In this document: piece after piece, positions 1-64,000 of the stretch
Position numbering within the stretch: the first letter of the stretch is position 1
How the letters are laid out: the number at the start of each line of letters is the position of its first letter
Origin: Intestinimonas butyriciproducens
GTDB lineage: Bacteria > Bacillota > Clostridia > Oscillospirales > Oscillospiraceae
Direction: 5' to 3'
DNA length: 64,000 nucleotides
Assembly: GCF_004154955.1 (NCBI RefSeq)
Contig: NZ_CP011524.1
Coordinates: forward strand, 1,550,001-1,614,000
The notes under the pieces: generated by a model
What the model saw: only the letters and a program-made list of their open reading frames with translations
What the model was told of the DNA's origin: nothing
The model's database searches: none
Made by a program: the position numbers and the translations under genes

Positions 1-82
1 CAACGAGGCCATGCGGACGGCGGCCTCTGATGCGGCCGCCTCCATGGGACAGCTCACCGGCGGGCTGAATCTGCCGTTCTAA
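1..82 (+). CDS. YbaB/EbfC nucleoid-associated protein, C-terminal end
   Basis: Only the last 26 codons are in the window (frame beginning at base 2, TAA at 80-82). The tail reads NEAMRTAAS...MGQLTGGLNLPF, matching the usual end of YbaB/EbfC proteins (a VNEAL-type helix, then a G-rich LTGGL-P tail). YbaB is a small dimeric DNA-binding protein normally encoded between dnaX and recR. The identification rests on the short C-terminal signature alone; no catalytic feature is expected. Confidence 0.7.
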   Translation, partial: NEAMRTAASDAAASMGQLTGGLNLPF

Positions 83-88
83 GAAAAA

Positions 89-655
89 ATGAGCATTCTT
101 ATCCCTAAAGTGGGTATGCGCACCGTTAAAACAGCGGTGTCGGTCATGATTTCTTATCTGGTCTTCGTGCCGTTCGGTCTTTTGTACCGGGAAGAGCTGG
201 GAGGAGTATGGGGGCAGATGGGCCCACTGTATGCCTGCATTGCCTGTGTGGTGTGTATGCAGAGTTCACTGGGGCAGACGATGCAGCAGGGCATTTCTCG
301 CTTTATCGGCGTAGCTGTGGGCGGCACGCTTGGGGTCCTGGTGCTGGCGCTGGGAGAACCGGTGCGTTATCCGCTGGTCAAGGCGCTGATGCTCGGCGTG
401 GTCTGTGTGGCAGGCGTCTGGCTATGCCTGCTACTCAAGCGGCCGGCCGCCTGTGCCATGGCCTGTATCGTACCCTGCGTGATTCTGGTCAACGGGATGA
501 CAGGGGTGGAACGGTATTATTATGCGGCGGCCCGCATCATCGAGACCGTGGTTGGGGTGGCAATTGCCTTCGGCATCAATGCCGCCCTCCCGGACCACCG
601 GGAAGGGCCCTCTGATGAGCCGTGGGAGCCGGTGGAGGACGAAGAGACGAAATAG
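89..655 (+). CDS. Aromatic acid exporter-like (FUSC/DUF939 type) membrane protein
   Basis: A 188-residue protein with about five hydrophobic segments (roughly residues 12-33, 46-62, 72-92, 95-114, 117-136) and an acidic C-terminal tail. The pattern (MRTVKTAVSV near the start, a Gly-rich RFIGVAVGGTLGVLV helix, a late ARIIETVVGVAIA helix) is that of the N-terminal membrane half of aromatic-acid-exporter/FUSC proteins; the cytoplasmic half found in larger members is absent. It starts 6 bases after ybaB with no good Shine-Dalgarno site, so coupled translation is likely. Substrate unknown. Confidence 0.7.
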   Translation: MSILIPKVGMRTVKTAVSVMISYLVFVPFGLLYREELGGVWGQMGPLYACIACVVCMQSSLGQTMQQGISRFIGVAVGGTLGVLVLALGEPVRYPLVKALMLGVVCVAGVWLCLLLKRPAACAMACIVPCVILVNGMTGVERYYYAAARIIETVVGVAIAFGINAALPDHREGPSDEPWEPVEDEETK

Positions 656-710
656 CAGTCGATACAGGGCTTTCCACATCCGGAGGGCCCTGTATTTTCC
701 TGAGAAGGGT

Positions 711-1355
711 ATGGCCTTGGATGTTAAACTGAGGAAAGAGGGGCCGGAGGACACTCGAACGGTAGAGTGTCTGCTACGGGAGGCTTTTTGGAATGTTTAT
801 GTGCCGGGCTGTGAGGAGCACTATCTGGCCCATATTTTGCGGAAACACCGGGACTTTGTTCCGGAGCTGGACCTGGTGGCCGAAGCGGAGGGGCGCCTGG
901 TGGGAAACGTCATGTGTACCCATGCCCGTATTGTGAGTGCACGCGAAACGGCATGGGAGATGCTGTGCCTCGGGCCGCTGGGTGTGCTGCCGGAATATCA
1001 GCAGTACGGTGTGGGGCGCATCTTGGTGGAGCGCGTGACCACGCTGGCGAGCGAGATGGGTTTTGGCTCCATTTTCCTCTATGGGGACCCCTCTTATTAT
1101 CGTCGGTTGGGTTTTCTGCCCGGTGAACAGTTTGGAATACGAAACGGAGAGGGGCAATGGGCGGCGGCCCTGCAAGGGCGGGAACTGCGCCCGGGCGCAT
1201 TGGAGAAGGTGGAAGGCCGCTTTTTAGAATCGGAGGCATTCCGGACCGATCCAGAGGCGGCGGCCCGCTTTGACAGAACATTTCCGGAGAGAGAGAAAAA
1301 GTGGCTGCCCAGTCAGGATCTGTTTTTAGAGCTTGTAAACATGGTCCGACAATAG
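711..1355 (+). CDS. GNAT family N-acetyltransferase (YhbS-like)
   Basis: A 214-residue acyl-CoA-dependent acetyltransferase. The acetyl-CoA-binding motif A is visible as LGPLGVLPEYQQYGVGRILVE (residues about 85-105), followed by the FLYGDPSYYRRLGF segment typical of YhbS-type GNATs. The open frame runs further upstream, but the ATG at 711 has GAGAAGGG just before it and gives a normal N-terminus. The natural substrate cannot be told from sequence. The gene is followed by the terminator of the converging van transcript. Confidence 0.85.
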   Translation: MALDVKLRKEGPEDTRTVECLLREAFWNVYVPGCEEHYLAHILRKHRDFVPELDLVAEAEGRLVGNVMCTHARIVSARETAWEMLCLGPLGVLPEYQQYGVGRILVERVTTLASEMGFGSIFLYGDPSYYRRLGFLPGEQFGIRNGEGQWAAALQGRELRPGALEKVEGRFLESEAFRTDPEAAARFDRTFPEREKKWLPSQDLFLELVNMVRQ

Positions 1356-1402
1356 AAGCGCCCCTTGCGAATATGGCCTTCGGACCCGGATCAGGGAGTA
1401 AT

Positions 1403-1453
1403 GGATCAAAAAACATGCGGATGGAGCTGCCGGAGCAAGTTCCATCCGCATGT
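1403..1453 (-). terminator. Rho-independent terminator of the van cluster
   Basis: Arms 1413-1425 (ACATGCGGATGGA) and 1441-1453 pair perfectly over 13 bp. On the minus strand the stem is followed by six T (1407-1412), so it ends the vanG-vanXY-vanT transcript about 70 bases past the vanT stop. Confidence 0.8.
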
Positions 1454-1524
1454 GATGCTTTCCCGAAAATCCCGCTTAGGCAGCAGGGCTGTATCGTCCG
1501 GCAGGGAAGAAAACAGGGTTGTTT

Positions 1525-3063
1525 TTATGAGGGCATGCGATGGACCCGCTGGACCCTGACGCCCAGCCGTGAGAGAAGCTCATTGGGGATGGTCTCCGCA
1601 GCGCCGGCCACGGCTGCGGCGTCCAGACCGGAGCCGATGAGGACGGCTTCACATCTAGGCACTGCGGCGGGGATAGCGGTAACATCACACAGAGTCTGGT
1701 CCATGCAGACACGTCCCACGATAGGCGCGCTTTTTCCGGCGATCAGCGCGTGGCCCCGTCCGCCCAATGCGCGGGGAAAGCCGTCGGCATAGCCAATGGA
1801 GAGCACGGCCAGACGGGTGGGGCGGCTGGCTGTAAAGGTCCGGCCATAGCCCGCCGTATCGCCCGGGGCCAGGACATGGATCGCCGCGACCCTGCATTTC
1901 AGTGTGAGTACGGGACGAAGTCCGGAGCTGCCCACCCCGTAAAGTGCCAGTCCGGGGCGGACAAGGGAACAGGGGAGAGCCGGACAAGAGTAGATGCCGG
2001 CGCTGGCCTGGATATGGAGCACGCCGGGATCGATCCCGCGGGCCTTCAGATTCGCTGCAAGCGCGAAAAAGGCGTCGATCTGACTGTGAGTAAATGCGCG
2101 GTCGGAGGGTGTGTCGCTGTCCGCGGCACAAAGGTGGGTGAAAAGACCTTCTGCCCGCAGGCGGGGAGCCCGGTATACCGCAGCCACTGCGTCAACCTCC
2201 GAAGAGGGAAATCCCAGACGATGCATTCCGGTATCCACAGCCACATGGAGCCGGAGGGATTTTCCAAAGGCGGCAAGCTCTTCGGCGTGGACGGGATCTG
2301 CAACGGTAAGGATGAGGTTTCGGCGGTGCGCTTCGGAGAATTCCGGAGGAAAAGTCCGCCCCAGCACCAGAATATCACCTTTGATCCCGGCACGCCGCAG
2401 GGTAGCCCCCTCATTTACGGTGGCCACTGCGAAGGCGCCCACACCCTCCCCGGCACAGAAACGGGCAATTTGGACGGCGCCATGGCCGTAGCCATCCGCC
2501 TTGACCACGGCCATCAGGGCACACTCCGGCGGGATTCGAGCCCGGAGCGCCCCCAAGTTATGCCGAAGGGCGGAGAGGTCGATCTCGGCCCAGCAGCGGG
2601 CGGGAGCAGGGGATGGCCGCGGCCGCAGGAATCGGCAGAACAGTGCTCCGGCGGCCAGAGAGAGGCAGACTACGGCGAGAAAGTGAAGAAAATCGTTGTC
2701 CATCAGCAGAGTGGTCAGGCCGGTCAGGCGGGCGAAACCGCGCAGCGCGCCAAGGAGGCCGGGACGATGTCCCTTATAGAGCTGGAGAGGCAGATAGAAA
2801 AGTGTGGCGCACAGATAGAGAAGCAGCGTCCGGCGGAGGAAGGGGCACACGGCGCGCCGGCCCTCCCGCTCCGCCTTCGGCAACAGAAAATACCCCGAAA
2901 CGGACAGGAAAAAGGGGACGGCCACCCGTGCCGGGATCTGGGTCAGCACATGATCGGCCTCGGGGGAAAAGGCGAGAAGCGGAGAGGTGTGGTTGGCTAC
3001 GACCAGCAGCGCGGCAGGCAGGCGAAACCAGTCCAGACCCCCGGAGCGGGGAGAGCGGCTCAT
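1525..3063 (-). CDS. vanT: VanT-like membrane serine/alanine racemase with shortened membrane domain
   Basis: 512 residues: an N-terminal acyltransferase-3-like membrane segment (about 1-140, beginning GGLDWFRLPAALLVVANH) joined to a complete PLP-dependent alanine-racemase-fold domain (from CWAEIDLSALRHN). Seen in the racemase part are AVVKADGYGHG with the PLP lysine, AGYGRTF, LSIGYADGFPRAL and VGRVCMDQ. VanT proteins supply D-Ser for D-Ala-D-Ser precursors and are usually about 700 residues with some ten membrane helices. Here the membrane part jumps from LTGLTTLLMDN to one last helix, so about 190 residues are missing in frame. The start ATG overlaps the vanXY stop (ATGA). Racemase activity looks intact; D-/L-Ser uptake by the membrane part is doubtful. 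Confidence 0.85.
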   Translation of the reverse strand: MSRSPRSGGLDWFRLPAALLVVANHTSPLLAFSPEADHVLTQIPARVAVPFFLSVSGYFLLPKAEREGRRAVCPFLRRTLLLYLCATLFYLPLQLYKGHRPGLLGALRGFARLTGLTTLLMDNDFLHFLAVVCLSLAAGALFCRFLRPRPSPAPARCWAEIDLSALRHNLGALRARIPPECALMAVVKADGYGHGAVQIARFCAGEGVGAFAVATVNEGATLRRAGIKGDILVLGRTFPPEFSEAHRRNLILTVADPVHAEELAAFGKSLRLHVAVDTGMHRLGFPSSEVDAVAAVYRAPRLRAEGLFTHLCAADSDTPSDRAFTHSQIDAFFALAANLKARGIDPGVLHIQASAGIYSCPALPCSLVRPGLALYGVGSSGLRPVLTLKCRVAAIHVLAPGDTAGYGRTFTASRPTRLAVLSIGYADGFPRALGGRGHALIAGKSAPIVGRVCMDQTLCDVTAIPAAVPRCEAVLIGSGLDAAAVAGAAETIPNELLSRLGVRVQRVHRMPS

Positions 3064-3601
3064 AGCAGATACTCCTCCAGCGTGAGGCCGCGGTCTGCAA
3101 TCTCGCGGGCAAAAGGGATGCCCACATACCGAAAGTGCCAGGGCTCCCAACCAATTCCAGTGACGGCCTCCTTGCCCTTGGGATAGCGGAGAATAAAGCC
3201 AAACTCCGCCGCCCGGGCCCGAAACGTTCCGCATATGCCGGTATCGGGGAAGGAGGGGCGAATAAAATCCAGCTCAGGGCATTTTCGCCCAGATCAATGG
3301 CGAGTCCAGTCTCGTGTTCACTGCACCCCGGGCGGGCCACATAGGTCTGGGTAAAAGCCGGGCCGTTTTCCCGGAGAGACGATGCCCAGAGAGATTCCTG
3401 TTCGGCACGGGAGCGCCACCCGCTTACCGGGACAATGCGGGTCCCGGCGTCCAGCGCCTGGAGCAGGCGGCGAAGTGCGTCGGCCGCAGGGCGAAGGAGA
3501 AGCACGTCCGGCCGGTCCGGAAGAGCAGGGACCAGGGCCGAAGCGGGCGGAGGAGCAGACAGGGGATGCTCCCGGTTGACCAGTATGAGAAAACCGCTCA
3601 T
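3060..3601 (-). pseudogene. vanXY: VanXY/VanY-type D,D-peptidase (M15), frameshifted
   Basis: An M15 zinc D-Ala-D-Ala peptidase broken by a one-base loss. The 5' frame carries SGWRSRAEQ and the zinc motif SEHETGLAIDLGENA. The continuation ELDFIRPSFPDTG...AAEFGF, then WEPWHFRYVG with the last zinc histidine, lies in another frame. One extra C in the C-run (GGG at 3276-3278 on the plus strand) would restore a 180-residue protein ending EEYLL, with its stop overlapping the vanT start. It starts by ATGA overlap with vanG. Known relatives remove D-Ala-ending precursors so that D-Ser-ending ones dominate. As read, the product lacks the catalytic C-terminus; a sequencing error in the homopolymer is the alternative. 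Confidence 0.85.
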
Positions 3602-4647
3602 GTGCCCACCGCCGTTTCGATGAGCCGGTCCAGCACCTGGGAGAAGGAGAGCCCTGCCGCAGCCATCATGGCGGGATAGCGGCTGTGCGCCGTAAAGCCG
3701 GGGATGGTGTTGATCTCATTGAAAATCAATCGTCCGTCGGGCGTAAGGAAGAGATCCACCCGTGCCATGCCGCGGCAGTCAAGCGCGCGGTAGAGTTTGG
3801 ACGAGAGCGCCTGCACGGCCTGTTCCTGACTCGGAGAGATTCTGGCAGGCGTGTGGATTCTGGCGGTGATGAGATGGTATTTCTCATCGTAGGTGAAAAA
3901 GCCTTTCTGGAGTTCGATCTCATCGGGGCGGCCCAGCGTGAGGTCCCGGTCCCCCAATACGGCACAGCCGACTTCAAATCCTGAGACTTCCTCCTCAACG
4001 ACCACTTTGTCGTCTCGCTCCAGCGCGGATGAAACGGCGGCGAAAAGTTCGGATTGGGCGGTAACACGGGTTACGCCGAAGGAGGAGCCAGCCCGGGCGG
4101 GCTTTACAAAAAGGGGCCAGGAAAGCGCGGCGGTCCTCTGGCGCAGTAGGACAAAGTCCTCCCCTGCACGGAAAACCACAGAGCGGGGGACCTCCACACC
4201 CGAGGCACGCGCCACCTGATGGGCGAGCTCCTTGTCCATGCATAGAGCGGAGGAGAGTACGCCGCAGCCTGCCACCGGGATACCGGCCAGTTCCAGCAGG
4301 CCCTGCACGGTACCGTCCTCGCCGTTGCGGCCGTGAAGGACGGGAAGCGCGGCATCCAGCCGCAGCGTGGAGGGCCCTGCGGCGTTCAGAAGCAGCAGCC
4401 CATGGAGCTCCCGGTCCGGTGAGAGGACGGCGGGGACACAGCAGGGGCCCAGGTGCCAGGTGTCGTCCGGCAGCGCATCATAGGGGCCGGTGTAGAGAAA
4501 CCAGCGCCCATCCCGGGTGATGCCAAGGGGGACGGGCTCATATTTCTGCGGGTCCAGGTGTGTGAGCACCCCATGGGCCGATTGGAGGGACACGCGATAC
4601 TCCGGGGAGCAGCCGCCAAAGAGAACGGCCAGCCTGCATTTTGACAT
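3598..4647 (-). CDS. vanG: VanG-type D-alanine:D-serine ligase
   Basis: A 349-residue ATP-grasp ligase, the same length as VanG. Visible are FGGCSPEYRVSLQSA, PVLHGRNGEDGTVQGLLELAGIPVAGC, the KPARAGSSFGV ATP loop, and the C-terminal FNEINTIPGFTAHSRYP metal/D-Ala site. The omega-loop reads KGFFTYDEKY; the EKY triad is the signature of D-Ala:D-Ser ligases (VanC/E/G) as against D-Ala:D-Ala or D-Ala:D-Lac enzymes. The product would lower vancomycin affinity of peptidoglycan precursors. It is the first gene of a vanG-vanXY-vanT set; no vanR/vanS pair is in the window. Its ribosome site GGAGGCG (4654-4660) lies inside a long inverted repeat. Confidence 0.88.
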   Translation of the reverse strand: MSKCRLAVLFGGCSPEYRVSLQSAHGVLTHLDPQKYEPVPLGITRDGRWFLYTGPYDALPDDTWHLGPCCVPAVLSPDRELHGLLLLNAAGPSTLRLDAALPVLHGRNGEDGTVQGLLELAGIPVAGCGVLSSALCMDKELAHQVARASGVEVPRSVVFRAGEDFVLLRQRTAALSWPLFVKPARAGSSFGVTRVTAQSELFAAVSSALERDDKVVVEEEVSGFEVGCAVLGDRDLTLGRPDEIELQKGFFTYDEKYHLITARIHTPARISPSQEQAVQALSSKLYRALDCRGMARVDLFLTPDGRLIFNEINTIPGFTAHSRYPAMMAAAGLSFSQVLDRLIETAVGT

Positions 4648-4648
4648 A

Positions 4649-4704
4649 AAAAACGCCTCCTAACTGTTGGAACTATCATAATCCAACAGAAAGGAGGTGT
4701 TTTT
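4649..4704 (-). promoter_or_regulatory. Long inverted repeat masking the vanG ribosome-binding site
   Basis: Arms 4649-4671 and 4682-4704 pair at 20 of 23 positions around a 10-base loop. The vanG Shine-Dalgarno lies in the arm nearer the gene, and that arm ends in a T-run one base before the ATG. In the minus-strand RNA this would form a terminator-like hairpin between the upstream lipoprotein gene and vanG and would also hide the vanG ribosome site. Confidence 0.75.
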
Positions 4705-4769
4705 AAGCGGAGCAGTCAGATTCCTGACAAATTCATTTCAGAAATCGAAAGACGTCCTGTAAGACTGCG

Positions 4770-5144
4770 TTATCGTCTGCCGGCGTCGGCGATATCCTCG
4801 CCCACGCGCTCGATGACGCGGCCGGTGCCCCGTACCGCGCCGCTGACCACATTGCCCGCCTGATCCACGGCATTCCGGGCTGCATCGCCCACGCCGGTCT
4901 CAGGATTGGTGGTTCCGCCGTTCACCTGCCCGTCGGCATTGGCGTCGTAATGGTCGGTGGGGGCTACGGTATCGGTGGGATTCACCGGTTCCGTGGTCGG
5001 CGCGTGGGTGGGTTCCGGGGCTACGGTGGCGGTGGGGGCCGTAGTGGGCGTGGGAGTCACTTTGGGCGTCTCATTTTTGCTGCATCCGGCCAGCGCACCG
5101 ATCAGGGCCAGACCACAGACCAGAGCGATTTGATTGCGCTTCAT
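4770..5144 (-). CDS. Small lipoprotein with Thr/Pro-rich linker
   Basis: 124 residues, start chosen at MKRNQIALVCG because AGGAGG lies 7 bases upstream; an upstream in-frame start lacks this. A type-II signal with lipobox LAGC (Cys at about 20) is followed by a low-complexity TPTPTTAPTATVAPEPTHAPT linker and a C-terminal amphipathic segment (GDAARNAVDQAGNVVSGAVRGTGRVIE) that resembles the short basic helices of CsbD/YtxH-like stress proteins without matching any family clearly. Likely anchored on the outer face of the membrane. It precedes vanG on the same strand, separated by the hairpin. Function unknown. Confidence 0.75.
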   Translation of the reverse strand: MKRNQIALVCGLALIGALAGCSKNETPKVTPTPTTAPTATVAPEPTHAPTTEPVNPTDTVAPTDHYDANADGQVNGGTTNPETGVGDAARNAVDQAGNVVSGAVRGTGRVIERVGEDIADAGRR

Positions 5145-5254
5145 ATCATTGCCTCCTGCATCATACAAAAAATAGGATTCCATCCGTGTCTTATTATGTG
5201 CGTCCGCCGTGTCCTTACGCCCGGAAAAATTTTTTAAAAGATTTGAAAAAAGGC

Positions 5255-5283
5255 TTGCAATCGAGAATAATTACTGTTATAAT
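5255..5283 (+). promoter_or_regulatory. Sigma-A promoter of perR
   Basis: TTGCAA at 5255-5260 and TATAAT at 5278-5283 with a 17-base spacer, about 50 bases before the perR start. Confidence 0.75.
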
Positions 5284-5316
5284 CAGCGCAGTAAAAGGAA
5301 CAATTACTGATTATTG
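5267..5316 (+). promoter_or_regulatory. Candidate Fur/PerR-type operator repeats
   Basis: AATTACTG occurs at 5270-5277, between the -35 and -10, and again at 5302-5309 inside the near-palindrome CAATTACTGATTATTG (5301-5316). AT-rich imperfect palindromes placed over and just after the perR promoter fit autoregulation by the Fur-family product, but they only loosely resemble the known Per box. Confidence 0.45.
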
Positions 5317-5332
5317 AGAAGAGGAGATGAGC

Positions 5333-5719
5333 ATGAGCGGCAAACGATATTCTCGACAGAGAGAACTGATTTATCAGTGCCTGTTGCATACGAATCAGCA
5401 TCCCACTGCGGAGATGATCTATAGCTGGCTCAAGCCGGAAAACCCCAATTTGAGCTTAGGTACGGTCTACCGAAACCTGAACCTGCTCTCAGAGGAAGGA
5501 ATCATTGTGCGGATGCCCTTTCCGGTGGAGCGATATGACGCTGTTAAGGAGCCCCATCCACATTTCCGCTGCCGCAAATGCGGAGGCGTATACGACCTGG
5601 AGGGCTTGGAGTACGACCATGGGTTGGACGAGGAGGCGGCCAGGTGCAGCGGGCATGAGGTAGAGCGCCATGAGGTGGTTTTTTCCGGAATCTGTGCCCA
5701 TTGTGTCGAAAAGCATTGA
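5333..5719 (+). CDS. perR: Fur-family peroxide-type regulator (PerR-like)
   Basis: 128 residues. The N-terminal winged helix includes TAEMIYSWLKPENPNLSLGTVYRNLNLL (recognition helix) and the C-terminal half has the HPHFRCRKCGGVYDL metal/Zn segment and a second ICAHC pair, giving the four-Cys structural zinc site of PerR/Fur proteins. The ATG at 5333 is preferred over one at 5327 because GAGGAG abuts the earlier codon. Its neighbours, desulfoferrodoxin and rubrerythrin, are classic PerR targets in clostridia, so peroxide sensing is the best guess; Fur or Zur function cannot be excluded. Confidence 0.85.
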   Translation: MSGKRYSRQRELIYQCLLHTNQHPTAEMIYSWLKPENPNLSLGTVYRNLNLLSEEGIIVRMPFPVERYDAVKEPHPHFRCRKCGGVYDLEGLEYDHGLDEEAARCSGHEVERHEVVFSGICAHCVEKH

Positions 5720-5744
5720 TTTCCAATACAGAATATGGTAAAAT
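5716..5744 (+). promoter_or_regulatory. Promoter of the desulfoferrodoxin gene
   Basis: TTGATT at 5716-5721 overlaps the perR stop codon and TAAAAT lies at 5739-5744, a 17-base spacing. Confidence 0.55.
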
Positions 5745-5790
5745 TAGATTGTGTTAAAACACAAAAATTTTTTTAGGAGGTTATGTTGCC

Positions 5791-6162
5791 ATGGAACTGA
5801 AACTTTATCGTTGTGCGCACTGCGGCAATATCGCGTTCAAGCTGGTGGATAAGGGTGTGCCTCTGGTCTGTTGCGGCGAGCCCATGCAGGAGCTGAAGGC
5901 CAACGTCACCGACGGCGCTGTGGAGAAACATGTTCCCCAGATCACCCGTGACGGCGCGCATGTGACCGTGCAGGTGGGTTCCACCATTCACCCCATGCTC
6001 CCTGAGCACTATATCCAGATCATTGCGGCTGTCAGCGGCAATAAGGTGACCTTCCAGTTGCCCAAGCCCGGTGACGAGCCTGTCCTGAAGGTGGGAAGCA
6101 GCGAGCCTGTGACCGCTTACGAGTACTGCAATCTCCACGGCTTCTGGAAGGGCGAGGAATAA
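5791..6162 (+). CDS. dfx: Desulfoferrodoxin (superoxide reductase, 2Fe type)
   Basis: 123 residues. The N-terminal desulforedoxin domain has all four Fe-binding cysteines (CAHC at 8-11 and CC at 27-28). The C-terminal superoxide-reductase domain has the four His and one Cys of the catalytic Fe centre: EKHVP, STIHPMLPEHYI and CNLHGFW. The enzyme reduces superoxide to peroxide without releasing oxygen, which suits an anaerobe; peroxide would then pass to the rubrerythrin encoded next. A strong AGGAGG precedes the ATG. Confidence 0.95.
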   Translation: MELKLYRCAHCGNIAFKLVDKGVPLVCCGEPMQELKANVTDGAVEKHVPQITRDGAHVTVQVGSTIHPMLPEHYIQIIAAVSGNKVTFQLPKPGDEPVLKVGSSEPVTAYEYCNLHGFWKGEE

Positions 6163-6235
6163 GGCGTCCTGCGGCGCGGTGCGCCGAACCGGTACATAAA
6201 AAATAGATATTTTGATGAAGGGAGATTTATATCAT

Positions 6236-6769
6236 ATGGAACTGAAAGGCAGCAAGACGGAGGCCAATCTGTGGAAAGCGTTCGCCGGGGAGTCCCAGGC
6301 CCGCAACAAATATACTTATTTTGCCAGCGTAGCCCGCAAGGAGGGCTACGAGCAGATCGCAGCCATTTTTGAGGAGACCGCCGGCAATGAGAAGGAGCAC
6401 GCCAAGCTCTGGTTCAAGGCTCTGGGCGGCATCGCCACCACGGCTGAGAACCTGCTGGCCGCCGCCGAGGGTGAGCATGAAGAGTGGACCGAGATGTACA
6501 AGGAGATGTCCGAGACCGCCCGTGAGGAAGGTTTCCACGCTCTGGCCGATGCGTTTGCCGCTGTGGCCAAGATCGAGAAGAGCCATGAGGACCGCTATGT
6601 GAAGCTGGCCGAGAACCTCTCCAACAGCGAGGTGTTCAAGAGAGCTGAGGTCAAGGTGTGGTACTGCCGCAACTGCGGACACCTGGAGTACGGCGTAGAG
6701 GCCCCTGAGGTCTGCCCCGTCTGCGGTCATCCCCGCGCCTATTTTGAGATCAAGGCTGAGAATTATTGA
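6236..6769 (+). CDS. rbr: Rubrerythrin
   Basis: 177 residues: an N-terminal ferritin-like di-iron domain (ANLWKAFAGESQARNKYTYFA; EETAGNEKEHAKLW; a second E..H pair near KIEKSHEDRY) and a C-terminal rubredoxin domain with two CxxC knuckles (YCRNCGHLEYG and CPVCGHP). It is a peroxidase using rubredoxin-type electron transfer. The ATG at 6236 is taken over the upstream in-frame ATGs because GAAGGGAG lies between them. It sits 73 bases after dfx and ends at a strong terminator, so dfx-rbr is probably one transcript. Confidence 0.95.
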   Translation: MELKGSKTEANLWKAFAGESQARNKYTYFASVARKEGYEQIAAIFEETAGNEKEHAKLWFKALGGIATTAENLLAAAEGEHEEWTEMYKEMSETAREEGFHALADAFAAVAKIEKSHEDRYVKLAENLSNSEVFKRAEVKVWYCRNCGHLEYGVEAPEVCPVCGHPRAYFEIKAENY

Positions 6770-6790
6770 TCTGCAGCATTATCCATACGG

Positions 6791-6825
6791 GTGGCCCGCC
6801 GCATACTGCGGCGGGCCACCTTTTA
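6791..6825 (+). terminator. Rho-independent terminator after rubrerythrin
   Basis: Perfect 13-bp stem (6791-6803 with 6807-6819), 3-base loop, then CTTTT. Confidence 0.9.
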
Positions 6826-6932
6826 TCGCGGCGAGGGGAGCTTTTCGGGCAATTCCACCCTTTCCTTTTGGAGAAGGATGTGGTATGTTTATACATATCT
6901 AAAAATAGAACACTTTAATTGGGAGGTGCCTC

Positions 6933-7913
6933 ATGCCGGAGGAAATCATGCAAAATATCCATCGGATTCCCGTTCCCCTGCCGGGAAATCCGCTCAAGGA
7001 GCTCAACGCCTATCTGATTCGGGGGAAGGACCGTAATCTGCTCATCGACACGGGGTTCCGCCAGCCGGCCTGCCGGGAGGCCCTCTTCGCGGGGCTGAGA
7101 GAGCTGGGGCTGCGCCGTGGAGATGTGGACGTGCTGCTGACACACCTGCATTCGGACCACGCGGGACTGGCTCCGGAGGCGGCGGGGGAGACGGGAACGA
7201 TCTTTGTCAGCTCGGTGGACCGTCTCACGCTGGACAACATGGCGGAGCGCCAGAAGTACTGGGAAGAGGCGGACAACCGGTTCCGGGAGGAGGGATTTCC
7301 CATCTCCATGATGATGCAGATCAGGGACAAGAATCCCGCCCGCTCCATGGCTCCACCCACCGGGGGACATTATTCCAGCCTGGAGGACGGCGATGTGCTG
7401 GAGGCCGGGGACTACCGGTTGCAGTGCCTGCTGATGCCCGGGCACACCCCGGGCCAGATGTGCTTCTGGATGGAACGGGAGGGCTGCATGTTCCTGGGAG
7501 ACCACGTGCTTTTTGATATCACGCCCAATATTACCGCCTGGCCACGGATGCCGGACGCCCTTGGGTCCTATCTCAGGAGCCTGGAGAAGATCAGGGCATA
7601 TGACGTGAAATTGGCCCTGCCCGGTCATCGCCGGGGCGGAGATATGCACCTGCGGATCGACCAACTCCTCGAGCACCATAAGCGCCGCCTGGAGGAGGCC
7701 TTTTCCGCGGTAAAGAACCACCCGGGCCAGCCGGCCTATTTCCTGGCGGGAAAAATGACATGGAAGATCCGTGCCAGCTCCTGGGACACCTTCCCGGTGG
7801 CGCAGAAGTGGTTCGCAGTGGGGGAGTGTATGTCCCATCTGGATCACCTGATGGTGCAGGGACGCATACGCAAGGAGCTCCAGGGCGGAAAGGCGGCCTA
7901 TTTCGCCGTCTGA
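6933..7913 (+). CDS. MBL-fold metallo-hydrolase
   Basis: 326 residues with the metallo-beta-lactamase metal motif THLHSDHAGL (about residues 70-79), a downstream MPGHTPGQMCFW histidine motif, FLGDHVLF with its metal aspartate, and ALPGHRR carrying the last histidine. The C-terminal 80 residues form the helical extension seen in many stand-alone hydrolases. GGGAGGTG precedes the ATG at good spacing. The substrate is not evident; glyoxalase-II-like or quorum-lactonase labels would be guesses. The next gene follows after 28 bases and may be co-transcribed. Confidence 0.85.
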   Translation: MPEEIMQNIHRIPVPLPGNPLKELNAYLIRGKDRNLLIDTGFRQPACREALFAGLRELGLRRGDVDVLLTHLHSDHAGLAPEAAGETGTIFVSSVDRLTLDNMAERQKYWEEADNRFREEGFPISMMMQIRDKNPARSMAPPTGGHYSSLEDGDVLEAGDYRLQCLLMPGHTPGQMCFWMEREGCMFLGDHVLFDITPNITAWPRMPDALGSYLRSLEKIRAYDVKLALPGHRRGGDMHLRIDQLLEHHKRRLEEAFSAVKNHPGQPAYFLAGKMTWKIRASSWDTFPVAQKWFAVGECMSHLDHLMVQGRIRKELQGGKAAYFAV

Positions 7914-7941
7914 GAGACGAAAAGAAACGAGGGACACAACA

Positions 7942-9066
7942 TTGGAACAATCGAAGGTATATTTCTCTGATCTCAGGGCCCCGGTGGGCACCAATCTGCT
8001 GCGCAAGCTGGAAAAACTGATCCGCAGAGCGGGCATCGGGGACATCGACATGGAAAAGAAGCTGGTGGCCATCAAGCTCCACTTCGGCGAGCCGGGCAAT
8101 CTCACCTATCTCAGGCCCAACTATGCCAAGGTGGTGGCCGACGTGGTGAAGTCTCTGGGCGGGGTGCCGTTCCTCACCGACTGCAACACCCTGTATCCCG
8201 GGCGCAGGAAAAACGCCCTGGAGCACATGGAGGCCGCTTATGAAAACGGTTTTTCACCCTTTTCCACCGGCTGTCATGTCATCATTGGCGACGGCTTGCG
8301 GGGCACCGACGATGTGGAGGTCCCTGTGGAGGGGGCGGAGTATATCCAGACCGCCAAGATCGGGCGGGCCATTATGGACGCGGATGTGTTTATCAGCCTG
8401 ACCCATTTCAAGGGCCATGAGGCCACAGGGTTCGGCGGGGCCATCAAAAATATCGGCATGGGCTGCGGAAGCCGGAGAGGCAAGATGGAGCAGCACAACG
8501 CGGGCAAACCCCTGGTACGTCAGAGCCGCTGCGTGGGCTGCCGGAGATGTTCCAGGGAGTGCGGTCAGGACGCCATTTCCTACGGCGAGGACGGTAAGGC
8601 CGGCATCGACCAGGAGAAATGCGTAGGCTGCGGGCGCTGCATCGGCGCGTGTAATTTTGACGCCATCCGCACCCCCGACGACGCGGCCAATGCCGAGCTC
8701 AACCGTAAAATGGCGGAGTACGCCAAGGCTGTGGTGCAGGACCGGCCGCAGTTCCACATCAGTCTGGTCATCGATATCTCCCCATACTGCGACTGCCACG
8801 ACGGAAACGATACGCCCATCCTGCCCGATGTGGGCATGTTTGCCTCTTTCGACCCGGTGGCGCTGGACCAGGCCTGTGCCGACGCCTGCCTCAAGCTTCC
8901 CGTCATGCCCGGCAGTCTGCTGGACGACCGGATGCATGAGGAGGGGTTCGTAGACCACCACGACCATTTCATCAACACCACACCAGAAGCCGAGTGGGAG
9001 AGCTGTCTGGAGCATGCGGAGAAAATCGGCCTGGGGAGCCGCTCTTATACGCTCATAACAGTGTGA
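7942..9066 (+). CDS. DUF362 protein with two 4Fe-4S clusters
   Basis: 374 residues starting at TTG, with GAGGG about 8 bases upstream. The N-terminal DUF362 fold (KLHFGEPGNLTYLRPNY, FLTDCNTLYPGRR, FISLTHFKGHEATGFGGAIKNIGMGCGSRRGK) is interrupted at about residues 195-235 by a bacterial two-cluster ferredoxin motif, CVGCRRCSRECGQDAIS and CVGCGRCIGACNFDAI. The fold resumes to the end (FASFDPVALDQACADAC). These proteins are widespread in anaerobes and presumably carry electrons or bind a cofactor, but no reaction has been firmly assigned. Confidence 0.9.
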   Translation: MEQSKVYFSDLRAPVGTNLLRKLEKLIRRAGIGDIDMEKKLVAIKLHFGEPGNLTYLRPNYAKVVADVVKSLGGVPFLTDCNTLYPGRRKNALEHMEAAYENGFSPFSTGCHVIIGDGLRGTDDVEVPVEGAEYIQTAKIGRAIMDADVFISLTHFKGHEATGFGGAIKNIGMGCGSRRGKMEQHNAGKPLVRQSRCVGCRRCSRECGQDAISYGEDGKAGIDQEKCVGCGRCIGACNFDAIRTPDDAANAELNRKMAEYAKAVVQDRPQFHISLVIDISPYCDCHDGNDTPILPDVGMFASFDPVALDQACADACLKLPVMPGSLLDDRMHEEGFVDHHDHFINTTPEAEWESCLEHAEKIGLGSRSYTLITV

Positions 9067-9306
9067 GCAGCAGCCGCAGAGCAGGGAGGCGCGCTCGCAC
9101 AGCGCGAGGTAAGCGGAATGTGCGCCCTCATAGCGCCGGTAAAGCGCCTTGTTTCCCGCCTCGCCCAACTGCTGCTCCAGCTCGTCGGCCAAACGTGTGT
9201 ATTCCGAGTAGACCAGGGGATATTCCGGCAGCGCCTTCAGCGTCTCATCCTGAAGCTGGAGCAGATAATCCCACTCCCGCAGCAGGCTTTGCAGAAGCTT
9301 GTCCAT
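9067..9306 (-). CDS. Helical/coiled-coil protein, N-terminal part only credible
   Basis: From an ATG at 9306 (TGAAGTC upstream, weak) the minus strand reads MDKLLQSLLREWDYLLQLQDE..., about 75 residues rich in Leu/Glu/Ala heptads and unlike a chance frame. No stop follows until 8254, and everything past 9067 lies antisense to the DUF362 gene, where the reading looks like a shadow. The boundary given is where the convincing part ends. It may be the remnant of a small helical Firmicute protein whose 3' end was lost. Low certainty. Confidence 0.4.
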
Positions 9307-9382
9307 GACTTCACCTCATATGTAGAATTTCTATGTAATTAGAAATGAATAAATTCTGCATGTCAAGAGGAGCGTGCATAAA

Positions 9383-9598
9383 ATGTCTTTTCCAGACAGA
9401 TTAAAGGAGCTAAGAGAAGAAAAAAAGCTCACGCAGGAGGAACTGGCGAAAATAGTTGGGTTGACCCTGCGTGCATATCAGCTTTACGAGTACGGGGAAG
9501 GATATCCAACATTTAAAAGGCTAATTATTATTGCTGACTTTTTTGACGTTCCCCTGGACTACCTCGTGGGGCGGTCCGATCTGCGGGAGCGGAAATAG
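9383..9598 (+). CDS. Small XRE-family helix-turn-helix regulator
   Basis: 71 residues that are almost entirely one HTH_3 (Cro/C1) domain: FPDRLKELREEKKLTQEELAKIVGLTLRAYQLYEYGEGYPTFKRLIIIADFF, ending with the usual VPLDYLVGRSD. An upstream GTG at 9374 sits too close to AAGAGGAG, so the ATG at 9383 is used. It has no effector domain, so it is either a simple repressor or needs a partner. No operator is obvious; deoC follows after 52 bases. Confidence 0.9.
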   Translation: MSFPDRLKELREEKKLTQEELAKIVGLTLRAYQLYEYGEGYPTFKRLIIIADFFDVPLDYLVGRSDLRERK

Positions 9599-9650
9599 GG
9601 CAGAGCGTCGCCCGTAAGGGCGGAAACCGATTCGGAAAGGAAGTATCACC

Positions 9651-10316
9651 ATGGATACCGAGAAAATCCTAGCCCACTGCGACCATACCCTGCTCAAGCA
9701 GGAGTCCACCTGGGAACAGATCAGGGAGGTCTGCGACGACGGCCTCAAATACCGCTGCGCCTCGGTCTGCATCCCCGCCTCCTATGTGCGCCGGGCGGCG
9801 GAGCACGTGGGCAACGCGCTGAAGATCTGCACGGTCATCGGGTTCCCCAATGGCTATTCCACCACTGCCGTCAAGGTATTTGAGACGGAGGACGCCATCC
9901 GCAACGGGGCCGACGAGATCGATATGGTCATCAATATCGGCTGGGTGAAGGACCGGCGCTGGGAGGACCTGCTCACAGAGATCAAAGCCGTCAAGGCATC
10001 CTGTCAGGGAAGGATATTAAAGGTCATCGTGGAGGCGTGCCTGCTCACGGAGGAGGAGAAGATCAAGATGTGCGAGATCGTCACCGCCTCGGGCGCGGAA
10101 TATATCAAGACCTCTACGGGCTTTTCCACCGGCGGGGCCACCCGGGAGGATGTGGCCCTCTTCGCCAGGCACATCGGATCTGGTGTGAAGATCAAGGCGG
10201 CAGGCGGTATCTCCACTCTTCAGGACGCGGAGGACTTTCTGGCGCTGGGCGCGGACCGTCTGGGAACGTCCCGGATCGTCAAGCTGGTGAAGGGACAGCA
10301 AGGAGAAGGATATTGA
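9651..10316 (+). CDS. deoC: Deoxyribose-phosphate aldolase
   Basis: 221 residues, class [14 protein letters not shown] near the start, [42 protein letters not shown] with the catalytic region, the Schiff-base lysine in [15 protein letters not shown], and KAAGGIST with the second essential lysine are all present. It cleaves 2-deoxyribose-5-phosphate to acetaldehyde and glyceraldehyde-3-phosphate in deoxynucleoside catabolism. A nucleoside-type binding lipoprotein follows, which fits nucleoside salvage. GGAAGG precedes the ATG. Confidence 0.97.
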
Positions 10317-10423
10317 ATGACAGGACCGGCTGCGGTTCAGGAGAAACCGGAGCCGGTCCCTTAATGCGGTTAATACTTTTGAAACAATTCTGTAAACTTT
10401 TTTTGATAATGGCGAAATTGCAG

Positions 10424-10452
10424 TTGCGCTTTGGTAAAATGTGCGTTATAAT
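10424..10452 (+). promoter_or_regulatory. Promoter of the BMP lipoprotein gene
   Basis: TTGCGC at 10424-10429, 17-base spacer, TATAAT at 10447-10452. Between deoC and here, 10322-10361 forms a GC-rich hairpin without a T-run. Confidence 0.6.
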
Positions 10453-10533
10453 AAGCCCGTGCTCGGAGGAATGGACCTTATCGTAACGTCTGTACCGTAC
10501 CGGGCATTGATTTTGAAAGGAAGGTAGATCAGT

Positions 10534-11745
10534 TTGAAGAATTTTAAGAAACTCTCCGCTCTTGTTCTGGCTGGTGCAATGGTCTTCTCGCTGGCGGCCT
10601 GCGGCGGCAATAGCGCCAGCACTCCCACGCCCGCCCCTGCAGACACCAGCGCTCCCGCCGACACCTCCGCCCCCGCCGATACCACCGCCCCTGAGGCAGT
10701 CACCAATCCGGACGAGATCGAGGACAGCATGACCTCTGCCGACGGTACTTATGAGGTTGCTTTTATCACCGATGTGGGCCAGCTCAAGGACAAGTCCTTC
10801 AACCAGGGCACTTTTGACGGCGTGAAGCTGTACGCCGCCGCCAATGGACTGAGCTACAAGTATTATCAGCCCGCCAACGGCAACGAGGCCACCGACGACG
10901 ACCGTTACGACGCCATGAAGGCCGCCGTTGACGCCGGTGCCAAGGTGGTTGTGGCCGCCGGCTTTATGCAGGAGAACGCCCTGAAGAAGGCCGCTGCCGA
11001 GTTCCCCGACACCCCCTTTGTCTTTATCGACGGTTATCCCCTCTCCGATGAGGCCGGCAATACCCTGACCAATGTGGCGGCTGTGGCCTTTAAGGAAGAG
11101 CAGTGCGGCTACTTCGCCGGCTATGCCGTTGTGAAGGACGGCTTCACCAAGCTGGGCTTCTCCGGCGGTGGCGGCGGCACCAACGATGCCTGCTGCCGTT
11201 ACGGCTATGGCTTTGTCCAGGGCGCCAACGCCGCTGCGGCAGATATGGGCGTTACCGTGGATATGAACTACTCTTGGGAGTACGGCTCCAGCTTCAGCGC
11301 CTCTCCCGAGCTGCAGACCATGGCCAATGGCTGGTATGAGAGCGGCACCGAGGTCATCTTTGCCTGCGGCGGCTCTATGTTCCAGTCCATCGCCGCTGCT
11401 GCTTCCGCCAACGACGGGTTTGTGGTCGGCGTGGACGTAGATCAGTCCAGCCAGTCCGACACTGTCATCACCTCCGCCATGAAGGGCCTTTCCGACGCTG
11501 TCGAATGGGCCGTGGCCAAGGTCTATGACGGCACCTTCTCCGAGATCGGCGGCGTGGCGACCTCTCTGGGCGTCAATGAGAACTCCGTTGGTCTTCCCAC
11601 CGACACCTGGAGCTTGGAGAATTACCCCGTGGAGGAGTACGAGGCCCTGTATCAGGAAGTGCTGGATGGCACCCTGGTGGTGGACAACGACTTCACCAAG
11701 CTGGAGACCACCGAGTGGTCCAATGTGAACCTGAACGTCATCTAA
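10534..11745 (+). CDS. BMP-family (PnrA-like) substrate-binding lipoprotein
   Basis: 403 residues starting at TTG with AAAGGAAGG upstream. A lipoprotein signal with lipobox SLAAC is followed by a linker of repeated PADTSA units and a basic-membrane-protein domain: VAFITDVGQLKDKSFNQGTFDGVK, VAAGFMQENALKKAA, FIDGYP, GFSGGGGGTNDACCRYGYGFVQGA, VIFACGGSMFQSIAAAA and VGVDVDQSS. Characterised relatives (TmpC/PnrA, BmpA) bind purine nucleosides for ABC uptake. The permease and ATPase genes are not adjacent here. Position after deoC supports a nucleoside role; the ligand itself is inferred. Confidence 0.9.
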   Translation: MKNFKKLSALVLAGAMVFSLAACGGNSASTPTPAPADTSAPADTSAPADTTAPEAVTNPDEIEDSMTSADGTYEVAFITDVGQLKDKSFNQGTFDGVKLYAAANGLSYKYYQPANGNEATDDDRYDAMKAAVDAGAKVVVAAGFMQENALKKAAAEFPDTPFVFIDGYPLSDEAGNTLTNVAAVAFKEEQCGYFAGYAVVKDGFTKLGFSGGGGGTNDACCRYGYGFVQGANAAAADMGVTVDMNYSWEYGSSFSASPELQTMANGWYESGTEVIFACGGSMFQSIAAAASANDGFVVGVDVDQSSQSDTVITSAMKGLSDAVEWAVAKVYDGTFSEIGGVATSLGVNENSVGLPTDTWSLENYPVEEYEALYQEVLDGTLVVDNDFTKLETTEWSNVNLNVI

Positions 11746-11761
11746 AATCCGCTTTTTCATG

Positions 11762-11799
11762 AAAAGGAGGAGACGCCTTTCGGGCGTCTCCTCCTTTTT
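11762..11799. terminator. Bidirectional terminator
   Basis: 16-bp perfect stem (11762-11777 with 11783-11798) with A-run on one side and T-run on the other, between the converging BMP gene and the Cys-rich gene. Confidence 0.93.
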
Positions 11800-11822
11800 G
11801 CATGTGGAGAATAGGAGCGGGA

Positions 11823-12656
11823 TTATTTGCAGCAGCCGGACTGCACGTCGCGGAAAGCGTCTCCGCAGGCGATGGTATTGGGGGGGAAGAACTCATCCAC
11901 GGGGAATTTGACGTGGCGGAAAATCTCACAGGGGTCATCCTCGCCACCGCCGCAGGCGCACTCCTTGTCGGGCATGCAGTAATCATACACCGGCATCAGA
12001 AGCTGAGTCTCGCGCTCCAGGCGAATGATGGAGAACTGACCCAGGGTGACATAGACCCGCTTGCCCTCGCCGCCGAAGCACAGGTCGCTGCCGAAGCAGG
12101 CGCAGATGCAGGGCGGGATCTCGGTGAGCTCGCAGTCACAGGGACGGCACTCGCAGACGTCCACCAGCTTCATATTGAGCACGATGGGATCTACGGCCTC
12201 CACAACAGCGGTAGGCAGGTTGCTCTTGCGGATGTTCTGCTCGTCCAGCGCCTCAAAGGCGGTTTCAGAGCTGAAAATCTTGGCGTTACCCTCGCTGCCG
12301 AAGAGAATGACGCGCTTGTCAAAAACGGCAAGGCCGCAGATCTCCACAGGACGGGCGGCGCCCACAAAGGCATCCGCGGTTACGCGGTAGAAATAGCGGA
12401 CGTCTACAGTATAGAAGCCGCGGTTAAAGCCGACTGGCTCCACATCGATGTACACGTACAACAGCTCCGCGGTTCCGGCCTTGATGCTGATGGCGCGGTC
12501 AATGGCGCATTGAGAGCTCTGCGTGGGGTAGAAGCGAAGATCTTCGATACAGTCCTTATCGCGGCAGCTATCATAAATCTTTTTCGTGTGTATGCACACG
12601 GCCTCCCGGATACAGGCGGCATCCTGTACGGGACCGGGCACGACCTTTTCAGGCAT
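11823..12656 (-). CDS. Cysteine-rich protein, possibly a spore-coat component
   Basis: 277 residues from an ATG preceded by AGGAGGTATTGCA; the longer upstream frame is not needed. It contains 21 cysteines, clustered as CECRPCDC (about 180-187), PCICACFGSDLC (about 196-207), CMPDKECAC (about 235-243) and a final CC. The central part, GTAELLYVYIDVEPVGFNRGFYTVDVRYFYRVTADAF, looks like a beta-rich structural repeat. There is no signal peptide and no enzymatic motif. Cys-rich cytoplasmic structural proteins of spore formers are often coat proteins, but that is inference; I do not recognise the family by name. Confidence 0.8.
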   Translation of the reverse strand: MPEKVVPGPVQDAACIREAVCIHTKKIYDSCRDKDCIEDLRFYPTQSSQCAIDRAISIKAGTAELLYVYIDVEPVGFNRGFYTVDVRYFYRVTADAFVGAARPVEICGLAVFDKRVILFGSEGNAKIFSSETAFEALDEQNIRKSNLPTAVVEAVDPIVLNMKLVDVCECRPCDCELTEIPPCICACFGSDLCFGGEGKRVYVTLGQFSIIRLERETQLLMPVYDYCMPDKECACGGGEDDPCEIFRHVKFPVDEFFPPNTIACGDAFRDVQSGCCK

Positions 12657-12796
12657 TGCAATACCTCCTAAGAATAGTGTCAGGATGGGGAAGGCAGAGA
12701 GGCTGTTCCCTCTGCCTGGGGCTTCCATCCCATTCTATGTCTTAGAGGCGGATTGGTGCGCCGTGTGCGCTGTGGAAAGTGGTGTGCGGCGCGGGG

Positions 12797-12839
12797 ATAA
12801 AAAGGAGGAGCCCGCACGAGATCCATCGTGCGGGCTCCT
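12797..12839 (-). terminator. Terminator of the atoE transcript
   Basis: 14-bp stem (12806-12819 with 12826-12839) followed on the minus strand by CCTTTTTATCC. Confidence 0.85.
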
Positions 12840-12858
12840 TTCGGGCCGGATCGTCGAA

Positions 12859-14202
12859 TTAGAAGAACATCGCCCAGCCCAGAAAGCCCAGGCAGGCAAC
12901 CACGCCGGTAAAGAGAAGAACGATGACAAGGTAGCCCATTACGTTGCGGGCGGACAGCCCGGCGATCCCCAGGGCAGGCAGGGCCCAGAAGGGCTGGATC
13001 ATATTGGTCCACTGATCGCCCCAGGCAATGGCCATGGCGGCACGGCCATAATCGATGCCCATTTCGGTGGCAGCGGGCATCACGATGGGAGCCTGCACAG
13101 CCCACTGGCCGCCGCCGGAGGGGACAAAGAAGTTTACGATGCCGGCGGACAGGAAGGTGAGCATGGGGAAGGTGACGTTATTGGAGATGTTGGTGAAGAA
13201 GTTGGCAATGATGGAGGCCAAAGAAACGCCGTCGCTGTTGGCGGCCACCATCAGGCCCATGATGCCGGCATAGAAGGGGAACTGGAGCAGGATACCGGCG
13301 GCGCCGGAGGCGGCCTCTCCAATGGCGTCTACATATTTCCGCAGGTCGCCGTGGAGCAGGATGCCCAAGAACATGAAAATCATGTTGACGATATTGAGCC
13401 CCAGGTTGAAGCCATTATTTACAAAGTAATAGACGATGTAGGCAAAACCGAGCACCAGCGTGATGATCCACAGGATCTTGTTGTGCTCGATTTTTGCAGC
13501 AGGGGTGTCAACGACATACGATTTCTCTTCCTCGTCCACGAGGAGGGCGGGGTCCACGACGATGGTGTGTGCGGCATCAGGATGCATGGCATAGTTGACA
13601 AAAGGCATCAGCACCAGAATGACAAGGCACATGATGAGGTTCATAGGATGAAGGATGGTAGCCGTGGTGGGAGCCTGATAGGCCACCCCCAGAATCTCGG
13701 TGGTGCTGGAGAGCTGCAGAGGAATGGAACCGGAAAGGCCGGCGTGCCAGATCACAAAGCCGGAATAGGCGGAGGCGATGAGCAGCGGATAGTCCACGTC
13801 ACGGACCCGACGGGCGATCTCTTTGGCAAGCAGAGCGCCGGCGATGAGGCCGAAGCCCCAGTTGAGCCAGCAGCAGACGGTGGACACGAAGGTGGTGATG
13901 AGGATGGCGCTCTTTTTATCCTTGGCCAGAGAGGCAATGGCGCCTAGGACTCTTTTACAGACCTTGGCGGACGCCATGGCAGAGCCGAGGACCAGAACCA
14001 GGGCCATCTGCATGGAGAAGGACAGCAGCCCCCAGAAGCCCTTGTCGTTACCCCAGGCATCGACAAGAGCCATAGGAGTCTGCTGCGTACCGATCATGGC
14101 GCCGATAAACACCACGATGGTCAGGATGATGGCGAACAGGAACGGATCCGGCAGCCATCGGTTGACTACGCGTACGCAGCCATTGGTAAACTTTTTGAAC
14201 AT
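12859..14202 (-). CDS. atoE: Short-chain fatty acid transporter (AtoE family)
   Basis: 447 residues with about twelve membrane helices. Typical AtoE features are WLPDPFLFAIILT near the start, WNWGFGLIAGALLAKEIARRV-like text (CCWLNWGFGLIAG), the HAGLSGSIPL motif, and FVPSGGGQWAVQAPI followed by AIAWGDQWTNMIQPFWALP near the C-terminus. The family moves short-chain fatty acids such as acetoacetate or butyrate. AAGGAGGG lies before the ATG at 14202. It is a single-gene unit with its own strong promoter and terminator, and an inverted repeat between the two suggests a dedicated regulator. Confidence 0.93.
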   Translation of the reverse strand: MFKKFTNGCVRVVNRWLPDPFLFAIILTIVVFIGAMIGTQQTPMALVDAWGNDKGFWGLLSFSMQMALVLVLGSAMASAKVCKRVLGAIASLAKDKKSAILITTFVSTVCCWLNWGFGLIAGALLAKEIARRVRDVDYPLLIASAYSGFVIWHAGLSGSIPLQLSSTTEILGVAYQAPTTATILHPMNLIMCLVILVLMPFVNYAMHPDAAHTIVVDPALLVDEEEKSYVVDTPAAKIEHNKILWIITLVLGFAYIVYYFVNNGFNLGLNIVNMIFMFLGILLHGDLRKYVDAIGEAASGAAGILLQFPFYAGIMGLMVAANSDGVSLASIIANFFTNISNNVTFPMLTFLSAGIVNFFVPSGGGQWAVQAPIVMPAATEMGIDYGRAAMAIAWGDQWTNMIQPFWALPALGIAGLSARNVMGYLVIVLLFTGVVACLGFLGWAMFF

Positions 14203-14227
14203 GCGTTTTTCCCTCCTTACAAAACTG

Positions 14228-14262
14228 ATTGTGAACGAATCCCAACACAATTTGTTCACAAT
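14228..14262. promoter_or_regulatory. Candidate operator upstream of atoE
   Basis: ATTGTGAAC (14228-14236) and GTTCACAAT (14254-14262) form a perfect 9-bp inverted repeat with a 17-base spacer, downstream of the atoE promoter and before its ribosome site. Confidence 0.6.
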
Positions 14263-14272
14263 TACGGACTAC

Positions 14273-14300
14273 ATTATATACGAAAAATATAGTTTGTCAA
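14273..14300 (-). promoter_or_regulatory. Strong sigma-A promoter of atoE
   Basis: On the minus strand TTGACA (14295-14300), 16-base spacer, TATAAT (14273-14278). Beyond it, 14301-14567 is AT-rich and holds no gene that I can support. Confidence 0.88.
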
Positions 14301-14567
14301 CTGAGGGGAGGAAGACACGAGGATGAAACGGAAAATAGATTGCAGTGCAATGGATACAAGGTTTTTTTCAGGAAATGGAAGGAAAGATGAAAGACTTATG
14401 TTCTGGTTTGCGGAACAATAAACCGTCATTTTAAACATATAAAAAACAGAACTTTTTTGACGAAAAAGTGACAAAAAATTAAATTTTAAAATGGTAGTAC
14501 CAATATTAACAGGGAATTGCAGACAAAACGGAGCGGCGAGAGGGGATGCTTGCGGGCGGAATAGAAA

Positions 14568-14595
14568 AACGTGCAGAGAAAAACCTCTGCACGTT
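14568..14595 (-). terminator. Terminator of purA
   Basis: 11-bp stem (14568-14578 with 14585-14595) then CGTTTTTC on the minus strand, just past the purA stop. Confidence 0.85.
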
Positions 14596-14615
14596 TCAAA
14601 AGAAAGAGATTTTAA

Positions 14616-15890
14616 TCAGCGACGGGCAATTTCGTGACGCTTGGGACCGGTGGAGACGAGTGTGATGGGAACGCCGATCTCCCCCTCAAGAAAGTCCACA
14701 TAGTTTTTGGCCGCCTGGGGCAATTTGGCGTAGTCGATTTCGCCGCGAATGTCGCACTTCCAGCCGGGCAGCGTGGTATAGACCGGCTTTGCCTGTTCCA
14801 GCAGGCGGGTAACGGGAAAATCACGAGTGACCTTACCGTCGATCTCATAGCCGATGCAGACCTTGATTTCATCCAGATAGCCCAGCACATCCACCGCAGT
14901 GAGGGCAACTTCGGTGGCCCCCTGTACCATGCAGCCGTAACGGGTGGCCACGGTATCGAACCAGCCCACCCGCCGGGGACGCCCGGTGGTGGCACCGTAT
15001 TCACCCGCGTCTCCGCCCCGACGGCGCAGCTCATCGCCCTCGTCCCCGAAAAGCTCGGACACGAAGGCGCCCGCGCCTACAGCGCTGGAATAGGCTTTGG
15101 TAACGGCCGTGATAGTCTGGATGTCGCTGGGCGCGACGCCTACGCCCATACAGCCAAAGGCGGCCAGCGTATGGGAGGAGGTGGTGAACGGATAGATGCC
15201 GAAGTCCGGGTCCTTCATGGCGCCCAACTGCGCTTCCAGCAGGACCTTTTTCCCATCCGCAAGGGCTCCCTTCACAAAGGTCAGGGCATTGCCGACATAA
15301 GGGGCGATCTGCTCACGATAACCCATAAGCTGCTGGAAGAGCGCTTTGGGGTCCAAAAGCGGCTTATGGTAGAGATGTTCAAAGAGCACGTTCTTGATTT
15401 GGCAGACCTGCTCCAGACGCTCCATCAGCCTCTTTTCATCAAAGAGCTCGCAGACTTGGATGCCATATTTGGCATATTTGTCGGAGTAGAAGGGGGCGAT
15501 TCCGGACTTGGTGGAACCGAACGCATGACCGCCCAGCCGCTCCTCTTCATATTGATCCTGGAGCACATGGTAAGGCATCAGCACCTGGGTCCGTTCGGAG
15601 ATGATGATGTGGGGGGCGGGGACGCCTCCCGCCTCCAGGTGTTCCAACTCTTCTAAAAATTTCGGCACATCCAGTGCAACGCCATTTCCGATGATATTGG
15701 TGATGTGGGGATAAAACACACCCGACGGAAGTTGGTGCAGGGCGAACTTCCCATAGTCACAGATGATGGTATGGCCGGCATTGGCACCGCCCTGGAACCG
15801 TACGACAACGTCGGATTCCTCCGCGAACATATCGGTGATCTTGCCCTTGCCCTCGTCGCCCCAGTTGGCTCCGACGATTGCTCTGACCAT
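14616..15890 (-). CDS. purA: Adenylosuccinate synthetase
   Basis: 424 residues, full length. The GTP/IMP site GANWGDEGKGKITDMFAE, FQGGANAGHTI, SGVFYPHITNIIGNGVALD, the STKSGIAPFYSDKYAK-like loop and TTGRPRRVGWFD are visible. It catalyses the first committed step from IMP to AMP. AGGAGG stands 6-8 bases before the ATG. Monocistronic with its own terminator. Confidence 0.98.
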   Translation of the reverse strand: MVRAIVGANWGDEGKGKITDMFAEESDVVVRFQGGANAGHTIICDYGKFALHQLPSGVFYPHITNIIGNGVALDVPKFLEELEHLEAGGVPAPHIIISERTQVLMPYHVLQDQYEEERLGGHAFGSTKSGIAPFYSDKYAKYGIQVCELFDEKRLMERLEQVCQIKNVLFEHLYHKPLLDPKALFQQLMGYREQIAPYVGNALTFVKGALADGKKVLLEAQLGAMKDPDFGIYPFTTSSHTLAAFGCMGVGVAPSDIQTITAVTKAYSSAVGAGAFVSELFGDEGDELRRRGGDAGEYGATTGRPRRVGWFDTVATRYGCMVQGATEVALTAVDVLGYLDEIKVCIGYEIDGKVTRDFPVTRLLEQAKPVYTTLPGWKCDIRGEIDYAKLPQAAKNYVDFLEGEIGVPITLVSTGPKRHEIARR

Positions 15891-15986
15891 AATGATTCCT
15901 CCTGTGTTTTTTCATTCTGGGAACTGAGGTATTATATACTAATGTGGACCGGGATGCAAGAAAGAATTAGCCAATTAAAGTATTTT

Positions 15987-16649
15987 TCAGGATTTTTCTG
16001 GGGAAAGTTTTTGTAGGGAAGTGGGGAGCGGCAGGAGAAAGACGGGGATACCCTCTGCGGGGGAACCCAGGGACCACATGGGGTAGAAGAGGGATAAGCC
16101 TTCTTCTGTAAGGTAAAACCGCTTTGCAGAAAAATAAGAGGCCACTCTGGTCTCTACATCCTCAAAAAGAAGGGACTCTCCCCCTTGGAGGCGGTCCAGA
16201 GCCTGACGTTGCAGCGCTTCGATGATCGGTTTTTTCCAAAACAGACGGGGCGGGAAAAATTCGGAGAGGGTCTTGGGCGTGCCTGATCGAAGTTCCCACG
16301 TCTCTGCGGTGCGGACTGTGAGAGGGCGGGTACCGTTTTGACGCTCGGTCACATCTACATAGAGGCTGGAGAGGCCGTCACACTCCAAGGTGACATGATA
16401 GACCAGCTCCGCCTCCCAGGGCAGGAAGGGACGGGAGCCGGCTCTGGCCTCCTGGAGGGCGGCACAGGCACGGGGGTAGAGGACGGCGGCCCAGCGGTTT
16501 TTCCAGAGCTCTCCCAGATGCCGGTAATACTGTTCCATCCGGCGGTCTGGACGCCTTTCCTCAACCGGAAGGGGCAGAGCTTGGGAGAGGGAGAGCACCG
16601 GCTCCCCCTCATGCTCCAACGTCTGCGTCCAATGCTGTGATTTCCACAT
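15987..16649 (-). CDS. DUF3298-like (RsiV C-terminal type) protein
   Basis: 220 residues with no signal peptide. The order of elements (a long helical YYRHLGELWKNRW segment, a YHVTLECDGLSSLYVDV strand pair, FFPPRLFWKKPIIEALQRQALDRL, then RFYLTEEGLSLFYPMWSLGSPAEGIPVFLLPL) follows the DUF3298 fold seen in the anti-sigma/lysozyme-binding protein RsiV. The membrane anchor of RsiV is missing, so this is a cytoplasmic or exported stand-alone version of unknown role. Confidence 0.65.
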   Translation of the reverse strand: MWKSQHWTQTLEHEGEPVLSLSQALPLPVEERRPDRRMEQYYRHLGELWKNRWAAVLYPRACAALQEARAGSRPFLPWEAELVYHVTLECDGLSSLYVDVTERQNGTRPLTVRTAETWELRSGTPKTLSEFFPPRLFWKKPIIEALQRQALDRLQGGESLLFEDVETRVASYFSAKRFYLTEEGLSLFYPMWSLGSPAEGIPVFLLPLPTSLQKLSPEKS

Positions 16650-16790
16650 AACTTAACCACCTCGTTTCTATCCTATGTTGCGCGTAGAAAGTGGTGAAAA
16701 TCTGGAAATCATCCTTTACTTTCATACTTCACAGTGGTAAAATAGAAGCGGCTCGATGCCAAGGATAATGAAAGAGGTGTCTTCCCAATT

Positions 16791-17108
16791 ATGACGAAAA
16801 AAGCCGATAAGGAGCATGGCGACCTGCTTTACGAGAGCATCCTGACCCTAAAGGATCTGGACGAGTGCAAGAAATTTTTTGAAGATCTCTGCACGGTGGC
16901 GGAGCTGAGGGCCATGGAGCAGCGGTTTGAGGTGGCGCTCCTCCTCAGCGATGGGATGATCTACAATGATATTCTGGAACGCACCGGGGCCAGCAGCGCC
17001 ACCATCAGCCGAGTCAACCGCTCGCTGAACTACGGCGCGGACGGCTACAAGAATGTACTGCCCCGCGCCAAGGAGATCCGGAAGAGGTATGAACAGGAGG
17101 ACGAATGA
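16791..17108 (+). CDS. YerC/YecD family TrpR-like regulator
   Basis: 105 residues with a TrpR-type helix-turn-helix: DLCTVAELRAMEQRFEVALLLSDGMIYNDILERTGASSATISRVNRSLNYGADGYK. The TSSATISRVN recognition helix and GADGY tail are hallmarks of the YerC group, whose ligand is unknown. GAAAGAGGTG precedes the ATG, and a plausible promoter (TTTACT, 17 bases, TAAAAT at 16738) stands 50 bases upstream. Its stop overlaps the next start. Confidence 0.92.
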   Translation: MTKKADKEHGDLLYESILTLKDLDECKKFFEDLCTVAELRAMEQRFEVALLLSDGMIYNDILERTGASSATISRVNRSLNYGADGYKNVLPRAKEIRKRYEQEDE

Positions 17109-17869
17109 GCAGCTATGAGGCCCTGGCGGCCCGGTACGATGCCCTTACCGCTGACGTGGACCATCGTCGGTGGGCGGATTATATCGAAAAGCAATTCCAG
17201 AAATGCCCCATTCCCATTCATACCGTGCTGGATTTGGCCTGTGGGACAGGGGAGATGACATGTCTGCTGGCGGAACGGGGTTACGAGATGATCGGCGTGG
17301 ATCAATCTCAGGATATGCTGGCCGTGGCTGCGGAAAAGGGCCGACAGGTAAGGGGAGAAGCCCCGATCTTTCTCCAGCAGCCCATGCAGGAGTTGGATCT
17401 GTACGGCACCATCGACGCCTGTATCTGCTGTCTGGACAGCGTCAACTATGTAACCCGCCCGGCCGATCTGCGCCGGGCGTTTGATCGGGTGCATCTTTTT
17501 CTGATGCCGGGCGGACTGTTCCTCTTCGACATAAACGCGCCGGGGAAGCTGCGGGGACTAGACGGGGGCATATTTCTTGACGAGACAGAGGACACTTACT
17601 GTGTCTGGCGGGCGGACTGGTCTGAACGGAGAAAGATCTGCACCTACGGAATGGACCTCTTCTTCCGGGAGGAAGGCGGCCTCTGGCGCCGGGAGGAGGA
17701 GGTCCATGAAGAACGGGCTTATGAGCTGGAGGAGCTGGAAGGCTACCTCTATGGAGCGGGATTTTCCAAGGTGCGGCAGTACGGCGAACTGAAGTTACGC
17801 CCGCCCGGCGAGGATGAGCAGCGTATATTTTTTGCAGCGCGAAAGGAAATGATAGAGATCCATGGATGA
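17105..17869 (+). CDS. Class I SAM-dependent methyltransferase
   Basis: 254 residues. SAM-binding motif I is VLDLACGTGEMTCLLAERG, followed by MIGVDQSQDMLAVA and DACICCLDSVNYV, then MPGGLFLFDINAPGKL. The N-terminal YEALAARYDALTADVDHRRWADYIE is common in small-molecule methyltransferases of Firmicutes. ATGA overlap with the YerC-like gene and an 8-base overlap with hslO show one tightly coupled operon. Substrate unknown. Confidence 0.9.
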   Translation: MSSYEALAARYDALTADVDHRRWADYIEKQFQKCPIPIHTVLDLACGTGEMTCLLAERGYEMIGVDQSQDMLAVAAEKGRQVRGEAPIFLQQPMQELDLYGTIDACICCLDSVNYVTRPADLRRAFDRVHLFLMPGGLFLFDINAPGKLRGLDGGIFLDETEDTYCVWRADWSERRKICTYGMDLFFREEGGLWRREEEVHEERAYELEELEGYLYGAGFSKVRQYGELKLRPPGEDEQRIFFAARKEMIEIHG

Positions 17870-18746
17870 GATCGTACGCATGATTGCAGCCGATGGTACG
17901 GTGAGGGCCGTGGCCATAACCGGAAAAGATATGGCAGAGCGGGCACGGCAGATCCACAAGACGTTGCCTGTGGCGACCGCCGCCTTGGGACGCACCTTGA
18001 TGGGATGCGCCATGATGGGCTCGGATCTGAAGACGGAGGACGGCTCAGTCACCCTGCGCATTCAGGGCGGAGGCCCCCTGGGCAGTATTACGGCTGTGGC
18101 GGACAGCCATGGGAATGCCAGGGGCTACCTCCAGAACGGGCAGGTGGATCTGCCCCGGAAGGCGCCTGCGAAGCTTGATGTGGGCTCTGCCGTGGGAACA
18201 GACGGGTATCTCACGGTCATCAAGGACATTGGGCTCAAAGAACCCTATGTGGGCAGCGTGGAGCTGGTAAGTGGGGAGATCGCGGAGGATCTCACGTCTT
18301 ATTTTGCGGTCAGTGAGCAGATCCCCACCGCCTGTGGTCTGGGCGTCCTGGTCAATACTGATCAATCCGTCCTCTGCGCCGGTGGTTATATCGTGCAGCT
18401 CCTGCCCGGTGCCGACGACGCTGTGGCGGGCCGGCTGGAGGGTGCTGTAGGCAGGCTGGGACCGGTGACAGATGTACTCAACCGCGGCGCCGACGCGCAG
18501 ACCCTTCTGGAGCAGCTGCTGGAGGGGATGGGAGCGGAGCTGCTGGAGCGAGTGCCGGTGTCCTACCGGTGCTATTGCAGCCGGGAGCGGGTGTCCAGGG
18601 CCCTGATCAGTTTGGGCAGAAACGAATTGGAGCATATGATCGAAGAGCAGGGGGAGACGGACCTCACCTGCCAGTTCTGCGACGTGGTTTATCACTTCTC
18701 AAAAGAGGAGTTGAAGACAATCTTGCAGGAGGCGACCAAGGCGTAG
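17862..18746 (+). CDS. hslO: Redox-regulated chaperone Hsp33
   Basis: 294 residues. ALGRTLMGCAMMGSDLK, GPLGSITAVADSHGNARGYLQNG and the YFAVSEQIPTACGLGVLV segment mark the Hsp33 core. The C-terminal zinc redox switch is present as RCYCS and CQFCDVVYHF. On oxidation the zinc leaves, disulfides form and the holdase is activated. It begins inside the methyltransferase gene. An unusual downstream hairpin ends the operon. Confidence 0.97.
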   Translation: MDEIVRMIAADGTVRAVAITGKDMAERARQIHKTLPVATAALGRTLMGCAMMGSDLKTEDGSVTLRIQGGGPLGSITAVADSHGNARGYLQNGQVDLPRKAPAKLDVGSAVGTDGYLTVIKDIGLKEPYVGSVELVSGEIAEDLTSYFAVSEQIPTACGLGVLVNTDQSVLCAGGYIVQLLPGADDAVAGRLEGAVGRLGPVTDVLNRGADAQTLLEQLLEGMGAELLERVPVSYRCYCSRERVSRALISLGRNELEHMIEEQGETDLTCQFCDVVYHFSKEELKTILQEATKA

Positions 18747-18755
18747 CAGAAAGCT

Positions 18756-18790
18756 CTCATGCCGCGGAAGGACCTTTTCCGCGGCATGAG
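18756..18790 (+). terminator. Hairpin after hslO (terminator-like, A-run instead of T-run)
   Basis: Arms 18756-18769 and 18777-18790 pair perfectly over 14 bp, but seven A follow rather than T. It may end or protect the hslO mRNA; a rho-independent terminator is not proven. Confidence 0.5.
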
Positions 18791-18821
18791 AAAAAAATCT
18801 CAAAAAATGGTCAAATTAGTG

Positions 18822-18850
18822 TTGACAGATTGAGGCTGGTTTAGTATAAT
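18822..18850 (+). promoter_or_regulatory. Consensus promoter of the tRNA cluster
   Basis: TTGACA at 18822-18827, 17-base spacer, TATAAT at 18845-18850, 33 bases before tRNA-Val. Confidence 0.93.
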
Positions 18851-18882
18851 AACTTTCGCCGTCTGAAAAGAATGGCCAACAG

Positions 18883-18958
18883 GGGAGCATAGCTCAGCTG
18901 GGAGAGCGCATGCCTTACAAGCATGATGTCACAGGTTCGAGCCCTGTTGTTCCCACCA
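18883..18958 (+). tRNA. tRNA-Val (TAC)
   Basis: Cloverleaf with anticodon TAC, acceptor GGGAGCA pairing with TGTTCCC, GGTTCGAGCCC T-arm and encoded CCA. Confidence 0.96.
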
Positions 18959-18985
18959 TGGGTTGATAAGCCCAAAGTGTCAAAT

Positions 18986-19062
<77 letters not shown>

Positions 19063-19065
19063 TTT

Positions 19066-19141
19066 GCCTCTGTAGCTCAGTTGGTAGAGCAGGGGACTGA
19101 AAATCCCCGTGTCGCTGGTTCGATTCCGGCCGGAGGCACCA
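19066..19141 (+). tRNA. tRNA-Phe (GAA)
   Basis: Anticodon GAA in CTGAAAATC, acceptor GCCTCTG with CGGAGGC, encoded CCA. A hairpin (19150-19178, CCGGAGGATAC arms) lies in the spacer to the next tRNA. Confidence 0.95.
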
Positions 19142-19238
19142 AGGCTTCTCCGGAGGATACGCCGTGTATCCTCCGGGGGAACTTTCCCTCTTTTGCAGTA
19201 TCAATGGCAGATCACATGCATAAGATAGACTGTGATTT

Positions 19239-19314
19239 GCAGGTGTAGCTCATCTGGTAGAGCGCCACCTTGCCAAGGTGGAGGTAGCGAGTTCGAGCCT
19301 CGTCACCTGCTCCA
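19239..19314 (+). tRNA. tRNA-Gly (GCC)
   Basis: Anticodon GCC in CTTGCCAAG, acceptor GCAGGTG with CACCTGC, encoded CCA. A second spacer hairpin (about 19320-19349, GATAGCAGGAG arms) follows. Confidence 0.95.
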
Positions 19315-19354
19315 GCAAATGATAGCAGGAGCGTTTTGCTCCTGCTATCCATAT

Positions 19355-19428
<74 letters not shown>

Positions 19429-19429
19429 A

Positions 19430-19467
19430 AAAGAAAGACGTCTGCTTCGGGCAGACGTCTTTCTTTT
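19430..19467 (+). terminator. Terminator of the tRNA cluster
   Basis: 15-bp stem (19431-19445 with 19451-19465) running into CTTTT directly after tRNA-Cys. Confidence 0.93.
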
Positions 19468-19539
19468 CATACGGGCGTGAGGTTTATTCTGTGGGTGGAT
19501 GTCAGATGAGCCTGATCTGACGCGGGAGGGGGAGCGGGC

Positions 19540-20226
19540 ATGGAGCTGGAAGGGCTGGGCAAGTGGGGACCGCTGTTGCAGGAGGAGTATAAAAAGGAGT
19601 ATTTCCTCCGGCTGGCCGAACGGGTTGATACGGCCTATTCCCGTGGGGATCCCAGGGTATTTCCGCCCAGGGAGGCGCTCTTCCGTGCGTTTTCCCGTAC
19701 ACCGCCAGAGCGGGTTCGGGCGGTCATCCTCGGCCAGGACCCCTATCCTACGAAGGCACACGCCGATGGACTGGCCTTTTCCGTGCGGGAGGGAATTCGT
19801 CCGCTCCCGCGCTCTTTACAGAACATCCTGAAGGAACTGAGAGAGGATGTAGGGATAACGCCTTCTCATGGAGCCGGAGATCTGTCTGTATGGGCAGATC
19901 GGGGTGTGCTGCTGCTCAACACGACGCTCACCGTGTATGAGGGGGCTGCGGGTAGCCACGGCCGCTGGGGCTGGGAGCGGTTTACCGCGCAGGCCCTCCG
20001 GCTTACCCGGGCGCTTCCGCAGCCGGTGGCCTATCTCCTGTGGGGCGGCCATGCTCAAAACACCGCTGTGGGAGCGGGGATTCCGCGCTCGGGGGAAGGC
20101 GTGTTCGTCAGCGCACATCCAAGCCCGCTGTCTGCGGGCAGAGGATTCTTCGGCAGCCGGCCATTCAGCCGTGTCAATGCCTTCCTGCGGGAAAGAGGCG
20201 GGGAAGAGATCGACTGGAGCCTGTAG
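19540..20226 (+). CDS. ung: Uracil-DNA glycosylase (family 1)
   Basis: 228 residues. The water-activating motif is VRAVILGQDPYPTKAHADGLAFSV and the leucine/histidine loop is VFVSAHPSPLSAGRGFFGSRPFSRVN; LLLNTTLTV and AYLLWGGHAQN are also diagnostic. It removes uracil from DNA to start base-excision repair. The start has GGGAGGGGGAGCG upstream. It is followed after 70 bases by the AGCS symporter gene. Confidence 0.97.
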   Translation: MELEGLGKWGPLLQEEYKKEYFLRLAERVDTAYSRGDPRVFPPREALFRAFSRTPPERVRAVILGQDPYPTKAHADGLAFSVREGIRPLPRSLQNILKELREDVGITPSHGAGDLSVWADRGVLLLNTTLTVYEGAAGSHGRWGWERFTAQALRLTRALPQPVAYLLWGGHAQNTAVGAGIPRSGEGVFVSAHPSPLSAGRGFFGSRPFSRVNAFLRERGGEEIDWSL

Positions 20227-20261
20227 CACGGCGGAGGGATCAAGCGCATCTTTTGGGGACG

Positions 20262-20296
20262 GTCCGCATACCCCTTGTACGAGGGGGTATGCGGAC
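20262..20296 (+). promoter_or_regulatory. Perfect hairpin abutting the AGCS start codon
   Basis: Arms 20262-20274 and 20284-20296 pair over 13 bp around a 9-base loop; the second arm contains the GGGG of the ribosome site and ends at the base before the ATG at 20297. No T-run follows, so translational masking is more likely than termination. Confidence 0.75.
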
Positions 20297-21712
20297 ATGT
20301 CTTTTTTGGAGCGCCTGGGTGATTGGATCTGGAATCCATGGCTTTTGGGTGCCTTCTTGCTGTTGGGGCTCTATTACTCCATACGCAGCGGATTCTTCCA
20401 GCTTTTTGAGTTTCGGCTCTGGATGAGCGCTACGGTAGGGTCTCTTCTGCACTCGAAGCGAGGGGGGGAGGCGGAAGGGATCACCCAATTTCAGGCCCTG
20501 TCTACGGCGCTTGCCTCCACCATTGGTACGGGCAGCATCGCAGGTGTGGCCACCGCGATTTTTTACGGGGGACCGGGGGCCGTCTTCTGGATGTGGATTT
20601 CGGCATTCCTGGGGATGATGACCGGGTGTGCGGAAAAGACGTTGGCCGTCCGCTACCGCCACCGTGGGAAAAACGGGGGCTGGGAGGGCGGCCCCATGGA
20701 TTATATGGAAAAGGGCCTGGGACTTCGGGGCCTGGCGCTGGCCTTCTCTCTCTTCTGTGTCTGCGCCTCCATCGGCGGGGGAGATATGGTGCAGGCAAAT
20801 TCCATTGCCACCGCCCTAGAGGCGGCGTTCGGCTGGGACCGGCTGGCCGTGGGTGCGGTCACCGCCCTGCTTACGGGGCTGGTGATCCTGGGCGGGATCG
20901 GCCGCATTGGAAGAGTCAGCGAAAAGCTGGTGCCCGCCATGGCGGTTCTGTTCCTGGCGGGCGGGGCCGCTGTGCTGTGGGTCCACGCTACGGCCGTTCC
21001 GGCCGCCCTTTCCCGAATTGTGGCGAGCGCCTTTGCGCCCAAAGCTGCGCTGGGGGGCACGTTGGGCTATTCCATGGCCTCCGCCATGCGCTTCGGTGTG
21101 GCCAGGGGAGTGTTCACCAATGAGGCGGGCCTGGGCTCCTCCGCTATGGCCCATGCCGCGGCGGATGTGGAAGAGCCGGCGGAAGAGGGGATGTGGGGTG
21201 CGTTTGAGGTCTTTGTAGCGACGCTGGTGGTCTGTACGGTAACGGCGCTGGTCATTCTGACCTCGGGCGTCTATGATGAGACAGAGGCGCTTCTGGCCAT
21301 TCAAAGTGGAGGCGTGGACAGCTCCATGCTGGGATCTGCGCTCTCCGCCGCGGCATTTTCCACTGTCATGGGGGCCTGGGGCGGCCCCTTTGTGGCGGTG
21401 TGCCTTCTGATGTTTGCCTTTTCCTCACTCCTAGGCTGGAGCTACTATGGGGAGAGGGGTCTTGCATATCTTACAGGCAGCGACCGGTGGGTTGGGTGCT
21501 ATCGAATGGTATTTCTTCTCTTTGTCGTGGCGGGCAGCGTGGGAGACGTGGGACGCGTGTGGCAGGTGGCGGACATCTGCAACGGTATGATGGCTCTGCC
21601 CAATCTGGCCGCGCTGCTGCTCCTGTCGCCGGAGGCCCTGCGGATGATTTTTCAGTGGTCGCTGCGGCAGAAAAAGGCCCGAAAAGGCCAGAGAAGCGTT
21701 TCCGGAAGATAG
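20297..21712 (+). CDS. Sodium:alanine/glycine symporter (AGCS family)
   Basis: 471 residues with ten or eleven membrane helices. Family signatures are ALSTALASTIGTGSIAGVATAIFYGGPGAVFWMW, MDYMEKGLG, FGVARGVFTNEAGLGSSAMAHAAA and WSYYGERGLAYL near the end. It imports alanine or glycine with Na+. An upstream frame is open, but the ATG at 20297 begins the normal N-terminus MSFLERLGDWIWNPWLL. The start is wedged against a perfect hairpin, suggesting translational control. Confidence 0.93.
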   Translation: MSFLERLGDWIWNPWLLGAFLLLGLYYSIRSGFFQLFEFRLWMSATVGSLLHSKRGGEAEGITQFQALSTALASTIGTGSIAGVATAIFYGGPGAVFWMWISAFLGMMTGCAEKTLAVRYRHRGKNGGWEGGPMDYMEKGLGLRGLALAFSLFCVCASIGGGDMVQANSIATALEAAFGWDRLAVGAVTALLTGLVILGGIGRIGRVSEKLVPAMAVLFLAGGAAVLWVHATAVPAALSRIVASAFAPKAALGGTLGYSMASAMRFGVARGVFTNEAGLGSSAMAHAAADVEEPAEEGMWGAFEVFVATLVVCTVTALVILTSGVYDETEALLAIQSGGVDSSMLGSALSAAAFSTVMGAWGGPFVAVCLLMFAFSSLLGWSYYGERGLAYLTGSDRWVGCYRMVFLLFVVAGSVGDVGRVWQVADICNGMMALPNLAALLLLSPEALRMIFQWSLRQKKARKGQRSVSGR

Positions 21713-21761
21713 CATGGGTATTGCGGGTGCATCTGAAAGAGATGCCATCCGAAGGGAAAAG

Positions 21762-21802
21762 AAACGCCCAGGACCGCCGGAATGGTGGTCCTGGGCGTGT
21801 TT
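21762..21802. terminator. Bidirectional terminator between convergent genes
   Basis: 12-bp stem (21764-21775 with 21787-21798), GTTTG on the plus side and TTTCTTTTCC on the minus side. Confidence 0.8.
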
Positions 21803-21821
21803 GCTTGGCAAAAGAGAAACG

Positions 21822-23567
21822 CTAAGAGAGAATAGGCACCTCAGTCCAGTCCTCCGTCCCGGAACCCGCCTCCGGAACAGAGGAGGGCTCCGGGGCGGCT
21901 TTCCCCTCCACAGTGAGTGTGTAGCCGTCCAGGATGGAGGAGGACTCCCCCTCGGCCTGAGGGGCGTGGTCGATCGTGACGAGGTCCCCGGCGTTGAGAA
22001 GAACAGCCACCGGATTCTGCACGGCGGACAGAGAATAGAACACCTCCTCGCCCTCCAGGCGGATGAAGTAATAGGTGGTACCGTCCAGCACGGCGGATCG
22101 GATCTCCGCTACCGTACCCGAGACCTGGGTCTCGATCCGTTCTTCCGGAGCGGCAATGCCCTTTTCCCCCAGCAGGCGCAGATAATCCTGCTCACAGGCC
22201 GCCACAGTGTCGCCGATGCCCACCAGATTGAATTGCCCCACATTGACCATGGCATATTTTTTTACCAACTGCCGGTCGTCCTTCAGGGCGATGAAGTAGG
22301 TGGGCTGGTCGGAAATATTGAGCAGAAGCGGGAAGGTGGAACGGTAGCCCTGATCCTGGACCATCCCCTCGGCGGAAGCCCGGGCAGATTGCTCGGTGGC
22401 ACCGGGAATGGTGTAGAATTTGGTCTCTTTAGTGCGCTGGTTGCACAGGAGAAAGCCCAGATTCGACTGATCGCTGGTAGCGGAGGTGACGCCGGTGTAC
22501 ATATATACGTCGTCGTTGAGCGCAATATAGTTATAGCCCTCGGTCGTGATCTTCACGTCCCGCTGGCCGAACACGGAGTTGATGAACCCGTGGACCAGCG
22601 TGCCGTAATAGTCGTACTGCTCCATGATGAGAGAGGCGAGGTAAACTCTGTCCACCCACTGCGGGACCTCTTCATGGTAGGAGCATTCGCCGGTAACAGC
22701 GTCCATGAGCACCGCTCCCCGGATATCCGTGCCCCCAAAAAGACCGATGGTCTTGACCACACGGGGACAGACCCACCAGGGATTGCCGGACTCGTCAATC
22801 TCAAAAGAGGGGGTGGCGAAAAGAAAGGTGGGATACTGAAAGCGCAGATGGCGCATCACGTTGCGATTCAAAGGCTCGGAAGGGGAGTATTTGATTCCCT
22901 GGCCATCGGGAAGGCGAACCACCTTGACCTCCTGGGAGACCATATCCACCACAATGTAAGCGGGCAGACCGTTGGAGCGGTTGGTGAACCACCGAATAAG
23001 ATCGGCGTATTCCAAGGGGGCCACACGGACGGGACTACCCTGATAGTTGATCTGGGTGGAGTCGTAGGCCACCTCAAACTGGCTGGCCATGTCGGGAATG
23101 GTACCCATCTGTGTGGTGCTCAGATATCGGGCGGAGTCCTCGTCCAGCAGAGGAATTTCATTAAAGGAAATTTCCTTTACATCTGTTGAAAAATCGCCCT
23201 CTTCCACCTGGAGAAGCTGCCGATAAGCGCTGGCGCGAAACAGCGGCATGGAAATCACACTGCCTACCACGCCGACTAGGATGAGAGCGGCCATGAGAAT
23301 ACCCACCGGCAGACACTGGGACTTGATGAAGCGGAAGTATTCTTTGAGTCCACCGCCCGGGTCCATGTGAAAGCCGGTGGTGAAGAGCGCTGAGATCACA
23401 AAGACCAGACAGAGCACAAAAACAAACACGTAGAAATTGCTGTCCTGGAGGTTGAGCGCGGGGAGGGAGACATAAAAGTAGATGAAACCAACCACGGCAG
23501 TGATCAGCAGGCTCTGAAGGACGGCGCCGAGCTTGCTTTTAGGCCCTCGCTGCTTTTTGTTTTCCAT
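21822..23567 (-). CDS. Membrane-anchored protein of unknown function
   Basis: 581 residues from the ATG with AAAGGAGC upstream. Three N-terminal membrane helices (about 19-40, 50-72, 93-118), then a large outside-facing domain of about 450 residues with many Tyr/Val strands. Conserved-looking pieces include GNPWWVCPRVVKTIGLFGGTDIRG, VPQWVDRVYLASLIMEQYDYYGTLVHGFINSVFG and ALNDDVYMYTGVTS. The last 70 residues look like a small beta-barrel (VSGTVAEIRSAVLDGTTYYFIRL) and an acidic Pro/Ser tail. I do not recognise a named family with certainty; similar clostridial proteins are uncharacterised. Monocistronic. Confidence 0.8.
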   Translation of the reverse strand: MENKKQRGPKSKLGAVLQSLLITAVVGFIYFYVSLPALNLQDSNFYVFVFVLCLVFVISALFTTGFHMDPGGGLKEYFRFIKSQCLPVGILMAALILVGVVGSVISMPLFRASAYRQLLQVEEGDFSTDVKEISFNEIPLLDEDSARYLSTTQMGTIPDMASQFEVAYDSTQINYQGSPVRVAPLEYADLIRWFTNRSNGLPAYIVVDMVSQEVKVVRLPDGQGIKYSPSEPLNRNVMRHLRFQYPTFLFATPSFEIDESGNPWWVCPRVVKTIGLFGGTDIRGAVLMDAVTGECSYHEEVPQWVDRVYLASLIMEQYDYYGTLVHGFINSVFGQRDVKITTEGYNYIALNDDVYMYTGVTSATSDQSNLGFLLCNQRTKETKFYTIPGATEQSARASAEGMVQDQGYRSTFPLLLNISDQPTYFIALKDDRQLVKKYAMVNVGQFNLVGIGDTVAACEQDYLRLLGEKGIAAPEERIETQVSGTVAEIRSAVLDGTTYYFIRLEGEEVFYSLSAVQNPVAVLLNAGDLVTIDHAPQAEGESSSILDGYTLTVEGKAAPEPSSVPEAGSGTEDWTEVPILS

Positions 23568-23629
23568 AGTAGCTCCTTTAAAATAATAATGAATCGTCAA
23601 TAGTATACCCGCTTTGAGAGGAAACGATA

Positions 23630-24202
23630 TCAGGTCAACTGAGCCTGCACAGCGGCCTCAGTGTCCTGCATAGCCTGAAGCGTCACATCAAGCAGCTTGT
23701 CCAGCTCCCAGCCCAACAGGTCCGCGCCCTGGGCAATTACCTCGCGGGAACAGCCAGCCGCAAACTTTTTGTCCTTGAATTTCTTTTTCAGAGATTTGAG
23801 TTCCATGTCGGTACAGCTCTTGGATGGACGCATGAGGGCAGCGGCGCCGATGAGCCCCGTGAGCTCGTCACAAGCAAAAAGGACCTTCTCCATCTCGTGC
23901 TCCGGCTTGACATCGCAGGCCAGCCCCCAGCCGTGACTGGCGGTGGCGTGGATCAGTGCCTCGTCCAAACCGGCCTGACGCATCAGCTCCTGAGATTTGA
24001 TGCAGTGCTCGTCCGGCCACATCTCAAAATCCAGATCGTGGAGCAGTCCGGCGGCGGACCAGAAGTCCGCTTCATCGCCATAGCCCAGCTCTCGGGCAAA
24101 CCATCCCATCACGGCCTCCACGGTAAGAGCGTGGCGGATGTGGAAAGGGTCCTTGTTGTACTGCTTGAGCAGATCCAATGCCTGTGTACGTGTGAGATTC
24201 AT
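23630..24202 (-). CDS. HD-domain phosphohydrolase
   Basis: 190 residues. HIRHALTVEAVMGW gives the first histidines, AAGLLHDLDFEMWPDEHCIKSQEL contains the HD pair, and HATASHGW and FACDELTGLIGAAALMRPSKS complete an HDIG-like metal site. AAGGAGT stands about ten bases before ATG 24202, which is preferred to the GTG at 24211. Probably hydrolyses a nucleotide or phosphoester; no substrate can be named. Confidence 0.88.
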   Translation of the reverse strand: MNLTRTQALDLLKQYNKDPFHIRHALTVEAVMGWFARELGYGDEADFWSAAGLLHDLDFEMWPDEHCIKSQELMRQAGLDEALIHATASHGWGLACDVKPEHEMEKVLFACDELTGLIGAAALMRPSKSCTDMELKSLKKKFKDKKFAAGCSREVIAQGADLLGWELDKLLDVTLQAMQDTEAAVQAQLT

Positions 24203-24318
24203 GCTGAACACTCCTTAGTAAAAACAGATATCGCACCTCGATGTTTCTTACAGTTATAGCATAGTTAAAGGCACTTTGCAACGGCGGCAAATTTTTCACA
24301 GGTTTTTTAAAATAGCTC

Positions 24319-24347
24319 TTGACGAAAGCAGAAAGAACGCTTATAAT
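24319..24347 (+). promoter_or_regulatory. Promoter of tRNA-Ser(GGA)
   Basis: TTGACG (24319-24324), 17-base spacer, TATAAT (24342-24347), 22 bases before the tRNA. Confidence 0.88.
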
Positions 24348-24369
24348 AATCAACGTTGTCCAGCACTAT

Positions 24370-24461
24370 GGAGAGATGGCTGAGCTGGTCGAAGGCGCAC
24401 GATTGGAAATCGTGTAGGCGTTAATAGCGTCTCGAGGGTTCGAATCCCTCTCTCTCCGCCA
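24370..24461 (+). tRNA. tRNA-Ser (GGA)
   Basis: 92 bases with a long variable arm, anticodon GGA in TTGGAAAT, acceptor GGAGAGA with TCTCTCC, encoded CCA. Confidence 0.96.
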
Positions 24462-24481
24462 TATTAAGGGACAAACCTTTA

Positions 24482-24522
24482 ATACAAAAACAGCCCTCCT
24501 TTTTGGAGGGCTGTTTTTGTAT
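24482..24522 (+). terminator. Terminator of tRNA-Ser(GGA)
   Basis: 18-bp perfect stem (24482-24499 with 24505-24522) containing its own T5 tract. Confidence 0.92.
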
Positions 24523-24571
24523 CTATGCCCGGAAAGCCTAATATTGTGGGCTTTCCAGGCTTTTTCTATTT

Positions 24572-24866
24572 TCAGGGAGCTTGGCGATGCAGCTCGCCAG
24601 CGGGCTTGCCTCCTTCTTTATTTTCTGCCCGCTTGAAAGGCTCTCCGCAATCCCTGCAGATCACATTGACCTCACGCGTCGCCCGGATGATGGTGCCGCA
24701 ACAGGGGCATACATGCTTGATACTGCGGTTCTTGGATTTTTTGCTCCCGCCCTTTGTCGTGCCTTCCACTGGATGGCGGCTGTCGATGTTGTGATATTTG
24801 TCGTGCTTCTCAATGTGGGGGCCGTGGGCCTCGGCGGTGGCCTTGAATTACACACCATCGGTCAAA
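24572..24866 (-). pseudogene. 3' remnant of a SprT-like/zinc-ribbon gene of a mobile element
   Basis: The minus strand reads LTDGV, a TAA at 24848-24850, then FKATAEAHGPHIEKHDKYHN..., and a zinc ribbon KHVCPCCGTIIRATREVNVICRDCGEPF with two CxxC pairs. This matches the C-terminal part of SprT-like proteins commonly carried by phages and integrative elements. The stop codon, the missing N-terminal two-thirds and the position next to tRNA-Ser point to the scar of an excised or decayed element. The flank 24867-25099 holds no gene I can support. Confidence 0.65.
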
Positions 24867-25099
24867 AAGCCTTAAAACATATCTTTTTTCATTGCCGAAG
24901 GGGACGCAAAAGCCCTGCCGGAGCGGGGCTAATCAAATCAACAAACTGGGAGTTATCGCTCTGACATATATTTTTGTATTTCATCAGAAGTCAACTTTTT
25001 TATCTGTGTTTTTGCATACTCTCTATATCAATGCAATCGTGGACGCACTGGAGCTCTTAAAAGAGCAGAATCCGCAACCCCAATAATGGAAATTAGGAG

Positions 25100-25148
25100 A
25101 TCCGTCTGAATCTGATGTTCCGGCGTTGTATTCAGACGGATTTCTTTT
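25100..25148 (+). terminator. Terminator-like hairpin
   Basis: 12-bp perfect stem (25100-25111 with 25130-25141) followed by TTCTTTT; no intact gene remains upstream of it, so it is probably left over from the decayed element. Confidence 0.7.
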
Positions 25149-25240
25149 GAATCAAATAAAGACAAATTAAAAATTTATATTTATTTTTACACCTAGGCAA
25201 AATCAGGTCATAAAATAACAAAATTTAGGAGGGAAAAATA

Positions 25241-25726
25241 ATGGGATTTTTCAACAAATTGTTTAAGGGACCCGAAATCGATAGGGAAAAGAGCGACGCC
25301 AACGCGGAGAAAATGCGTGTATTATTTAACCAAGTCGTAGAAGGGGGAGACGATTACAGGCTGATTTTTGGATATACAGAGGATGTGAGCCGTTTCAATT
25401 ACGGATTTGTTCATGGAAGCAAAACGAAAATTGGGAATTTGATTGTCGGCTGGAACGAGGTTGGTCAGACGATCACAGTCGTTCCCACCGTCCCCGATCT
25501 TTCCGCCTGTGGAGCCCCGACCTACTACCGTCGTTCTGCAATCTTTAAAGCCTACCGGAACAAGTACCCCACCGATGCCTTTATCATTTACCCAGATAAA
25601 AAAAGCTATATCGGCATCAATGCCTATGATTGGTTGGAAGATGAAAAGCTGTATGTTTATGTGTCACAGGATGAAGAACTGGCCGCTTTTACCGACTTCT
25701 TTATGAACCGATTTGCAACGAGATGA
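25241..25726 (+). CDS. Hypothetical protein (orphan, lower GC)
   Basis: 161 residues with a clear AGGAGG before the ATG and its own terminator. It begins MGFFNKLFKGPE, a short amphipathic start seen in many small cytoplasmic proteins, then has alternating strands (YRLIFGYTEDVSRFNYGFVHG, NLIVGWNEVGQTITVVPTVP, DAFIIYPDKKSYIGINAYDW). No signal peptide, membrane helix or catalytic motif is seen. Codon use is less GC-rich than its neighbours, and it lies beside a mobile-element scar, which suggests recent acquisition. Confidence 0.75.
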   Translation: MGFFNKLFKGPEIDREKSDANAEKMRVLFNQVVEGGDDYRLIFGYTEDVSRFNYGFVHGSKTKIGNLIVGWNEVGQTITVVPTVPDLSACGAPTYYRRSAIFKAYRNKYPTDAFIIYPDKKSYIGINAYDWLEDEKLYVYVSQDEELAAFTDFFMNRFATR

Positions 25727-25824
25727 GGTTGGAGACACTTCTTGGAGAAGTTGGCGCGTTCCTGCCGGTCTTTTTAGTCCGTATTTAACGTATTTAATAT
25801 GTAGAAAAACAGAGCTTAGGACAG

Positions 25825-25862
25825 GTCGAAGCAAGCGTCATATCGCTTGCTTCGACTTTTTT
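25825..25862 (+). terminator. Terminator of the orphan gene
   Basis: 12-bp perfect stem (25825-25836 with 25845-25856) followed by six T. Confidence 0.9.
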
Positions 25863-26021
25863 GCGGGAAATAGCAGGGGCAAGGCATCAAAGCCGGAAGT
25901 GTTGTCCACGAGTGGAGCCCTGCTCCTCGTGGGAATGTGTCCGGACAGTCCCCGTATAAAAGTGCGGAAAAAGAATACGCTAAGGGCGAAAAAACCATCT
26001 TTTGCCTGGAGGAGGAGGCCA

Positions 26022-26654
26022 ATGGAACGAGCGTTCTGCTTATTGGCAGGGTATTTCTGCGGCTGTTTCCTGACTGCAGAGCTGGTAGCTAGGAAGGAAA
26101 CGGGAAAACGGGCGCAGGACGTCGGCTCGGGAAACCCGGGCATGGCCAACATCACCGAGCACCTCGGTCTGCGATGCGGCGTAGCGGTATTGGCGGGCGA
26201 TGTGGGCAAGACCGCGTTTGCATGTCTGCTATGTCGGGCGCTCCTGTGTCGGGAGCTGGGACAATTGGGGGTGTTTTGGGCCGGATTGGGAGCTGTACTT
26301 GGACATAATTTTCCGTTTTGGAACCGATTCCGGGGCGGGAAAGGGGTGGCTGTGACCTGCACATGTCTGATTTTAGGCGCACCCATGTGGGGAGCCGTAA
26401 GCTGTTTGGCGGGGCTCGCCGTGGTATGGATCACAGGATATCTGCCCTTGGGCGCTGTGGTGATCCCAGGCACGTTTTTGCTATTTGCAGGTTCTTTTCT
26501 GGGGGCCGAAGCCGGAGGGATTGCTGCGGTGCTGACCCTGGTGATGCTCTCACGACACACCCACGGACTGCTTCGGATTATTCGCGGGGCAGAGAGGCGG
26601 TTTGGCCCGGCAGGGAACACGGATTCGGGCCGGGAATCCGGGCCCCGCGGATGA
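26022..26654 (+). CDS. plsY: Glycerol-3-phosphate acyltransferase PlsY
   Basis: 210 residues, about five membrane helices. The three PlsY motifs are present: DVGSGNPGMANITEHLG (glycerol-3-P/phosphate loop), GHNFPFWNRFRGGKGVAV, and the TGYLPLGAVVIP segment. It transfers acyl groups from acyl-phosphate to glycerol-3-phosphate, the first step of phospholipid synthesis. The ATG at 26022 follows GGAGGAGG and gives the normal N-terminus; the open frame upstream to 25713 is not part of the gene. The C-terminal RESGPRG tail is slightly longer than usual. Confidence 0.9.
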   Translation: MERAFCLLAGYFCGCFLTAELVARKETGKRAQDVGSGNPGMANITEHLGLRCGVAVLAGDVGKTAFACLLCRALLCRELGQLGVFWAGLGAVLGHNFPFWNRFRGGKGVAVTCTCLILGAPMWGAVSCLAGLAVVWITGYLPLGAVVIPGTFLLFAGSFLGAEAGGIAAVLTLVMLSRHTHGLLRIIRGAERRFGPAGNTDSGRESGPRG

Positions 26655-26783
26655 GTGGGATTCTTGCAAAATCGCCACAAATCATCTCTGAATTTGCAAG
26701 CGAGGGCAAGGAAGCTTGAAGGATAGACACATTGTGCTGCAATGGATACAGGGTATTTGACAAAATAAAAGAAAAAATTGGGC

Positions 26784-26812
26784 TTGCAATTTATTCGGAA
26801 ATGGGTTACAAT
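26784..26812 (+). promoter_or_regulatory. Promoter of the SleB-like hydrolase
   Basis: TTGCAA (26784-26789), 17-base spacer, TACAAT (26807-26812), 78 bases before the start. Confidence 0.65.
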
Positions 26813-26889
26813 CTGGTTACAAAAAGTAAATAACAAGCTACAATAGCAACAAGAAACTACAACGAAACAGTAAGGAGGAAGCACGCGAC

Positions 26890-27723
26890 ATGCAGAAGCG
26901 TTTTTTATGTCTCATGCTTTGCCTGGCTATCGTACTCCCGGTGGGAAGCTTTGCTCTGGCGGCGGAGGGAATCCAGGCGGAGGAAGAAGTTGCCCCATAT
27001 TTTCTTGTGGATGGCATAGCCTATGAGGATCCTGGTCTTACGGTATATAACAATATCACCTATGTATCCCTGATGAACGCGGTTCTGGCTCTGCGGCCGG
27101 ATGCCGTCATTACGTGGGAAGGGGAATACGCGGTGGTCAGCGCCGAAGGCCTGACGATCCGTGTCCGAGTGGGGGATCAATACGTCGAAGCCAATGGCCG
27201 GTATCTGTATGTCCTCAACGGTGTGATTGCGATGAATGGCCGTGTTCTGGTCCCGGTGCGGACCATTGCCCAGGCCATGGGCGCATGGGTGGGCTGGAAC
27301 GCTGAAACCGGAGAGGTGGAGATCTACAGCGGCAGCGGCGCCATCGTCTCAGGTGAGAGTTACTACGACAGCGATTCCCTCTACTGGCTGTCCCATATCA
27401 TCAACGCTGAGAGTGGGAATCAGTCTTTGGATGGAAAGCTGGCTGTAGGCACGGTCATCATGAACCGTGTAGACAGCCCACGTTTTCCCAATACGATTTA
27501 CGAGGTCGTCTGCGCACCCAACCAGTTCACGCCGGTGCAGAATGGTGCGATTTACCGTGAGCCCAACGCTGAGAGCGTGATCGCGGCCAAGCTGATCCTG
27601 GAAGGGGTCAGAGTGGGAGGAAACAGCCTGTATTTTGTAAATCCCAGTATATCGCCCAACAGTTGGGCACAGCGGAACCGGCCCTACGTGACCACAATTG
27701 GCGCGCACGCATTTTTCGGGTGA
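26890..27723 (+). CDS. Secreted cell wall hydrolase, SleB-like with stalk domain
   Basis: 277 residues. Sec signal peptide to about residue 25 (ALA-A). Residues 36-150 form a copper-amine-oxidase-N type stalk domain (NNITYVSLMNAVLALRPDAVITWEG, GRVLVPVRTIAQAMGAWVGWNAETGEVEI). Residues 160-277 are a Hydrolase_2/SleB domain with the catalytic glutamate in LSHIINAESGNQSLDGKLAVGTVIMNRV and the CAPNQFTPV and RNRPYVTTIGAHAFF segments. Probably a muralytic transglycosylase acting on cortex or vegetative wall; the stalk suggests wall binding. GTAAGGAGG precedes the ATG. Confidence 0.92.
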   Translation: MQKRFLCLMLCLAIVLPVGSFALAAEGIQAEEEVAPYFLVDGIAYEDPGLTVYNNITYVSLMNAVLALRPDAVITWEGEYAVVSAEGLTIRVRVGDQYVEANGRYLYVLNGVIAMNGRVLVPVRTIAQAMGAWVGWNAETGEVEIYSGSGAIVSGESYYDSDSLYWLSHIINAESGNQSLDGKLAVGTVIMNRVDSPRFPNTIYEVVCAPNQFTPVQNGAIYREPNAESVIAAKLILEGVRVGGNSLYFVNPSISPNSWAQRNRPYVTTIGAHAFFG

Positions 27724-27730
27724 CAGGAAA

Positions 27731-27760
27731 GGGACCGGGGCCGCGAGGTCCCGGTTTTTT
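27731..27760 (+). terminator. Terminator of the SleB-like gene
   Basis: 7-bp GC stem (27734-27740 with 27749-27755) followed by six T. Confidence 0.8.
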
Positions 27761-27771
27761 CCTGAAAACTG

Positions 27772-27800
27772 TTGACATAGCGCATCTGATATGGTAAGAT
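27772..27800 (+). promoter_or_regulatory. Promoter of the tRNA-Ser pair
   Basis: TTGACA (27772-27777), 17-base spacer, TAAGAT (27795-27800). Confidence 0.85.
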
Positions 27801-27839
27801 AACACTCGCGTTTGGTGTGCTTGGTGGCGCTCGGCTTGT

Positions 27840-27926
27840 GGAGAGATGTCCGAGTGGTTTAAGGAGCCGGTCTTGAAAACCGGTGACTCGCAAGAGCCGT
27901 GGGTTCGAATCCCACTCTCTCCGCCA
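27840..27926 (+). tRNA. tRNA-Ser (TGA)
   Basis: Long variable arm, anticodon TGA in CTTGAAAA, acceptor GGAGAGA with TCTCTCC, encoded CCA. Confidence 0.96.
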
Positions 27927-27964
27927 ATTTTATTCAAATGAATCACACATACTGCCGTCGGCAT

Positions 27965-28056
27965 GGAGAAGTACCCAAGTTGGCCGAAGGGGCTCCCCTG
28001 CTAAGGGAGTAGTCCGGGAAACCGGAGCGAGGGTTCAAATCCCTCCTTCTCCGCCA
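27965..28056 (+). tRNA. tRNA-Ser (GCT)
   Basis: Long variable arm, anticodon GCT in CTGCTAAG, acceptor GGAGAAG with CTTCTCC, encoded CCA. Confidence 0.96.
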
Positions 28057-28059
28057 AAA

Positions 28060-28116
28060 AGAAAACCCTTGCAGTTGCTAGAAAAACTAGTGATTGCAAG
28101 GGTTTTCTTATGTTTT
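28060..28116 (+). terminator. Terminator of the tRNA-Ser pair
   Basis: 14-bp stem (28060-28073 with 28095-28108) containing TTTT, with a further T6 run at about 28113. The stretch 28117-28422 holds nothing I can support as a gene. Confidence 0.85.
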
Positions 28117-28422
28117 TTGTGTGTCGCTGTCAACTACTGAAAAACTGCTGCTTATGACTATCAAATGTCGTAAAAAATTAGCCTATATGGCCTTGGGTTT
28201 TGATTTTACCTCGAGGGCGTTGACCCTCTTGTTCCGCATGCAGAGAGCATGGCAGCGTAACTGTGCCTGGGAGGAAACAGTCTTTTTCCCTCTTCCCCTT
28301 GCATTTCCTCCTATCTTTTGGTAAAATAAAAGAGCAGATAGCCCCAAGCTTTTCTGCTCCTTTCCGCCGTCCTCGGTACGCAAATACCGGGGGCGGCACC
28401 CTTTTTCATGTAGATAGATCAC

Positions 28423-28449
28423 AAGGCCGCCCTTTAATAGGGCGGCCTT
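28423..28449. terminator. GC-rich hairpin downstream of yedF
   Basis: 10-bp perfect stem (28423-28432 with 28440-28449) 61 bases past the yedF stop. T-run is poor on both sides, so termination of the minus-strand operon here is only likely. Confidence 0.5.
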
Positions 28450-28509
28450 ATATCAGATATATTGTATTAAGAATTGCCAGGAACGGTCCATGCAGGGAAG
28501 TCAGCCGCT

Positions 28510-29106
28510 TCAGACGGTGATGACATTTTCAGTGTGCTGCATCTGCTCGACGATGTCGTACATATTGCTGATCACGCCCACCTTCAAGTGCTCCGCCAAG
28601 CCAAAAAAGTTGAGGCAGGTCCCGCACACCAGAATTGTGCAGCCTTTGGATTCCAGGGCCTTCAGATGTGCGACGATCTGTTCGTCTTCGCCGGCGGGGA
28701 GCTGTACGCCTCCATTCATAAAAATAAGCGCGCGGGGCGGTATGCTGCCCTCGGCCAACGTATAGAGAAACATTTTCATCAGGTTCCGGCCCAACTCTGG
28801 GCTACCGTCACCAATAAAGTTACGGCTGATGAAAAAGGTGGGCGCGCCGGGTCCGATGGAACATTTGACCGCTGCTGCGGGAGAAGGCGCTACGCCCTCT
28901 CCTGAGATCCGGACGGAAAAGCGGCCGCTTTCCGCAATGGATCGGACCGTCATCCCCTGGCTTTCCGCCAGACGGGTCAAATTTTGGACTGCAATGTCGT
29001 TGTCGACCAGGACCGTGATATCCCGTGCGCCTTGATCCAACGCTTGTTTGGTCAAGACTACAGGCATAGGGCAGGCTTTGCCCAGCGCGTCGATTTCCAG
29101 TGTCAT
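28510..29106 (-). CDS. yedF: YedF-like selenium-metabolism sulfurtransferase-like protein
   Basis: 198 residues. N-terminal TusA domain with the CPMP motif (DALGKACPMPVVLTKQALDQ) and a C-terminal DsrE-like domain (LIFMNGGVQLPAGEDEQIVAHLKALESKGCTILVCGTCLNFFGL). This two-domain form is the one found beside selD in organisms using selenium. It probably handles selenium or sulfur as a persulfide-like carrier on the CPMP cysteine. Last gene of the yqeC-yqeB-selD-DUF3343-yedF run. Confidence 0.92.
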   Translation of the reverse strand: MTLEIDALGKACPMPVVLTKQALDQGARDITVLVDNDIAVQNLTRLAESQGMTVRSIAESGRFSVRISGEGVAPSPAAAVKCSIGPGAPTFFISRNFIGDGSPELGRNLMKMFLYTLAEGSIPPRALIFMNGGVQLPAGEDEQIVAHLKALESKGCTILVCGTCLNFFGLAEHLKVGVISNMYDIVEQMQHTENVITV

Positions 29107-29110
29107 TTGG

Positions 29111-29371
29111 TCAGCCTTCTTTCATCTCTTTGATTTGCGTGTGATCCACATAGTAAAGCCGATACTCTTCCGGGGACAAAAGGGCATCCCTCAGGGCAGT
29201 TGCCAGCGCGGGGTAGTGTTCCCGCTCCACCCGCAGGGAGATACCGCAGCTCACCGAGAGCTGGCGGAGCGTTGGCATCACCTGGACGGGGACCCGAGGG
29301 CGCAGGACGCGCTCGGCGGAGAGCGCGCTTTGAGAGCGATCGAAGGTCAGAAGGTAGTAGCACGCCTCCAT
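29111..29371 (-). CDS. DUF3343 protein (selenium/sulfur carrier-like)
   Basis: 86 residues starting one base after the selD stop, its ribosome site lying inside selD. MEACYYLLTFDRSQSALSAERVLR, VQVMPTLRQLSVSCGISLRVE and YRLYYVDHTQIKEM follow the short DUF3343 pattern, with one conserved-looking Cys. DUF3343 proteins recur between selD and yedF and are thought to carry Se or S, though without biochemical proof that I know of. Confidence 0.85.
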   Translation of the reverse strand: MEACYYLLTFDRSQSALSAERVLRPRVPVQVMPTLRQLSVSCGISLRVEREHYPALATALRDALLSPEEYRLYYVDHTQIKEMKEG

Positions 29372-29372
29372 G

Positions 29373-30413
29373 TTACCGCACCCACAGGAAGGTGTCGCCC
29401 TGCTTGGGCTCGACATGACCGATCTCCTCGGCGCAGGGCAGATGATCCCGAAGGGCGCGCAGGAGTGGAGGGGCGCTCTTCTCAGGGACGGATATCAGGA
29501 GGCCACCCGAGGTCTGTGGGTCGTACAGCAGATCCAAAAGGGCGCGGGAGATACCGTCGTCCGCGCGGGTATAAGGCTCTGCAAAACGGCGGTTGCGGTA
29601 CATACCCTCGGGAAGGAACCCCATGACGGCCAGCTCCAAAACGCCGGGAAGCAGAGGGATGCGCCTGCTGTCCAAAACAGCGGTAACGCCGCCTCCTTTC
29701 GCCATCTCCAGTGTGTGCCCCAACAGGCCGAAGCCGGTCACATCGGTACAGCTCTCCACTGGGAAATCCGTCAGGATGTCGCGGGCGGTCCGATTGAGCA
29801 TGGCCATTTGTTCCTCTGCAAGGCGCAGAAGGGACGGCTCCGCAAAGCCAGCCTTAGCGGCGGTGGTGGTAACGCCGATGCCCAGAGGTTTGGTCAAAAT
29901 CAGAACGTCTCCCACTTTCGCCCGGTCATTGCGCAAAATGTGGTCGGGGTGGACAAAACCGGAGACCGCGAGGCCGTATTTGGGCTCCAGATCCCGAATG
30001 GTGTGACCGCCGGTGATGATGGCACCGGCCTCATAGGCCTTGTCATATCCCCCGCGCAGCACCGCACGCACCGCCTCATCATCCATCTCAGGGGAGACAC
30101 AGAGCAGATTGAGCGCCAGTTTGGGTTCGCCTCCCATGGCATAGACATCGCTGAAGGCATTGGCGGCGGCGATCTGTCCGAAGCGGAACGGATCATCCAC
30201 GATCGGCGGAAAGAAATCCACGGTCTGAACAAGGGCGAGCTGGTCGGACAGGCGGTAGACCGAGGCGTCGTCACTGGTGTCGTAGCCCACCAGAAGACGC
30301 TCGTCGGTACGGGTGGGGAGCCCGTCCAGCAGTTGCGCCAATACTCCTGCGCCGACCTTGGCGCCGCAGCCGGCGCACTCGGCCAGACGGGTCAGTTTGA
30401 TATCAGCGGACAT
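29373..30413 (-). CDS. selD: Selenide, water dikinase
   Basis: 346 residues. The N-terminal active loop is LAECAGCGAKVGAG: the cysteine at residue 16 occupies the catalytic Cys/Sec position, while the CxC partner of E. coli is Ala. DTSDDASVY, VDFFPPIVDDPFRFGQIAAANAFSDVYAMGG and LVQTVD supply the ATP/metal aspartates, and GGHTIRDLEPKYG and LYDPQTSGGLL follow. It makes selenophosphate for selenocysteine, selenouridine or labile Se cofactors. It overlaps yqeB by 11 bases. Confidence 0.97.
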   Translation of the reverse strand: MSADIKLTRLAECAGCGAKVGAGVLAQLLDGLPTRTDERLLVGYDTSDDASVYRLSDQLALVQTVDFFPPIVDDPFRFGQIAAANAFSDVYAMGGEPKLALNLLCVSPEMDDEAVRAVLRGGYDKAYEAGAIITGGHTIRDLEPKYGLAVSGFVHPDHILRNDRAKVGDVLILTKPLGIGVTTTAAKAGFAEPSLLRLAEEQMAMLNRTARDILTDFPVESCTDVTGFGLLGHTLEMAKGGGVTAVLDSRRIPLLPGVLELAVMGFLPEGMYRNRRFAEPYTRADDGISRALLDLLYDPQTSGGLLISVPEKSAPPLLRALRDHLPCAEEIGHVEPKQGDTFLWVR

Positions 30414-31212
30414 AAGTGCCGCCCTCCTTTCGATGATATTGCGTCAAAATGGCCTCCAGTACGCCGCCTCCCACTGCTCTTGCCTTGTCTGAGACGGAAA
30501 AACAGTGTTCCCGGCGGCAGCGCGGATCGATATCGCCCGCCTTCATTCCGGTGTGGACGGGAGTGCCATCGGGCAGAAGTCCCCGCAGGACACCGGAGAT
30601 CTGGGCGCGCATAGGAGTTCCGTCCACGTATCCAACCGGCTGCCCGGCCTCCACCAGGTCGCCGATCCGCGCGGCGGGCAGAAATACGCCGTCTGCCGGG
30701 GCTCGCAGGAGGCGCTCCACGGTATAGCCGCCGATTTCACCGGGAACGCCCGTGTTGGAGGCCGGCGCTCGGTCCCAGAGGACGCGGCCCAGATCGTGCC
30801 CGCGCTGGGTCTCCACGGCGGCATGACAGTCGCGTCCCGGGAGAAAGCCCGGCCCGACGCCCACCACACAGGAGGCGTCGGTGAGATGCGTGCCTAGGTT
30901 TCGCTTTGCCAGGACGGCGTCGACCACTACATCCGGACGGAGGGCCTCCACGCTGGTCCCGCTGGGATCGACCAGCACGGCGACGAATCCGCGCCCTGTG
31001 AGGGCCAGCGCCTCCTCAGGAGCGGCGGCCAGGCGGGCCGGGATGTCCTCCACCTGAGCGCTTCCCCGGTAAACCGCCTGTGAAAAGGCTACCGTGCACC
31101 GCACGGTAGTGGGCCGTGCTGTTTCCGTCATAACAAGGGCAAAGCCGCAGCGAAACAGACGGCAGGCGATGCCTGTCGCCAGATCTCCCGCCCCTTTGAT
31201 GACTACGAGCAT
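30403..31212 (-). CDS. yqeB: Selenium-dependent molybdenum cofactor protein YqeB
   Basis: 269 residues of the EF2563/YqeB family: an N-terminal Rossmann-like VVIKGAGDLATGIACRLFRCGF, then VDPSGTSVEALRPDVVVDAVLAKRN, GVGPGFLPGRDCHAAVETQRGHDLGRV and a C-terminal biotinyl-like barrel (RAPADGVFLPAARIGDLVEAGQPVG). Found only with selenium-dependent molybdenum hydroxylases, where it is believed to help build the Se-Mo centre. It overlaps yqeC by 10 bases and selD by 11. Confidence 0.92.
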   Translation of the reverse strand: MLVVIKGAGDLATGIACRLFRCGFALVMTETARPTTVRCTVAFSQAVYRGSAQVEDIPARLAAAPEEALALTGRGFVAVLVDPSGTSVEALRPDVVVDAVLAKRNLGTHLTDASCVVGVGPGFLPGRDCHAAVETQRGHDLGRVLWDRAPASNTGVPGEIGGYTVERLLRAPADGVFLPAARIGDLVEAGQPVGYVDGTPMRAQISGVLRGLLPDGTPVHTGMKAGDIDPRCRREHCFSVSDKARAVGGGVLEAILTQYHRKEGGTYVR

Positions 31213-31940
31213 CCGTCAAACACCTCTTTGATGCAGTCCTCTTCCCGGAGTGAGGCAATGACGACCCGGCAACCGGGGAGGAGACGTTCGATTTCAGCCG
31301 CCGCGGCGCACGCCAGATGGCGGGGGACCATGTCGGCCTGGTTGAGTAGAACCCGAAAGCGGGCGGGGTCCTCTACTCCCTTGCGTTGTCCGTGTTCAGA
31401 GGTGAGCAATCCAGCCAGCAGCGATGGCGTCAGCGCCGCACCCGGGGGGACGCCAAGGAGTGCCGCGGCAAGCGACGGCCTGTGGCACACCTCTGACAAG
31501 GGGCGGCCCAGGGCGGAGAGCCCGGCCACGCCGACAACATATCCGCCCGGCAGCAGGACCGGCTCGTGACAGGCGGGCGCCTTGACGGGGAATCCGTGGG
31601 CGCCGTCGGCCTCCGCCAGGACCCAATCCGCTAAAGTGGGCGCGGCGCGCAGCAGGGCGGGCGGGGGAGGAGAGAGCTTGTCGCCCTCCGCAGATAAGGC
31701 GGCGCAGACTGCGCTGTGCTCCCGCAGAGCGGCGTGCAGGGCGTCGGGCGATCCTCCCAGCAGGAGCAATCCAAGAGCCTCACCCTGCGCGCGAGTGATG
31801 TGAGTGGTGGTGACGGCCACGACCCGCCGGTCCACCGACCACTCCTTTGTCAGGCGGAGGAGAAGTGAGCTCTTTCCGCCGCCGCCCACCAGGGAAAGAA
31901 CACCGCTTTCAGGGAGACCAAGTGCCTCGCAGAGGCGCAT
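31203..31940 (-). CDS. yqeC: Selenium cofactor biosynthesis protein YqeC
   Basis: 245 residues with a P-loop VLSLVGGGGKSSLLLRL, then VAVTTTHIT, DWVLAEADGAHGFPVKAPACHEPV and FRVLLNQADM, as in YqeC NTPases. GAGGAGGT stands before the ATG at 31940; an upstream in-frame start has none. First gene of the minus-strand selenium arm, diverging from xdhC across a palindrome-rich 142-base region. Confidence 0.92.
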   Translation of the reverse strand: MRLCEALGLPESGVLSLVGGGGKSSLLLRLTKEWSVDRRVVAVTTTHITRAQGEALGLLLLGGSPDALHAALREHSAVCAALSAEGDKLSPPPPALLRAAPTLADWVLAEADGAHGFPVKAPACHEPVLLPGGYVVGVAGLSALGRPLSEVCHRPSLAAALLGVPPGAALTPSLLAGLLTSEHGQRKGVEDPARFRVLLNQADMVPRHLACAAAAEIERLLPGCRVVIASLREEDCIKEVFDGCS

Positions 31941-31964
31941 GTTCCAGACCTCCTCACGCAATCA

Positions 31965-31984
31965 TTATTCTCATTTGAGAATAA
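31965..31984. promoter_or_regulatory. Palindrome between yqeC and xdhC (site 1)
   Basis: TTATTCTCA at 31965-31973 and TGAGAATAA at 31976-31984, a perfect 9-bp inverted repeat with a 2-base centre, 25 bases before the yqeC start. Typical size and symmetry of a dimeric repressor site. Confidence 0.65.
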
Positions 31985-31988
31985 CATA

Positions 31989-32017
31989 TTGACTTTCCAA
32001 AGTCAAACAAATATAAT
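31989..32017 (+). promoter_or_regulatory. xdhC promoter with palindromic operator over the -35 (site 2)
   Basis: TTGACT (31989-31994), 17 bases, TATAAT (32012-32017). The -35 is part of TTGACTTTCCAAAGTCAA (31989-32006), a perfect 8-bp inverted repeat with a 2-base centre, so a bound dimer would block RNA polymerase. Confidence 0.78.
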
Positions 32018-32082
32018 GGAAACATAAAATATTTTCAGGGGGAAGCCGACTGAGTGCAGAGCCAACGGGGAAGGGAGACCGA

Positions 32083-33123
32083 ATGGAAAAGTTTCTGGAG
32101 GCGCTTCGGGGCCTGCTTGCCGATGGAGATGGGGTGGCCTTGGCCACGGTGGTGGCGCGCTCTGGCTCCGCGCCCCGGGACGCCGGCGCGCGAATGCTGG
32201 TCGGGCGCTCGGGGCGTCTCTGGGGAACAGTGGGCGGCGGGCTGGTGGAGCACGAGGCGGAGCTTCTGGCGATGGAGACGCTGCGCTCGGGGACGTCGGC
32301 TTTGCGGGAGTTCTGCCTACGGGCGGAGGGGCTGGAGCGCATTGGAATGGTCTGCGGCGGAGACGTGACGCTGGCGGTGCAGTATCTCCCAGGCGGTGCT
32401 GCGGGACCGCTGGCAGCGACGGACGCCGCACTGAGATGCCTCCGGGCCGGTGGAGACGGCTGGCTGGTCTCCCGGCTGTCCACGGCAGAGGCGGGAGACC
32501 TCTCTTTTCTGGAGAAAGAGGCGGCGGAGATACGGTTTTCGGCCTTGAGGCAGCAGGCGGCAGACGAGGTTCTGTTTGAGGCGGAAGGGAAACCATGGTT
32601 TGCGCAGCGCCTGATAAGGTCCGGCGCGGTATATCTGTTCGGCGGCGGCCACGTGGCCCGTGAGCTGGCCCCGCTCTTGGCTCGCCTGGATTTTTGCTTT
32701 ATGGTGTTGGATGACCGGGCGGAATTTGCGGTACCTGCAGATTTTCCGGGTGCGAAGGGGGTCCTCTGTGCTGATTTCGGACATATTCTTGATGCGGTTG
32801 CCCCAGGCTCGGGGGATTATGCCGTTGTGATGACCCGAGGCCACCTCTTTGACCTGGAGGTGCAGAAACAACTGCTTACCACCCCCGTTGGCTATATCGG
32901 AGTCATGGGCAGCCGCAAGAAAAAGGAATTTGTTTTTGAAAGGCTGAGAGAGGCGGGATTCTCAGACCGGGCGCTCTCCCGTATCGTAACGCCTGTTGGC
33001 CTCCCGCTGGGTGGCGAGACGCCGGCGGAGATCGCCTTGAGCGTGGCCGCCCAGCTTGTACAGCTCAGGGCCGAGAGGAAAGGCCGGGTATGGAAGAGAG
33101 AAGAGGGGGAGAACATGAGATGA
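32083..33123 (+). CDS. xdhC: XdhC/CoxI family molybdenum hydroxylase maturation protein
   Basis: 346 residues. N-terminal XdhC domain (VALATVVARSGSAPRDAGARMLV, GTVGGGLVEHEA, GMVCGGDVTL) and C-terminal Rossmann domain (VYLFGGGHVARELAPLLARL, VVMTRGHLFDLE, YIGVMGSRKKKE, TPVGLPLGGETPAEIALSVAAQL). XdhC binds molybdopterin and delivers the sulfurated, here probably selenated, cofactor to xanthine-dehydrogenase-type enzymes. Opens the plus arm of the Se/Mo island. GGGAGA precedes the ATG. Confidence 0.95.
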   Translation: MEKFLEALRGLLADGDGVALATVVARSGSAPRDAGARMLVGRSGRLWGTVGGGLVEHEAELLAMETLRSGTSALREFCLRAEGLERIGMVCGGDVTLAVQYLPGGAAGPLAATDAALRCLRAGGDGWLVSRLSTAEAGDLSFLEKEAAEIRFSALRQQAADEVLFEAEGKPWFAQRLIRSGAVYLFGGGHVARELAPLLARLDFCFMVLDDRAEFAVPADFPGAKGVLCADFGHILDAVAPGSGDYAVVMTRGHLFDLEVQKQLLTTPVGYIGVMGSRKKKEFVFERLREAGFSDRALSRIVTPVGLPLGGETPAEIALSVAAQLVQLRAERKGRVWKREEGENMR

Positions 33124-34145
33124 AACTGGTCAGAACCGAGGAGGCCGTGGGGCAGGTCCTGTGCCACGACATTACACAGATCATCCGGGACATTTCGAAA
33201 GGGCCTGTTTTCCGCAAAGGGCATATCGTCACTGAGGAGGATATCCCCATCCTCCTCAGTGTGGGCAAAGAGCATCTGTACATATGGGAAAACGATGAGA
33301 CGATTCTCCATGAGGACGAGGCGGCGGAGATCCTGCGGGGGCTCTGCCAGGGACCGAATATGAAGGCCTCCGCCCCCAAGGAGGGAAAGATTGAACTCAC
33401 CGCCGGCTGTGACGGCCTGTTTCTGGTGGACACCGAGCGTCTGCGGGCGGTAAATGCACTGGGGGATATGATGATCGCTACCCGTTTTGCGGGTTTCCCC
33501 GTCAAAACGGGAGATAAGCTCTGCGGCACCCGTGTGATCCCGCTGGTCATCGCGCGGGAAAGGATGGAGCGGGCCAAGGCGGTGGTGGGAACGGAGCCGC
33601 TTTTGAAGCTGCTGCCCATGCGTCCCAAGCGGTATGGGCTCGTCGTCACGGGGAGCGAGGTGTTCCACGGGCGTATCCGGGATACCTTTACCGGCGTGAT
33701 ACTGGAAAAGCTGGGGGAGTATGGGTGCGAAATGGCGTTCCATACGGTGTTGGACGACAACCCCGCCGCCATCACCGCCGCTATCACCGACATGCTGGAC
33801 CGGGGGGCGGAGCTGGTGCTGTGTACCGGCGGTATGAGCGTGGACCCGGACGACCACACCCCACTGGCCATCAGGAACACCGGGGCGGACGTGATCTCTT
33901 ACGGCGCTCCCGTACTGCCGGGCGCCATGTTTCTGGTGGCTTACACGGGGGACGGCCGGCCCATCTGCGGCCTGCCCGGCTGTGTGATGTACGCCAAGCG
34001 CACCATCTTCGATCTGGCGCTGCCCCGGCTTCTGGCGGATGTGCCGATCACGGCAGACTGGTTGGCCGGGCTGGGGCAGGGGGGACTGTGCCTGGACTGT
34101 CCTGTGTGCCATTTCCCCAACTGCGGCTTTGGAAAAGGGGGATAG
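33120..34145 (+). CDS. MoeA-like molybdopterin-binding protein with Cys-rich tail
   Basis: 341 residues from the ATG overlapping the xdhC stop (ATGA). Its C-terminal half is a MoCF_biosynth domain: YGLVVTGSEVFHGRIRDTFTGVI, LVLCTGGMSVDPDDHTPLAIRNTGADV and PICGLPGCVMYAKRTIFDLALPRLL. The end LCLDCPVCHFPNCGFGKGG has four cysteines, possibly a metal knot, absent from E. coli MoeA. Probably inserts molybdate into molybdopterin for the hydroxylase, as a specialised MoeA paralogue; a sensing role is also possible. Confidence 0.88.
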   Translation: MKLVRTEEAVGQVLCHDITQIIRDISKGPVFRKGHIVTEEDIPILLSVGKEHLYIWENDETILHEDEAAEILRGLCQGPNMKASAPKEGKIELTAGCDGLFLVDTERLRAVNALGDMMIATRFAGFPVKTGDKLCGTRVIPLVIARERMERAKAVVGTEPLLKLLPMRPKRYGLVVTGSEVFHGRIRDTFTGVILEKLGEYGCEMAFHTVLDDNPAAITAAITDMLDRGAELVLCTGGMSVDPDDHTPLAIRNTGADVISYGAPVLPGAMFLVAYTGDGRPICGLPGCVMYAKRTIFDLALPRLLADVPITADWLAGLGQGGLCLDCPVCHFPNCGFGKGG

Positions 34146-34149
34146 ACCC

Positions 34150-34632
34150 ATGTGTTTTTCCCATATTGACGCCGACGGGAACGCCGTGATGGTGGATGTG
34201 ACGGAGAAAGCGGCCACCCATCGCCGGGCTGTGGCCGCCGGATCCATCCGCATGAACGAGGAGGCTTTCGCCGCGGTGCGGGACAAGACGGCCCGCAAGG
34301 GAGATGTGCTGGGGGTGGCGCAGGTGGCCGGCATCATGGCCACGAAGGAGACCTCCAGACTCATCCCGCTGTGCCACGGCCTGGGACTGACTGCAAGCGG
34401 CCTGAAATTTTTCCTCCACCCGGAAAGCAGCGAGATCGAGGCGGTCTGTACCGTACAGTGCGACGGAAAGACGGGGGTGGAGATGGAGGCGCTGACCGGG
34501 GTAACGGTGGCCCTGCTCACCATCTACGATATGTGTAAGGCTATTGATAAGCGCATGGTACTGGGGGACATCCATCTTGTGGAGAAGGAGGGCGGCAAGA
34601 GCGGGCGCTTTCTCTTCAGCAGCGCGCCATGA
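34150..34632 (+). CDS. moaC: Cyclic pyranopterin monophosphate synthase
   Basis: 160 residues. VDVTEKAATHRRAVAAGSIRMNEEAF, KGDVLGVAQVAGIMATKETSRLIPLCH and GVEMEALTGVTVALLTIYDMCKAIDKRMVLGDIHLVEKEGGKSG are the classic MoaC blocks, with the catalytic histidine and lysine. Converts 3',8-cyclo-GTP to cPMP with MoaA, whose gene overlaps its stop. GGGGGATA stands before the ATG; the open frame upstream belongs to the previous gene region. Confidence 0.97.
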   Translation: MCFSHIDADGNAVMVDVTEKAATHRRAVAAGSIRMNEEAFAAVRDKTARKGDVLGVAQVAGIMATKETSRLIPLCHGLGLTASGLKFFLHPESSEIEAVCTVQCDGKTGVEMEALTGVTVALLTIYDMCKAIDKRMVLGDIHLVEKEGGKSGRFLFSSAP

Positions 34633-35600
34633 GGGATCGGCTGGGGAGGGAGATCGATTACCTTCGGGTCTCTGTTACGGACCGCTGCAACCTGCGGTGC
34701 CGGTATTGCATGCCCAGCGGAGTCCCCAGTGTGGAGCATACCGAGGTGCTGCGGTATGAGGAGCTTTTGCGCCTGTGCAGCCTGGCCGTGGGGCTGGGTA
34801 TCCATGCGTTCAAGGTGACCGGAGGCGAGCCGCTGGTCCGCCGGGACTGTGTGGACTTTTTGTCCGAACTCAAAAAACTGCGGGGCGTGGAGCAGGTCAC
34901 GCTGACGACCAACGGAATCCTGTTGTCTGACCATATGGAGGCGCTCAGGACGGCGGGGGTGGACGGGATCAATGTAAGCCTGGATACGCTGGACGACGGC
35001 CTTTACAGCAGTCTCACCGGTGCGCCACCCGGCACCGCCGCCCTGGTATGGCGCGCGGCGGAGGCCTCCGCCGCGATAGGGATCCATACAAAGCTCAATG
35101 CGGTCCTGCTTCCGGAAACGGTAGAGGGAATTGTGGAATTGACGGCGGCGGCGGATACGATACCTGCCGATATTCGCTTTATTGAGCTCATGCCGATTGG
35201 CGCGGGGAAGGGCCGGGAAGGTCTCACCGCCTCTGAGGCGCTGGAGCGTCTGCGGACGCGCTGGTCTGACTTGGAGCCCACGGGGGAGCGTAGAGGGAAC
35301 GGCCCCGCCCGGTATTACGGCAGCACCGGCCTCCGGGCGCGGGTGGGGCTGATCAGCGCGGTGAGCCGGGCCTTTTGCAGCAGCTGCAATCGAGTGAGGC
35401 TCACCAGCACGGGGGAACTCAAGCCCTGCCTCTGCTACGGCGGCGGGACGGATCTCCGGACCTTGCTGCGCAACGGCGGGACGGACCGGGCGCTCCGGGA
35501 AGCGATGGCCTGCTGTATCCTGCAAAAGCCGGTTTCCCACGGCTTCGGCAGGGCTGGCGCCGTGACTGAGGCACGGGGTATGCATGAAATTGGAGGATGA
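34629..35600 (+). CDS. moaA: GTP 3',8-cyclase
   Basis: 323 residues. Radical-SAM motif CNLRCRYCMP, KVTGGEPLVRRD, NVSLDTLDD, the C-terminal second 4Fe-4S site CSSCNRVRLTSTGELKPCL, and the essential GG end (MHEIGG). It forms 3',8-cyclo-7,8-dihydro-GTP from GTP. Start overlaps the moaC stop (ATGA). moaD and moaE, needed for the next step, are not in the window. Confidence 0.97.
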   Translation: MRDRLGREIDYLRVSVTDRCNLRCRYCMPSGVPSVEHTEVLRYEELLRLCSLAVGLGIHAFKVTGGEPLVRRDCVDFLSELKKLRGVEQVTLTTNGILLSDHMEALRTAGVDGINVSLDTLDDGLYSSLTGAPPGTAALVWRAAEASAAIGIHTKLNAVLLPETVEGIVELTAAADTIPADIRFIELMPIGAGKGREGLTASEALERLRTRWSDLEPTGERRGNGPARYYGSTGLRARVGLISAVSRAFCSSCNRVRLTSTGELKPCLCYGGGTDLRTLLRNGGTDRALREAMACCILQKPVSHGFGRAGAVTEARGMHEIGG

Positions 35601-35603
35601 CGG

Positions 35604-36551
35604 ATGGGAAGGATTCTTGCGGTCTGCTCCAGCCCCGCCAGGGGCACGGAGAAAAGACGCGTTGGTTCCGGCCGGTTCACCCCGGAGTGGGGGCTTGTGG
35701 GCGACGCCCACGGCGGAGACTGGCACCGGCAGGTCAGTCTGCTGAGCGCGGAGAAAATCAAGGCGTTTAACGAGCGGGGGGCCGGAGTGGAATACGGCGC
35801 CTTTGGCGAGAACTTAGTGGTGGAAGGGGTGGATCTGCGGGCCCTTCCGGTGGGAACTCGGCTGCGCTGCGGCCAGGTTCTGCTGGAGCTCACACAGATT
35901 GGAAAGGAATGCCACAGCCACTGCGCCGTTTACCAGCGGATGGGGGCGTGCATCATGCCCAGGGAAGGGGTATTTGCCCGCGTGGTGGAAGGCGGCGACC
36001 TCGCAGAGGGAGATGTGCTGACGGTGGAGCCGCGCGTCGGCGGCCGGCCCTATCGGGCGGCGGTGATCACCCTTTCGGACCAGGGAGCGGCGGGGAGACG
36101 GGAGGATCGCTCCGGCCCGGCTATAGCCGCCCGCCTGGAGGCATCCGGCTATGAGATCGTCGAGCGGCTGCTTCTCCCGGATGGGTTGGAACCGCTGCGA
36201 AGTCAGCTCATCCGGCTCTGCGATCAGCGGCAGCCGTACCTCATCCTCACCACCGGCGGAACGGGCTTCAGCCCCCGGGATGTGACGCCGGAGGCCACCC
36301 TGGCTGTGGCCGAGCGGCAGGCGCCCGGCATAGCAGAGGCCATCCGCGCCCACTCCCTTTCCATTACGCCCAGGGCTATGCTGTCCCGCGGCGTGTCTGT
36401 ACTGCGGGGCGGGACGCTGATCGTCAATCTGCCGGGGAGCGTCAAGGCCGTGGAAGAGAGCCTGGACTGTTTTCTGGAGGTGCTGCCCCATGGTCTGGAG
36501 GTACTCCGGGGAGAGGCCGGGGACTGTGGCGTGAACCGGTCGGAGGTCTGA
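35604..36551 (+). CDS. MOSC domain - MogA/MoaB fusion
   Basis: 315 residues. Residues 1-145 form a MOSC domain (GLVGDAHGGDWHRQVSLLS, GAFGENLVVEGVDL, LLELTQIGKECHSHCAVYQRMGACIMPREGVFARV, with the Cys of the family); residues 150-315 are MogA/MoaB (AAVITLSDQGAAGRREDRSGPAIAARL, LILTTGGTGFSPRDVTPEATL, MLSRGVSVLRGGTLIVNLPGSVKAVEE). MogA adenylates molybdopterin and MOSC domains bind or transfer sulfurated Mo cofactor; the fusion puts both in one chain. Three bases after moaA. Confidence 0.93.
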   Translation: MGRILAVCSSPARGTEKRRVGSGRFTPEWGLVGDAHGGDWHRQVSLLSAEKIKAFNERGAGVEYGAFGENLVVEGVDLRALPVGTRLRCGQVLLELTQIGKECHSHCAVYQRMGACIMPREGVFARVVEGGDLAEGDVLTVEPRVGGRPYRAAVITLSDQGAAGRREDRSGPAIAARLEASGYEIVERLLLPDGLEPLRSQLIRLCDQRQPYLILTTGGTGFSPRDVTPEATLAVAERQAPGIAEAIRAHSLSITPRAMLSRGVSVLRGGTLIVNLPGSVKAVEESLDCFLEVLPHGLEVLRGEAGDCGVNRSEV

Positions 36552-36615
36552 ACCAGATCGACCGACGCGCAGCAGGCGCGTGATCCATGAAATCAAGAGA
36601 AAAGAGGCGTTACTC

Positions 36616-37467
36616 ATGAAAAAGCTGTGCTCCCTTGCCCTGGCGCTGATGCTGACCCTATCCCTTGCCGCCTGCGGAGGCACCTCCGGGTCCCAGGCGG
36701 ATACGCCTGCGCCGGCGGACCCCTCAGACGCCTCTATCGAACTCATTGTGTATGCCGCAGCCTCCATGACGGAGACGCTCCAGGAGATTGCAGAGCTCTA
36801 TGCAGAGGCAGCCCCCAATGTGACCCTGACCTTCAACTTTGACTCATCCGGCACTCTGAAGACACAGATACAGGAAGGGGCGGACTGTGATCTCTTCATC
36901 TCAGCGGGTCAGAAACAGATGGATCAGATGGATATCGCGTCCTCCCCCGAGGTGAACACCGAGGGGCTGGACTTTGTGGACACGGACAGCCGTGTGGATC
37001 TGCTGGAGAACCGCGTAGTCCTGGTGGTCCCTGATGGGAATCCCAAGGATATTCAGAGCTTTGACGATATGGCCGCCGGGCTCTCCGACGGATCGATCCT
37101 GATGGCGATGGGGAACAGCGATGTGCCTGTGGGCCAGTACACCCAAAAGATCCTGCGCTACTACGGTCTGGACGAGGACGCACTGGCCCCCTCCGGCGTT
37201 CTCAGCTACGGCACCAATGTGAAAGAGGTCACCACACAGGTCTCTGAGCAGAGCGTGGACTGCGGTGTGGTCTATTGTACAGACGCCTTCAGCGCCGGAC
37301 TCACCGTAGTGGATTGGGCCACGGCGGAGATGTGCGGACAGGTCATTTATCCGGCGGCCGTTCTCAAAGGCAGCGCCCATGCCGAGGCAGCCCAGGCATT
37401 CCTGGACTATCTGACGGGAAGTGAGGCCATGGCGGTCTTTGAGAGCGTGGGCTTCTCGGCCCCCTGA
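36616..37467 (+). CDS. modA: Molybdate-binding lipoprotein
   Basis: 283 residues. Lipobox SLAAC after a short signal, then the ModA core: LIVYAAASMTETLQEIAELYAEAAPNVTLTFNFDSSGTLKTQIQEGADCDLFIS, NRVVLVVPDGNP, MGNSDVPVGQYTQKILRYYG and VDCGVVYCTDAF. Serines of YAAAS and FDSSG are the usual oxyanion ligands. ATG 36616 gives the proper signal; a GTG at 36580 is not needed. Feeds molybdate to the operon upstream. Confidence 0.95.
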   Translation: MKKLCSLALALMLTLSLAACGGTSGSQADTPAPADPSDASIELIVYAAASMTETLQEIAELYAEAAPNVTLTFNFDSSGTLKTQIQEGADCDLFISAGQKQMDQMDIASSPEVNTEGLDFVDTDSRVDLLENRVVLVVPDGNPKDIQSFDDMAAGLSDGSILMAMGNSDVPVGQYTQKILRYYGLDEDALAPSGVLSYGTNVKEVTTQVSEQSVDCGVVYCTDAFSAGLTVVDWATAEMCGQVIYPAAVLKGSAHAEAAQAFLDYLTGSEAMAVFESVGFSAP

Positions 37468-37471
37468 CAGC

Positions 37472-38140
37472 ATGGACTGGTATCCCCTTTGGAACTCGCT
37501 GCGCATTGCGGCCATCAGCAGCGTGATCGTCTTTTTTGCGGGGATCGCCGCAGCCTATTACGTGGCCCGGCTTCCCCGGGCGCTGAAAGGGCTGCTGGAC
37601 GTAGTCCTCACCCTGCCGCTGGTACTGCCGCCGACGGTGTGCGGCTACTTTCTGTTGCTGCTCTTTGGAAACCGACGGCCCCTCGGGATTTTTCTGGCGC
37701 AATTCGGCTTCAAGTTTGTCATGACCTGGTACGGCGGCGTGCTGGCCGCTGCGGTGGTGGCGTTTCCTCTCATGTACCGCACCGCCCGGGGCGCCTTTGA
37801 GAGCTTCGACGAGACGCTGGCTTACGCGGGGAAGACCCTGGGGCTCAGCAATTCCTATATTTTTTGGCGCATCCGCATGCCGGTGTGCCGTCAGGGCATC
37901 CTGGCGGGGGCTGTGCTGGCCTTCGCGAGAGCGCTGGGAGAGTATGGAGCGACGAGCATGCTCGTCGGCTATACGCCCGGAAAGACGGCCACCATATCCA
38001 CCACGGTCTATCAGCTCTGGCGCACCAATGACGAGAGCGGCGCTTTTCGATGGGTGATGGTGAATCTGACTATCAGCGCGGTTGTGTTGCTCGCGGTCAA
38101 TCTGCTGGAGCGGAGAAACAGAAGGGGGACGGCGCCATGA
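37472..38140 (+). CDS. modB: Molybdate ABC transporter permease
   Basis: 222 residues with five or six membrane helices. The ModB type is clear from VLTLPLVLPPTVCGYFLLLLFG, AFPLMYRTARGAFESFDETLAYAGKTLG and the EAA loop ending ARALGEYGATSMLVGYTPGKTATISTTVYQLW. It starts 5 bases past the modA stop at MDWYPLWNSLRI; the frame upstream lies within modA. Confidence 0.95.
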   Translation: MDWYPLWNSLRIAAISSVIVFFAGIAAAYYVARLPRALKGLLDVVLTLPLVLPPTVCGYFLLLLFGNRRPLGIFLAQFGFKFVMTWYGGVLAAAVVAFPLMYRTARGAFESFDETLAYAGKTLGLSNSYIFWRIRMPVCRQGILAGAVLAFARALGEYGATSMLVGYTPGKTATISTTVYQLWRTNDESGAFRWVMVNLTISAVVLLAVNLLERRNRRGTAP

Positions 38141-39180
38141 GCCTTACGGTGGACATTCACAAGCAACTGGGGCGTTTTTCCCTGGATGCCGCCTTCCGCG
38201 CTGACGGCGGAACACTGGGACTGCTTGGCGCCTCCGGAAGCGGGAAGAGCCTTACCCTGAAATGTATCGCGGGGATCGAGCGGCCGGACCGGGGAAAGAT
38301 CCTGCTCAACGGCGTTACGCTTTTCGACTCAGAGCGGCGGATCAACCTGCCGCCGCAGAAACGACGGGTCGGATATCTCTTTCAAAACTATGCGCTCTTC
38401 CCCAATATGACTGTGCGGCAAAATATTCTGTGCGGAATACGCTGGGAGCGGGATCGTGCCCGCCGCGCGGCGGAGTTCCGCCGGGTGGTGGAGTTGTTGC
38501 ACCTGCAAGGGCTCGAGGAGCAGCGGCCTGACCAGCTCTCGGGTGGGCAGCAGCAGCGGACGGCGCTGGCCCGCATACTGGTGAGCAGGCCGGAGCTTCT
38601 GATGCTGGACGAGCCCTTCTCCGCCCTGGATGAACATCTGCGGGATCAACTGCAAATCCAGATGAAGAAACTGCTGGACGCCTTTGATGGAGATATTCTG
38701 CTGGTGACGCACAACCAGGATGAGGCCTATCATATATGTGAAAAAGCGGCGGTGGTGGATGGGGGGCGCATCCTGGGCGTCCGGGAAACCGAGCTGCTTT
38801 TTCTGGACCCGGGGAGCGTCCCGGCAGCCCGCCTGACCGGATGCCGGAACATATCCTCGGCCGCCCGAAGGGTGGGGGCCTATGAAGTGGAAATCCCAGG
38901 GTGGGGGATCCGCCTGGCCACAGCGCGACCGGTGAAAGAGGGGGTGCGGGCCGTCGGGGTGCGGGCCGGCGCTTTTTCCCACACATGCCCGGAGAATCGC
39001 TTCCCGGTGAGCTTTACCGGACATATGGAGCTGCCGTTTGAGACGCAAATGTGTTTTCGGTATGAGGGTCAGGCGGAAACGGAAGGGGAGCTCTGGTGGA
39101 GCCGGCCCGGATGGGATGGGAAAAAGGGATTCCCGCAGGAGTTGGGCGTGCCCCGTGAAGATGTCCTGCTCCTTTACTAA
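38137..39180 (+). CDS. modC: Molybdate ABC transporter ATPase
   Basis: 347 residues. Walker A GASGSGKSLTLK, Q-loop LFQNYALFP, signature LSGGQQQRTALARIL, Walker B LLMLDEPFSALD and H-loop VTHNQDE. The C-terminal third (after about 240) corresponds to a TOBE/regulatory domain but is divergent. ATGA overlap with modB. Last gene of the plus arm, closed by a bidirectional terminator shared with rpmB. Confidence 0.95.
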   Translation: MSLTVDIHKQLGRFSLDAAFRADGGTLGLLGASGSGKSLTLKCIAGIERPDRGKILLNGVTLFDSERRINLPPQKRRVGYLFQNYALFPNMTVRQNILCGIRWERDRARRAAEFRRVVELLHLQGLEEQRPDQLSGGQQQRTALARILVSRPELLMLDEPFSALDEHLRDQLQIQMKKLLDAFDGDILLVTHNQDEAYHICEKAAVVDGGRILGVRETELLFLDPGSVPAARLTGCRNISSAARRVGAYEVEIPGWGIRLATARPVKEGVRAVGVRAGAFSHTCPENRFPVSFTGHMELPFETQMCFRYEGQAETEGELWWSRPGWDGKKGFPQELGVPREDVLLLY

Positions 39181-39208
39181 CAATTAAAGCTACTTCCCGG
39201 CAGACATA

Positions 39209-39241
39209 AAAAAACTCCGCACCAACTGGTGCGGAGTTTTT
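39209..39241. terminator. Bidirectional terminator between modC and rpmB
   Basis: 15-bp perfect stem (39210-39224 with 39227-39241), A-run on one side and T-run on the other. Confidence 0.9.
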
Positions 39242-39251
39242 CAAGTATCAC

Positions 39252-39440
39252 TCACACAGCGCGGGTGACCTTACCCGAACGGAGGCAGCGGGTGCAAACG
39301 TACACGTGCTTGGGCGTGCCGTTGACGATCGCCTTGACGCGCTTCACATTGGGCTTCCAGGGACGGTTGGAACGACGGTGGGAGTGGGACACCTGAATGC
39401 CGAATACAACACCCTTGTCGCAAAACTCGCATTTGGCCAT
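39252..39440 (-). CDS. rpmB: Ribosomal protein bL28 (zinc type)
   Basis: 62 residues, MAKCEFCDKGVVFGIQVSHSHRRSNRPWKPNVKRVKAIVNG..., ending RSGKVTRAV. Two CxxC pairs (CEFC and CTRC) make it the zinc-containing form, whose replacement by a Cys-less paralogue is often zinc-regulated. The ATG at 39440 follows AAGGA; the frame begins nine codons earlier without a ribosome site. Confidence 0.97.
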   Translation of the reverse strand: MAKCEFCDKGVVFGIQVSHSHRRSNRPWKPNVKRVKAIVNGTPKHVYVCTRCLRSGKVTRAV

Positions 39441-39634
39441 ATTTCCTTCAACCTCCTCGCTGGTCAAAGTATCAGCTTATCACAAAGCATCGAATGATAT
39501 AATACCAGATTGAGCGAAAAAATGCAAGTAGTATTTTCATTCTTTTTCTATTTTTATAGGATGGCTTGAATTGAAGTTGCGAAATCTGGGAGATTCGGTT
39601 ATACTTAAGCGTGACATTGAATGTGTGAGGGGTG

Positions 39635-40588
39635 ATGGATGTGGACAGCCACTATTCCGTCAAACTGGGAAAACTGATTGAGGACTTTGAGCTGGATGTG
39701 CTGCGGGGTGCAGAGGGATACCGGGAGGTCCTGATCCAGCGGGAGGACGTGAACAGGCCGGGCCTTCAATTGGTGGGTTTTTTTGACTACTTCGACGCCA
39801 AACGGATGCAGCTTTTGGGCAGAGTGGAGAGTACTTATCTGGCCCAGCTCTCTCCGGAAGAGCGCCTCAAGAGCTTTGACGAACTCCTGGCCCATGACAT
39901 CCCCGCTCTGGTCATCACCCGCGGGATGGAGCCTTTTCCGGAGTGCATGGAGATGGCTGAGAAGTATAACCGTACTATTCTCCGCACGCAGGAGACGACC
40001 ACGGCCTTTATGGGCGCGCTGATCGCGGCGCTGCGCAACTACCTGGCTCCGCGCATCACACGCCACGGTGTGCTGGTGGAGGTCTACGGCGAGGGAGTCC
40101 TACTGCTGGGCGAATCGGGCGTGGGGAAAAGCGAGACGGCAATCGAGCTGGTAAAGCGCGGCCACCGCTTGGTGGCGGACGATGCGGTGGAGATCAAGCG
40201 GGTGGGCGTCAAGCGGCTGGTGGGCTCGGCGCCTGAACTGATTCGCCATTACATCGAGCTGCGAGGCATCGGCGTTGTGGATGTGCAGCAGCTCTTCGGT
40301 ATGTCTGCCGTGCGTGAGGACCAGGATATCGATCTGGTGGTCAATCTGGAGCAGTGGAACGACAACACGATGTATGACCGCCTTGGTCTGGAGGAGCTCT
40401 ATACGGTGATCCTGGATGTAAAGGTGCCTGCCCTTACGGTGCCTGTCAAGCCGGGAAGAAATCTGGCGATTATCGTGGAGGTGGCGGCGATGAACAACCG
40501 CCACAAAAAAATGGGGTATAATGCGGCGCAGGCGTTTACTCAGCAGATCAACGAGCATTTCGACCAGGCCCTGAGCGGCCAGATGTGA
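39635..40588 (+). CDS. hprK: HPr kinase/phosphorylase
   Basis: 317 residues. Walker A GESGVGKSETAIELVKRGHRLVADDAVEI, the AAPELIRHYIELRGIGVVDVQQLFG-type signature, and the C-terminal PVKPGRNLAIIVEVAAMNNRHKKMGYNAA are all present. It phosphorylates HPr on Ser46 to control carbon catabolite repression. GAGGGGTG overlaps the start area: GTG 39632, ATG 39635 or GTG 39641 could be used, and spacing favours the last slightly. No PTS gene is adjacent. Confidence 0.96.
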   Translation: MDVDSHYSVKLGKLIEDFELDVLRGAEGYREVLIQREDVNRPGLQLVGFFDYFDAKRMQLLGRVESTYLAQLSPEERLKSFDELLAHDIPALVITRGMEPFPECMEMAEKYNRTILRTQETTTAFMGALIAALRNYLAPRITRHGVLVEVYGEGVLLLGESGVGKSETAIELVKRGHRLVADDAVEIKRVGVKRLVGSAPELIRHYIELRGIGVVDVQQLFGMSAVREDQDIDLVVNLEQWNDNTMYDRLGLEELYTVILDVKVPALTVPVKPGRNLAIIVEVAAMNNRHKKMGYNAAQAFTQQINEHFDQALSGQM

Positions 40589-40606
40589 AGAACGCCGGTA
40601 TATGCG

Positions 40607-40656
40607 TGGGAGAGGGCGGCTTGGTTTGAGGCCGCCCCTCTCAAATTTTTTGTTGT
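40607..40656 (+). terminator. Terminator of hprK
   Basis: GC-rich stem with one bulge (arms about 40609-40620 and 40630-40642) followed by AAATTTTTTG. Confidence 0.8.
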
Positions 40657-40681
40657 GGGGGCCGTTCTGGAATGATATAAT
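40653..40681 (+). promoter_or_regulatory. Promoter of glmS
   Basis: TTGTGG (40653-40658), 17-base spacer, TATAAT (40676-40681). Only about 50 bases of leader remain, too short for a glmS ribozyme. Confidence 0.65.
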
Positions 40682-40734
40682 ACATCAGTTCACAACATCA
40701 CCCGTTGACTCTGAAAAACGGAGGGAATAAAGCT

Positions 40735-42570
40735 ATGTGTGGTATTGTCGGATATATCGGCGCGGAAGAGGCGGCGCCGATCCTGCTTGACGGCCTGGAG
40801 CGGTTGGAGTACCGGGGGTATGATTCCGCGGGACTGGCAGTCTATTCACAGGATGACGGCCTCCGCGTGGTAAAGGCAAAGGGGCGTCTCCGGGTACTGG
40901 CGGACTTGGTGGAGGGCGGTAAGAACATCCATGGGACCGTGGGGCTGGGACATACCCGCTGGGCTACCCACGGGGAGCCCTCAGACGTAAATTCCCATCC
41001 CCAGGTCAGTGCTTCAGGACGCATCGCCGTGGTCCACAACGGCATCATTGAAAACTATGTACAGATTAAGGAATTCCTGGAGTCGAAAGGCGTGGGCTTC
41101 GTCTCCCAGACCGATACCGAGGTAGTGGCCCAGCTCCTGGAGTACTATTACCGTGGGAACATCATGGAGGCGGTCACAAAGGTCCTCCACCGGATTGAGG
41201 GGGCTTATGCGCTGGGGATCATCTGCGCCGACTGCCCGGATCAACTGATCGCCGCCCGAAAGGACAGTCCGCTGATCCTAGGGTACGGCGAGGGGTTCAA
41301 CTTTTTGGCCTCCGATGTGACCGCTGTCATCAAGTATACCCGGGAGGTGTGCTATCTGGAGGACGGCGAGATCGCCGTTCTCACCAGAGACGGTATCCGG
41401 GTTTTTAACCACCCTTATCTTCAGCCGGTGGAAAAAGAGAAATACCATGTGGACTGGGAGGTGTCCGCCGCGGAAAAGGGCGGATACGAGCACTTCATGG
41501 CAAAGGAGATTATGGAGCAGCCAAAGGCCTTTCGAGATACGGTATTTCCGCGCATCCAGGACGGCAGAGTGGTGCTGGACGACCTGAACCTGGACGGAGA
41601 CTATCTGAGGGAGACGGATAAGATCTACATTATCGCCTGCGGGTCCTCCTATCATGTCGGCATGGTGGCCAAGTATATCCTGGAAAAGCTGCTCCGCAAA
41701 CCGGTGGAGGTGAGCCTGGCCTCCGAGTTCCGCTACTGTGATCCGTTGGTGACGGAGAAGACGCTCTGCATTGTCATCAGTCAGTCCGGTGAGACCATCG
41801 ATACGCTGGCCGCGCTCCGGGAGGCCAAACGTCTGGGCGCCCGGATACTTTCCATCGTCAACGTGGTCGGTTCTTCCATTGCCCGCGAGTCCGACGATGT
41901 GCTCTATACCTGGGCGGGGCCGGAGATCGCCGTAGCTACCACAAAGGCATACTCCACACAGTTGGCGGTCATCTATCTGATTGCACTCCGCTTTGCCGAG
42001 TTGCTGGGTACCATCAGCGGGGAGATATACGATCATATCGTATCCGAACTCCTGACTATTCCCACCAAGATGGAGCACATCCTGGAAAACCGGGAGGCCA
42101 TCCAGTACTATGCCTCCATCTATTTTAACCACGAATCCATTTTCTTTATCGGCAGGAACATCGACTATGCCATCGGCCTGGAGGGCTCTTTGAAGCTCAA
42201 AGAGATCTCCTATATTCACTCCGAGGCCTATGCGGCCGGCGAGCTGAAGCACGGCACCATCTCCCTTATTGAGCAGGGGACGCTGGTGGTGGCTCTGGCC
42301 AGTTGTACCCAGCTTTTTGACAAACTCATGAGCAATGTGGTGGAGGTAAAATCCCGGGGGGCGGATGTGCTGGGCCTTACAGTGGAGTCCAGGGCAGAGG
42401 CGATGAAAAAGACGGTGGATCACGCTATCTTGGTGCCGGACACCCATCCTATGCTGCTCCCGTCACTGGACGTGCTGCCCATGCAGCTTTTTGCCTACTA
42501 TGTGGCGCTGATGCGCGGCTGTGATATCGATAAGCCCAGAAATCTAGCAAAGTCGGTGACGGTGGAATGA
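40735..42570 (+). CDS. glmS: Glucosamine-6-phosphate synthase (isomerizing)
   Basis: 611 residues. The N-terminal glutaminase begins MCGIVGYIG with Cys2 as nucleophile and has GHTRWATHG and HNGIIENY; two SIS sugar-isomerase domains follow (IACGSSYHVGMVAKY, ISQSGETIDTLAALREAK, IGRNIDYAIGLEGSLKLKEISYIHSEAYAAGELKHG) with the usual PRNLAKSVTVE end. It makes GlcN-6-P for peptidoglycan. ATG 40735 follows GGAGGGAATAA. Its stop overlaps the next gene (ATGA). Confidence 0.98.
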   Translation: MCGIVGYIGAEEAAPILLDGLERLEYRGYDSAGLAVYSQDDGLRVVKAKGRLRVLADLVEGGKNIHGTVGLGHTRWATHGEPSDVNSHPQVSASGRIAVVHNGIIENYVQIKEFLESKGVGFVSQTDTEVVAQLLEYYYRGNIMEAVTKVLHRIEGAYALGIICADCPDQLIAARKDSPLILGYGEGFNFLASDVTAVIKYTREVCYLEDGEIAVLTRDGIRVFNHPYLQPVEKEKYHVDWEVSAAEKGGYEHFMAKEIMEQPKAFRDTVFPRIQDGRVVLDDLNLDGDYLRETDKIYIIACGSSYHVGMVAKYILEKLLRKPVEVSLASEFRYCDPLVTEKTLCIVISQSGETIDTLAALREAKRLGARILSIVNVVGSSIARESDDVLYTWAGPEIAVATTKAYSTQLAVIYLIALRFAELLGTISGEIYDHIVSELLTIPTKMEHILENREAIQYYASIYFNHESIFFIGRNIDYAIGLEGSLKLKEISYIHSEAYAAGELKHGTISLIEQGTLVVALASCTQLFDKLMSNVVEVKSRGADVLGLTVESRAEAMKKTVDHAILVPDTHPMLLPSLDVLPMQLFAYYVALMRGCDIDKPRNLAKSVTVE

Positions 42571-44165
42571 GAAAGCGGTTTGTTGTATGGGCGGCGGCCT
42601 TTACCCTGCTGTTGGCGGGATGTGCCGCCGGGAGCGACGGGGCGCCGCAGGATACTGGGACGGTCACGGCCGATCCTGTGGTGGTGCGCTACGGGATCTC
42701 AAACGCCTGGGATGCCCTGATGCCCTATAACAGTGTGTCGGGGAGCAACTATGCCAGAATCATTTATGATAAGATCTATGACCGTCTGGCCTATGTCCAT
42801 GCCGACGGCACGCTGTCCCCGCGTGCAGCCAGGAGCTGGAAGAGTGTGGACGACGGATACGGGATAGAGTTCGCGCTGGATGAGCGGTTTTCCTTCCATG
42901 ACGGGACCCCTGTGACGGCGCAAAACTGGGTGGAGACCTTCCGCCTGATGACCGATCCGGATTGTCCCATGCTGGGGCGGGATAACTTTTCCGTCCTTGC
43001 CGGCACAGACGAGAACGGCTATGCGCTTTCGGAACATTCTGTGGCGGCGGAGGCTGTGGATGCGTATACGCTGAAGCTCACCTTCAAGAATCCCACATCT
43101 CCGGAGGACTTTTTGCTGGATAAAAACCGGGAGTTTTATGTTTTGCCTACCCACCTCCTGGAGGGGGGCGCCTCCGCCGACCTCATGGACCTGGACCTGT
43201 GGAAGGCTCCGGTGGGCTCCGGGCCCTGTAAATTTGTCTCTGAGCTGGCGGGCAGCCAGCTCATCCTGGAGGCAAACAAGGAGTATCCGTTGGGTACGCC
43301 GGGGTTTGACCGCCTGGTCATCACCGTGATGGATAAATCCAATCTTCTCACGGCGCTGATTTCCGGAGACTTGGACTACTACGCTTTCGGCGGCAGCGTC
43401 TCCGCAGACGACGCCCAGGTGGCGGAGCAGAATGGGCTGACCGTACTCCGCGGCACGGTACCCAACACCTTTTTTGAGCTGATGCTCAACGGGGCGTCGC
43501 TTCCGGATGCCCGCATCCGCCGTGCGGTTGAGCTGGCGCTGGATAAGGAACTGTTGTGTCAGCACTCCACAAACGGACTGGGTACTGTGACGGACTCCAG
43601 CATCCCGCCCACCAGCCCCTACGCGGGAGAGGGAAGCGCCGCCGGTCGGGATGTGGAGACGGCCAAAGCGCTGCTGGAAGAGGCGGGCTATGACGGGAGG
43701 ACCTACCGTCTGGCCTGTACCTCCAACCGGGCCGGATTGGCCGCCCTGATGCAGCAGAATCTGGCCGATGCCGGGATTTCGATTTCCATTGAGACGGTGG
43801 ATTCGGCCACCATGTTCGCCGGCATGTCGGACGGCACCTACGACATGGGGATCGCAAGCCATACGCCCGGCCCGCTCCCTCTGTGGTTTGTGGGGACCCG
43901 CCTGACGGAAAACAATAATATCTTTCATGTGTCCGACCTGTCTGAGTACGGCGTCTATATCCAACGCATTCAAATGGAGACCGATCCGGATGCCAAGCAG
44001 GATCTGGTGCAGGCTCTGGAGGACTATCTGGCCCAAGAGCGGCCCTTTGTACCTCTGTGGTTCGGCACAGCGCTTCATGCCCAGTCGCCCACGGTGTCCG
44101 GCATTGATTACGCCTCCTCCAGCTTCTCCAACGAGAATGTCTGGGAGTGGGAAAAACAAGAATAA
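42567..44165 (+). CDS. Peptide/nickel-type ABC substrate-binding lipoprotein (SBP family 5)
   Basis: 532 residues. Lipobox LLLAGC, then the family-5 fold: VVVRYGISNAWDALMPYNSVSGSNYARIIYDKIYDRL, FHDGTPVTAQNWVETF, LKAPVGSGPCKFVSE-like text, NTFFELMLNGASLPDARIRRAVELALDKELL and FVPLWFGTAL. Probably binds oligopeptides or muropeptides for the two permeases that follow. ATGA overlap with glmS is unusual and implies co-translation with cell-wall precursor synthesis. Ligand not determinable. Confidence 0.92.
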   Translation: MRKRFVVWAAAFTLLLAGCAAGSDGAPQDTGTVTADPVVVRYGISNAWDALMPYNSVSGSNYARIIYDKIYDRLAYVHADGTLSPRAARSWKSVDDGYGIEFALDERFSFHDGTPVTAQNWVETFRLMTDPDCPMLGRDNFSVLAGTDENGYALSEHSVAAEAVDAYTLKLTFKNPTSPEDFLLDKNREFYVLPTHLLEGGASADLMDLDLWKAPVGSGPCKFVSELAGSQLILEANKEYPLGTPGFDRLVITVMDKSNLLTALISGDLDYYAFGGSVSADDAQVAEQNGLTVLRGTVPNTFFELMLNGASLPDARIRRAVELALDKELLCQHSTNGLGTVTDSSIPPTSPYAGEGSAAGRDVETAKALLEEAGYDGRTYRLACTSNRAGLAALMQQNLADAGISISIETVDSATMFAGMSDGTYDMGIASHTPGPLPLWFVGTRLTENNNIFHVSDLSEYGVYIQRIQMETDPDAKQDLVQALEDYLAQERPFVPLWFGTALHAQSPTVSGIDYASSSFSNENVWEWEKQE

Positions 44166-44181
44166 AAAATAACCTCTGTAG

Positions 44182-44205
44182 GGCGGCCCCTGTTATGGGG
44201 CCGCC
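44182..44205 (+). promoter_or_regulatory. Intercistronic hairpin before the permease genes
   Basis: GGCGGCCCC at 44182-44190 pairs perfectly with 44197-44205 around a 6-base loop, with no T-run after it. Such a hairpin in a binding-protein/permease gap commonly stabilises the upstream mRNA. Confidence 0.55.
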
Positions 44206-44244
44206 TGTGCCCCGCGCGGGGCCGGAAGTGCAGGAGGAAGCAGA

Positions 44245-45201
44245 ATGGCGCACTATATCCGCAGACGGCTGATCACCGCGGTCCCCGTCTTTTTTGGCAT
44301 TACCCTTGTTGTTTTTTTCTTTATGAATCTGGCCCCAGGCTCGGTCACCGACCTGATGGGGGAGGGGGCTTCCAGTGCAGAGGAACAGGCCGCGCTGGAA
44401 GCCGCCCTTGGACTGGACAAGCCCCTGCTGGCCCGTTATGTACTGTGGCTGGCGGGGCTTTTCCGCGGGGATTTGGGAGAGTCCTACCATCTGGGGCAGA
44501 GTGTATCCCACCTGATCGGGCAGCGCATTGGGCCATCACTGCTTCTCACAGGGACCGGAGTGGCGGTGGCGGTGGCGGTGGCCATTCCGTTGGGGATTCT
44601 GTCGGCCTGGAAGCCGCGTTCCCATTGGGACCGCCTTTCCAATCTCTTCACCGTGGCAGGGTCCGCCGTCCCGGGCTTTTTCCTGGCACTGGTGTCGATC
44701 TACCTCTTTGCTGTAAAGCTCAGATGGCTGCCGGCCTCCGGTATGTACGCCTCCGGCTCCTCCGGCCCACTTACGGATTTGCTGCGGCACCTGCTGTTGC
44801 CGGCGGGCGTTGTCGGGCTGAGCAATGTGGGAGGCATCCTGAAACAGACCCGCAGCGCCTGCCTGGAGGTCCTGGGAGAGGATTATGTTACCACCGCCAG
44901 GGCTAAGGGGCTGAAGGAAGCGGCGGTGGTGCTCCGCCACGGATTTCGAACGGCGCTCATTCCCGTCCTCACCACCGTTCTCACCCATATCCCCCACATC
45001 ATTGGAGGTTCCGTGGTAGTGGAGCGGGTCTTCGGCTGGCCCGGAATGGGAAGTCTGATGTTCTCCGCCATCAGCGGTCGGGACTATAATGTGATCATGG
45101 GCGTCACCGTGGTCATTGCGCTGGCGGTGCTGTGTACCAATCTGTTGCTGGATTTGGTATATGGTATGGTAGACCCGAGGGTGCGCTATGAGGGAATTTA
45201 A
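44245..45201 (+). CDS. Peptide ABC transporter permease (DppB-like)
   Basis: 318 residues, six membrane helices. IRRRLITAVPVFFGITLVVFFFMNLAPGS is the typical N-terminus, LGLDKPLLARYVLWLAGLFRGDLGESY the periplasmic-side motif, and VTTARAKGLKEAAVVLRHGFRTALIPVLT the EAA loop contacting an ATPase. CAGGAGGAAG lies before the ATG. It overlaps the next permease by 14 bases. Confidence 0.93.
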   Translation: MAHYIRRRLITAVPVFFGITLVVFFFMNLAPGSVTDLMGEGASSAEEQAALEAALGLDKPLLARYVLWLAGLFRGDLGESYHLGQSVSHLIGQRIGPSLLLTGTGVAVAVAVAIPLGILSAWKPRSHWDRLSNLFTVAGSAVPGFFLALVSIYLFAVKLRWLPASGMYASGSSGPLTDLLRHLLLPAGVVGLSNVGGILKQTRSACLEVLGEDYVTTARAKGLKEAAVVLRHGFRTALIPVLTTVLTHIPHIIGGSVVVERVFGWPGMGSLMFSAISGRDYNVIMGVTVVIALAVLCTNLLLDLVYGMVDPRVRYEGI

Positions 45202-46057
45202 ACGCGCGCTGGGGCGCCTGTGCCGGGACCGGCGCTCCGTTGCAGCGCTGTGCATTTTGGGAGCGGAGGTCCTGTGCGTTCTTTTACTGCCGCCCCTGCT
45301 GGGCCTGGAGCCCAACTTGACGGACCGCGCCGCCGGTTTCTGGGCGCCCCCTTCCGCGGAACATTGGCTGGGGACCGACGACGTGGGGCGGGATGTCTTC
45401 GCAAGGCTTCTTTGCGGCGGGCGCATTTCCCTGCTGGTGGGCTTCTCCGCCGCAGCTATCAGTATGGCGGTGGGGGTGTCTTTGGGGCTCTTGGCGGGCT
45501 ATTGCAGAGGGAAATGCGAGTTCTGGATCATGCGCTGCGCAGATGTGTTCCAATCCTTTCCCAGTATTGTACTGATCCTGTGCCTGGTGACGCTCGTAGG
45601 GCCGTCCGTGTGCAATATCATTCTGGTCATTGGACTTTTGGGATGGACTTCCATCGCCCGGCTGGTGTATGGGAACGCGCTGGCGATCCGGGAAAAGGAG
45701 TATATCATCGCGGTACAGGCACTGGGGGCCAGGAGCCGTACTATCATGTTCCGGAACGTGCTGCCCAATGCGGTGGCCCCGGTCTGGGCGGCCCTGGCCC
45801 AGCGGGTGGGGAGGGCGATCCTCTCCGAGTCCAGCCTGAGCTTTTTGGGCGTGGGTATCCGGCCCCCCCAGGCCAGTTGGGGAAATCTGATGCAGCACGC
45901 ATCCAACCTGGCGGTCCTCACCGGAAGACCCTGGGTATGGCTCCCACCGGGGCTGTTCATCGTCTTGTCCGTTATCTGCCTTCAACTGGTGGGGGACGGC
46001 CTGCGGGATGCGTTGGACCCCAAGTTTATTCCTACAAACAGGCCGTGTGCAGATTAA
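45188..46057 (+). CDS. Peptide ABC transporter permease (DppC-like)
   Basis: 289 residues, six helices. HWLGTDDVGRDVFARLLCGGRISLLVGFSAA and the EAA loop EKEYIIAVQALGARSRTIMFRNVLPNAVAPV are diagnostic, and SSLSFLGVGIRPPQASWGNLMQ is the usual late motif. The stop codon lies in the loop of the operon terminator. The DppD/DppF ATPase genes expected next are absent, so the transporter must borrow ATPases encoded elsewhere. Confidence 0.93.
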   Translation: MREFKRALGRLCRDRRSVAALCILGAEVLCVLLLPPLLGLEPNLTDRAAGFWAPPSAEHWLGTDDVGRDVFARLLCGGRISLLVGFSAAAISMAVGVSLGLLAGYCRGKCEFWIMRCADVFQSFPSIVLILCLVTLVGPSVCNIILVIGLLGWTSIARLVYGNALAIREKEYIIAVQALGARSRTIMFRNVLPNAVAPVWAALAQRVGRAILSESSLSFLGVGIRPPQASWGNLMQHASNLAVLTGRPWVWLPPGLFIVLSVICLQLVGDGLRDALDPKFIPTNRPCAD

Positions 46058-46074
46058 TCTGCACACGGCTTTTT
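46042..46074 (+). terminator. Terminator overlapping the DppC-like stop codon
   Basis: 12-bp perfect stem (46042-46053 with 46058-46069), loop TTAA containing most of the stop codon, then TTTTT. Confidence 0.92.
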
Positions 46075-46129
46075 GCAAAGTTGAAGTGTATATATGACAA
46101 ATTATACGAATGAAATCCGGAAAATATTG

Positions 46130-46159
46130 TTGATATAAACAAAAAAACAGCGGTATAAT
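46130..46159 (+). promoter_or_regulatory. Promoter of the RHS locus
   Basis: TTGATA (46130-46135), 18-base spacer, TATAAT (46154-46159), about 100 bases before the RHS start. Confidence 0.7.
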
Positions 46160-46263
46160 GGATGTGTCATAGAGTGCATCTCCTCAATGTATGCCGACCT
46201 CAGAAAGCCTTAACACAGCGTTGGAATTAGTATGCGTACAAGAAAAGATAAGGAGAGGATAAT

Positions 46264-48501
46264 ATGTCAAGAAAAAGAATGTTCAAGACCGTAATATCCT
46301 GTACACTCATAATATCCATGTTGCTTCCGTATGTGGAGGCGGTTGTTCCCTCTTATTCCAATTCTGAAGTTTTGCAAGACGATGTATTCATTGAACCGTA
46401 TGCAGAAACAAACGCCGATTATTTTCACACTGGAATCGATGCTCCCGCAGACAGGGATATTGAGGAGCTGTTGGCCTGTACAGATATTTCTCTGGACGAC
46501 AAAGGCCGAACGGCGTCTGTCCATCTGGAGCAGAATACCGGTTTGACGCCAGGCGAAGTAAAAAGTCTTTTTGGCCAGATCACATATGCAAAAGCGAACA
46601 CGCTAGAGCTTGACCCTGTGTATGAGCTTCAGGCAGAAATCATGCAGATATATGAGATTCGTCCAGAGATTCAGATGATCCAGGATGGATTTGGATACAC
46701 ATATGAAGAAATCGACAGCGCCATTTTTTATCATGGAGATCTCGGAGCGCTCCAGAAGTCATTAAAGGGGTTCTTAACTGCGCAAAAATATTACAGCCTG
46801 AAGCCAGAGGAAAAATCCGACATTCTAGACCTAATATTCGGTGGGTATACCAATAGCCAGGCTTTCGCGGCATATATATCGAGCGGTATTTTGAACAAGC
46901 CAATACAGCAGCTTATTAGTGACAAGCAAACTGAGATCGTGGAGGATCGCGAACAGACAGAGGAAGTATTTGTTGAAGACGGTCAGGAAGAAGACCGGAA
47001 AGCGCTTGCGGCGCTGATGGGGGTCCCCTATATCACGCTGGATACATTTTTGGAGGGTTCTACCGAAAGTGTCGAATCGTTGAGAACCGCATATATACAG
47101 GCGCGCAACAATTTTTACAGAAGTACGAACGAACAAAAAGTACTGCCTGCCAACGCTGTGCAGGACGCAGGGGGAGGGTACACGCCGGAAGAAATATTGG
47201 ACGAACCGTTTAGCTATGACTCAATTGGCGAGGTGTCGATCAATCTTAACACAGGCTCCTTCAAATATTCAGAAAATGATTTGATACTTCCCAGGAAAAA
47301 CGGCTTGAGCCTGGAAATCAACAGAATATTTGACCCCGACAGCGCATGGGCGTATCTTCCTATGGGCGAATTCGACACAGACAGCACCAGCACTGCGGTG
47401 GAAGTGGGCTACCGGTGTTATTTATGGGAGAATTATGGAGCGGATGAGGAAGCAATATATTCCGAAATATCTGATATAACACGATATACATTTACGGATT
47501 CGAGTCTGAATTCCCTGGTGCTCAGTGAGAGAGGTTTCATAGCGTGTGATTACGAGCTTGCCGCCGCATATAAAATGCAGTTGGACAGCGAGGAAACATG
47601 GGTTGCCGCAGCAAGAGATCGTTATGGTGACAGCTGTATAATTGTAATTGAACCGGAGATCAGGCCGGTTGAACCTGCCTTTAGCGCTGCATTTTTTAAC
47701 TATGGACTTACCTATAATTATCTGATCAATGAATTTGGCATGGGGCACGGATGGAGACTCGGCTTTTCAACCATTGAAACCTACAGCGCTGGGTATGAGG
47801 AGCAAAAGCAAAGACTCATCATGCGGGATGGAACCCGTCACAATATAGAATCGGTTGTTGGGACGACAGTAGACTTTGAAAATTATACCCTGAAAGATAT
47901 TCGCCTTGAGAAAAAGAGCAACGGGTATTCCGGCGCAGTATACACCCTGTTTTACAAGGACGGAACAGTAGAATATTTTGACGCCCAAGGACGCAACATC
48001 GCAATCGTGGACCGTTTTGGGAATGCAATTACCTTGGAGTATACTTATAAAAACGCGGCAAGTAAAAGTGCTGTATCGCAAATCAAGATTACGGATACGC
48101 TTGGGAATATTGTTATAGTTAAAGAGGAGAATGTGGCGTCTGTAAGCTATGTAGATGGAATTAAGGATACGAAACATAGATACAACAAGCGCTGGACGCT
48201 GAGCCTAAACGGGGACATAGTGCGCAACTATTACAGCTACGAGATCTCCTCTGGCAGATATCTTGTCGGCGTACAGGATGAGCTTGGACAATACACGTAT
48301 TATAGCAGTGGGATCGGCTCTTACGATTACAACTGTTTCATTGATCAGAGTGCAACCAATGACGGAATAGGGAAAAAGGCGAGCATCAGCTATATAGATT
48401 ACCCCCAACGGATGCAGAAAAAGTTTTACGTCGGAAACCAAAAATGCCAGAATCGGCATAGCTGGTTATGTCGAAACACGCGCAATTTCCAGTTACTATG
48501 A
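46264..48501 (+). CDS. Secreted RHS/YD-repeat protein, 5' part (frameshifted)
   Basis: 745 residues as read. Sec signal peptide (RMFKTVISCTLIISMLLPYVEA), then about 290 residues with no recognised domain, then the entry to an RHS shell from about 330 (SINLNTGSFKYSENDLILPRKNGLSLEINRIFDP, GMGHGWRLGFSTIE, MRDGTRHNIE, GNAITLEYTYKN). From residue 727 the text becomes nonsense because the A-run 48440-48444 has five A; four A would read straight on into the next feature. Overall resemblance is to WapA-type contact toxins of Gram-positives. GATAAGGAGAGGATAAT precedes the ATG. GC is lower than the neighbouring genes. Confidence 0.85.
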   Translation: MSRKRMFKTVISCTLIISMLLPYVEAVVPSYSNSEVLQDDVFIEPYAETNADYFHTGIDAPADRDIEELLACTDISLDDKGRTASVHLEQNTGLTPGEVKSLFGQITYAKANTLELDPVYELQAEIMQIYEIRPEIQMIQDGFGYTYEEIDSAIFYHGDLGALQKSLKGFLTAQKYYSLKPEEKSDILDLIFGGYTNSQAFAAYISSGILNKPIQQLISDKQTEIVEDREQTEEVFVEDGQEEDRKALAALMGVPYITLDTFLEGSTESVESLRTAYIQARNNFYRSTNEQKVLPANAVQDAGGGYTPEEILDEPFSYDSIGEVSINLNTGSFKYSENDLILPRKNGLSLEINRIFDPDSAWAYLPMGEFDTDSTSTAVEVGYRCYLWENYGADEEAIYSEISDITRYTFTDSSLNSLVLSERGFIACDYELAAAYKMQLDSEETWVAAARDRYGDSCIIVIEPEIRPVEPAFSAAFFNYGLTYNYLINEFGMGHGWRLGFSTIETYSAGYEEQKQRLIMRDGTRHNIESVVGTTVDFENYTLKDIRLEKKSNGYSGAVYTLFYKDGTVEYFDAQGRNIAIVDRFGNAITLEYTYKNAASKSAVSQIKITDTLGNIVIVKEENVASVSYVDGIKDTKHRYNKRWTLSLNGDIVRNYYSYEISSGRYLVGVQDELGQYTYYSSGIGSYDYNCFIDQSATNDGIGKKASISYIDYPQRMQKKFYVGNQKCQNRHSWLCRNTRNFQLL

Positions 48502-51500
48502 AGGCTGGGAAGAGGCCGATGAGACTGCTGTCAGGCGGAATTTTAAGCAGTACGAATACGGCGACTACAGCAATATAGAAACGCCGTATACCACCAATTA
48601 TACGTATCAAACTGTAGTCTACACAAATATGTACCGCCATCCGTCGCCCGATGAACTGATTTGTATTTGGAAGAAGAATTGTGAAACATATACGTTTGAT
48701 AAGGACCATCTTCAAACAAATTACGAACGAAAAGCGTACCAGGATACGCAGTTTGAAGATGTAAATACAGATACAGACCTCCCGACAGACGTGGCGTCGC
48801 TGGTGCAAACGACAGCATATACCTATAATGACGATAATTTGCCAACCCAGCTGTCCGACCGGATCTACACACGTGGTTCAACGTCTTATATGCTGAGGGA
48901 ATATAACTTCACATATGATGATAAGGGCAATGTACTGACAGAAAAATATCCGAACGGTCAAACAACAACCTACACGTATAATGCATCCTATAGCATACCG
49001 TTGACGAAAACATATCAGCAAAACAGCTCGACCACGATCGTAGAGACAAATACCCTTACGTCAGATGGAAAAAACATTGCCTCCAGCGAAGTAAAATCCA
49101 ACGGCACGGTGGTGTCAAAGACGGGGTATACCTATGGTACGGATGGACGAGTGAGCCGCGTGCGGACCTACATCGACGCGACGCGGTATGTGGATCATCT
49201 GTACGCCTATGGAAACGCGGCGAATCTGACGGAACATAAGGTCACCGGTGTAAAAACTGTGACAGGCGGTACGGCTGCGGGATCTCCTGGCTACGCTGCC
49301 GGCACGATTGCAGAGGCGTTCCAGTATGACGGGCGGGGACGGCTTACACTGGTTAAAAATGGTAAATGGAGCAGCATAGAGATCGACTATGATCCGCTTG
49401 GTCGGATCACCTGCGTCACCTACCCGAACGGGTCGACGGAAAGCTATGATTACAGCGTTCATACCCATACCAGTACAGATACGCCCAATACAGTTACCTA
49501 TACGAACCGTGCGGGGACGGCGTTCCGGTATCGATACGACAAAGCAGGGAACCTGATAGAGGTATATGACGAGACAGGGAACCGTGCGCTGAAAAAGCTG
49601 GAATATGACTCGTCCAACCGCCCCATCAGTGAGATCATATACAGCACATATGGCCCTTCCGCACACACCAAATATCGTTATGATACGCTGGACCGTGTTA
49701 TAACCCTCCGGAAGGTGAACGCAAGCGGAGCCGCAACCTACGAGGAGAGCTACACGTATACCGACGGCGCGGGCAAGACGGAGCAAAGGATAGTGGGCGA
49801 TTCGTCTGCGCCGGCAATGACAAACACGTTCTACACCGACAATATGGGCAACACAGTCAAGCGGGGAAGGTACATCGGAAGCACGGAAACGCTGGAAACA
49901 TACCTGTATGATTACCTGGGGAATCGCATTCAGACGAAGCGGGATATTACGACGGGGAGCAGCGGCGTAGTGGTGGAGCAGGCGGCCTATAATTATGCGG
50001 GCCAGCCAACATCGGTGACAAATGCGGGCGGGAAGGTATATGCCTATCAATATGACTGGCTGGGGCGGCAGAGCTCCGGCACGGACCCGAAGAACAGCAG
50101 GACGCAGTACAGCTATGACGTGCTGGGGCGGCTTTTGGAGGAGAAAACGCCGTTCACCGTAATAGACGGGACGACCCTCTATGCCTCGACCCGGTATACC
50201 TATGACGCAGGCGGGAATATCACAACGCGGGCGGTGTCGAACGGCGCGGCAGAGTTGAACGCGTCGGCGAGCTGGTCGACGACGGAGTACGCATATGATT
50301 CCAGCGGGAATCTGGTACGGGTGACGAGGCATCCCAGCGGGTCCACATCGGTCTACACGCAGTACTATTACGACGCGGCGGGGAATTTGGCGCGGGTGTA
50401 TACCGGACAGAGCGCGCCTCTGACGGTCAGCGGCCTGGATCAAGTAAGCGGGACCCCGGTCAGTGTAACAAAGTATTCGTATGACGGCTATGGAAACCTG
50501 ATCTCCATGACGGATCCCCTGAATCGCCTGGAGACGTCAAGCTACGATCAGAACGGCCAGTTGCGGAGCAGGACGGACCGCAATGGCAACATCACAAGCT
50601 ATACGTATGACGAGCGCGGGAATACGACGGGGATCACAGTAAAGACGTCCGGCGGTCAGACGCTGGGCACACTGACAAATACATTCTCCAAGACGGGCCA
50701 GTTGGCGAGCACCAGCAGCGGGAGCCAGACGATTCAATATAAATACGACTCAGGCGGCCGGATGATTCAGGAGACGGCGGGGACGACGGTCAAAACGTAT
50801 ACATACAACTATCAGGACCTGTGCACCGGCGTTTCGATCAAGCAAAATGGAACGAGCAAGTATTACGCGACATACGAATACAACGCGCTGGGCCAGCTGC
50901 TGTCCATGACTGGAAAGACGTCGACAGGGACGGCAGCCACTTCTGTGTCGGCGACGTACAGCTATGATGCGAATGGAAATTGTACCAGCGTATGTTATCC
51001 CGATATTATTCCGGATGAAGGATATCAGACGTATAGCTATAATAACGCAAATCTAGTCACAAATACCACCATAGTGGGTGGGTATACATACGATTATACC
51101 TATCTGCTGGATGGAAATCAGTCGTCACTGTCGTCCGGCGGGAACACGATCCAGTATACTTATGACGGGATGGGGCGTCTGACAGAAGAGACGAGAACAC
51201 GAGGAAGCAGCACGGTGTATTCGAAGGCGTATGGATACGACCGGCGGGGCAACCGCACGTCTCTTACGACGGGGACTAGGAGCGTGAGCTATACCTACGA
51301 CGCGGGCAACCGACTTCTGAGCATGACGGACAGCACGGGCGGGAGTACAAAGACGACTGCGTACACCTATGATAACAACGGCAATACGCTTACTGAGAGT
51401 CAGGGGACAAACAGTATCGTCTATGGATACGATGGCTTTAACCGGCAGACCTCCGCTACTGTGAACGGGGTGAGCACCAGCTACACCTATGGTCCCGACG

Positions 51501-52693
51501 GACTGCGTACCGGGAAGGGATCAGTCTCTTATGTGTGGAGCGGCGGGGAGCTTGTACTGGAGGGAAATACCCGGTATTTCTATGGCCTGGATTTGATCGC
51601 AGAATTAACTGATTATGAATTTGATGAGGTATATTATTTTCATGATGCGCACGGAAATGTAGTCACGACGTCACACCGGGCGATCAATTATACCGCTAAT
51701 TCTGCACTGGAAGGGGAGGATCAGGGGGCGGTACAGCGGAAACCCGACCCAAGCGAATTTGAGTACATATTTAGCGGTCAGGAGTGGTATGACGCATTTG
51801 GCGTGAGGGACTCCAGCATCGTAAAGAGCGGTTTTGGCTATTGCGGAGAATATCAGGACAGGGAAACTCAAAATTACTACCTCAGGGCCAGATATTATGA
51901 CCCGGAAATTGGGAGATTTGTAAACAAAGATATTGTAAGAAATGGAGAAAATTGGTATATTTATTGTAATAATAACCCGGTGACATTTTGTGATACTTAT
52001 GGCCTTGAACCAATTGCAGTTCGAGCAACAATTGAAGGGTTAGGTGGAAACGTATCTTGGAATAATGAATATAAATATGCAACTGTAACTTTAGATGGGA
52101 ATTCGGTTTTTTTGCATGGAGGAGATTTTATAGGAACATATATTGACAATGGAGTAATGTATACCGATGACGAGATGCTATTTTTGTCATTGGGTTCTAG
52201 TTTCAGTCTAGGGAAGGGATGGTCTGGACGCATAGATAGGGGCGGAGCAGGAAAAGAATACATGAGACATGTTCATATCTTAAAAGACGGAAAGGAATGG
52301 ATACAAAACGAAGATGGGTCTCCACACGATCATCATAAAAATCCTCCGGGTTCTCCACCCCGAGGAGTCCTTAAAGAACTCAAGAAACAAAAGAATTGGG
52401 ATTGGGAGCAGAAAGAGGCAGATTGGATTAGTAAAATTGAAATTATAGCGGCAGATAGCGGATATTATTTTATTACGTATCCTAATGGGAGGCAGGTAAC
52501 GATTTACGAGGGTACTAACCCTATTTCTATATCGGCGTATCCAAGTAATCGAGACTTAAAAGGTTATTACTATGAAGCAACGTATACAGAAATAGCGTCT
52601 ATGCCTACAAATACAATGATTGTTCTGCCGTTTGTAAGTCCTACAACGGGAGTTATTCCAGGAGTGGTTCCGGTACCCATCCCTGTGCCATAA
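48446..52693 (+). CDS. RHS/YD-repeat core and C-terminal tip, 3' part
   Basis: Continuation of the RHS protein; from 48446 the frame reads ARIGIAGYVETRAISSYYEG and the first ATG is at 48629. More than twenty YD repeats (Y-x2-G-N-x3-x-Y-D type, such as YTYDERGNTTGI, YDGMGRLTEETR, YDYLGNRIQTKRD) form the shell. It closes with the conserved YYLRARYYDPEIGRFVNKDIV and NNPVTFCDTYGLEP, after which comes a variable tip of about 228 residues. Joined to the 5' part, the protein would have about 2,142 residues. It is expected to be exported and to enclose and deliver the tip. Confidence 0.9.
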   Translation, partial: ARIGIAGYVETRAISSYYEGWEEADETAVRRNFKQYEYGDYSNIETPYTTNYTYQTVVYTNMYRHPSPDELICIWKKNCETYTFDKDHLQTNYERKAYQDTQFEDVNTDTDLPTDVASLVQTTAYTYNDDNLPTQLSDRIYTRGSTSYMLREYNFTYDDKGNVLTEKYPNGQTTTYTYNASYSIPLTKTYQQNSSTTIVETNTLTSDGKNIASSEVKSNGTVVSKTGYTYGTDGRVSRVRTYIDATRYVDHLYAYGNAANLTEHKVTGVKTVTGGTAAGSPGYAAGTIAEAFQYDGRGRLTLVKNGKWSSIEIDYDPLGRITCVTYPNGSTESYDYSVHTHTSTDTPNTVTYTNRAGTAFRYRYDKAGNLIEVYDETGNRALKKLEYDSSNRPISEIIYSTYGPSAHTKYRYDTLDRVITLRKVNASGAATYEESYTYTDGAGKTEQRIVGDSSAPAMTNTFYTDNMGNTVKRGRYIGSTETLETYLYDYLGNRIQTKRDITTGSSGVVVEQAAYNYAGQPTSVTNAGGKVYAYQYDWLGRQSSGTDPKNSRTQYSYDVLGRLLEEKTPFTVIDGTTLYASTRYTYDAGGNITTRAVSNGAAELNASASWSTTEYAYDSSGNLVRVTRHPSGSTSVYTQYYYDAAGNLARVYTGQSAPLTVSGLDQVSGTPVSVTKYSYDGYGNLISMTDPLNRLETSSYDQNGQLRSRTDRNGNITSYTYDERGNTTGITVKTSGGQTLGTLTNTFSKTGQLASTSSGSQTIQYKYDSGGRMIQETAGTTVKTYTYNYQDLCTGVSIKQNGTSKYYATYEYNALGQLLSMTGKTSTGTAATSVSATYSYDANGNCTSVCYPDIIPDEGYQTYSYNNANLVTNTTIVGGYTYDYTYLLDGNQSSLSSGGNTIQYTYDGMGRLTEETRTRGSSTVYSKAYGYDRRGNRTSLTTGTRSVSYTYDAGNRLLSMTDSTGGSTKTTAYTYDNNGNTLTESQGTNSIVYGYDGFNRQTSATVNGVSTSYTYGPDGLRTGKGSVSYVWSGGELVLEGNTRYFYGLDLIAELTDYEFDEVYYFHDAHGNVVTTSHRAINYTANSALEGEDQGAVQRKPDPSEFEYIFSGQEWYDAFGVRDSSIVKSGFGYCGEYQDRETQNYYLRARYYDPEIGRFVNKDIVRNGENWYIYCNNNPVTFCDTYGLEPIAVRATIEGLGGNVSWNNEYKYATVTLDGNSVFLHGGDFIGTYIDNGVMYTDDEMLFLSLGSSFSLGKGWSGRIDRGGAGKEYMRHVHILKDGKEWIQNEDGSPHDHHKNPPGSPPRGVLKELKKQKNWDWEQKEADWISKIEIIAADSGYYFITYPNGRQVTIYEGTNPISISAYPSNRDLKGYYYEATYTEIASMPTNTMIVLPFVSPTTGVIPGVVPVPIPVP
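52010..52693 (+). other. RHS C-terminal tip: putative toxin domain
   Basis: The 228 residues after the core-closing DTYGLEP differ sharply in composition (AT-rich codons). They begin with a stalk-like IAVRATIEGLGGNVSWNNEYKYATVTL, followed by KEYMRHVHILKDGKEWIQ, DGSPHDHHKNPPGSPPRG and a Lys/Trp-rich helix KELKKQKNWDWEQKEADW, and a hydrophobic Pro-rich end. The clustered histidines and aspartates could form a metal-dependent active site, but I recognise no known toxin family. Position fits the polymorphic-toxin rule of core, tip, then immunity gene. Confidence 0.65.
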
Positions 52694-52706
52694 AGAGGAG
52701 AGAAAA

Positions 52707-53429
52707 ATGAAAAATGGGAAAAAAGAATTATATGTAAAAATAGTGCCCGAAAAAAATGAAATTGTCTGTTCCGGACTTAGCTTTGATGATTTTATTTGTT
52801 ATTTGCCTGAACCAATAGAAAATTTAATAAACATCGCAATAGATACCTGTGTAGAAGTTTCTGAAACAAACTATAAAAAAGGCTTTCCACTATTTGAGGG
52901 AAAGGCTGCAATAAAAAAAATTGCGGAACAAGAGTCATATTGTTTTGGGAACTTTTGTTTTGTGGACTATTGTTCTTCAGAACAAGTGGATCAATTAACG
53001 GCACAGGAAATTTCGGAACTGCTCTACTTAGGCCATATGTTTGAGCCGCTTCATTCACCGTTCTTTCCACAACTACAAAATCGATTTGCATATTTATCCC
53101 ATGATGATAGTTGGTACTGGAAGCTATATGCACAAAATATTGATGACTTTCTCTACATCCTATGCGGTCGACTGGCAAAATGCATAGAGTTACCTTTGCC
53201 GGATAATACTCAAATGATACATGAACAGTTGCTGTATAAGGCGAGAGAGGGGATACTAATTGATTTGAATGAAGCTGTTTGCAAAAACAATGGCATTGAT
53301 GTAAGACTATATACTATTGGAGAGTACGCAAATATGGATAAAATATTGAATTATCTCAGCCAGATAAAAAAAGAGGCAAATAAGACGAACTGGATTCACT
53401 TCAGGGGAAAGGAGTGGTCTATTTCATGA
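52707..53429 (+). CDS. Candidate immunity protein for the RHS tip
   Basis: 240 residues, AT-rich, 13 bases after the RHS stop with AAAGAGGAGAG before the ATG. It is cytoplasmic with no signal or helices spanning the membrane, and has an acidic/aromatic mixture (CFGNFCFVDYCSSEQVDQLTAQEISELLYLGHMFEPLHSPFFPQLQNRFAYLSHDDSWYWKLY). No match to a named immunity family is apparent. The call rests on position, base composition and size, as for WapI-like genes. Confidence 0.7.
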   Translation: MKNGKKELYVKIVPEKNEIVCSGLSFDDFICYLPEPIENLINIAIDTCVEVSETNYKKGFPLFEGKAAIKKIAEQESYCFGNFCFVDYCSSEQVDQLTAQEISELLYLGHMFEPLHSPFFPQLQNRFAYLSHDDSWYWKLYAQNIDDFLYILCGRLAKCIELPLPDNTQMIHEQLLYKAREGILIDLNEAVCKNNGIDVRLYTIGEYANMDKILNYLSQIKKEANKTNWIHFRGKEWSIS

Positions 53430-53513
53430 GGACAGTCAGGAACGTTTGCCCAGATACAGTGCAAGAAGTTGAGCATTAAATTAAAATCCGACCAACTGCC
53501 TCGCCAGTAGATT

Positions 53514-53566
53514 TACACCTACAATAACAACGGCAATATGCTCACTGAGAGTCAGAGAGCAAACGT
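53514..53566 (+). pseudogene. Orphan fragment of the RHS core
   Basis: The stretch TACACCTACAATAACAACGG... closely repeats 51364-51416 of the RHS core: it reads YTYNNNGNMLTESQRAN against YTYDNNGNTLTESQGTN. A TAG precedes it at 53508-53510 and the frame continues open to 53672. This is a leftover of an earlier or alternative RHS 3' end. The rest of 53430-53772 shows no gene. Confidence 0.8.
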
Positions 53567-53772
53567 AGCGCCGCCAGAAACGATAGCCATGATTTCCAAT
53601 GATCCCAACCAGTCTGTTATCGAAGCTAGTATTGATTCATATTGCTGTGATACAGCCTGTTGGTATGCTTGAGTCGAGCATATGTGAATGGCAATTTAAA
53701 CGACGCAGATAGTTTGCATCATTAGTACGGTGGGTGCGGGAATACAACGAACATAGATAGATTTACTGCCTT

Positions 53773-53813
53773 GGCATAGCCGCCGGAATCATTGTGATTC
53801 CGGCGGCTATGCC
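53773..53813. repeat. Strong perfect hairpin between the RHS locus and spoIIIA
   Basis: 19-bp perfect inverted repeat (53773-53791 with 53795-53813), 3-base loop, no T-run on either side. It could be a terminator of an unusual type or an element end. Confidence 0.7.
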
Positions 53814-53904
53814 ATTTAGTGAGGGAAATTTTTCTCCGGCCGTCATAGACATGGACAACCCCACATAGAATGGAGCATCACACAGAAGAAGGGAGCTGGA
53901 AAAG

Positions 53905-54846
53905 GTGCGGGCTCCGGAAGAGGCATATGCGGTCGAGCGGTTTGAACAGGCGGCGGCGCTGCTACCGCATGAACTCAGACAAGGGGTGCAGAGGCTTTCG
54001 ACAGCAGAGAAGGCCAGAGCAGAAGAGTTTCGGCTTCGGGCGGGCAGACCGCCGATGGTTGCAGATCCGACGGGGGAACGGACGGTACCGGGCTGCGGTC
54101 AATGCCCGATCACCGCCGCCGATCTGACGGGAGTACTGGAGGTTGCCAGTCAGGCGTCGACACATACGGTATTGGACCGGGTAAAAAGCGGCTTTGTTAC
54201 TGTCCGGGGCGGATATCGGGTGGGTCTATGTGGAAGTGCGGTGATGAAGGATGGAGAAGTATGCAATGTAAAACAGATCTCTTCGCTTGCCATCCGGATC
54301 GCCCGGGAGGTCCCGGGGGCGGGAGCTGAGGTCTTGCCGCAGTTGTGGGAGGCAGGCACCCTGCAGAGTACGCTCCTTCTCTCGCCGCCCGGCGGAGGGA
54401 AGACGACTCTCCTGCGGGATTTGATTCGCCGCATTTCCGACGGTGTTGGAGGGCCGCCCCTTCGAGTGGGGGTGGTCGACGAGCGTGGGGAGCTTGCCGC
54501 CATGTATAACGGCGTCCCAATGACACAAGTGGGGATAAGAACGGATGTGATGGACGGGTGCCCCAAGGCGGCAGGTCTGATGATGCTGCTGCGCGGGATG
54601 AACCCTCAGGTCCTGGCGGCGGATGAGATCACGGCGCCGGAGGATGTGGAGGCGCTGGAGCAGGCAGCCGGCTGTGGAGTCGCCCTCTTGTGCAGCGCGC
54701 ACGGGGGGACGCCGGACGACCTGCGGCGGCGTCCTCTGTACCGCCGGCTTCTGGCAGGCGGTATCTTTCGCCAGGCGGTTCTCATCGAGCTGCGCGGGGG
54801 CAGGCGGAACTACCGAGTAGTGCCGCTGGAGGAGGGGTTGAGATGA
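53905..54846 (+). CDS. spoIIIAA: Stage III sporulation protein AA
   Basis: 313 residues from GTG. An AAA/secretion-ATPase fold with Walker A LLLSPPGGGKTTLLRDLIRRIS, VGVVDERGELAAMYNGVP, DVMDGCPKAAGLMMLLRGMNPQVLAADEITAPEDVEAL (Walker B) and LLCSAHGGTPDDLRRRPLY. It is the motor of the SpoIIIA-SpoIIQ channel between mother cell and forespore. GGGAGCTGGAAAAG precedes the GTG. First of eight overlapping or closely spaced genes; expected to be sigma-E driven, though I see no clear sigma-E box. Confidence 0.95.
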   Translation: MRAPEEAYAVERFEQAAALLPHELRQGVQRLSTAEKARAEEFRLRAGRPPMVADPTGERTVPGCGQCPITAADLTGVLEVASQASTHTVLDRVKSGFVTVRGGYRVGLCGSAVMKDGEVCNVKQISSLAIRIAREVPGAGAEVLPQLWEAGTLQSTLLLSPPGGGKTTLLRDLIRRISDGVGGPPLRVGVVDERGELAAMYNGVPMTQVGIRTDVMDGCPKAAGLMMLLRGMNPQVLAADEITAPEDVEALEQAAGCGVALLCSAHGGTPDDLRRRPLYRRLLAGGIFRQAVLIELRGGRRNYRVVPLEEGLR

Positions 54847-55358
54847 TCCGGTGGATTGGAGCGCTCCTCCTGATGGCGGGCGCGGCAGGTCTGGGCTTAG
54901 GCGCGGCGGCACAGCTTCGGACAAGAGTGGCCAGTCTGCGCTCCCTGGTGGGGGCCCTGGGTCAACTGGAGAGGGAGCTTACGTTTCGCCTTACGCCGAT
55001 GCCGGAGCTGATGGAGCGGCTGGCACGGCAGTCACAGGGGCCGGCGGCCTATCTGTTCGCACACTGCAGGGACCACCTCTGGGAGCTGGGCGAAAAGAGC
55101 TTTGGCCAGCTATGGAGAGAGGCGCTGGACGGCGAACCTGACCTCCTACTGGACGAACGGGAAAGTCAGATCCTGCTCGAGTTGGGCGAAGTATTGGGGA
55201 GATATGACGTGGAAGGACAGAGCGGGGCCCTGCGGAATTCGGTGCTGGAGCTGGGGCGATGTCTCGCCGGGGCGGAAGAAGAGCAGCGGAGGCTGGGAAG
55301 GGTCTACACCACGCTGGGACTGGGCTCCGGGGCCATGCTGGTTATTCTGTTGTTATGA
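54843..55358 (+). CDS. spoIIIAB: Stage III sporulation protein AB
   Basis: 171 residues, type-II-secretion F-like. N-terminal helix MIRWIGALLLMAGAAGLGLGAA, then LRSLVGALGQLERELTFRLTPMPELMERLA and the C-terminal EEEQRRLGRVYTTLGLGSGAMLVILLL anchor, all typical of SpoIIIAB. ATGA overlap with spoIIIAA. Confidence 0.95.
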   Translation: MIRWIGALLLMAGAAGLGLGAAAQLRTRVASLRSLVGALGQLERELTFRLTPMPELMERLARQSQGPAAYLFAHCRDHLWELGEKSFGQLWREALDGEPDLLLDERESQILLELGEVLGRYDVEGQSGALRNSVLELGRCLAGAEEEQRRLGRVYTTLGLGSGAMLVILLL

Positions 55359-55388
55359 CTGATATCAATGCGGGGATGTGGAGAAGGC

Positions 55389-55583
55389 ATGAACGTAGAC
55401 CTCATATTCAAAATTGCGGCGATCGGGATACTGGTGTCGGTGCTCAACCAGGTGCTCACTCGGTCCGGGCGGGACGAGCAGGCCACCATGACCACACTGG
55501 CGGGTCTTGTGGTGGTTCTCATGATGGTGGTCCAGGAGATCAGCGATCTCTTCAACCTGGTAAAGAACCTGTTTGGGCTGTAG
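55389..55583 (+). CDS. spoIIIAC: Stage III sporulation protein AC
   Basis: 64 residues, two membrane helices: MNVDLIFKIAAIGILVSVLNQVLTRSGRDEQATMTTLAGLVVVLMMVVQEISDLF. This matches SpoIIIAC closely. GTGGAGAAGGC lies before the ATG at 55389; the frame extends seven codons further without a ribosome site. Confidence 0.95.
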   Translation: MNVDLIFKIAAIGILVSVLNQVLTRSGRDEQATMTTLAGLVVVLMMVVQEISDLFNLVKNLFGL

Positions 55584-55586
55584 TCT

Positions 55587-55973
55587 ATGCCGGATATGGT
55601 AAAGATCGCGGCCATTGCGGTGGCCGCCGCACTGTGCGCAGTGGTGGTCAAAAAGAATGTGGCCGAGCTGGGGATGGTGCTGGCGCTGTGCGCCGGAGCG
55701 ATCATCCTGAGCTGCTCGCTGGGAGCGCTGGAGGGAGTCAAGGAGCTGATGGACACCCTGGCGGATACGGCGGGACTCTCGCCTGCGGTATTGGCGCCCG
55801 TTGTCAAAACAGTAGGGATCGCAGTGCTGACCAGAGTCTCGGCAGAGCTCTGCCGGGACGCGAAAGAGGGGGGGATTGCCGCGTTCGTAGAGACGGCGGG
55901 CGCGGCGGCGGCGCTGCTTGTGTCTCTTCCTCTATTGAAGACGGTGTTGAGTATGGTGACAGGGCTCCTATAG
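55587..55973 (+). CDS. spoIIIAD: Stage III sporulation protein AD
   Basis: 128 residues, four helices. MPDMVKIAAIAVAAALCAVVVKKNVAELGMVLALCAGAIIL and LAPVVKTVGIAVLTRVSAELCRDAKEGGIAAFVETAGAAAAL are family hallmarks. Begins 4 bases after spoIIIAC. Confidence 0.95.
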   Translation: MPDMVKIAAIAVAAALCAVVVKKNVAELGMVLALCAGAIILSCSLGALEGVKELMDTLADTAGLSPAVLAPVVKTVGIAVLTRVSAELCRDAKEGGIAAFVETAGAAAALLVSLPLLKTVLSMVTGLL

Positions 55974-56005
55974 CGGCGTCCGGCCGGAGGGAAGAGGGGC
56001 GACGG

Positions 56006-57127
56006 ATGACGGGAATACATAGGAAAATTAAAAAAATTCTGATGCTGATCCTTTTCACCTGCCTTTTTGTTCTTCCGGCGGCGGCATCCTCATCTGAGGA
56101 CGTATTGGACGAGCAGTCCAAGGTGCTGGGGCTGGACAAACTGGCAGAGGCGGCGGGCGAGTACAGCCCCGGAGATACTGTGACTGGGGTGGATCTGGAT
56201 GCCGGGCTTCAGGATTTGTTGGATACCGGCAGCGACCAATTGGCGGGTGTCCTCCGCAAGGCGGTGCGGAGCGGTGTGCTGCTTTTGACCGTGGTGCTCT
56301 TGTGTTCTCTCGCGCAGGGAACGTGCGAGGCCATTGGAGATCCCGGGGGACTTCAGGTAGTTCCGCTGGTGGAGGCGCTGGCCATCACGGCCATTTCCGT
56401 CGCAGATGTCCATTCCCTGATTGGAATGGGGAGAGAGGCGCTGGACAATATGACCGCTTTTTCCAAGATACTGCTGCCTACCATGGCGGTGGCCACGGCT
56501 GCCAGCGGGGCGCCCGGCGGGGCGGCGGCCAGACAGATGGCTACCATGCTCTTCTCCACGGTGCTGATGAGCCTGATCACCAAGCTGCTCCTACCCCTTG
56601 TGTATGGGTATATTGCCGCTTGTGTGGCCCATGCGGCGGTGGGGAACGAGGGGCTCAAGCGCATTGCCGGGGTGCTCAAGTGGACGGTCACCTCGATCCT
56701 TACAGTATTGCTGTTGGTATTTGTGGGCTATCTCACAGTCAGCGGGGTCATTGCAGGGACGGCGGATGCAGTGGCGGTCAAGGCGGCCAAATTTACGGTC
56801 TCAAGCATGGTGCCTGTGGTGGGCGGTATCCTTTCCGACGCGGCGGAGACCGTTCTGGCCGGCGCAGGAATTTTGAAAAATGCGGTGGGGGTGTTCGGCA
56901 TGCTGGTGATTCTCTCCATGTGTGTGGTCCCTTTCCTGCAACTGGGGATACATTACCTGGCCTATAAGCTGACCGCCGCCCTGGCGGCCACGGTGGCGGA
57001 TGGGAGGACCTCCGGACTGATCGACGGTCTTGGCGGTGCATTCGGACTCATCCTGGGTATGACGGGAGCTTCCGCAATGCTGCTCTTGGTATCCATGGTA
57101 TCGGCAGTGTCTATGGTGACGCCATGA
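56006..57127 (+). CDS. spoIIIAE: Stage III sporulation protein AE
   Basis: 373 residues with an N-terminal signal (IKKILMLILFTCLFVLPAAA) and about seven membrane helices. FSKILLPTMAVATAASGAPGGAAARQMATMLFSTVLMSLITKLLLPLVYGYIA and VAVKAAKFTVSSMVPVVGGILSDAAETVLAGAGILKNAVG are the conserved SpoIIIAE core. GAAGAGGGGCG precedes ATG 56006; the long open frame upstream overlaps other genes and is not coding. Confidence 0.96.
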   Translation: MTGIHRKIKKILMLILFTCLFVLPAAASSSEDVLDEQSKVLGLDKLAEAAGEYSPGDTVTGVDLDAGLQDLLDTGSDQLAGVLRKAVRSGVLLLTVVLLCSLAQGTCEAIGDPGGLQVVPLVEALAITAISVADVHSLIGMGREALDNMTAFSKILLPTMAVATAASGAPGGAAARQMATMLFSTVLMSLITKLLLPLVYGYIAACVAHAAVGNEGLKRIAGVLKWTVTSILTVLLLVFVGYLTVSGVIAGTADAVAVKAAKFTVSSMVPVVGGILSDAAETVLAGAGILKNAVGVFGMLVILSMCVVPFLQLGIHYLAYKLTAALAATVADGRTSGLIDGLGGAFGLILGMTGASAMLLLVSMVSAVSMVTP

Positions 57128-57618
57128 TGGAATTGTTGCGGCAGTGGCTGGTTGGGATCACCTGCGCAGCTATGATCGTGGCGCTGGCGGACAGTCTTAC
57201 ACCGTCTGGTACCGTGAGGAAGATCGGGAGGATGGCGGGAGGCTTATTGCTCCTGGTTGCTGTGGTCCAGCCGGTCCTGCATGTGGATTTCAGCGTTCTG
57301 GCAGCGTCCGCCGTCCAGATAGAGCTGGAGAGTACGCAGAATGAGCTGGAAAAAACTGATTTGGAACTGATGAAAACCATCATAGGAGAGAAGACGGGCG
57401 CATATATTCTGGACAAGGCGGAAGCACTGGGGGTCCCCTGCAAGAGGGTGACCGTAACATGCACAGTAGGAGAGGACGGCGTGCCCTATCCCTCCGCAGT
57501 GTCCATCACGGGAGCGCCTGGCGGGGAGGAGAGACGCCTCCTGGCACGTATCATAGAGGCGGACTTGGCGATTCCCGAGGAATGTCAAACTTACGAAAGC
57601 GGGGATGGAGCATCATGA
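57124..57618 (+). CDS. spoIIIAF: Stage III sporulation protein AF
   Basis: 164 residues. Two N-terminal helices (LRQWLVGITCAAMIVALADSLTPSGTVRKIGRMAGGLLLLVAVVQPVL), then a soluble ring-building domain. TPSGTVRKIGRM and GGLLLL match SpoIIIAF. ATGA overlaps on both sides. Confidence 0.93.
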   Translation: MMELLRQWLVGITCAAMIVALADSLTPSGTVRKIGRMAGGLLLLVAVVQPVLHVDFSVLAASAVQIELESTQNELEKTDLELMKTIIGEKTGAYILDKAEALGVPCKRVTVTCTVGEDGVPYPSAVSITGAPGGEERRLLARIIEADLAIPEECQTYESGDGAS

Positions 57619-58148
57619 GGGGAACGGATATGGCCGCCAAGGGCGGCAGGCGGCTGATGGAGCTGCTGGAAAAATATAAATTCGTGCTGCTGGTCCTGCT
57701 GGCTGGTATTCTCCTGCTCCTGCTACCCACCTTTGAAGGGGGAGATGGAACAGGAGGCTCAGGAAGAACTGATCCTCCGTCGGAGTTGGCCTTCGACCTG
57801 GAGGGTCTGGAAAAAAAACTGTCCGATACACTCTCGGAAGTAGAGGGAGCGGGAGAGGTCTCAGTGGTCCTTACTGTGAAGGCCAGCACGCGCCAAGTGC
57901 TGGCCCAGGACATCACCTCCTCTCAAAAGGAAGGGGCGGTGGATGAGGGGAGGACCACCGTAGTGGTCTCCAAGGGTTCCGGCAGGGAGGAGGCTGTGCC
58001 GCTTCAGCAGATATATCCGCAGTTTCAAGGCGCTCTGGTGGTCTGCCCCGGGGGAAGCGACCCGGAGGTACGGCTCAAGCTAGTGGAGGCGGTCTCTGCC
58101 CTGACCGGCCTGGGAAGCGATAAAATTTCAATTTGTAAAGGAAAGTAA
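57615..58148 (+). CDS. spoIIIAG: Stage III sporulation protein AG
   Basis: 177 residues. One helix (FVLLVLLAGILLLLLPTF) and a soluble domain with LEKKLSDTLSEVEGAGEVSVVLTVKAST and GALVVCPGGSDPEVRLKLVEAVSALTGLGSDKISICKG. SpoIIIAG forms the large ring of the mother-cell channel. Start overlaps the spoIIIAF stop; the frame before 57615 is shadow. Confidence 0.95.
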   Translation: MRGTDMAAKGGRRLMELLEKYKFVLLVLLAGILLLLLPTFEGGDGTGGSGRTDPPSELAFDLEGLEKKLSDTLSEVEGAGEVSVVLTVKASTRQVLAQDITSSQKEGAVDEGRTTVVVSKGSGREEAVPLQQIYPQFQGALVVCPGGSDPEVRLKLVEAVSALTGLGSDKISICKGK

Positions 58149-58162
58149 GGAGGAGACTTGAG

Positions 58163-58759
58163 ATGAAACTTTGGAAGCGGAACGCGGTGGTGGCCGCCAT
58201 CGTGCTGTTTGTGTGTGTGGCGGTATATCTCAACTGGTCCTACAGCCAGGATGGAGCCGGAGAGACCGCGGATACGGGGAAGGTGTTGGGAGAGGCGGCC
58301 CTGGTGGGCGGCAAAGCCACGGATCCGCTGCTCAAGGGAGAGAACGCATCATCACCCGCGCCTTCCGAGAGTCCTGCGGCGGGAGAAGAGGGACAGAGCA
58401 ACTCCAGCGGCTATTTTGCCAGTGCGCGTTTGAACCGTCAGCAGGCCAGGGACAGCGCCCTCTCTCTCCTCCAGGAGGCCGCAGCCGACGAGAAGGCGGA
58501 TCAAGCCTCGGTAGACCAGGCCAACGTTACGATCCAGGCGATGGCCACCTATACACTGGCCGAAGCCAATATTGAAAATTTGGTCACGGCAAAGGGATAC
58601 AGCGACTGTGTGGCGTTTCTCAACGATAACAGCATCAGCGTGGTGGTGTCCAACAACGGAACGCCGCTCGCCGACGCAGACACGGCAAAAATCAGCGAGA
58701 TCGTGATGGAGGAGACAGGGCTCAAAGCAAGTCAAATCAAAATCATCGAGGCGAGCTGA
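58163..58759 (+). CDS. spoIIIAH: Stage III sporulation protein AH
   Basis: 198 residues. One N-terminal helix (RNAVVAAIVLFVCVAVYLNWSY) and a C-terminal YscJ/FliF-like domain (YFASARLNRQQARDSALSLLQEAAADEKADQASVDQANVTIQAMA ... IENLVTAKGYSDCVAFLNDNSISVVV). It binds forespore SpoIIQ. AAGGAGGAG precedes the ATG. Closes the operon; terminator 5 bases on. Confidence 0.95.
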   Translation: MKLWKRNAVVAAIVLFVCVAVYLNWSYSQDGAGETADTGKVLGEAALVGGKATDPLLKGENASSPAPSESPAAGEEGQSNSSGYFASARLNRQQARDSALSLLQEAAADEKADQASVDQANVTIQAMATYTLAEANIENLVTAKGYSDCVAFLNDNSISVVVSNNGTPLADADTAKISEIVMEETGLKASQIKIIEAS

Positions 58760-58763
58760 ATGA

Positions 58764-58812
58764 AAGGGGCGGACCGGCGCGGCACAAGGTGTGCGCCGGT
58801 CCGCCCCTTCAA
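58764..58812 (+). terminator. Terminator of the spoIIIA operon
   Basis: 17-bp GC-rich perfect stem (58764-58780 with 58793-58809), weak T-run after it. Confidence 0.75.
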
Positions 58813-58869
58813 ATTTCAAAAATTGGATTGTAAATGGCCGGCCTTTGTGGTAGAATAGCAACAATCGGT

Positions 58870-59010
58870 GTATTGTGTGCGTCGTCCCGCCGCAGCGGGG
58901 CAGCCTAGCCCCACATGGGGCTACAACTGCCCAGGGGCCATGTGATGCCCCAAACCGGCGTCGCCGGTTTCCACGGCGGTGGCCATGTCGCCGAGGCCAT
59001 CGTGTTGTAA
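58870..59010 (+). other. Palindrome-rich leader before the Asp23 gene
   Basis: The stretch contains several short perfect stems in a row: AGCCCCACATGGGGCT (58907-58922), GGGGC...GCCCC (about 58934-58951), AAACCGGCGTCGCCGGTTT (58952-58970) and GGCC...GGCC (about 58979-58998). No coding frame is convincing. Could be a structured leader RNA; no known riboswitch recognised. Confidence 0.4.
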
Positions 59011-59042
59011 TCCCTGAACATGATAAAAGGAGCGTGACCACT

Positions 59043-59429
59043 GTGGGTGAAGGCAGAGAGTATGTTTCCCGGTCCGATGAGTTGGGAAATATCCATATAT
59101 CAGAGGAAGTTCTGGCGGTGATTGCCGCTGCCGCTGCGCTGGAAGTTGAGGGCGTTGGAGGATTGGCGGCCAATCTGGGCACCGACCTTGCGGAACTGCT
59201 GGGGAAAAAGAACCTGAGCCGCGGGATTCGCCTCCAGGTGGAGGAGGAGAATGTTACGGTAGAGGTGGCCATCCTTGTAAAGTATGGCTACACCATTCCG
59301 GATGTGGGCCACGCCGTGCAGGAAGCTGTGGCTGGCAGCATCGAGGCCACCAGCGGTCTCACTGTCGCCGCCGTCAACGTAAGCGTGGGCGGTGTGGTCT
59401 TTGAGAAAGAGCCGAAGAAGGCTCAGTAA
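59043..59429 (+). CDS. Asp23/Gls24 family envelope stress protein
   Basis: 128 residues from GTG 59043, about ten bases after AAGGAG; a GTG at 59034 is too close. GNIHISEEVLAVIAAAAALEVEGVGGLAANLG, EEENVTVEVAILVKYGYTIPDVGHAVQEAVAGSIEATSGLTVAAVNVSVGGVVF is a textbook Asp23 domain. In clostridia this gene sits directly before nusB and is of uncertain function. Confidence 0.93.
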   Translation: MGEGREYVSRSDELGNIHISEEVLAVIAAAAALEVEGVGGLAANLGTDLAELLGKKNLSRGIRLQVEEENVTVEVAILVKYGYTIPDVGHAVQEAVAGSIEATSGLTVAAVNVSVGGVVFEKEPKKAQ

Positions 59430-59444
59430 ATCGGCGTACCCTCA

Positions 59445-59485
59445 AAGAGCATTGGGCGATATGATGCGCTCAGTGCTCTTTTGCC
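59445..59485 (+). terminator. Terminator of the Asp23 gene
   Basis: Imperfect stem (AAAGAGCATTG... with ...CAGTGCTCTTTT) ending in T4. Confidence 0.65.
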
Positions 59486-59581
59486 GTCTGTGAGGGGAAA
59501 TTGGGGGTTTATTTTCCACCGCAAACTGTATATAATAGTCTATGAATATTCACAAAAGAGAGACAACGGGAGGAACCGATT

Positions 59582-60082
59582 ATGACCAGGAGCAATGCCA
59601 GGGAAATTGCCGTCCATTTATCCTTTGCCCTCGGCTTTTCAGATCAGACCGCGGAAGAATTGCTGGAGGACTCCCTGAGCCGTGAAAACTTTGCGCAGCT
59701 CAAGGACGAGGAGCCCCTGTATGGAGAATATCCCAACGAGAAGCAGCGGCAGTACATAACCGCGCTGGTGAAAGGGGTATACGACCACGGCGCCGAACTG
59801 GACGGCTATATCTCAAAGTATGCCATCGGCTGGTCCTTCTCCCGTATTTCCCGCATGACGGCGGCCGTCATGCGGGTGGCGATGTATGAGATCCTGTATA
59901 TGCCGGATATCCCCGCCGCCGCCGCCATCAATGAGGCGGTGGAACTGGCCAGACGCTATGACGCGCCTGAGGCCGCGTCCTTCGCCAATGGCATCTTGGG
60001 TGCGTTTGTCCGGGGAGAACTGCCTCCGGAGCGGGCCGATGCAGTGGACACACAGGCCGAGGACAAGAAGGACGGAGCGTGA
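59582..60082 (+). CDS. nusB: Transcription antitermination factor NusB
   Basis: 166 residues. NAREIAVHLSFALGF, the YITALVKGVYDHGAELDGYISKYAIGWSFSRISRMTAAVMRVAMYEILYMPDIPAAAAINEAVELARRYDAPEAASFANGILG core is typical NusB. Needed for rRNA antitermination. AACGGGAGG precedes the ATG, with a TATAAT about 50 bases upstream. Confidence 0.95.
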   Translation: MTRSNAREIAVHLSFALGFSDQTAEELLEDSLSRENFAQLKDEEPLYGEYPNEKQRQYITALVKGVYDHGAELDGYISKYAIGWSFSRISRMTAAVMRVAMYEILYMPDIPAAAAINEAVELARRYDAPEAASFANGILGAFVRGELPPERADAVDTQAEDKKDGA

Positions 60083-60084
60083 CC

Positions 60085-61020
60085 ATGGCGCTCTGTCTGG
60101 GAATTGACACCAGCAATTACACCACCTCTGTGGCTCTGTTTGACGGGGTGTCCGGATACAATCTTGGCAGGCTTTTGGATGTACCTGAGGGAGCGTTGGG
60201 GCTTCGGCAGAGCGACGCGCTGTTCCAGCATGTCAAACATCTGCCTGAGATTTTTGCCGCGCTGCGGGCGGAAGGGCGGTTGGACGGATGTATCGCAGCG
60301 GTGGGTGCCAGCACCAAACCGCGCTGGGTAGAGGGCTCTTATATGCCCTGTTTTCTGGCGGGAGAGTCTCAGGGGCGCGGGATAGCGGATACACTGGGCG
60401 TCCCCTTTTTCCCCTGTGCTCACCAGCAGGGACACATTGCGGCGGCCGCCTGGTCCGCCGGACGTCCCGATCTTTTAGACCGTCCCCATCTGGCTTGGCA
60501 TCTGTCCGGCGGGACGACGGAGCTTTTGTATGTGCAGCCGGACGGGGTGAGCGTCTGGGCGCAGAAACTGGGGGGGACCAGTGATATTTCTGCGGGACAG
60601 CTTATTGACCGGACCGGACAGCTCTTGGGGCTGCCATTCCCCGCGGGAAAGGCGTTGGATGGACTGTATGGTCAGGCAGATGTTTGTCAAAATTACACTG
60701 TAAAGATAAATGACCTTACATTTTCTCTCTCCGGAATGGAGAACAAGGTGAGAGAACTGGTGGAGCGCGGGGCACCTCCGGCCAACGTAGCTAGGTTTGT
60801 CGTGGACACCGTTGTGAAAGCGGTGCTGCGGACCACGGACAAGGCATTGGAGCAATATCCGGGCCTCCCAGTACTGTGTTCCGGAGGGGTGGCCTCCAAT
60901 TCCGCTTTGCGGGCGGCTCTGCGGGACGCGGTGTTTGCACCACCGCAATACTCCACAGATAACGCTCTTGGTGTGGCGATCCTGGCCCGGCGGGCCCTGA
61001 CGGGGGGGAGCCGGCTATGA
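60085..61020 (+). CDS. TsaD/Kae1-like M22 family protein
   Basis: 311 residues. ASKHA-fold motifs LGIDTSNYTTSVALFDG, CAHQQGHIAAA (the HxxxH metal pair of TsaD), HLSGGTTELLYV and LCSGGVASNSALRAAL are present, but the protein is shorter than TsaD and its GIETSCDET motif is changed. It is a paralogue often found between nusB and xseA in clostridia, role unknown. ATG 60085 with GGAG 8 bases before; GTG 60079 is the alternative. Confidence 0.85.
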   Translation: MALCLGIDTSNYTTSVALFDGVSGYNLGRLLDVPEGALGLRQSDALFQHVKHLPEIFAALRAEGRLDGCIAAVGASTKPRWVEGSYMPCFLAGESQGRGIADTLGVPFFPCAHQQGHIAAAAWSAGRPDLLDRPHLAWHLSGGTTELLYVQPDGVSVWAQKLGGTSDISAGQLIDRTGQLLGLPFPAGKALDGLYGQADVCQNYTVKINDLTFSLSGMENKVRELVERGAPPANVARFVVDTVVKAVLRTTDKALEQYPGLPVLCSGGVASNSALRAALRDAVFAPPQYSTDNALGVAILARRALTGGSRL

Positions 61021-62231
61021 GAGAGGGTCAGCCTGTCTATACTGTCACCCAAGTCAACGGCTATATTAAAAATCTGTTGGATCGGGATGGACTTTTAAGC
61101 GGCGTATTTGTTCGAGGCGAAATTTCTAATTACAAAAGTTACCCCTCTGGACACCATTATTTTTCCATGAAGGATGAGGGCGGGGCGCTCCGCTGCGTGA
61201 TGTTCCGGCGGGAGGCATCCCGCCTCCGCTTTCGTCCGGAAAATGGTATGAAGGTTATTGCCTTTGGACGTGTGGCGGTATTCCCTCGGGATGGCCAGTA
61301 TCAGCTCTACTGCTCGGACCTCACGCCGGACGGGGTCGGAGACCTCCATGTGGCCTTTGAGCAGCTCAAGGAAAAGCTCTTCCGGGAGGGGCTATTTGAC
61401 CCGGCGCATAAAAAAAACATTCCGAGATATCCAGGGCGGATCGCGCTGGTCACCTCTTCGGCCGGCGCAGCGGTGAGAGATATGCTGCGCATCCTGGGGG
61501 CGCGGTATCCGCTGGCGAAGGTCCTTCTCCTCCCGGTCCGCGTACAAGGGGAAGAGGCGGCGGGAGAGATTGCCTCCGCTATCCGGTATGCCAGTGCCCA
61601 TGCTTTGGCGGATCTTCTGATTACGGGCAGAGGCGGCGGCTCGATGGAGGACCTCTGGTGCTTCAACGACGAACGGGTGGCCCGTGCGATTTACGACTGC
61701 ACAATCCCCGTGATTTCCGCGGTAGGGCATGAACCTGACGTGACGATCGCAGATTTTGTGGCAGACCTGCGGGCGGCTACGCCCTCTAATGCGGCGGAAC
61801 TGGCGGTGCCGGATCAGAATGAGATCTATGCCAATCTCGCTTACTATGAGGACAAGCTGATGGGGACCATGGAGGTCCGGCTGGACCGGGCGCGCCGGGA
61901 GCTGGCGCGCCTGGAGAAAAATCGTGTGCTCCAGGACCCCATAAATTACATTTTGGATCGGCGGGCACTTTTGGAGGATCTGCGGCGGCGGCTGGTTCAC
62001 GGTCTCGGCGGCGTGATGGCGGGGGAACGGGAACGGTTCGCCCGTCTGGCGGCGGCCCTGGATGCGATGAGCCCGCTCAAGGTACTGGGGCGAGGGTATG
62101 CGCTGGCTCAGACCGCCAACGGAAAGGTGGCAACTTCTGTGGATGAGGTGGAGCCAGGTGGTAAGCTGTCGGTTCGTCTCTCCGACGGTGTGCTGGACTG
62201 TCGTGTGGACGATAAGAGGAGGCTGTTATAA
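61017..62231 (+). CDS. xseA: Exodeoxyribonuclease VII large subunit
   Basis: 404 residues. OB-fold [51 protein letters not shown], then the catalytic [24 protein letters not shown] and [65 protein letters not shown], and a helical C-terminal domain. ATGA overlap with the previous gene. Confidence 0.97.
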
Positions 62232-62233
62232 AT

Positions 62234-62467
62234 ATGGCGGAAAAGAAAAAGACCTTCGAACAGGCCATGATACGTCTGGAGGAGATCGTCACGCAGCTGG
62301 AAAAGGGCGAAGCCCCTCTGGAGGAGTCGCTGAAGCTCTTTGAGGAGGGAATGACGCTGATGAAGCAGTGTTCCGCACTGCTGGACAAGGCGGAGCAGAA
62401 GGTGTCCAAGCTCACCGTCGGGACAGACGGAGGACCGGTAGAAACGCCGTTCCACGGGGAGGGATGA
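62234..62467 (+). CDS. xseB: Exodeoxyribonuclease VII small subunit
   Basis: 77 residues. [56 protein letters not shown] is the XseB coiled region. Start 2 bases after xseA. Confidence 0.97.
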
Positions 62468-62472
62468 TGGGT

Positions 62473-63354
62473 ATGGAATATGAGCGGCAGTTACGTGACG
62501 GACAGGCCCTGATTGAACGTGCGCTGCAGTCGTGCTTTGCGGGCAGGGAGCCTATGGCCAATATCTATGACGCCATGGAGTACAGTCTGATGGCCGGCGG
62601 AAAGCGCATCCGTCCCCTCCTCACACTGGAGGTCTGCCGGATGTGTGGGGGAGATGTTGCACAAGCCCTGCCATTCGCCTGCGCGGTGGAGATGATCCAC
62701 ACGTATTCCCTGATCCATGACGACCTGCCCTGCATGGATGACGATGATCTGCGCCGGGGAAAGCCTACCAACCACAAGATCTATGGGGAGGCCACGGCGG
62801 TACTGGCTGGCGATGCGCTGCTCACCGCCGCCTTTGAAACCGCACTGGAGCAGAGCTCCGGGCTCCCGGCGGACCGCGTGGTAGCCGCTGCTGCCTGTCT
62901 GGCGCATGCCGCCGGTGCGCGCGGCATGGTGGGTGGTCAGTCGCTGGATATGGCGGCCGAGGGACGGGCGGTGACCCGGCGGGATGTGGAAGACCTCCAA
63001 AAGCTGAAAACCGGCGCGCTGCTCAGTGCGGCGGCTGAGGTGGGGTGTGTGATCGCCGGCGGCGGCACGGATGACCGGGCTGCCGTTCGCCGCTACGCCC
63101 AGAAGCTGGGATTGGCCTTCCAGGTCCGGGATGATATGTTGGATGTAGAGGGGGATGAGAGGACGCTGGGAAAACCCATCGGCTCAGACCAGGCCAACGA
63201 AAAAACAACTTTTGTTACCCTGCTGGGTATGGATGGCTGCCGTGAGCTGGTGGATACCCTGACTGATGCGGCGGTAGCCGCCTTAGAGCCCTTCGGGGGA
63301 CGGGCGGATTTTCTGCGCTGGCTTGCCCGGGCCTTGGCCGGGCGGGAGAGCTGA
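62473..63354 (+). CDS. ispA: Farnesyl/geranyl diphosphate synthase (polyprenyl synthetase)
   Basis: 293 residues. First aspartate-rich motif HDDLPCMDDDDLRRGKPTNHK, second QVRDDMLDVEGDERTLGK; GGKRIRPLLTLEVC and LKTGALLSAAAEVG as in IspA. ATGs at 62464, 62467 and 62473 are in frame; the GGGGAGG at 62456-62462 best serves 62473, whereas 62464 would make the ATGA overlap common in this genome. Makes C15 diphosphate from the MEP pathway. Confidence 0.95.
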   Translation: MEYERQLRDGQALIERALQSCFAGREPMANIYDAMEYSLMAGGKRIRPLLTLEVCRMCGGDVAQALPFACAVEMIHTYSLIHDDLPCMDDDDLRRGKPTNHKIYGEATAVLAGDALLTAAFETALEQSSGLPADRVVAAAACLAHAAGARGMVGGQSLDMAAEGRAVTRRDVEDLQKLKTGALLSAAAEVGCVIAGGGTDDRAAVRRYAQKLGLAFQVRDDMLDVEGDERTLGKPIGSDQANEKTTFVTLLGMDGCRELVDTLTDAAVAALEPFGGRADFLRWLARALAGRES

Positions 63355-63360
63355 CCGGAT

Positions 63361-63825
63361 ATGGAGAATAATCTTCTGAACGGCCATTTGGGAAATCTGA
63401 TCCTGGCCCTCGCGGTCGTCGCTTGGGCAATCGCTCAGGTGCTAAAGGTTGTGATCGTCCTGATCCAAAACCACAGGCTGGATTTCCGACGGATCACGGG
63501 AAGCGGGGGAATGCCGAGCTCTCATTCCGCCTTTGTCTGTGCCTGCGCAAGTGCGACCGGAAATCTATACGGCTGGTCCTCGCCCATTTTCGCTCTGGCT
63601 GCTGTTCTAGCCATCGTGGTCATGTATGATGCGGCAAATGTCCGCAAGGCAGCCGGAGAGCAGGCCAAGATTTTAAATTACATGATGGAACACTGGATGG
63701 AGATGAAGCCGGAACTTTTCGGCAAAGAGCTCAAGGAGTTTTTGGGACATACTCCGGTCCAGGTCATTGCCGGCGCGGTGCTGGGGATCGTCATTGGTCT
63801 TGCGGGGACCTGGCTGTTCCGCTGA
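63361..63825 (+). CDS. Divergent PAP2 family protein (DUF212)
   Basis: 154 residues. Helices at about 10-35, 65-95 and 130-150, with the motif RITGSGGMPSSHSAFVCACA and YDAANVRKAAGEQAKILN. These are membrane acid-phosphatase-like proteins without proven activity. It lies 6 bases after ispA, so a role in polyprenyl phosphate handling is plausible inference. Confidence 0.9.
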   Translation: MENNLLNGHLGNLILALAVVAWAIAQVLKVVIVLIQNHRLDFRRITGSGGMPSSHSAFVCACASATGNLYGWSSPIFALAAVLAIVVMYDAANVRKAAGEQAKILNYMMEHWMEMKPELFGKELKEFLGHTPVQVIAGAVLGIVIGLAGTWLFR

Positions 63826-63895
63826 TCAGGCGGGAAGGGCTACAAACGGCGCCGGAGCGCCCAGCTTCATAGATCCCATCCTTGGGGGTGCGTTT

Positions 63896-64000
63896 TTGAT
63901 ACAGCTCGATGAGATTCCAAATCTAAAAGAGATTAGCGACAGCGAGGCGGAGGGCCTCTGTGCGCGGCTGCGGGCCCGCATTATCGACGCGGTCTCACGC
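63896..64000 (+). CDS. dxs: 1-deoxy-D-xylulose-5-phosphate synthase, N-terminal end
   Basis: Only the first 35 codons are present, starting at TTG with GGGGGTG upstream: IQLDEIPNLKEISDSEAEGLCARLRARIIDAVSR, matching the usual Dxs N-terminus (LKKLS.EEL..L..EIR..II..VS). Position after xseAB-ispA is the standard clostridial order, which supports the call. The window cuts the gene. Confidence 0.75.
   Translation, partial: MIQLDEIPNLKEISDSEAEGLCARLRARIIDAVSR

Follow-up and report, generated by a model that had tools for sequence, protein, structure and literature searches.

The 64,000-nucleotide stretch of Intestinimonas butyriciproducens DNA analysed here (the window) carries an RHS toxin cassette whose tip includes a domain not described before. 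RHS repeats and an RHS-associated core stand ahead of the tip, as in RHS polymorphic toxins, and a small gene follows it. We give an even chance to the reading that tip and gene form an exchangeable cassette belonging to a secreted RHS toxin of the WapA type, in which the central domain of the tip kills and the product of the downstream gene (the partner) blocks it. Since the system of RHS tip and immunity gene is well known, the gain would be a new pair and not a new kind of system. The locus contains the following features.

46264..48501, + strand: ORF A (frame 1, 745 aa), front of the RHS protein, beginning with a signal-peptide-like stretch
48398..48498, + strand: overlap of the ORF A and ORF B frames, with the frameshift somewhere inside
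48629..52009, + strand: ORF B, RHS repeats and RHS-associated core (RHS_repeat and TIGR03696 matches)
52010..52690, + strand, stop at 52693: whole tip, 227 residues plus stop
52010..52135, + strand: tip residues 1–42, stalk, with a weak likeness to copper amine oxidase N1 (PF07833)
52202..52399, + strand: tip residues 65–130, conserved His-rich domain (RHxH-NxDG-HD), candidate toxic domain
52400..52693, + strand: tip residues 131–227 plus stop, tail; its start is common to genome G771, its end is hydrophobic and proline-rich
52707..53429, + strand: partner gene, 240 aa, 13 bases after the tip stop; candidate immunity protein of an unnamed Bacillota family
53514..53564, + strand: 51-bp RHS-core remnant behind the partner gene, 86% identical to window positions 51362–51412

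The large RHS gene is split between two reading frames, with the signal-peptide-like stretch in ORF A (frame 1; residues 10–28, the most hydrophobic 19-residue stretch, mean 2.06) and the RHS core and tip in ORF B (frame 2). ORF B spans 48629–52693 on the + strand with core and tip in one open reading frame, and matches Pfam RHS_repeat (E = 8.5e-56) and, at residues 1054–1126, the RHS-associated core model TIGR03696 (E = 1.9e-19). ORF A stops within its overlap with the ORF B frame, which is open from 48398 for 1431 residues. The frameshift may be a real mutation, an assembly error or a programmed shift. The frameshift may keep the tip from being delivered in this strain; the toxin may then be silent, with the candidate immunity gene still of use. 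That the locus is a decayed RHS relic in which neither gene functions now strikes us as unlikely. The two overlapping frames and the truncated core copy behind the partner gene are what such a relic would leave, yet ORF B remains open for 1431 codons, the partner gene is uninterrupted and preceded by a plausible ribosome-binding site, one shift could stem from an error in the assembly, and recombination can reawaken silent tips (PMC3967940, in its available text). A promoter-like site was also seen at 46130–46159 (11/12 matches); the scan found 13 such sites in total, against 14.3 in shuffles, and so no excess.

Under the preferred reading, that of an exchangeable toxin tip, the signal peptide would export the RHS shell and the shell would present the tip, a use as carrier that is taken by analogy from known RHS proteins. 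The first-pass annotation had described an AT-rich, compositionally foreign tip of 228 residues behind the RHS core, followed 13 bases later by a 240-residue gene. The tip is present with 227 residues plus a stop, and the spacing and length of the downstream gene were as described. The GC content is 40.2% for the tip and 35.3% for the partner gene, compared with 57.3% for the window and 59.6% and 59.8% for the 10-kb flanks. Among 3129 sliding windows of equal length, the seven with a lower GC content than the tip-partner pair all overlap the pair. At 45.1% and 53.8%, the front of the RHS gene and its core likewise fall below the flanks; the pair thus marks the lowest point of a low-GC island and is not its sole odd part.

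The core remnant behind the partner gene aligns to the RHS core by blastn (YTYNNNGNMLTESQRAN against YTYDNNGNTLTESQGTN; E = 1.5e-12 for that sequence pair); we found no second intact tip behind it. The order of RHS core, tip and small gene is real, as had been proposed, and the remnant fits tip exchange, of which it would be a trace. The only true match for the tip domain among 60 near relatives is the window's own genome, which is also the only one of the 60 to carry the partner family. Together, the low GC content, the tight spacing, the core remnant and the presence in 1/60 relatives point to an imported tip-partner cassette.

Several features of the locus resemble the RHS/WapA toxins and their RhsI/WapI immunity proteins: the RHS repeats and core, the secreted-type start of ORF A, a low-GC tip, a small gene directly behind it on the same strand, where an immunity gene is expected, and the core remnant. 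It differs from them in that neither the tip nor the partner belongs to a named family, the partner family otherwise occurs without RHS genes, and the large gene is frameshifted. Salmonella RHS loci contain spare tips with immunity genes that can be put to use through recombination, and the orphan rhs-CT/rhsI modules there, with tips, core fragments and immunity genes in one locus, are functional, according to the available text of PMC3967940. The window shares with these modules a tip, an immunity-type gene and core fragment in one locus, but its remnant measures just 51 bp and lacks an intact second tip behind it.

To find relatives of the tip, we used its full length to search 398 genomes of the phylum and obtained matches in six other genomes: G370 across the His-rich domain (tip residues 66–133, 43% identity, E = 2.4e-8), and five more whose match was confined to the stalk (tip residues 2–61; these were classed by match range, with the protein itself read for G038). 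A profile of the domain run against 391 genomes of the class added G771 and G475, and three smaller searches with the domain (10, 16 and 16 genomes) yielded no new genome. The domain is therefore known from the window and three other Bacillota genomes, G370 (locus L012), G475 (L028) and G771 (L027). Thirteen residues are identical in all four (L67, W71, R74, I75, H87, H89, N100, D102, G103, H106, D107, P117 and V120), and the similarity stands well above shuffled sequences (z = 10.9–14.3). Two different RHS proteins, those of G370 and G475, carry the domain behind their RHS core within a single open frame. G771 holds one broken copy behind the broken end of an RHS core and, at a contig edge, a second, intact tail that lacks the domain except for its end. 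A check proposed earlier, whether the same tip is found on other RHS proteins, thus came out positive, with the domain on RHS proteins of three genomes and with different tails. The wider spread of the domain was gauged by one contig scan with two narrow peptide patterns, which confirmed 1/130 stretches, on the same contig as G370. No relatives of the tip were found in viral contigs, phages or plasmids. Three further matches were dropped: one in G002 (E = 0.0095), short and outside any sensible gene; one in G784 (E = 5e-4, 33 positions), inside an ftsW-like reading frame and in a different frame; and one on the Comamonadaceae plasmid H9 (E = 0.7), within an unrelated gene.

The tip comprises a short stalk, a conserved domain rich in His, Asp and Asn (about residues 65–130) and a tail. 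The motifs named in the first-pass annotation are present, with HVHI at residues 87–90, DGSPHDHH in the His/Asp-rich centre (HDHH at 106–109), and a Lys/Trp stretch (KNWDW from residue 128) adjoining a predicted helix at 118–128. Because the conserved residues include H, N, D and R, the central domain is the first candidate for toxic activity; it would be the likeliest part to kill, probably as an enzyme of nuclease-like type whose candidate active-site residues are R74, H87, H89, N100, D102, H106 and D107. Since no fold match was obtained (best Z 4.4, weak), the enzymatic reading is drawn from this residue pattern. The predicted structure of the tip has a pLDDT of 46.3 overall and of 64–81 in the block of residues 61–130, where strands followed by a helix are suggested. 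The stalk corresponds to a partial Pfam match, with tip residues 3–39 covering 37/108 profile positions of PF07833 (E = 8.2e-4; 19.7 bits, under the curated cut-off of 24.2), and a VIA-align comparison with the E. coli amine oxidase 1spu gave Z 4.2 over 40 residues (rmsd 2.0; model pLDDT <55 in that part). This likeness to the copper amine oxidase N1 domain, confined to the first ~40 residues, marks a structural and not a toxic part of the tip.

Neither the tip nor the partner reached a Pfam or NCBIfam cut-off, and at E <= 1 both lacked any match in NCBIfam and PADLOC, in agreement with the earlier view that neither belongs to a nameable family. A Foldseek search with the tip model returned no match at E <= 0.001. 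The remaining candidates were set aside: PHROGs matches for tip and partner (E 0.044–0.097, best 0.044), two matches of the whole tip to unrelated PDB sequences (best E = 0.054), a match of the His-rich domain to neuropilin (best among PDB sequences, E = 0.55), and the best VIA-align rows for the tip fold, PUR-alpha, polo-box and ToxS (Z 3.8–4.4), which we treated as uninformative.

The tails behind the domain bear on which part of the tip is toxic. In G370 the His-rich domain is directly followed by Tox-WTIP (PF15654; E = 5e-18, 65.5 bits, cut-off 25), a family found in 2/329 genomes, G370 and G241. Tox-WTIP is described as a toxin that forms pores and has two membrane helices, an RxxR motif and a Wx[ST]IP motif (Zhang et al. 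2012, PMC3482391), and the available text of that paper names no immunity protein for it. An RHS tip can be a pore-former, as is Tse5 (PMC10684867, in its available text). Because the domain precedes Tox-WTIP, itself called a toxin, it could also play an accessory role or be one toxic part of two. We therefore weighed the alternative that the domain serves as an accessory module (for folding or entry, or as a pre-toxin part) and that the C-terminal tail kills, through Tox-WTIP in G370, through another tail in G475, and through the ITYPNxxQV tail shared by the window and G771, which is perhaps membrane-active. We rate this alternative as unlikely. It would account for the position of the domain directly ahead of a described pore-former (PMC3482391), for tails that vary while the domain stays constant, for the hydrophobic stretches in which all four tails end, and for a Ntox37 match (E = 8.1e-4, below cut-off) that holds the same position before Tox-WTIP in G241. 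The window's own tail, however, is no more like Tox-WTIP than shuffled sequence is and shows no helix in the model; the partner is predicted to be soluble and globular, which is unusual for immunity to pore-formers; and the available text of PMC3482391 counts Ntox37 too among the toxin domains (all-beta, with [KR] and Hx[DH] residues).

The sequence comparisons behind these statements are as follows. The window's tip does not match the Tox-WTIP profile at E <= 5, its tail lacks Wx[ST]IP, and its last 45 residues compared with the two Tox-WTIP tails gave z scores of −0.6 and −0.1 (1000 shuffles per pair), so we rejected the link; the likeness is limited to the domain type that directly precedes Tox-WTIP in G370. 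Over the same 45 residues there is no detectable likeness to the other tails (z −0.6 to 2.0). Further upstream, the window and G771 tails share 35% identity over tip residues 115–163 (49 residues; E = 2e-10 for that pair), and the tail of G475 differs from the others. Residues 204–222 of the tip are hydrophobic (mean hydropathy 1.65). The resemblance of Ntox37 (PF15535, Bacterial toxin 37) to the window's domain lies in its small size, its His content, its place ahead of Tox-WTIP in G241 and the RHVH of the window; in contrast, the Ntox37 profile gave no match to the tip at E <= 5, and hhalign with the G241 member gave 0.7% probability and no profile alignment, which makes the likeness a lead only. 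A 35-residue piece of the G771 tip weakly matched DUF6367 (PF19894; E = 0.0059, 16.8 bits, cut-off 25). A search for that family in 71 genomes and 14 controls gave no match, and our literature search found no paper on DUF6367, which does not mean that none is in print.

We return to the exchangeable-tip reading and its second half, in which the partner would bind and block the toxic domain inside the producer. As an immunity protein the partner is plausible and unproven, the pairing being taken from its position. A purine-rich stretch (agaggagag) ahead of the start at 52707 is a plausible ribosome-binding site. In all four genomes a gene on the same strand closely follows the tip, at a distance of 13 bases in the window, 3 in G475, about 13 in G771 (start uncertain) and 49 in G370. 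The G771 gene product is DUF4085-like (E = 2.3e-5; 24.6 bits, cut-off 24.1), that of G475 weakly so (E = 0.022), and these two match each other (E = 0.004 over 29 residues). The G370 partner is a 219-residue protein without a Pfam match. The G475 and G370 partners have no detectable likeness to the profile of the window's partner, whose family was not found with the same tip domain in G370, G475 or G771. The genes behind the four tips thus fall into three unrelated families, and because the families differ, it is the layout that recurs in four genomes and not the partner family. A literature search for DUF4085 together with a polymorphic toxin found nothing, which does not mean that nothing is in print.

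The partner family itself is scattered. At E <= 1e-6 it was found in 6 other genomes among 398 of the phylum, and at E <= 1e-5 in 3 other genomes among 226 of the class, with 20–33% identity between the partner and its relatives. Further members lie in 8 plasmid records (some of which are chromosomes or contaminated records), including a C. difficile plasmid, and in 5 phage records and one virus contig, there beside phage genes. Seven members (L007, L008, L010, L011, L035, L036 and L038) are at or near the cell-wall genes ddl-murF, a setting seen in several Bacilli, and in L054 the gene is flanked by small genes, next to a terminase-like gene. Wide occurrence of the downstream gene without an RHS tip had been named in the first-pass annotation as evidence against a dedicated pair, and this is what we find at the level of the family: none of 16 neighbourhoods contains an RHS gene near the family member, as judged by eye from ORF lists and gene tables (L009, H7 and the phage records H16–H20 lie outside this set, in which L010 and L011 are nearly alike and L037 is a broken copy).

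This distribution suggests a further alternative, in which the tip is an RHS toxin tip and the downstream gene an unrelated orphan placed there by recombination, the true immunity gene being lost or elsewhere. We regard it as possible, if on the unlikely side. It sits well with the 16/16 neighbourhoods without an RHS neighbour, with the Bacilli copies beside ddl-murF, and with the partners of other families behind the related tips. The 13-base spacing, the same extreme GC content, the absence from 59/60 near relatives and the remnant directly behind the gene argue against it, since by these features tip and partner look imported together; moreover, immunity families with orphan members are known from polyimmunity loci (PMC3482391, in its available text). 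The occurrence of the family on a plasmid and in a virus contig, its scatter and its presence in 1/60 relatives are as expected for a mobile immunity gene, and the partner was probably recruited from this orphan Bacillota family. The claim of an undescribed toxin-immunity pair is supported in part: the tip domain is undescribed, and the claim is weakened by the partner's relatives without RHS genes, by the other partners elsewhere and by the frameshift in the RHS gene. A broader proposal, that RHxH-NxDG-HD is a new enzymatic toxin family with interchangeable tails (including a pore-former) and double-acting tips, and that the partner family is a widespread orphan immunity family, seems to us unlikely.

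Should the two genes act as toxin and immunity protein, they would bring a novel tip domain, whose conserved polar residues form a tight set, together with a new immunity family, and would account for an unnamed Bacillota family found beside cell-wall genes and on mobile elements. The family would combine a confidently predicted fold with no clear match among solved structures. Structure prediction of each protein alone, a check suggested at the outset, succeeded for the partner (AlphaFold2 pLDDT 84.6, pTM 0.85) and was poor for the tip. With the partner model, Foldseek matched nothing in the PDB at E <= 0.001 (best 0.13), and VIA-align gave no Z over 3.1 among 1000 chains compared. The partner matched no PDB sequence, and an HMM search with the partner profile returned 0 matches. 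Its best Pfam match, to a TGF-beta propeptide (E = 0.069), was dropped. Two of ten relatives of the partner matched a LoaP antiterminator model (E = 3.9e-5 and 0.009; cut-off 125 bits, neither above 23.9), which we took as chance; the better of the two E values is not negligible.

In Bacilli loci, the unnamed family of the partner gene, which encodes the candidate immunity protein, adjoins cell-wall synthesis genes. The pair ddl-murF lies at or near the Bacilli relatives at loci L007, L008, L010, L011, L035, L036 and L038, and several of these relatives have an ftsW/rodA-like gene before them. Two of the source records among the relatives are probably contaminated or mislabelled: L010 (CP065518.1), named as a Stenotrophomonas rhizophila plasmid, has the gene order of a Lysinibacillus fusiformis plasmid record, and L009 (NZ_CP030101.1), a Listeria "plasmid", is 2.9 Mb long, the size of a chromosome.

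Relatives of the partner gene are also found on a virus contig and a plasmid, preceded by a pair of small genes whose starts are signal-peptide-like or membrane-like:
L054 5001-5741, partner-gene relative on a virus contig, with a terminase-like gene adjoining
L005 6001-6741, partner-gene relative on a C. difficile plasmid

Locus L027 of G771, one of three other Bacillota genomes with the tip domain, is a single RHS locus holding a repeated tip (1-1550): a tip tail with its partner gene is followed by an RHS-core end and then by a second, broken tip copy nearly identical to the first. At L030 (5579-7075), a second RHS-core end is followed by a different tip and then a different small gene; this second set is downstream of the contig's first tip, at a distance of about 4 kb.

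In the window, the RHS gene changes frame where ORF A and ORF B, which are in different frames, overlap (48398-48498); this may reflect a mutation, an assembly error or a programmed shift. Transporter genes lie upstream of the RHS locus, and behind it are genes (53905-57618) that, from their sequence features, resemble the spoIIIA sporulation operon.
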